A stretch of DNA of 12,576 bases from DATKZS01 sp035527835 [NCBI: bacterium] (GTDB taxonomy: Bacteria; RBG-13-61-14), in the NCBI GenBank assembly GCA_035527835.1, contig DATKZS010000039.1:1-12576 (forward strand), in the 5' to 3' direction. Positions 1-12,576 of the stretch are shown here, piece by piece. The notes beneath the pieces are model-generated. The model was not told where the DNA came from, did not search any database, and saw only the letters and a program-made list of their open reading frames with translations. Made by a program: the position numbers and the translations under genes. How positions within the stretch are numbered: the stretch's first letter is position 1; each line of letters starts with the position of its first letter.

Positions 1-131
1 GCTTGGCGAACCGGCCGACGGGAGCGCCAAGCCAGAAACATTCGCACCCAAGCCCTCTTAAAATCGTGTTGAAAAATAATCCTTGGCGCTCTTGGCGTCT
101 TGGCGGTTCTCCGGTCCGTTTATTTTGGACA
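1..131. repeat. Right half of a palindromic intergenic repeat element (copy 1)
   Basis: Bases 1-77 match 12500-12576 as a direct repeat with 73 of 77 identical. They include an inner hairpin with arms GCTTGGCG and CGCCAAGC. Bases 79-108 (three CTTGGCG-type units) are the reverse complement of 12402-12431 with one mismatch, and TATTTTGGACA at 121-131 is the exact reverse complement of 12380-12390. I infer that a complete element is about 250 bp, with TGTCCAAAATA at both termini, a three-unit arm inside each end, and a core of about 150 bp. Only the right half lies here, cut by the window edge. No protein is encoded in it. Bases 132-247 between this element and the transposase leader hold no gene I recognise. 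Confidence 0.75.
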
Positions 132-247
132 GCACTGAAAAGCCATATATTCTTTGCGTGCCGCGCGCGGCTCGCTACGCAATGGTTGGCGGGGCCCGAG
201 AGTCGCGGACTGTTGTTTCCTATATCCACCGCCTTAAAAATAATAAG

Positions 248-313
248 CCTCGTTGGTCCCGTGGATACGGGATATAATGGTGTTGTTGCGAGGCAATACC
301 ATCACCAACGAGG
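248..313 (+). promoter_or_regulatory. Transposase leader: -10 box inside a 10-bp inverted repeat that reaches the ribosome-binding site
   Basis: CCTCGTTGGT at 248-257 and ACCAACGAGG at 304-313 are perfect inverted copies. Between them lie a small hairpin (CCCGT 258-262, ACGGG 267-271) and a consensus -10 box TATAAT at 273-278. No good -35 box is visible at 16-18 bp spacing. The right arm ends in the GG of the Shine-Dalgarno AGGTG (311-315) of the transposase start at 324. A transcript starting near 285 lacks the left arm, while a transcript reading in from outside contains both arms and could hide the ribosome-binding site. IS10 and IS50 use this logic against read-through expression. IS1380-family ends commonly begin CC, so 248 may be the left end of the insertion sequence, but I could not find a matching right end. 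Confidence 0.55.
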
Positions 314-323
314 TGAAAGAATT

Positions 324-1383
324 ATGGCACAAGGTGTTCTTCCTTTCCAGTACGAACATGAGGTCCGGGAAGATGGGATTACGGCGCGCGCGGGCCTGGG
401 AGTTTTTCTTGATCTTTTTCAGGCATGCGGTTTGCGGGAGCTTGCGGAGCGGGTTTTGCCGGCGCGTGGCGGTCAGGGTTTCATGGACTTTCAGGTGTTG
501 AATTCGCTGATCCTTTTGAACCTTGCTGGCGGGGAGTGCGTTGACGACGTTGATGTTCTGGAGGGGGATGCGGGTCTTTGCCGTTTGTTGCGGCAGGCGG
601 AGGGTCATGGTCTTTGCCGGAAGCAGCGGCGTGATCTTTCGGGTCGTTTTCGTCGGGGCCGGGAGCGGACGTTTCCTTCGGCCTCGGCGGTTTTCCGCTG
701 GCTTTATTCTTTGCGCGATCCGGCGCAGGAGCTTTTGCGGGAGCTGGGCCGTTCCTTCGTGCCCTTGGCCAATGATCGGCTGCTCGGCCTTTGTCGCCTC
801 AACGCGGAGCTGATCGCTTTCGCGCAGGCCAACTCCGTGGAATCCGTCGTCACCCTCGACCTCGATGCCACAATGATCGAGACCAGCAAGCGGGATGCGC
901 TCCATTGTTATCAGGACTTTCGGGCCTTTCAGCCGCTCAACGTTTATTGGAGCGAGCAGGAGCTTGTGTTGCACTCGGAGTTCCGCGACGGCAACGTTGG
1001 CGCGGGTTTCGACAACCGGCGACGGCGCCGAGTTGATCCGCTGGAGCAATCAGCGCCGCGGCAAGAGCGAGCACGCGCACGCGGCGCTGAAAAACGACTT
1101 GGCCGGGGGCCGGCTCCCCTCCGAGGACTTCGGCGAGAACGCGGCCTGGTGGCTGGTTACGGTCATGGCCTTCAACTTCTTCGTCATGATGAAACGCCTG
1201 TGCCTGGGAACCGCCTGGGCCGCCAAAAAACTCAAGGCCGTCCGCTTCCTCCTCATCAACCTCCCCGCCCGCGTGGTGAGCGGAGCGCGAAGACTCAAGG
1301 TGCGCCTCTGCCGCGGCCATCCGTCGTTTTGCGCCCTGATCCGGGCGCGGGCCCGCATCTCCGCCCTGGTCCCGGCGCCCTGA
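324..1383 (+). pseudogene. IS1380-family transposase, broken by an internal deletion with frameshift
   Basis: The N-terminal part starts at ATG 324 with AGGTG upstream and reads MAQGVLPFQYEHEV, typical of IS1380-family DDE transposases. The first catalytic aspartate motif (TLDLDAT, around residues 177-183) and the following FRDGN are present. After residue 231 (base 1016) this frame turns into arginine-rich nonsense. The family C-terminus resumes in another frame at about base 1021 with GAELIRW, then KSEHAH carrying the expected catalytic glutamate, PSEDFGENAAWW, and a stop at 1381-1383. The stretch that normally carries the second catalytic aspartate (a LRSDTA-like motif) is missing. About 350 codons remain, whereas family members are usually well above 400. 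Loss of both frame and a catalytic residue makes activity very unlikely. No target duplication or right inverted repeat was found. Confidence 0.88.
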
Positions 1384-1597
1384 AGGCCGCAATTCCCATA
1401 AATCCGCCTTTTTCACCCGCCCCCTAAGAGTAGGTGCGCCCTCTTTCCCTTCCACCCCATCAATCAACCCCCGAGCCCCTCCCCACGACGACCTGCGCGA
1501 TCCCATCTCCAGCTGATTCGCCCCGCAAACCAATCCCGATACCTACTATTAAGCAAGATGAAAAAGGAGGCGGTGGATTTAGGTGTTTTGAAGGCTG
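1384..1597. other. Non-coding stretch after the transposase remnant
   Basis: No open frame here looks like a protein, and there is no RNA gene that I can recognise. The sequence is pyrimidine-rich from about 1410 to 1480. TCCGCCTTTTTCA near 1402 and TGAAAAAGGAGGCGG near 1559 are imperfect inverted copies, which could be a decayed repeat or chance. The stretch probably contains the lost right end of the insertion sequence and the far upstream region of hrcA. Confidence 0.5.
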
Positions 1598-1626
1598 TTG
1601 ACAATACATGGGCGGCACGGTAATCT
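1598..1626 (+). promoter_or_regulatory. Candidate sigma-70 promoter upstream of hrcA (distal)
   Basis: A perfect -35 box TTGACA (1598-1603), a 17-bp spacer and TAATCT (1621-1626) form a plausible housekeeping promoter about 140 bp upstream of the hrcA start. The -10 box keeps only the conserved T1, A2 and T6. No sigma-32-type boxes are visible. This is a pattern match only. Confidence 0.4.
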
Positions 1627-1656
1627 GCTTACGGAGGGACCGTCGAGCCATTGCAC

Positions 1657-1685
1657 TTGACCCGGGTCAGGGTCACGATTAAACT
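1657..1685 (+). promoter_or_regulatory. Candidate proximal hrcA promoter overlapping a 12-bp perfect palindrome
   Basis: TTGACC (1657-1662) and TAAACT (1680-1685) are separated by 17 bp. The -35 box overlaps the perfect palindrome TGACCCGGGTCA (1658-1669), a typical size for a dimer operator. A start near 1692 would give a leader of about 75 bases containing the inverted repeat at 1704-1727. Whether the palindrome binds a repressor is inference. Confidence 0.4.
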
Positions 1686-1703
1686 AATTGATTGTAATCT
1701 TCT

Positions 1704-1727
1704 TTCCGGGAATCGGTTTTCCCGGAA
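1704..1727 (+). promoter_or_regulatory. 9-6-9 inverted repeat in the hrcA leader, possible operator
   Basis: TTCCGGGAA (1704-1712) and TTCCCGGAA (1719-1727) are perfect inverted copies separated by six bases. CIRCE, the known HrcA operator, has 9-bp arms TTAGCACTC and GAGTGCTAA with a 9-base spacer and usually sits just downstream of the -10 box. This repeat sits in the right place and has 9-bp arms, but its sequence and spacing are different. It could be a diverged HrcA site, another operator or an RNA hairpin. Confidence 0.45.
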
Positions 1728-1767
1728 TTAAGGTTCTTACACACGGGGCAGGCGCTGGAGAGTAATC

Positions 1768-2796
1768 ATGGATCGCAGAAAGGAAATGATCCTGTTTGCG
1801 GTGGTTGAGGAGTACATCCACTCCGCCCGGCCGGTCGGATCGAAAAAGGTGGTGCAAAGCGGGATCGCGGCCAGCCCGGCCACGGTGCGGAGCGAGATGA
1901 GCGCCCTCGAGGAGATGGGCCTGCTCGAACAGCCGCACACCTCGGCGGGCCGCATGCCCACCGACCTGGGCTTCCGGCGCTACGCGGATTACGTGTTGCA
2001 GGACAACAGGCCGCTCCCGGAGGACCTCCGGGAGCTCGGCGGATTGCGCGGCTTGGACCAGGCCGGCGCCCAGGAGCTGGCCTCGGAGACGGCGCGGGTA
2101 CTGTCCAATCTTTCGCGCATCGTGAGCATGGTCATGATCGTGCCGGCGGAGCGCGCGCCGCTCGGGGCGGTGCATTTTCTGGAACAGGGCCGGGGCAAGA
2201 TCCGGACGGTGTTCCAGATGATGGGCGGCGGCCAGGAAGAGGTGGTGATCGCGAACGACTGGGGCCTGGACGGGCTGGCCCTGCAGCGGCTAAGCAACCT
2301 GGTGAACAAGGTGGCGCGCGGGCGCACCCTGATCGGGCTTCGGCGCGAGCTGATCCGGCAGCTTGAGGAGGCGCGGGCGCAGGCGGACATCATGTTGGCC
2401 CGCGCGGTGGAGGTCAGCGAGCGGGTAGCGGCGGCGGTGGAGCCGGAGGTGATTGTTTCCGGCCAGGTCAACCTTTTCGATCAGCCGGAGTTTTCCGAGG
2501 TCGGCCGCCTCAAGGAAGTGGCCAAGGCGCTTAACGACAAGACCGTGCTGGTGAAGATGCTGGAGGGCGTCACCCTGGCCGGCGGCTTCCGGGTGATCAT
2601 CGGTGACGAGAACGCGATCGAGCCGATGAAGTCGTGCTCCGTGATCGCGGGTGCTTACGGCCGCGGAGGGATCAATGCCGGCACCCTCGGGGTGATCGGG
2701 CCCACCCGCATGGACTACGCGCGGCTGATCCCGCTCATTCACCACGCGTCCGAGATGATGTCGGAATGGCTCGCGCGGCGCGAGTTTCAGCACTGA
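1768..2796 (+). CDS. hrcA: Heat-inducible transcription repressor HrcA
   Basis: HrcA represses class I heat-shock genes by binding CIRCE operators and depends on GroEL for folding. The protein has 342 residues, the usual length. The N-terminal winged-helix part contains the family signature: ARPVGSK (20-26), [19 protein letters not shown] (36-54) and [11 protein letters not shown] (55-65). The C-terminal half has VIIGDEN and GPTRMDY (about 311-317), also diagnostic. ATG 1768 is preceded by GGAGAG (1757-1762) at good spacing. It is the first gene of the chaperone cluster, with grpE starting 49 bp downstream. That arrangement implies autoregulation, yet no CIRCE match is visible upstream; see the palindromes at 1658 and 1704. 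Confidence 0.97.
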
Positions 2797-2845
2797 CGCG
2801 GGTCCCCCGCGGCGCGGGCGGACGTGGACCAGGAAGGGTGTATTG

Positions 2846-3778
2846 ATGGCGGAAGACGACAACAACAGCGGCGGGCCGAAAACGGAAGAGGGACGGGACG
2901 AAGCCGTCGCCGCTGAATCACCCCCCTCGGGCAGCGGCGAACAGGCCGCCGGCGGCCAGGGAACGCCGGAAGAGCGCGACCTCGAAATTTCGGACGAGTT
3001 GAAACAGGCGCTCGAGGAGGCCGAGGCCCACTTCGGCGGCGCGGCCCGCGACGCCGCTCCGGCCGCCGCTCCGGCCGAGCCGGAGCCGGGGGATGAAGAG
3101 TTCGACCCTAACCGCGCCCCGCAAACCATTGAGCCTCCTCCTCCGCCCTCGCCCAAGGAGATGGAGTTCAAGATGCAGGTCCTGGGACTGCGCCAGAAAT
3201 GCCGCGACGCGGAGCAGGAGATCGAGAAGAAGATCAAGGAGATCAAGCAAAACCGGGACCAGGCCCAGCACATCCAGAAGCAGTTCGAGGCCTACAAGGC
3301 GCGGGTGATGAAGGAGAAGGCGGACTGGTTCAACTACGGCCACGAGCCGATCCTCAAGGAGATTCTCACGGTGGTGGACAACCTGGAGCGAGCGCTGGCC
3401 CATGCCGGCGAAGCCGCGGACATGTCCGCGGTCCAGGAGGGCGTGGCCCTGATCCTCCGCCAGTTCCAGGCGGTACTGGAGAAGTTCGGGGTCAAGCCGT
3501 TGGACCCGGCGGGAGAGTGTTTTAATCCGGAGTTCCACCAGGCCATGATGCAGGTGGAGGACGACAAGGTCCCGCCCCATACCGTGGTCCAGGTGAGCCA
3601 GAAGGGATATACGTTGAAGGACCGGCTGCTTCGGCCCGCGATGGTGGTGGTGTCCAAACACTCGGACCATTACCAGCCCGAGGAGGCGGCGCGGGATGAA
3701 GCCGGGGGTTGCGCCGAAGCCCAAGCAGCGCCGGGCCCGGCGCCGGCCATGGAAGATGAGAACGGGGACGGGGCTTGA
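2846..3778 (+). CDS. grpE: Nucleotide exchange factor GrpE with long disordered extensions
   Basis: GrpE is a dimer that releases ADP from DnaK and acts as a thermosensor. The start is ATG 2846, with AGGAAGG at 2831-2837. The protein has 310 residues, far longer than E. coli GrpE (197). Residues 1-105 are acidic, Pro/Ala-rich and probably disordered. A charged coiled coil follows (about 106-160), then the family core with [12 protein letters not shown] (173-184), GVALI (199-203) and [19 protein letters not shown] (215-233), and the C-terminal beta domain with [19 protein letters not shown] (253-271). A second low-complexity tail covers 273-310. The core is complete, so exchange activity should be intact. 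The role of the tails is unknown. The stop codon is followed by a 101-bp gap to dnaK. Confidence 0.95.
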
Positions 3779-3795
3779 GCAGCCCCGGTCTTGGT

Positions 3796-3812
3796 CCACC
3801 GGCGGCCGGTGG
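3796..3812 (+). promoter_or_regulatory. Hairpin between grpE and dnaK
   Basis: CCACCGG (3796-3802), loop CGG, CCGGTGG (3806-3812) forms a perfect 7-bp GC stem. No T-run follows, so it is not a standard intrinsic terminator. It may be a processing, stability or attenuation hairpin that sets DnaK output apart from GrpE. No alternative dnaK promoter is obvious in the gap. Confidence 0.45.
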
Positions 3813-3879
3813 CGGCCGGGTGGGTAAGGCAGGCAAGACTTTAAACCCAAAGGGTAGAGTCGGGGAGGAAAGAGGGTTA

Positions 3880-5715
3880 ATGGGAAAGGTAATCGGGATA
3901 GACCTGGGCACAACCAACTCATGCGTCGCGGTAGTGGAGGGCGGCGAGCCCGTCGTCATCCCCAATTCGGAGGGGAGCCGGACCACGCCCAGCATGGTGG
4001 CCATCACCGAAAACGGCGAGCGGCTGGTCGGCCAGATCGCCAAACGGCAGGCGGTTACGAACCCCAGCAACACCGTGTTCGCGGTCAAGCGCCTGATCGG
4101 CAGGAAGTTCGACTCTCCGGAGATCCAGCAGGCCATGCCGCGGCTGCCCTACAAGGTGAGCAACGCCAAGAACGGCGACGCCTGGGTCGAGATCATGGAC
4201 AAGGAGTACTCGCCGCAGGAGATCAGCTCCATCATCATGAAGAAGATGAAGGAGACGGCGGAGGACTACCTGGGCGAGGAAGTCCAGGAGGCGGTGATCA
4301 CGGTCCCCGCCTACTTCAACGACTCGCAGCGCCAGGCCACCAAGGACGCCGGCAAGATCGCCGGACTCGACGTGCTCCGCATCATCAACGAGCCCACCGC
4401 CGCGGCCCTCTCCTACGGACTGGAAAAGGGCGGCGGAGAGAAAATCGCCGTCTTTGACTTGGGCGGCGGGACCTTCGATATCTCCATCCTCGAGCTGGGC
4501 GACGGCGTGTTCGAGGTCCTCTCAACCAACGGCAACACTTACCTCGGCGGCGAGGACTTTGACCAGCGCGTCGTCGAGTTCCTCATTGACCAGTTCAAGG
4601 AAACCACCGGCATTGACCTCATGGACGACAAGATGGCCCTGCAGCGCCTCAAAGAGGCCGCGGAAAAGGCCAAGTGCGAGCTCTCGCCCTCCCTGGAGAC
4701 CGACATCAACCTGCCCTTCATCACCGCCGACGCCTCCGGCCCCAAGCACCTGAACGTCAAGATCACGCGCGCCCAGTTCGAGTCCCTGGTGGACGACCTG
4801 GTGGACAAGGTCGAGCCGCCCTGCCGCACCGCCCTCGCCGACGCCGGCCTCAAGCCGGAGGACGTGGACAAGGTCATCATGGTCGGCGGCATGACCCGCA
4901 TGCCCCGAGTCCTGGAGAAGGTGCGCGAGATCTTCAAGAAGGAGCCGCACACCGGAGTCAACCCGGACGAGATCGTGGCCATCGGCGCATCCATCCAGGG
5001 CGCCATCATCAAGGGCGACGTCAAGGACGTCCTGCTCCTCGACGTGACCCCGCTCTCCCTCGGCGTCGAGACCAAGGGCGGCATCTTCACCAAGATCATC
5101 CCCAAGAACACCACGGTGCCCACCAAGAAGAGCATGATCTTCTCCACTGCCGTGGACGACCAGCCCTCCGTCAACGTGCACGTCCTGCAGGGCGAGCGCG
5201 AGATGGCCATGGACAACAAGACCATGGGCCGCTTCGAGCTGGTCGGCATCCCGCCCGCGCCCCGCGGCGTGCCCCAGATCGAGGTCTCCTTCGAAATTGA
5301 CACCAACGGCATCGTCCACGTCTCCGCCCGCGACCTCGGCACCGGCAAGGAGCAGTCCATCAAGATCACCGCCGCCTCCGGCCTCAACGACGAGCAGATC
5401 GAGGGCCTGATCAATGAGGCCCGGGAGCACGAGGAGGAGGACCGCAAGCAGAAGGAGCTGGTCGAGCTCAGGAACCAGGGCGAAGGGCTGATCTACACCA
5501 CCGAGGCCTCCTTGAAGGAATTCGGCGACCGTCTCGAAGAGGCCGACAAGAAGCTGATCCAGGAGCGCGTCGAGGCGGTCAAGGAGACGCTCGGCACCAA
5601 CGACGCGGTGGATCTGAAAAAGGTCGTGGAAAGCCTGAGCCAGGCCGCGCACAAGCTGGCGGAGGCCCTTTACTCCCAGGCCGCCGCCGATTACGAGGGC
5701 CAGGAAAAGAAGTAG
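3880..5715 (+). CDS. dnaK: Molecular chaperone DnaK (Hsp70)
   Basis: DnaK binds exposed hydrophobic peptides in an ATP-driven cycle with DnaJ and GrpE in the cytoplasm. I chose ATG 3880 because the protein then begins [15 protein letters not shown], the universal Hsp70 start, with GGAGG at 3864-3868. The in-frame upstream extension has no homology. The protein has 611 residues. The ATPase domain carries [10 protein letters not shown] and VGGMTRMP, followed by the linker VLLLD (384-388). It retains the insertion typical of Gram-negative DnaK. The substrate domain follows ([20 protein letters not shown]). The protein stops soon after the helical lid, at YEGQEKK, and lacks the acidic DDVVDAEFEEV-type tail of E. 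coli DnaK (638 residues). The stop codon is clean and there is no sign of a frameshift, so this looks like a natural short form. Confidence 0.98.
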
Positions 5716-5760
5716 CCGGGGCCCGCATAAATATTTCGGTCCGCGCCGCGGGCGGCATTC

Positions 5761-5788
5761 ACGGGGGCACAGTTGGCTGTGCCCCTGT
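5761..5788. repeat. Strong GC hairpin downstream of dnaK
   Basis: GGGGCACAG (5764-5772), loop TTGG, CTGTGCCCC (5777-5785) is a perfect 9-bp stem. Bases 5761-5763 can add two pairs and a wobble with 5786-5788. The next bases (ACTGCTGAC) are not a T-run, so it is a poor intrinsic terminator on the plus strand. It could cap the dnaK message or be a short dispersed palindromic repeat. Evidence is sequence symmetry only. Confidence 0.55.
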
Positions 5789-5840
5789 ACTGCTGACATT
5801 GAGCATGTGTAAATTTCTTTGCACCTTTAGAGAAATCATG

Positions 5841-5947
5841 CGCAACCGGATGAAAGAATGAATGAACAAGGATATGCAGGATATTCAGGATAAAAAATCT
5901 TATCCTTGACATCCTGAATATCCTTGTTAATGAATTCTTTGGTTGCG
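5841..5947. repeat. Long imperfect palindrome with AGGAT triple-unit arms
   Basis: The left arm from 5841 (CGCAACC) and the right arm ending at 5947 (GGTTGCG) pair over about 50 bases with few interruptions: AAAGAAT near 5853 with ATTCTTT near 5934, then ACAAGGATAT with ATATCCTTGT, CAGGAT with ATCCTG, and AGGATAA (5887-5893) with TTATCCT (5900-5906) around a 6-base loop. AGGAT recurs in the left arm at 5869, 5878 and 5887, exactly 9 bases apart. It has no coding content. It separates dnaK from dnaJ and would form a large RNA hairpin or DNA cruciform. It is most likely a dispersed intergenic repeat, possibly a miniature mobile element. Confidence 0.7.
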
Positions 5948-5998
5948 GCATCGAGCCGCGCCGGGAATAATCCGACCGGATAAGGAGCATCACGGGAA

Positions 5999-7099
5999 GT
6001 GGCGAAAAAAGATTATTACGAGGTGCTGGGCGTGCCCAGAAACGCATCGCCCGAGGAAGTGAAAAAGGCCTACCGCCAGGCCGCCCTCAAGCACCACCCC
6101 GACCGCAACCCCGACGACCCCGCCGCCGAGGAAAGGTTCAAGGAATGCACCGAGGCCTACCAGGTGGTCTCCGACCCGGAAAAGCGCGCCCGCTACGACC
6201 GCTACGGCCATGACGCCCCCGGCGGATTCGGCTTCACCGACTTCGACTTCCACAACCTCGACGACGTCTTCGGCGATCTCTTGGGCGGACTCTTCGGCGC
6301 CCGCCGCGGCTCCGGCCGCCGCCGCGGAGTGGACCTGCGCTACGACCTCAAAATCTCCTTCATGGAAGCTTACCGGGGCTTCGAGAAGACCATCAATGTA
6401 CCCCGCAGCGTCACCTGCTCCGTCTGCTCCGGCAGCGGCTCCAAGCCCGGGACCTCACCCGCTGTCTGCCCCGCCTGCAACGGACAGGGACAGGTCCGGA
6501 TGCAGCAGGGCTTCTTTTCCATCTCCCGCACCTGCCACCGCTGCGGCGGGGCCGGCAAGGTGATCATCACCCCCTGCGAAAAGTGCCGCGGCAGCGGGCT
6601 CATGGAGGAGGAGAGGAAGCTGAGCGTCAAGGTCCCGCCCGGAATTGACAGCGGCCAGCGCATCCGTTACCGCGGAGAGGGCGAGGCCGGCGAGAGCGGC
6701 GGCACCCCCGGCGACCTCTACATCGTGGTCACGGTGGAGGATCACCCGATCTTCATCCGCGAGGGCCGCGACCTCCTGGTCGAGCTGCCCATCAGCTTCC
6801 CCCAGGCCGCGCTGGGAGACGAGGTCGAGGTCCCTACTCCGGAAGGACCGGCCAAGATCAAGATCCCATCCGGCACCCAGTCCGGAAAGATCTTCCGCCT
6901 CCGCGGCAAGGGCATGCCCTCCCTCGACGGCAACCACAACGGCGACCTCCACGTCCGCGCCTTTGTCGAGGTCCCCGCCAAGCTCACCAAGGAGCAGGAG
7001 AACCTGCTCAAGCATTTCGCCGAGATCTCCGGCCTTGACATCATGCCCCAGAAAAAATCCTTCCTCCAAAAAGTCAGAGACGTCTTCGAGAACAACTGA
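5999..7099 (+). CDS. dnaJ: Co-chaperone DnaJ (Hsp40, type I)
   Basis: DnaJ delivers substrates to DnaK and stimulates its ATPase. The start is GTG 5999, with AAGGAG at 5982-5987; the encoded [12 protein letters not shown] is the standard DnaJ beginning. The protein has 366 residues, close to the family norm. It has a J domain with HPD at 33-35, a short Gly/Phe segment (GGFGF, then GGLFG), and the zinc domain with all four CxxCxGxG repeats ([32 protein letters not shown]). The C-terminal substrate domains follow ([20 protein letters not shown]). All key residues are present. It lies 283 bp downstream of dnaK, across two hairpins, so it may be expressed partly independently, although I see no convincing promoter in the gap. 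Confidence 0.98.
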
Positions 7100-7116
7100 G
7101 CCATAATTATTTATTA

Positions 7117-7252
7117 TAACCGCGGAGACGCAGAGAACGCAGAGCAATTTTTATTATTATCAATGTTCGGACGGGATCTTGGGACTGGCATGGCCAGGGA
7201 ATACTGAACATAAAAAATTAATTCCTCTGCGTTCTCTGCGTCTCCGCGGTTA
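7117..7252. repeat. 136-bp palindromic element with 28-bp perfect terminal inverted repeats
   Basis: Bases 7117-7144 and 7225-7252 are perfect inverted copies of 28 bases. Each arm contains three CGCnnAG units (CGCGGAGA 7121, CGCAGAGA 7129, CGCAGAG 7138), spaced 8 then 9. The inside also pairs: AATTTTT near 7146 with AAAAATT near 7213, ATGTTC with GAACAT, and CTGGC-ATG-GCCAG at the centre. No protein is encoded. It lies between the dnaJ stop and the transporter gene. It has the form of a miniature inverted-repeat element or a very large transcription/processing hairpin. Confidence 0.8.
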
Positions 7253-7316
7253 AATCCCTTCTCCATTTGCATTGCCCCCGCTTTGCCGTGATGATAAGCG
7301 CCGGGAGGAGAGGGGA

Positions 7317-8504
7317 GTGCTGATCAGGAAGACGCTGCCTTACGCCCTGGCCCAGTTTTGCATGGTGGCGTTCCAGTGGGCGGCGATGATTTACATGCCC
7401 GTGTTCTTCCAGGAGCGGGGCGTGTCGGACGCCGGCATCGGCACCCTGATCTCGCTCTTTTCCCTGTCCACCCTGGTGCTGATCTTTCCCATGGGCGTGC
7501 TCTCGGACCGCGTCGCCCCGCGCCCCCTCATGCTGATCGGCGCGCTCTTGGCCGTGGCCGCGAGCATGCTCATGCCCATCTGCCGCGGGTTCTATCAGAT
7601 GGCGCTGATCATGGCGCTGGCCGGCGCCGCCTTCACCTTTTCCTCGATTTCCCTGTATTCGCTTTTTTTCAAGCAGGTGGGCGAGAGGCGGGGCGCGGAG
7701 GTCTCGATCTTTACCATCGGCGGGATCATGGGCGCGGGCGCGGGCGCGTGGATCTGCGGCAGCCTGATGCAGTTGGTCTCGGTGGAGCGGGCGCTGTTCC
7801 CGGCCTCGGCCGGGTTCGCGCTGGGCTGGGCCCTGGTCGCCCTGTTTCTGCCCCGCGGCCAGGGCATCGCTTTTCCCATTCTCGAGTACGGCCAGGACCT
7901 GAAGCGGCTGCGCACCTGGGTGCTGATCGCCATCATGTTCGTGACCGCGTCGCACTCCGGGTTCGAGCAGGCCGGCTATACCCTGCTTCAGACCGACGTC
8001 ATCGGGCTTTCCACCAAGACGGTGGGCGACCTGTTCCTGATCATCGCCGTCTGGATGACCCTGACCACGATCTGGACCGGACGCATGCACGACCAAGAGG
8101 AGCGGCCGCTCCTGATGATGGGACTTGCTCTCATCCTCTCCGGCGCCTTCATGGCCGCCTCCGGGTCGGCCCGCGGCGCGCTCGACTTCCTGGCCTACCG
8201 CCTGCTCCACACCGCCGGCGACTCCGTGTTCCTGCTCCTCACCCTGGTCGTCGCCGCCATGATCTTCCCCAAGCGCCGCGTCGGAGGCGCCTTCGCCTTC
8301 GGACTCACCATCAACACCGCGTCCTATTTCCTCTTCGCCAACGTCGCCGGCCTGATCGGACAGCAGGCCGGCTTCCGCGCCGCCTTCCACGTCTCCGGCC
8401 TGATCGAGGTCATCGGCGGCATCCTGCTCCTGATGTTCCGCTCGCGCCTTCGGGGACTGTTCAAGATCAGTCCGGTAGAGGAAGCTATCTTGGAGAAAGA
8501 TTAA
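7317..8504 (+). CDS. Major facilitator superfamily (MFS) transporter
   Basis: This is a secondary transporter of the inner membrane; its substrate cannot be assigned from the sequence. I chose GTG 7317 because GGAGG (7304-7308) lies 8 bp upstream; the in-frame TTG further upstream would add a charged stretch with no function. The protein has 395 residues, a usual MFS length, with about twelve hydrophobic segments starting at residue 8. MFS motif A is visible between helices 2 and 3 as GVLSDRVAPRP (60-70). A polar central loop around QGIAFPILEYGQDLKRLR separates the two halves. Several helices are rich in Gly/Ala/Met. It stands between two palindromic repeats, and its stop codon TAA (8502-8504) coincides with the start of the second. 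It may be a stand-alone gene; no dedicated promoter is obvious, and read-through from dnaJ would have to cross the 7117-7252 palindrome. Confidence 0.88.
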   Translation: MLIRKTLPYALAQFCMVAFQWAAMIYMPVFFQERGVSDAGIGTLISLFSLSTLVLIFPMGVLSDRVAPRPLMLIGALLAVAASMLMPICRGFYQMALIMALAGAAFTFSSISLYSLFFKQVGERRGAEVSIFTIGGIMGAGAGAWICGSLMQLVSVERALFPASAGFALGWALVALFLPRGQGIAFPILEYGQDLKRLRTWVLIAIMFVTASHSGFEQAGYTLLQTDVIGLSTKTVGDLFLIIAVWMTLTTIWTGRMHDQEERPLLMMGLALILSGAFMAASGSARGALDFLAYRLLHTAGDSVFLLLTLVVAAMIFPKRRVGGAFAFGLTINTASYFLFANVAGLIGQQAGFRAAFHVSGLIEVIGGILLLMFRSRLRGLFKISPVEEAILEKD

Positions 8505-8576
8505 CCGCCAAGACGCCAAGACCGCCAAGAATTTATTTTTATAATAATTATTCTTGGCGGTCTTGGCGTCTTGGCG
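8503..8576. repeat. Palindromic element with CGCCAAGA triple-unit arms between convergent genes
   Basis: Bases 8506-8532 and 8550-8576 are perfect inverted copies (27 bp) around a 17-base AT-rich loop. The left arm holds CGCCAAGA units at 8506, 8514 and 8523. The leading AACC (8503-8506) matches the AACC that precedes the units at 7118 and 12402. It starts inside the stop codon of the transporter and ends 12 bp before the stop of the minus-strand phosphatidyltransferase gene. It could block both transcripts, although no T-run follows either side of the stem. The same unit type forms the arms of the repeats at the two window ends. Confidence 0.8.
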
Positions 8577-8588
8577 TTCACTCTTCGC

Positions 8589-10100
8589 CTATTGGAGTGA
8601 TGGCGGCAGATCGGAAAGGTAGAGCTTCCGGGTCTCGCCGTCCACCAGGGCGATGACTCCGTTGCTCACGGCGAGGTCGCGGCAATTCCAGCGGGGCGCG
8701 GCGATTTTCGCGGTGATCCCGGTGCGGATGTAATTGTCGTCGAGGGCGGAGTCGAGGTCAATGGCGTAGATCAGGTCGCGCCAAAGCGACGAGTTCATCT
8801 CGAAGGCGGCGTGTCCGTCGGAGGCGATGCCGCGCGAGAAGCCGCCGTTTCGGTACCACCCCATGATCGCCCCCTGCGCCGTGCCGCTCTCGAAGGCCTT
8901 TTTATAATCCACCAGGATGGTCTGGTGCAGGTTCATGTACTCGGACACCAGCATGGCGCGCTTGCCGCCGCTCTCCACGATGGCGCAGCCCACCGGGGCG
9001 TTCAAGGTGGTATCAAAGCTCTGGTCCAGGGCCGCAATCCCGCTCTTCAGGCTCTCGTCCACGTCAATCTCGAACACGTAGCGGGAGAAGCGGTCGGCGA
9101 TGTAGAGGCGGCCGTCGCCGGCGCAGGCGCCGTGGTCGCGGTGCAGGGCCCAGGGCACGCGGAACCGGCCGCGCAGCGCCAAGCCGCGGTCCAGGTAATA
9201 GACGCGGGTGAAGCGGTTTAACGGGTTGTAGGCGGTGACGAGCCATCCGTCCTTCCAGGCGGTCAGCGCGCGCGGCCGCTCCTTCACCTCCAGGAAGGGC
9301 AGGGGGGACTCCTTCCATTGGGGCCGCACATTCGCCCGCTCGGCCATGGAGATGACCTGGGTATAGGCCCCGATAAAGGCGAGCAGCAGGACCACCATTC
9401 CCGGTATGATCACGTTGAGCGACGGCCAGAAGCGGGCCGGGCTGCCGCCGTGGGCCCGGAGCTCCTGGTCCCGGGCCTGGTGCACCGGGAAATCGTATTT
9501 CCAGTAGATGCCGGTCTTGAGGCGCAAAAAGCTCTGGGCCACGCTCACGGTCATGATGATGCTGAACAGGGGAATGAGAACGGGCGCGAGGTTGATCCGG
9601 GTGAACGCCCACAGCGCATAGATCCCGTAGAGGATGTACTTGCTGCGGAAGATGTACTGCATGGGTATGCCCTGAGCGTTCTGGATCACGCTGAAGGTGA
9701 TCATGATGAGGTAGATCATGATGTAGTACGCGCCGATCTGGCCGTCCACCATGCGGTATTGAATAAACCCCAGCGCCATCACCACCATGCCGAGCTGGTC
9801 CACCACGATGTCCGTGAACGCCCCCGACTGGCTCGGCCGGTTGAGGTAGCGCGCGTAGGCCCCGTCGAGCCCGTCAACCGCCACGTAGAGCACCAGCATG
9901 AAAACCGTGCGGAAGGGGTGGGCCATGAACCAGATCACCACGCCGGTGAGCATGGCCAGCCCCGCGTAAGAGATGGCGTCGGGATGAACGTGGAGACGGG
10001 CCAGCGCCGGGCCGAACGACCCGAACACCCGGTTTTTCAGATTGGCGGCGTCATTCACCGCGCCCCGCTCCGAATCCGTGAAATAATTAAAAAACGACAT
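8589..10100 (-). CDS. CDP-alcohol phosphatidyltransferase fused to a predicted extracytoplasmic propeller-like domain
   Basis: The N-terminal part is a membrane CDP-alcohol phosphatidyltransferase, a family that moves a phosphatidyl or similar group from a CDP-alcohol to an acceptor alcohol in phospholipid synthesis. The full motif D-x2-DG-x2-AR-x8-G-x3-D-x3-D is present: D76, D79, G80, A83, R84, G93, D97, D101. About six hydrophobic segments lie between residues 43 and 193. A basic loop (194-227) and a seventh segment (228-250) follow, and then about 250 soluble residues. These have recurring short units such as GRLYIADRFSRYVFEIDV, RDLIYAIDLDS and GVIALVDGETRKLYLSDLP, resembling blades of a beta-propeller. 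Classical members are about 170-250 residues; this one has 503. With the N-terminus in the cytoplasm, the seventh segment would put the added domain outside. The acceptor is unknown. The start is ATG 10100 with GGGGAAG upstream. Confidence 0.85.
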   Translation of the reverse strand: MSFFNYFTDSERGAVNDAANLKNRVFGSFGPALARLHVHPDAISYAGLAMLTGVVIWFMAHPFRTVFMLVLYVAVDGLDGAYARYLNRPSQSGAFTDIVVDQLGMVVMALGFIQYRMVDGQIGAYYIMIYLIMITFSVIQNAQGIPMQYIFRSKYILYGIYALWAFTRINLAPVLIPLFSIIMTVSVAQSFLRLKTGIYWKYDFPVHQARDQELRAHGGSPARFWPSLNVIIPGMVVLLLAFIGAYTQVISMAERANVRPQWKESPLPFLEVKERPRALTAWKDGWLVTAYNPLNRFTRVYYLDRGLALRGRFRVPWALHRDHGACAGDGRLYIADRFSRYVFEIDVDESLKSGIAALDQSFDTTLNAPVGCAIVESGGKRAMLVSEYMNLHQTILVDYKKAFESGTAQGAIMGWYRNGGFSRGIASDGHAAFEMNSSLWRDLIYAIDLDSALDDNYIRTGITAKIAAPRWNCRDLAVSNGVIALVDGETRKLYLSDLPPSLQ

Positions 10101-10140
10101 GGAGACTTCCCCGCCGGATATGAGCCAACATCATCGCTCA

Positions 10141-10169
10141 TCTCTAGCATGGCGGAAAAGCACTGTCAA
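10141..10169 (-). promoter_or_regulatory. Candidate promoter of the phosphatidyltransferase fusion gene
   Basis: On the minus strand, TTGACA (10169-10164), a 17-bp spacer and TAGAGA (10146-10141) form a candidate promoter about 40 bp upstream of the start codon at 10100. The -35 box is perfect and the -10 box is weak. It is divergent from the tRNA promoter, and the two -35 boxes are about 25 bp apart. Confidence 0.5.
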
Positions 10170-10194
10170 TCAGCGGTCCGCGGCCCAAAGCATG

Positions 10195-10223
10195 TTGACA
10201 AAACGGGGGCCATGCGTTACTAT
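10195..10223 (+). promoter_or_regulatory. Promoter of the tRNA-Gln/tRNA-Glu operon
   Basis: A perfect -35 box TTGACA (10195-10200), an optimal 17-bp spacer and TACTAT (10218-10223) precede the first tRNA base by 16 bp, as expected for a strong sigma-70 stable-RNA promoter. A start near 10230 would leave a very short 5' leader for RNase P. The GC-rich bases just after the -10 box could be a discriminator, which is inference. Confidence 0.75.
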
Positions 10224-10239
10224 TTATGGCCGGAAACGG

Positions 10240-10313
10240 TGAGGGATCGTCTAATGGTAGGACACCGGGTTCTGGCCCCGGCAGTCTAGGTTCGATTCCT
10301 AGTCCCTCAGCCA
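10240..10313 (+). tRNA. tRNA-Gln, anticodon CUG, CCA encoded
   Basis: A full cloverleaf of 74 bases: acceptor stem TGAGGGA (10240-10246) with TCCCTCA (10303-10309), D arm GTCT/GGAC, anticodon stem CCGGG/CCCGG with the 7-base loop TTCTGGC carrying CTG at 10272-10274, T arm CTAGG-TTCGATT-CCTAG, discriminator G and encoded CCA. The weak U1-A72 pair and G73 are known identity features for bacterial GlnRS, in keeping with direct charging by the neighbouring glnS product. Confidence 0.97.
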
Positions 10314-10348
10314 TCTACATACCGGGCCAACCGCCCGTTACAAGAGAC

Positions 10349-10423
10349 GCTCCCATCGTCTAGGGGTTAGGACGTCGGGCTCTCAATCCGAAAGCAGGGG
10401 TTCGATTCCCCTTGGGAGCGCCA
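10349..10423 (+). tRNA. tRNA-Glu, anticodon CUC, CCA encoded
   Basis: A full cloverleaf of 75 bases: acceptor GCTCCCA (10349-10355) with TGGGAGC (10413-10419), D arm GTCT/GGAC, anticodon stem TCGGG/TCCGA with loop CTCTCAA carrying CTC at 10382-10384, T arm AGGGG-TTCGATT-CCCCT, discriminator G and CCA. It is 35 bp behind tRNA-Gln and surely co-transcribed with it. The D arm and T loop are nearly the same as in tRNA-Gln, which suggests a shared origin or the usual Glu/Gln similarity. CUC reads only GAG, so a UUC isoacceptor must exist elsewhere. Confidence 0.97.
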
Positions 10424-10499
10424 GAAAAAAGGAAAAAGTAAAAAGGAAAAAGGGAAGAAGCAAGAAGTCAGAAGCAAGAATCCAGGGAAGAAGGGGAAG
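10424..10499 (+). other. Near-homopurine tract after the tRNA pair
   Basis: Of 76 bases only eight are pyrimidines on the plus strand. The first part has a repetitive GGAAAAAG/TAAAAAGG character and the second has AGAAGC-like words. It lies in the 3' trailer of the tRNA transcript before the terminator. Read from glnS on the other strand it is a long pyrimidine tract behind the terminator stem and may help end that transcript. No gene is seen in it. Confidence 0.6.
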
Positions 10500-10502
10500 C
10501 TG

Positions 10503-10522
10503 CCGCGAGGCGGTTTTTTTTT
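10503..10522 (+). terminator. Intrinsic terminator of the tRNA operon
   Basis: CCGC (10503-10506), loop GAG, GCGG (10510-10513), followed at once by nine T residues (10514-10522). The short GC stem with an uninterrupted T-run fits a rho-independent terminator for plus-strand transcription. It lies 24 bp before the end of glnS, which arrives from the other side. Confidence 0.75.
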
Positions 10523-10546
10523 ATTTTGGCGGCCGGCGCTGATGTT

Positions 10547-12244
<1,698 letters not shown>

Positions 12245-12265
12245 GCGTAACACCTCTCTGCGGTG

Positions 12266-12294
12266 AGTCTAAGCCTTTTTCGGTTTTTCTTCAA
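12266..12294 (-). promoter_or_regulatory. Candidate glnS promoter
   Basis: On the minus strand, TTGAAG (12294-12289), a 17-bp spacer and TAGACT (12271-12266) form a reasonable sigma-70 promoter. The start would fall near 12259, giving a leader of about 15-20 bases that contains only the ribosome-binding site. There is no room for a riboswitch or T-box in that leader. Bases 12295-12379 hold no recognised feature. Confidence 0.5.
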
Positions 12295-12379
12295 TGGAGA
12301 GATTCGGGAAACCACAGCCGTTGAAAGAATTATGGTTCTCTGCATTCGAGAGTGGATCATCATCAGGCGGGGTCACTCT

Positions 12380-12576
12380 TGTCCAAAATAGGCCGTAAGA
12401 AAACCGCCAGGACGCCAAGAGCGCCAAGGATCGCCAAGTAAATCATGATGTTCCTTTGCGGCCCAGCAAAGAACGGCTCCGGAGCGTCGGCCCCAACCGG
12501 CTTGGCGGACCGGCCGACGGGAGCGCCAAGCAAGAAACATTCGCACCCAAGCTCTCTTAAAATCGTGTTTAAAAAT
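12380..12576. repeat. Left half of the palindromic intergenic repeat element (copy 2)
   Basis: It begins with TGTCCAAAATA (12380-12390), the reverse complement of 121-131. The arm at 12402-12431 has units CGCCAGGA, CGCCAAGAG and CGCCAAGGA at 12405, 12413 and 12422, plus a further CGCCAAG at 12432. The core has hairpins: TTTGC/GCAAA around 12452-12471, and GCTTGGCG at 12500 with CGCCAAGC near 12525. Bases 12500-12576 repeat 1-77 with four differences. The element runs off the window end. Confidence 0.75.

Follow-up and report, generated by a model that had tools for sequence, protein, structure and literature searches.

Results

Palindromes in the window

The window, that is, the whole stretch of 12,576 nucleotides that was analysed, contains a broken DDE transposase, hrcA, grpE, dnaK, dnaJ, an MFS gene, a CDP-alcohol phosphatidyltransferase gene, tRNA-Gln, tRNA-Glu, and a class I Glu/Gln-tRNA synthetase gene that is probably glnS. 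Its DnaJ is only 45–53% identical to the DnaJ of the 12 Verrucomicrobiota genomes searched. The transposase (324–1383; DDE_Tnp_1_4) is degenerate, with two open pieces in different frames that match profile positions 18–194 (under the curated cut-off) and 318–433 of 435. Apart from it, no candidate partner for the repeats described below was found among the window proteins scanned.

The arm pattern AACCGCNNAGNCGCNNAGNNCGCNNAG was matched against the window with at most one mismatch, using 200 dinucleotide shuffles as control. Five arms were obtained, at 82–108 (minus strand), 7118–7144 (plus), 7225–7251 (minus), 8503–8529 (plus), and 12402–12428 (plus, one mismatch). The shuffles gave zero matches, which excludes chance as the source of the window arms. 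These matches include the arms at 7118, 8503, and 12402, which a preliminary description of this DNA had read as AACC followed by three CGCnnAG units.

Palindrome 1 lies between dnaJ (ending at 7099) and the MFS gene (starting at about 7317). Its left arm (7118–7144, plus strand) consists of AACC and the units CGCGGAG, CGCAGAG, and CGCAGAG, separated by linkers of one and two bases; an 80-base loop (7145–7224) follows, and the right arm (7225–7251, minus strand) is identical to the left one at 27 of 27 positions. Palindrome 2 has the MFS gene on one side and the convergent CDP-alcohol gene on the other. Its left arm (8503–8529, plus strand) starts within the last two bases of the MFS ORF (7272–8504) and contains AACC and three copies of CGCCAAG; the right arm (8553–8578, minus strand) contains AA and three copies of CGCCAAG, and is one C short, reading AACGCC instead of AACCGCC. 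When folded as DNA, the palindromes at 7118 and 8503 gave z = -12.2 and z = -14.2, respectively. The 7118 and 8503 arms showed exactly the seven differences previously listed for them, six of them in nn and one in a linker. The statement that the opposite arm carries the matching changes held for palindrome 1 as a whole and for the three units of palindrome 2, with the missing C of the 8503 partner as an exception. Two heptamer spellings occur within the window, 1.4 kb apart, and most simply the two palindromes represent two coexisting subfamilies, rather than a single element altered in place.

The arm of a third element (12402–12428, plus strand) contains CGCCAGG, CGCCAAG, and CGCCAAG, with an extra CGCCAAG at 12432; as described before, it differs from the 8503 arm at an A of the first unit plus one linker letter. 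No partner arm was found between it and the contig end. Downstream of this arm, a 77-base stretch (12500–12576, plus strand) containing GCTTGGCG..CGCCAAGC is present again at 1–77 with 95% identity, and the arm next to it at 82–108 (minus strand), which matches the 12402 arm, carries three copies of CGCCAAG. Since the 77-base repeat is common to both ends of the window, the break of the contig most likely fell within copies of a single repeated element. Probably, then, the contig starts and ends inside copies of the same element, the partner of the 12402 arm lies beyond the contig end, and the 82–108 arm belongs, as right arm, to a different copy of the third element.

A palindrome of a second kind, different from the CRCNNAG one, is found in the dnaK–dnaJ gap (5853–5940), with 41-base arms that are 83% complementary (DNA fold z = -8.0) and AGGATATTC-like repeats. 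An Rfam search of positions 6900–8800 returned 13 matches, all of them under the gathering score, and those falling on the palindromes corresponded to hairpin-like microRNA families.

Distribution and copy number of the family

Viral contigs scanned for AACC plus three CGCnnAG units yielded 68 stretches with 96 arms. In these viral loci, which had been picked by one arm only, neighboring arms at most 250 bases apart had AACC outward in 9 of 9 pairs. Genome contigs were scanned with the whole palindrome as pattern, leaving R, nn, and the linkers free, and at least 119 stretches holding 121 palindromes were obtained, from 84 genome labels (grouped by hand). According to the record titles of these stretches, many of which are metagenome bins, the palindromes are spread over about ten phylum-level groups. 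From their genera we take these to be Acidobacteriota, Myxococcota, Verrucomicrobiota, Planctomycetota, Chloroflexota, Bacillota (Pelosinus and Sporomusa), Bacteroidota, Cyanobacteria, Pseudomonadota, and Armatimonadota, among others. Strict arms were counted in eight genomes: Sorangium So ce26 (160), Pelosinus JBW45 (197), Spirosoma telluris (34), Lacipirellula (26), Sporomusa ovata (52), Chryseolinea (19), Desmonostoc (163), and Thiohalocapsa (62); the reversed-pattern control gave no arms in any of the eight. Further copies, for which the preliminary description had proposed a search, therefore exist under at least 84 genome labels, with up to 197 strict arms per genome. The distribution is patchy: among Verrucomicrobiota 33 of 288 genomes have arms, and among cyanobacteria 34 of 194 (the arm-bearing centre genome being counted in each case). 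Searches of plasmid and phage collections by blastn, with one palindrome each, gave no match. At 2102–2167 of locus L096, close to a contig end, there is a perfect palindrome with flanks and loop included, possibly an assembly artefact.

These results established that the window arms are members of a widespread, apparently mobile family of short interspersed palindromes, MITE/REP-like and built of the heptamer CRCNNAG. Dispersed palindromic repeats are a known kind of element; what sets this family apart is its word dialects and free linkers.

The heptamer word and its linkers

The composition of the word was analyzed in 113 distinct palindromes, for which R, nn, and the linkers had been left unfixed by the search pattern and whose columns are therefore fairly comparable. 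The family word is C-A/G-C-n-n-A-G, nn being mostly AG, GA, CA, AA, GG, or TA. The units of one arm agreed in nn in 53–61% of comparisons, versus 18% in shuffles (shuffle maximum, 28%). Of 188 arms, 75 had the same nn in all three units; of 113 palindromes, 29 had the same nn in all six. The proposal that a code makes nn change together across units and arms was thus borne out as a tendency in many groups and not as a strict rule; among the readings considered, recognition unit by unit fits this coherence best.

Linkers behaved differently from units. When the mismatch between the two arms of an element was divided by the mismatch between elements, the R and nn columns gave ratios of 0.13–0.52, linker 1 a ratio of 0.70, and linker 2 ratios of 1.06 and 1.13 for its two letters. 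With one palindrome for each of the 84 genome labels, the values were 0.15–0.51 for the units, 0.75 for linker 1, and 1.06 and 1.11 for linker 2. Within genomes, differences between arms were compared in all Verrucomicrobiota genomes having at least five arms among the arms listed (13 of 119 for G025, for example), and they were lower in the unit columns (0.02–0.36) than in linker 2 (0.15–0.75) in 12 of 12 genomes (120 arms), with a wide gap in G025, G033, and G109 and a small one in G212, G273, and G295. A linker 2 that is free between arms while the units are alike argues against gene conversion, slippage, or simple inheritance of the palindrome as the cause of coherence, and in favor of heptamers that are read separately; coherence is thus a property of the word more than of the tract.

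This bears on the active homogenisation that had been suggested as an origin of the pattern, by which conversion, slippage of tandem units, or hairpin-templated repair would keep units and arms alike with no reader protein. Amplified subfamilies do retain their linkers (TA in Sporomusa, mostly GA in Pelosinus, GG and GA in Sorangium), and one Pelosinus subfamily has a fixed positional difference, CAC/CGC/CAC, both of which point to simple copying of a master. Besides, three- and four-unit variants coexist in one Sorangium subfamily, indicating that units are gained or lost, and linker lengths are mostly mirrored between arms. All this would agree with homogenisation. However, conversion or slippage would carry the linkers along with the units, which is contradicted by the linker 2 ratios above 1 and by the greater variation of linker 2 in all 12 genomes, so that we consider homogenisation of the tract improbable.

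Unit spacing was more variable than the 8/9 rule previously put forward. Forms with 8/8 and 9/9 spacing were both plentiful among the viral-contig matches listed, so that 8/9 is not a rule, although the patterns for these forms accept either purine in each CRC and the counts are not like for like with those of the 8/9 pattern. In 615 distinct arms, a sample shaped by the search patterns, linker lengths (1,2), (2,2), and (1,1) dominated and (2,1) never occurred. Setting aside the 130 of 164 palindromes favored by the 8/9 pattern, lengths were mostly equal between arms: (1,1) in both arms in 13 cases, (2,2) in both in 10, and mixed in 11. Mirroring of nn in the second arm, as had been claimed, was weak by position. 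In the 63 palindromes with mixed nn in the left arm, the right arm matched the same unit at 0.492 and other units at 0.423, and 212 of 5000 permutations did as well. Mirrored linker lengths, together with same-unit matching slightly above cross-unit matching, suggest that palindrome inheritance or base pairing plays some part.

Base pairing is central to another explanation, in which the palindromes act as RNA or single-stranded DNA structures, such as transcribed hairpins affecting mRNA stability or termination, with arms that stay complementary because pairing is selected for. The strong predicted folds of the window palindromes and the mirrored linker lengths are in line with it, as is the intergenic location: 42 of 44 arms in 400 kb of Pelosinus lay outside predicted ORFs (rough ORF calls), and Sporomusa copies, whose conserved flanks are different ones, often come directly after terminator-like sequences, as judged by eye. 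Yet pairing does not require units 1, 2, and 3 to be the same, and they are alike; same-unit matching barely exceeds cross-unit matching; and differences between arms of the G/A type had no strand preference, unlike what G-U wobble would leave (136 concordant versus 135 discordant pairs in 137 palindromes). Strand-specific RNA wobble was accordingly discarded, and this explanation appears unlikely, although the palindromes may have some role in RNA.

Dialects within and between genomes

Among the arms listed, many genomes have one dominant spelling: CGCCAAG in several Verrucomicrobiota, and CACAGAG, CACAAAG, or CGCGAAG in different cyanobacteria. Sorangium has two dialects, CGCCAAG and CACAGAG, which are not mixed, and the two types of Pelosinus are also kept separate, with unit matches of 0.818 within arms versus 0.412 between arms (44 arms). 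Orthologous sites were compared in a 20-kb region common to four Pelosinus genomes, by reading the alignments by eye. At eight JBW45 sites, the related Pelosinus genome G020 carries an element in the corresponding position, in some cases a worn one. The type was kept at four and different at the other four, being CACAAAG versus CGCGAAG at three sites and involving CGCAGAG at one. At shared sites the loops differ and one flank junction is often kept; a difference in type may reflect either a new insertion replacing an old one or a change in place. Some sites are empty in other Pelosinus species (for example, 763065 and 766507 in G013), the empty sites being imprecise.

Ends, insertion, and orientation

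Sorangium So ce26 contains 63 palindromes, mostly from two homogeneous subfamilies, in which the core lies within an element of about 150 bp. Twenty of the 63 were fetched, and 18 of them belonged to the two main subfamilies; 17 of these 18 occupied copies had CTAG, a possible target-site duplication, at both ends and lay in unrelated flanks, and the remaining one had CTAG at neither end. The elements are therefore MITE-like in being short and non-coding, in having inverted repeats, and in occurring as multiple near-identical copies in unrelated flanks, as seen in Sorangium; Sporomusa copies have flanks in common.

Orientation was analyzed in Pelosinus JBW45, assuming from gene orientation an origin near position 0. 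Of 87 NAAG-type arms, 46 of 50 on the left replichore were on the minus strand and 33 of 37 on the right replichore on the plus strand, so that 79 of 87 fit a replichore-dependent orientation; none was located at 1.64–3.27 Mb, roughly the terminus third of the chromosome. Fork and gene direction were compared at 52 sites, in which all eight discordant ones were deliberately included and ORF calls were rough. Flanking genes were mostly co-directional with the fork, and where they were opposed to it (four sites) three of four arms still obeyed the fork rule. The orientation bias of this one subfamily suggests, on small numbers, insertion via a single-stranded lagging-strand template.

Smaller palindromes were observed nested in arms or loops, TGCCGC..GCGGCA in Pelosinus and GCTCGCCGAAGCTTTAGCGAAGG in Chryseolinea, indicating that CRCNNAG elements are themselves targets for other repeats.

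Search for a partner gene

The preliminary description had proposed to look for a gene that always accompanies the arms, and none was found, either as an accompanying gene or as a reader protein, in the searches for Y1_Tnp, Uma2, and autonomous copies. Y1_Tnp was present in 17 of 19 arm-bearing genomes and absent from both Sorangium genomes. Thirty Y1 loci were fetched out of 104 Y1_Tnp matches in the 19 genomes; none of them had an arm within 1.5 kb at up to three mismatches, and at four mismatches two arm matches were detected versus three for the reversed control. In JBW45, outside these 30 loci, a stop-containing Y1 transposase fragment (G002:C1:699241-699399) begins 3 bases outside an arm. 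In large cyanobacteria, Y1_Tnp occurred in 25 of 25 arm-rich and 26 of 29 arm-free genomes, with a median of 6 versus 3 copies. Its absence from Sorangium and the lack of arms at the 30 fetched loci led us to reject Y1_Tnp as a universal mobiliser.

The same data bear on the idea that the family belongs with the REP/REPIN elements, as a branch so far unrecognised, and is moved by Y1 (RAYT-like) transposases. It would account for the paired inverted repeats between genes and for the Pelosinus replichore bias, which is kept at three of four sites with genes against the fork, and it agrees with the presence of Y1_Tnp in most arm-bearing genomes, the higher Y1 copy number of arm-rich cyanobacteria, and the JBW45 fragment next to an arm. 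Against it, the ends have no GTAG/CGTC tag, Sorangium has no Y1_Tnp, none of the 30 loci carries an arm, and presence of Y1_Tnp fails to separate arm-rich from arm-free cyanobacteria. We therefore regard such a branch as an unlikely identity for the family.

Uma2 reached at least 35 copies in 25 of 25 arm-rich versus 18 of 29 arm-free cyanobacteria of similar size (at most 52 matches being listed per genome). None of the four Pelosinus genomes carries it; among Verrucomicrobiota, it was missing in 13 of 18 arm-bearing genomes and present in 5 of 25 arm-free ones. Uma2 thus fails as a universal partner, and its absence from Pelosinus and most arm-bearing Verrucomicrobiota indicates that the cyanobacterial association is probably one of lineage.

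Six outward arm pairs were found 0.3–3.5 kb apart. The three short ones, about 362 bases long, share their arms and appear to be a single arrangement in repeated copies; in the three longer ones no ORF-bearing autonomous copy was recognised, and their ORFs were phage-like by eye. No transposase between matching arms was recognised in the loci examined, where ORFs were judged by eye. No long element with paired ends emerged from 97 matches to Sorangium ends; the CGCCAAG subfamily has two end forms, and the pattern used fits one of them.

Discussion

Open full-text literature was searched for the arm sequences and for related repeat families, subscription papers falling mostly outside its scope, and no description of a CRCNNAG element was found, in agreement with the initial impression that no described element follows this rule. 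REP and REPIN elements are short intergenic palindromes of high copy number, often in inverted pairs and with several families per genome. The CRCNNAG family resembles them in these features of copy number, size, location, and pairing, and differs in its ends, AACC/GGTT (fixed by the construction of the search) instead of GTAG or CGTC, the four outer flank positions favoring A/T, T, T, and G, not GTAG. It also differs in arms made of tandem heptamers and in the absence of a linked tyrosine transposase in the 30 Y1 loci. With MITEs it shares a length of 70–300 bp, lack of coding capacity, inverted repeats, and amplified lineage-specific subfamilies, such as the Sorangium elements, which are about 150 bp long and have CTAG on either side. 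Unlike MITEs, it has a core common to many phyla with lineage-specific outer flanks and uses a repeated word with dialects as the building block of its arms, and no parent insertion sequence was found in the loci examined. In PMC3733652, several MITEs are named (Nezha, RUP, NEMIS, and others), GTAG- or CGTC-tagged repeats are also reported in Cyanobacteria and Planctomycetes, and untagged families are mentioned whose relations and binding proteins are given as unknown. As far as our searches go, these tagged repeats are the nearest description in the literature and the CRCNNAG family has no name.

In the iterons of plasmid origins, short direct repeats have a common sequence because every copy binds one subunit of a protein. 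CRCNNAG elements differ from them in being dispersed palindromes, and no linked Rep gene was seen in the window. Small dispersed repeats of cyanobacteria (Elhai, 2008) are reportedly tiny, mobile, nested in other repeats, located near heptameric repeats, and confined to a cyanobacterial subgroup; the CRCNNAG family may overlap with them.

DNA uptake sequences consist of one short word with genome-wide dialects, often placed as inverted pairs between genes. By analogy, CRCNNAG could be a genome-wide recognition word for uptake or chromosome organisation, the palindromes being a by-product. Genome-dominant dialects and paired inverted copies between genes are what this predicts, but the patchy spread across groups, the two dialects of single genomes, and the precise, mobile-element-like ends in Sorangium speak against it. 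Moreover, CRCNNAG words, unlike uptake sequences, stand in tandem rows within discrete palindromes. Of all the explanations weighed, we find this one the hardest to believe.

The reading we prefer, with roughly even chances of being correct, is that of a pan-bacterial MITE/REP-like palindrome family with one main dialect per element, in which each heptamer is contacted separately by a candidate DNA-binding protein. We infer that this protein is dialect-specific. An arm consists of AACC and about three copies of CRCNNAG, one or two bases apart, in a mostly intergenic position where this was checked, and each element, and often each genome, uses one main spelling of the heptamer. As reader we envisage a transposase, an accessory protein of it, or a host factor recruited for this use, identical subunits of which would bind in a row; with one subunit per heptamer, all six words would have to match a single specificity while the linkers stay free. 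A shift in the specificity of the reader would drag all the words along, and insertion may proceed through a single-stranded lagging-strand template, as the Pelosinus orientation suggests. A broader proposal, more tentative, is that one previously undescribed protein family reads rows of CRCNNAG in intergenic palindromes across many phyla, its specificity drifting while the words co-evolve with it by element and then by genome, with the linkers remaining free.

The family occurs in about ten phylum-level groups, with up to 197 strict arms per genome, and yet the searches made found neither a name nor a mobiliser for it. If each word is indeed read separately, its dialects would constitute a natural experiment in DNA-binding specificity and in how hundreds of sites change together.
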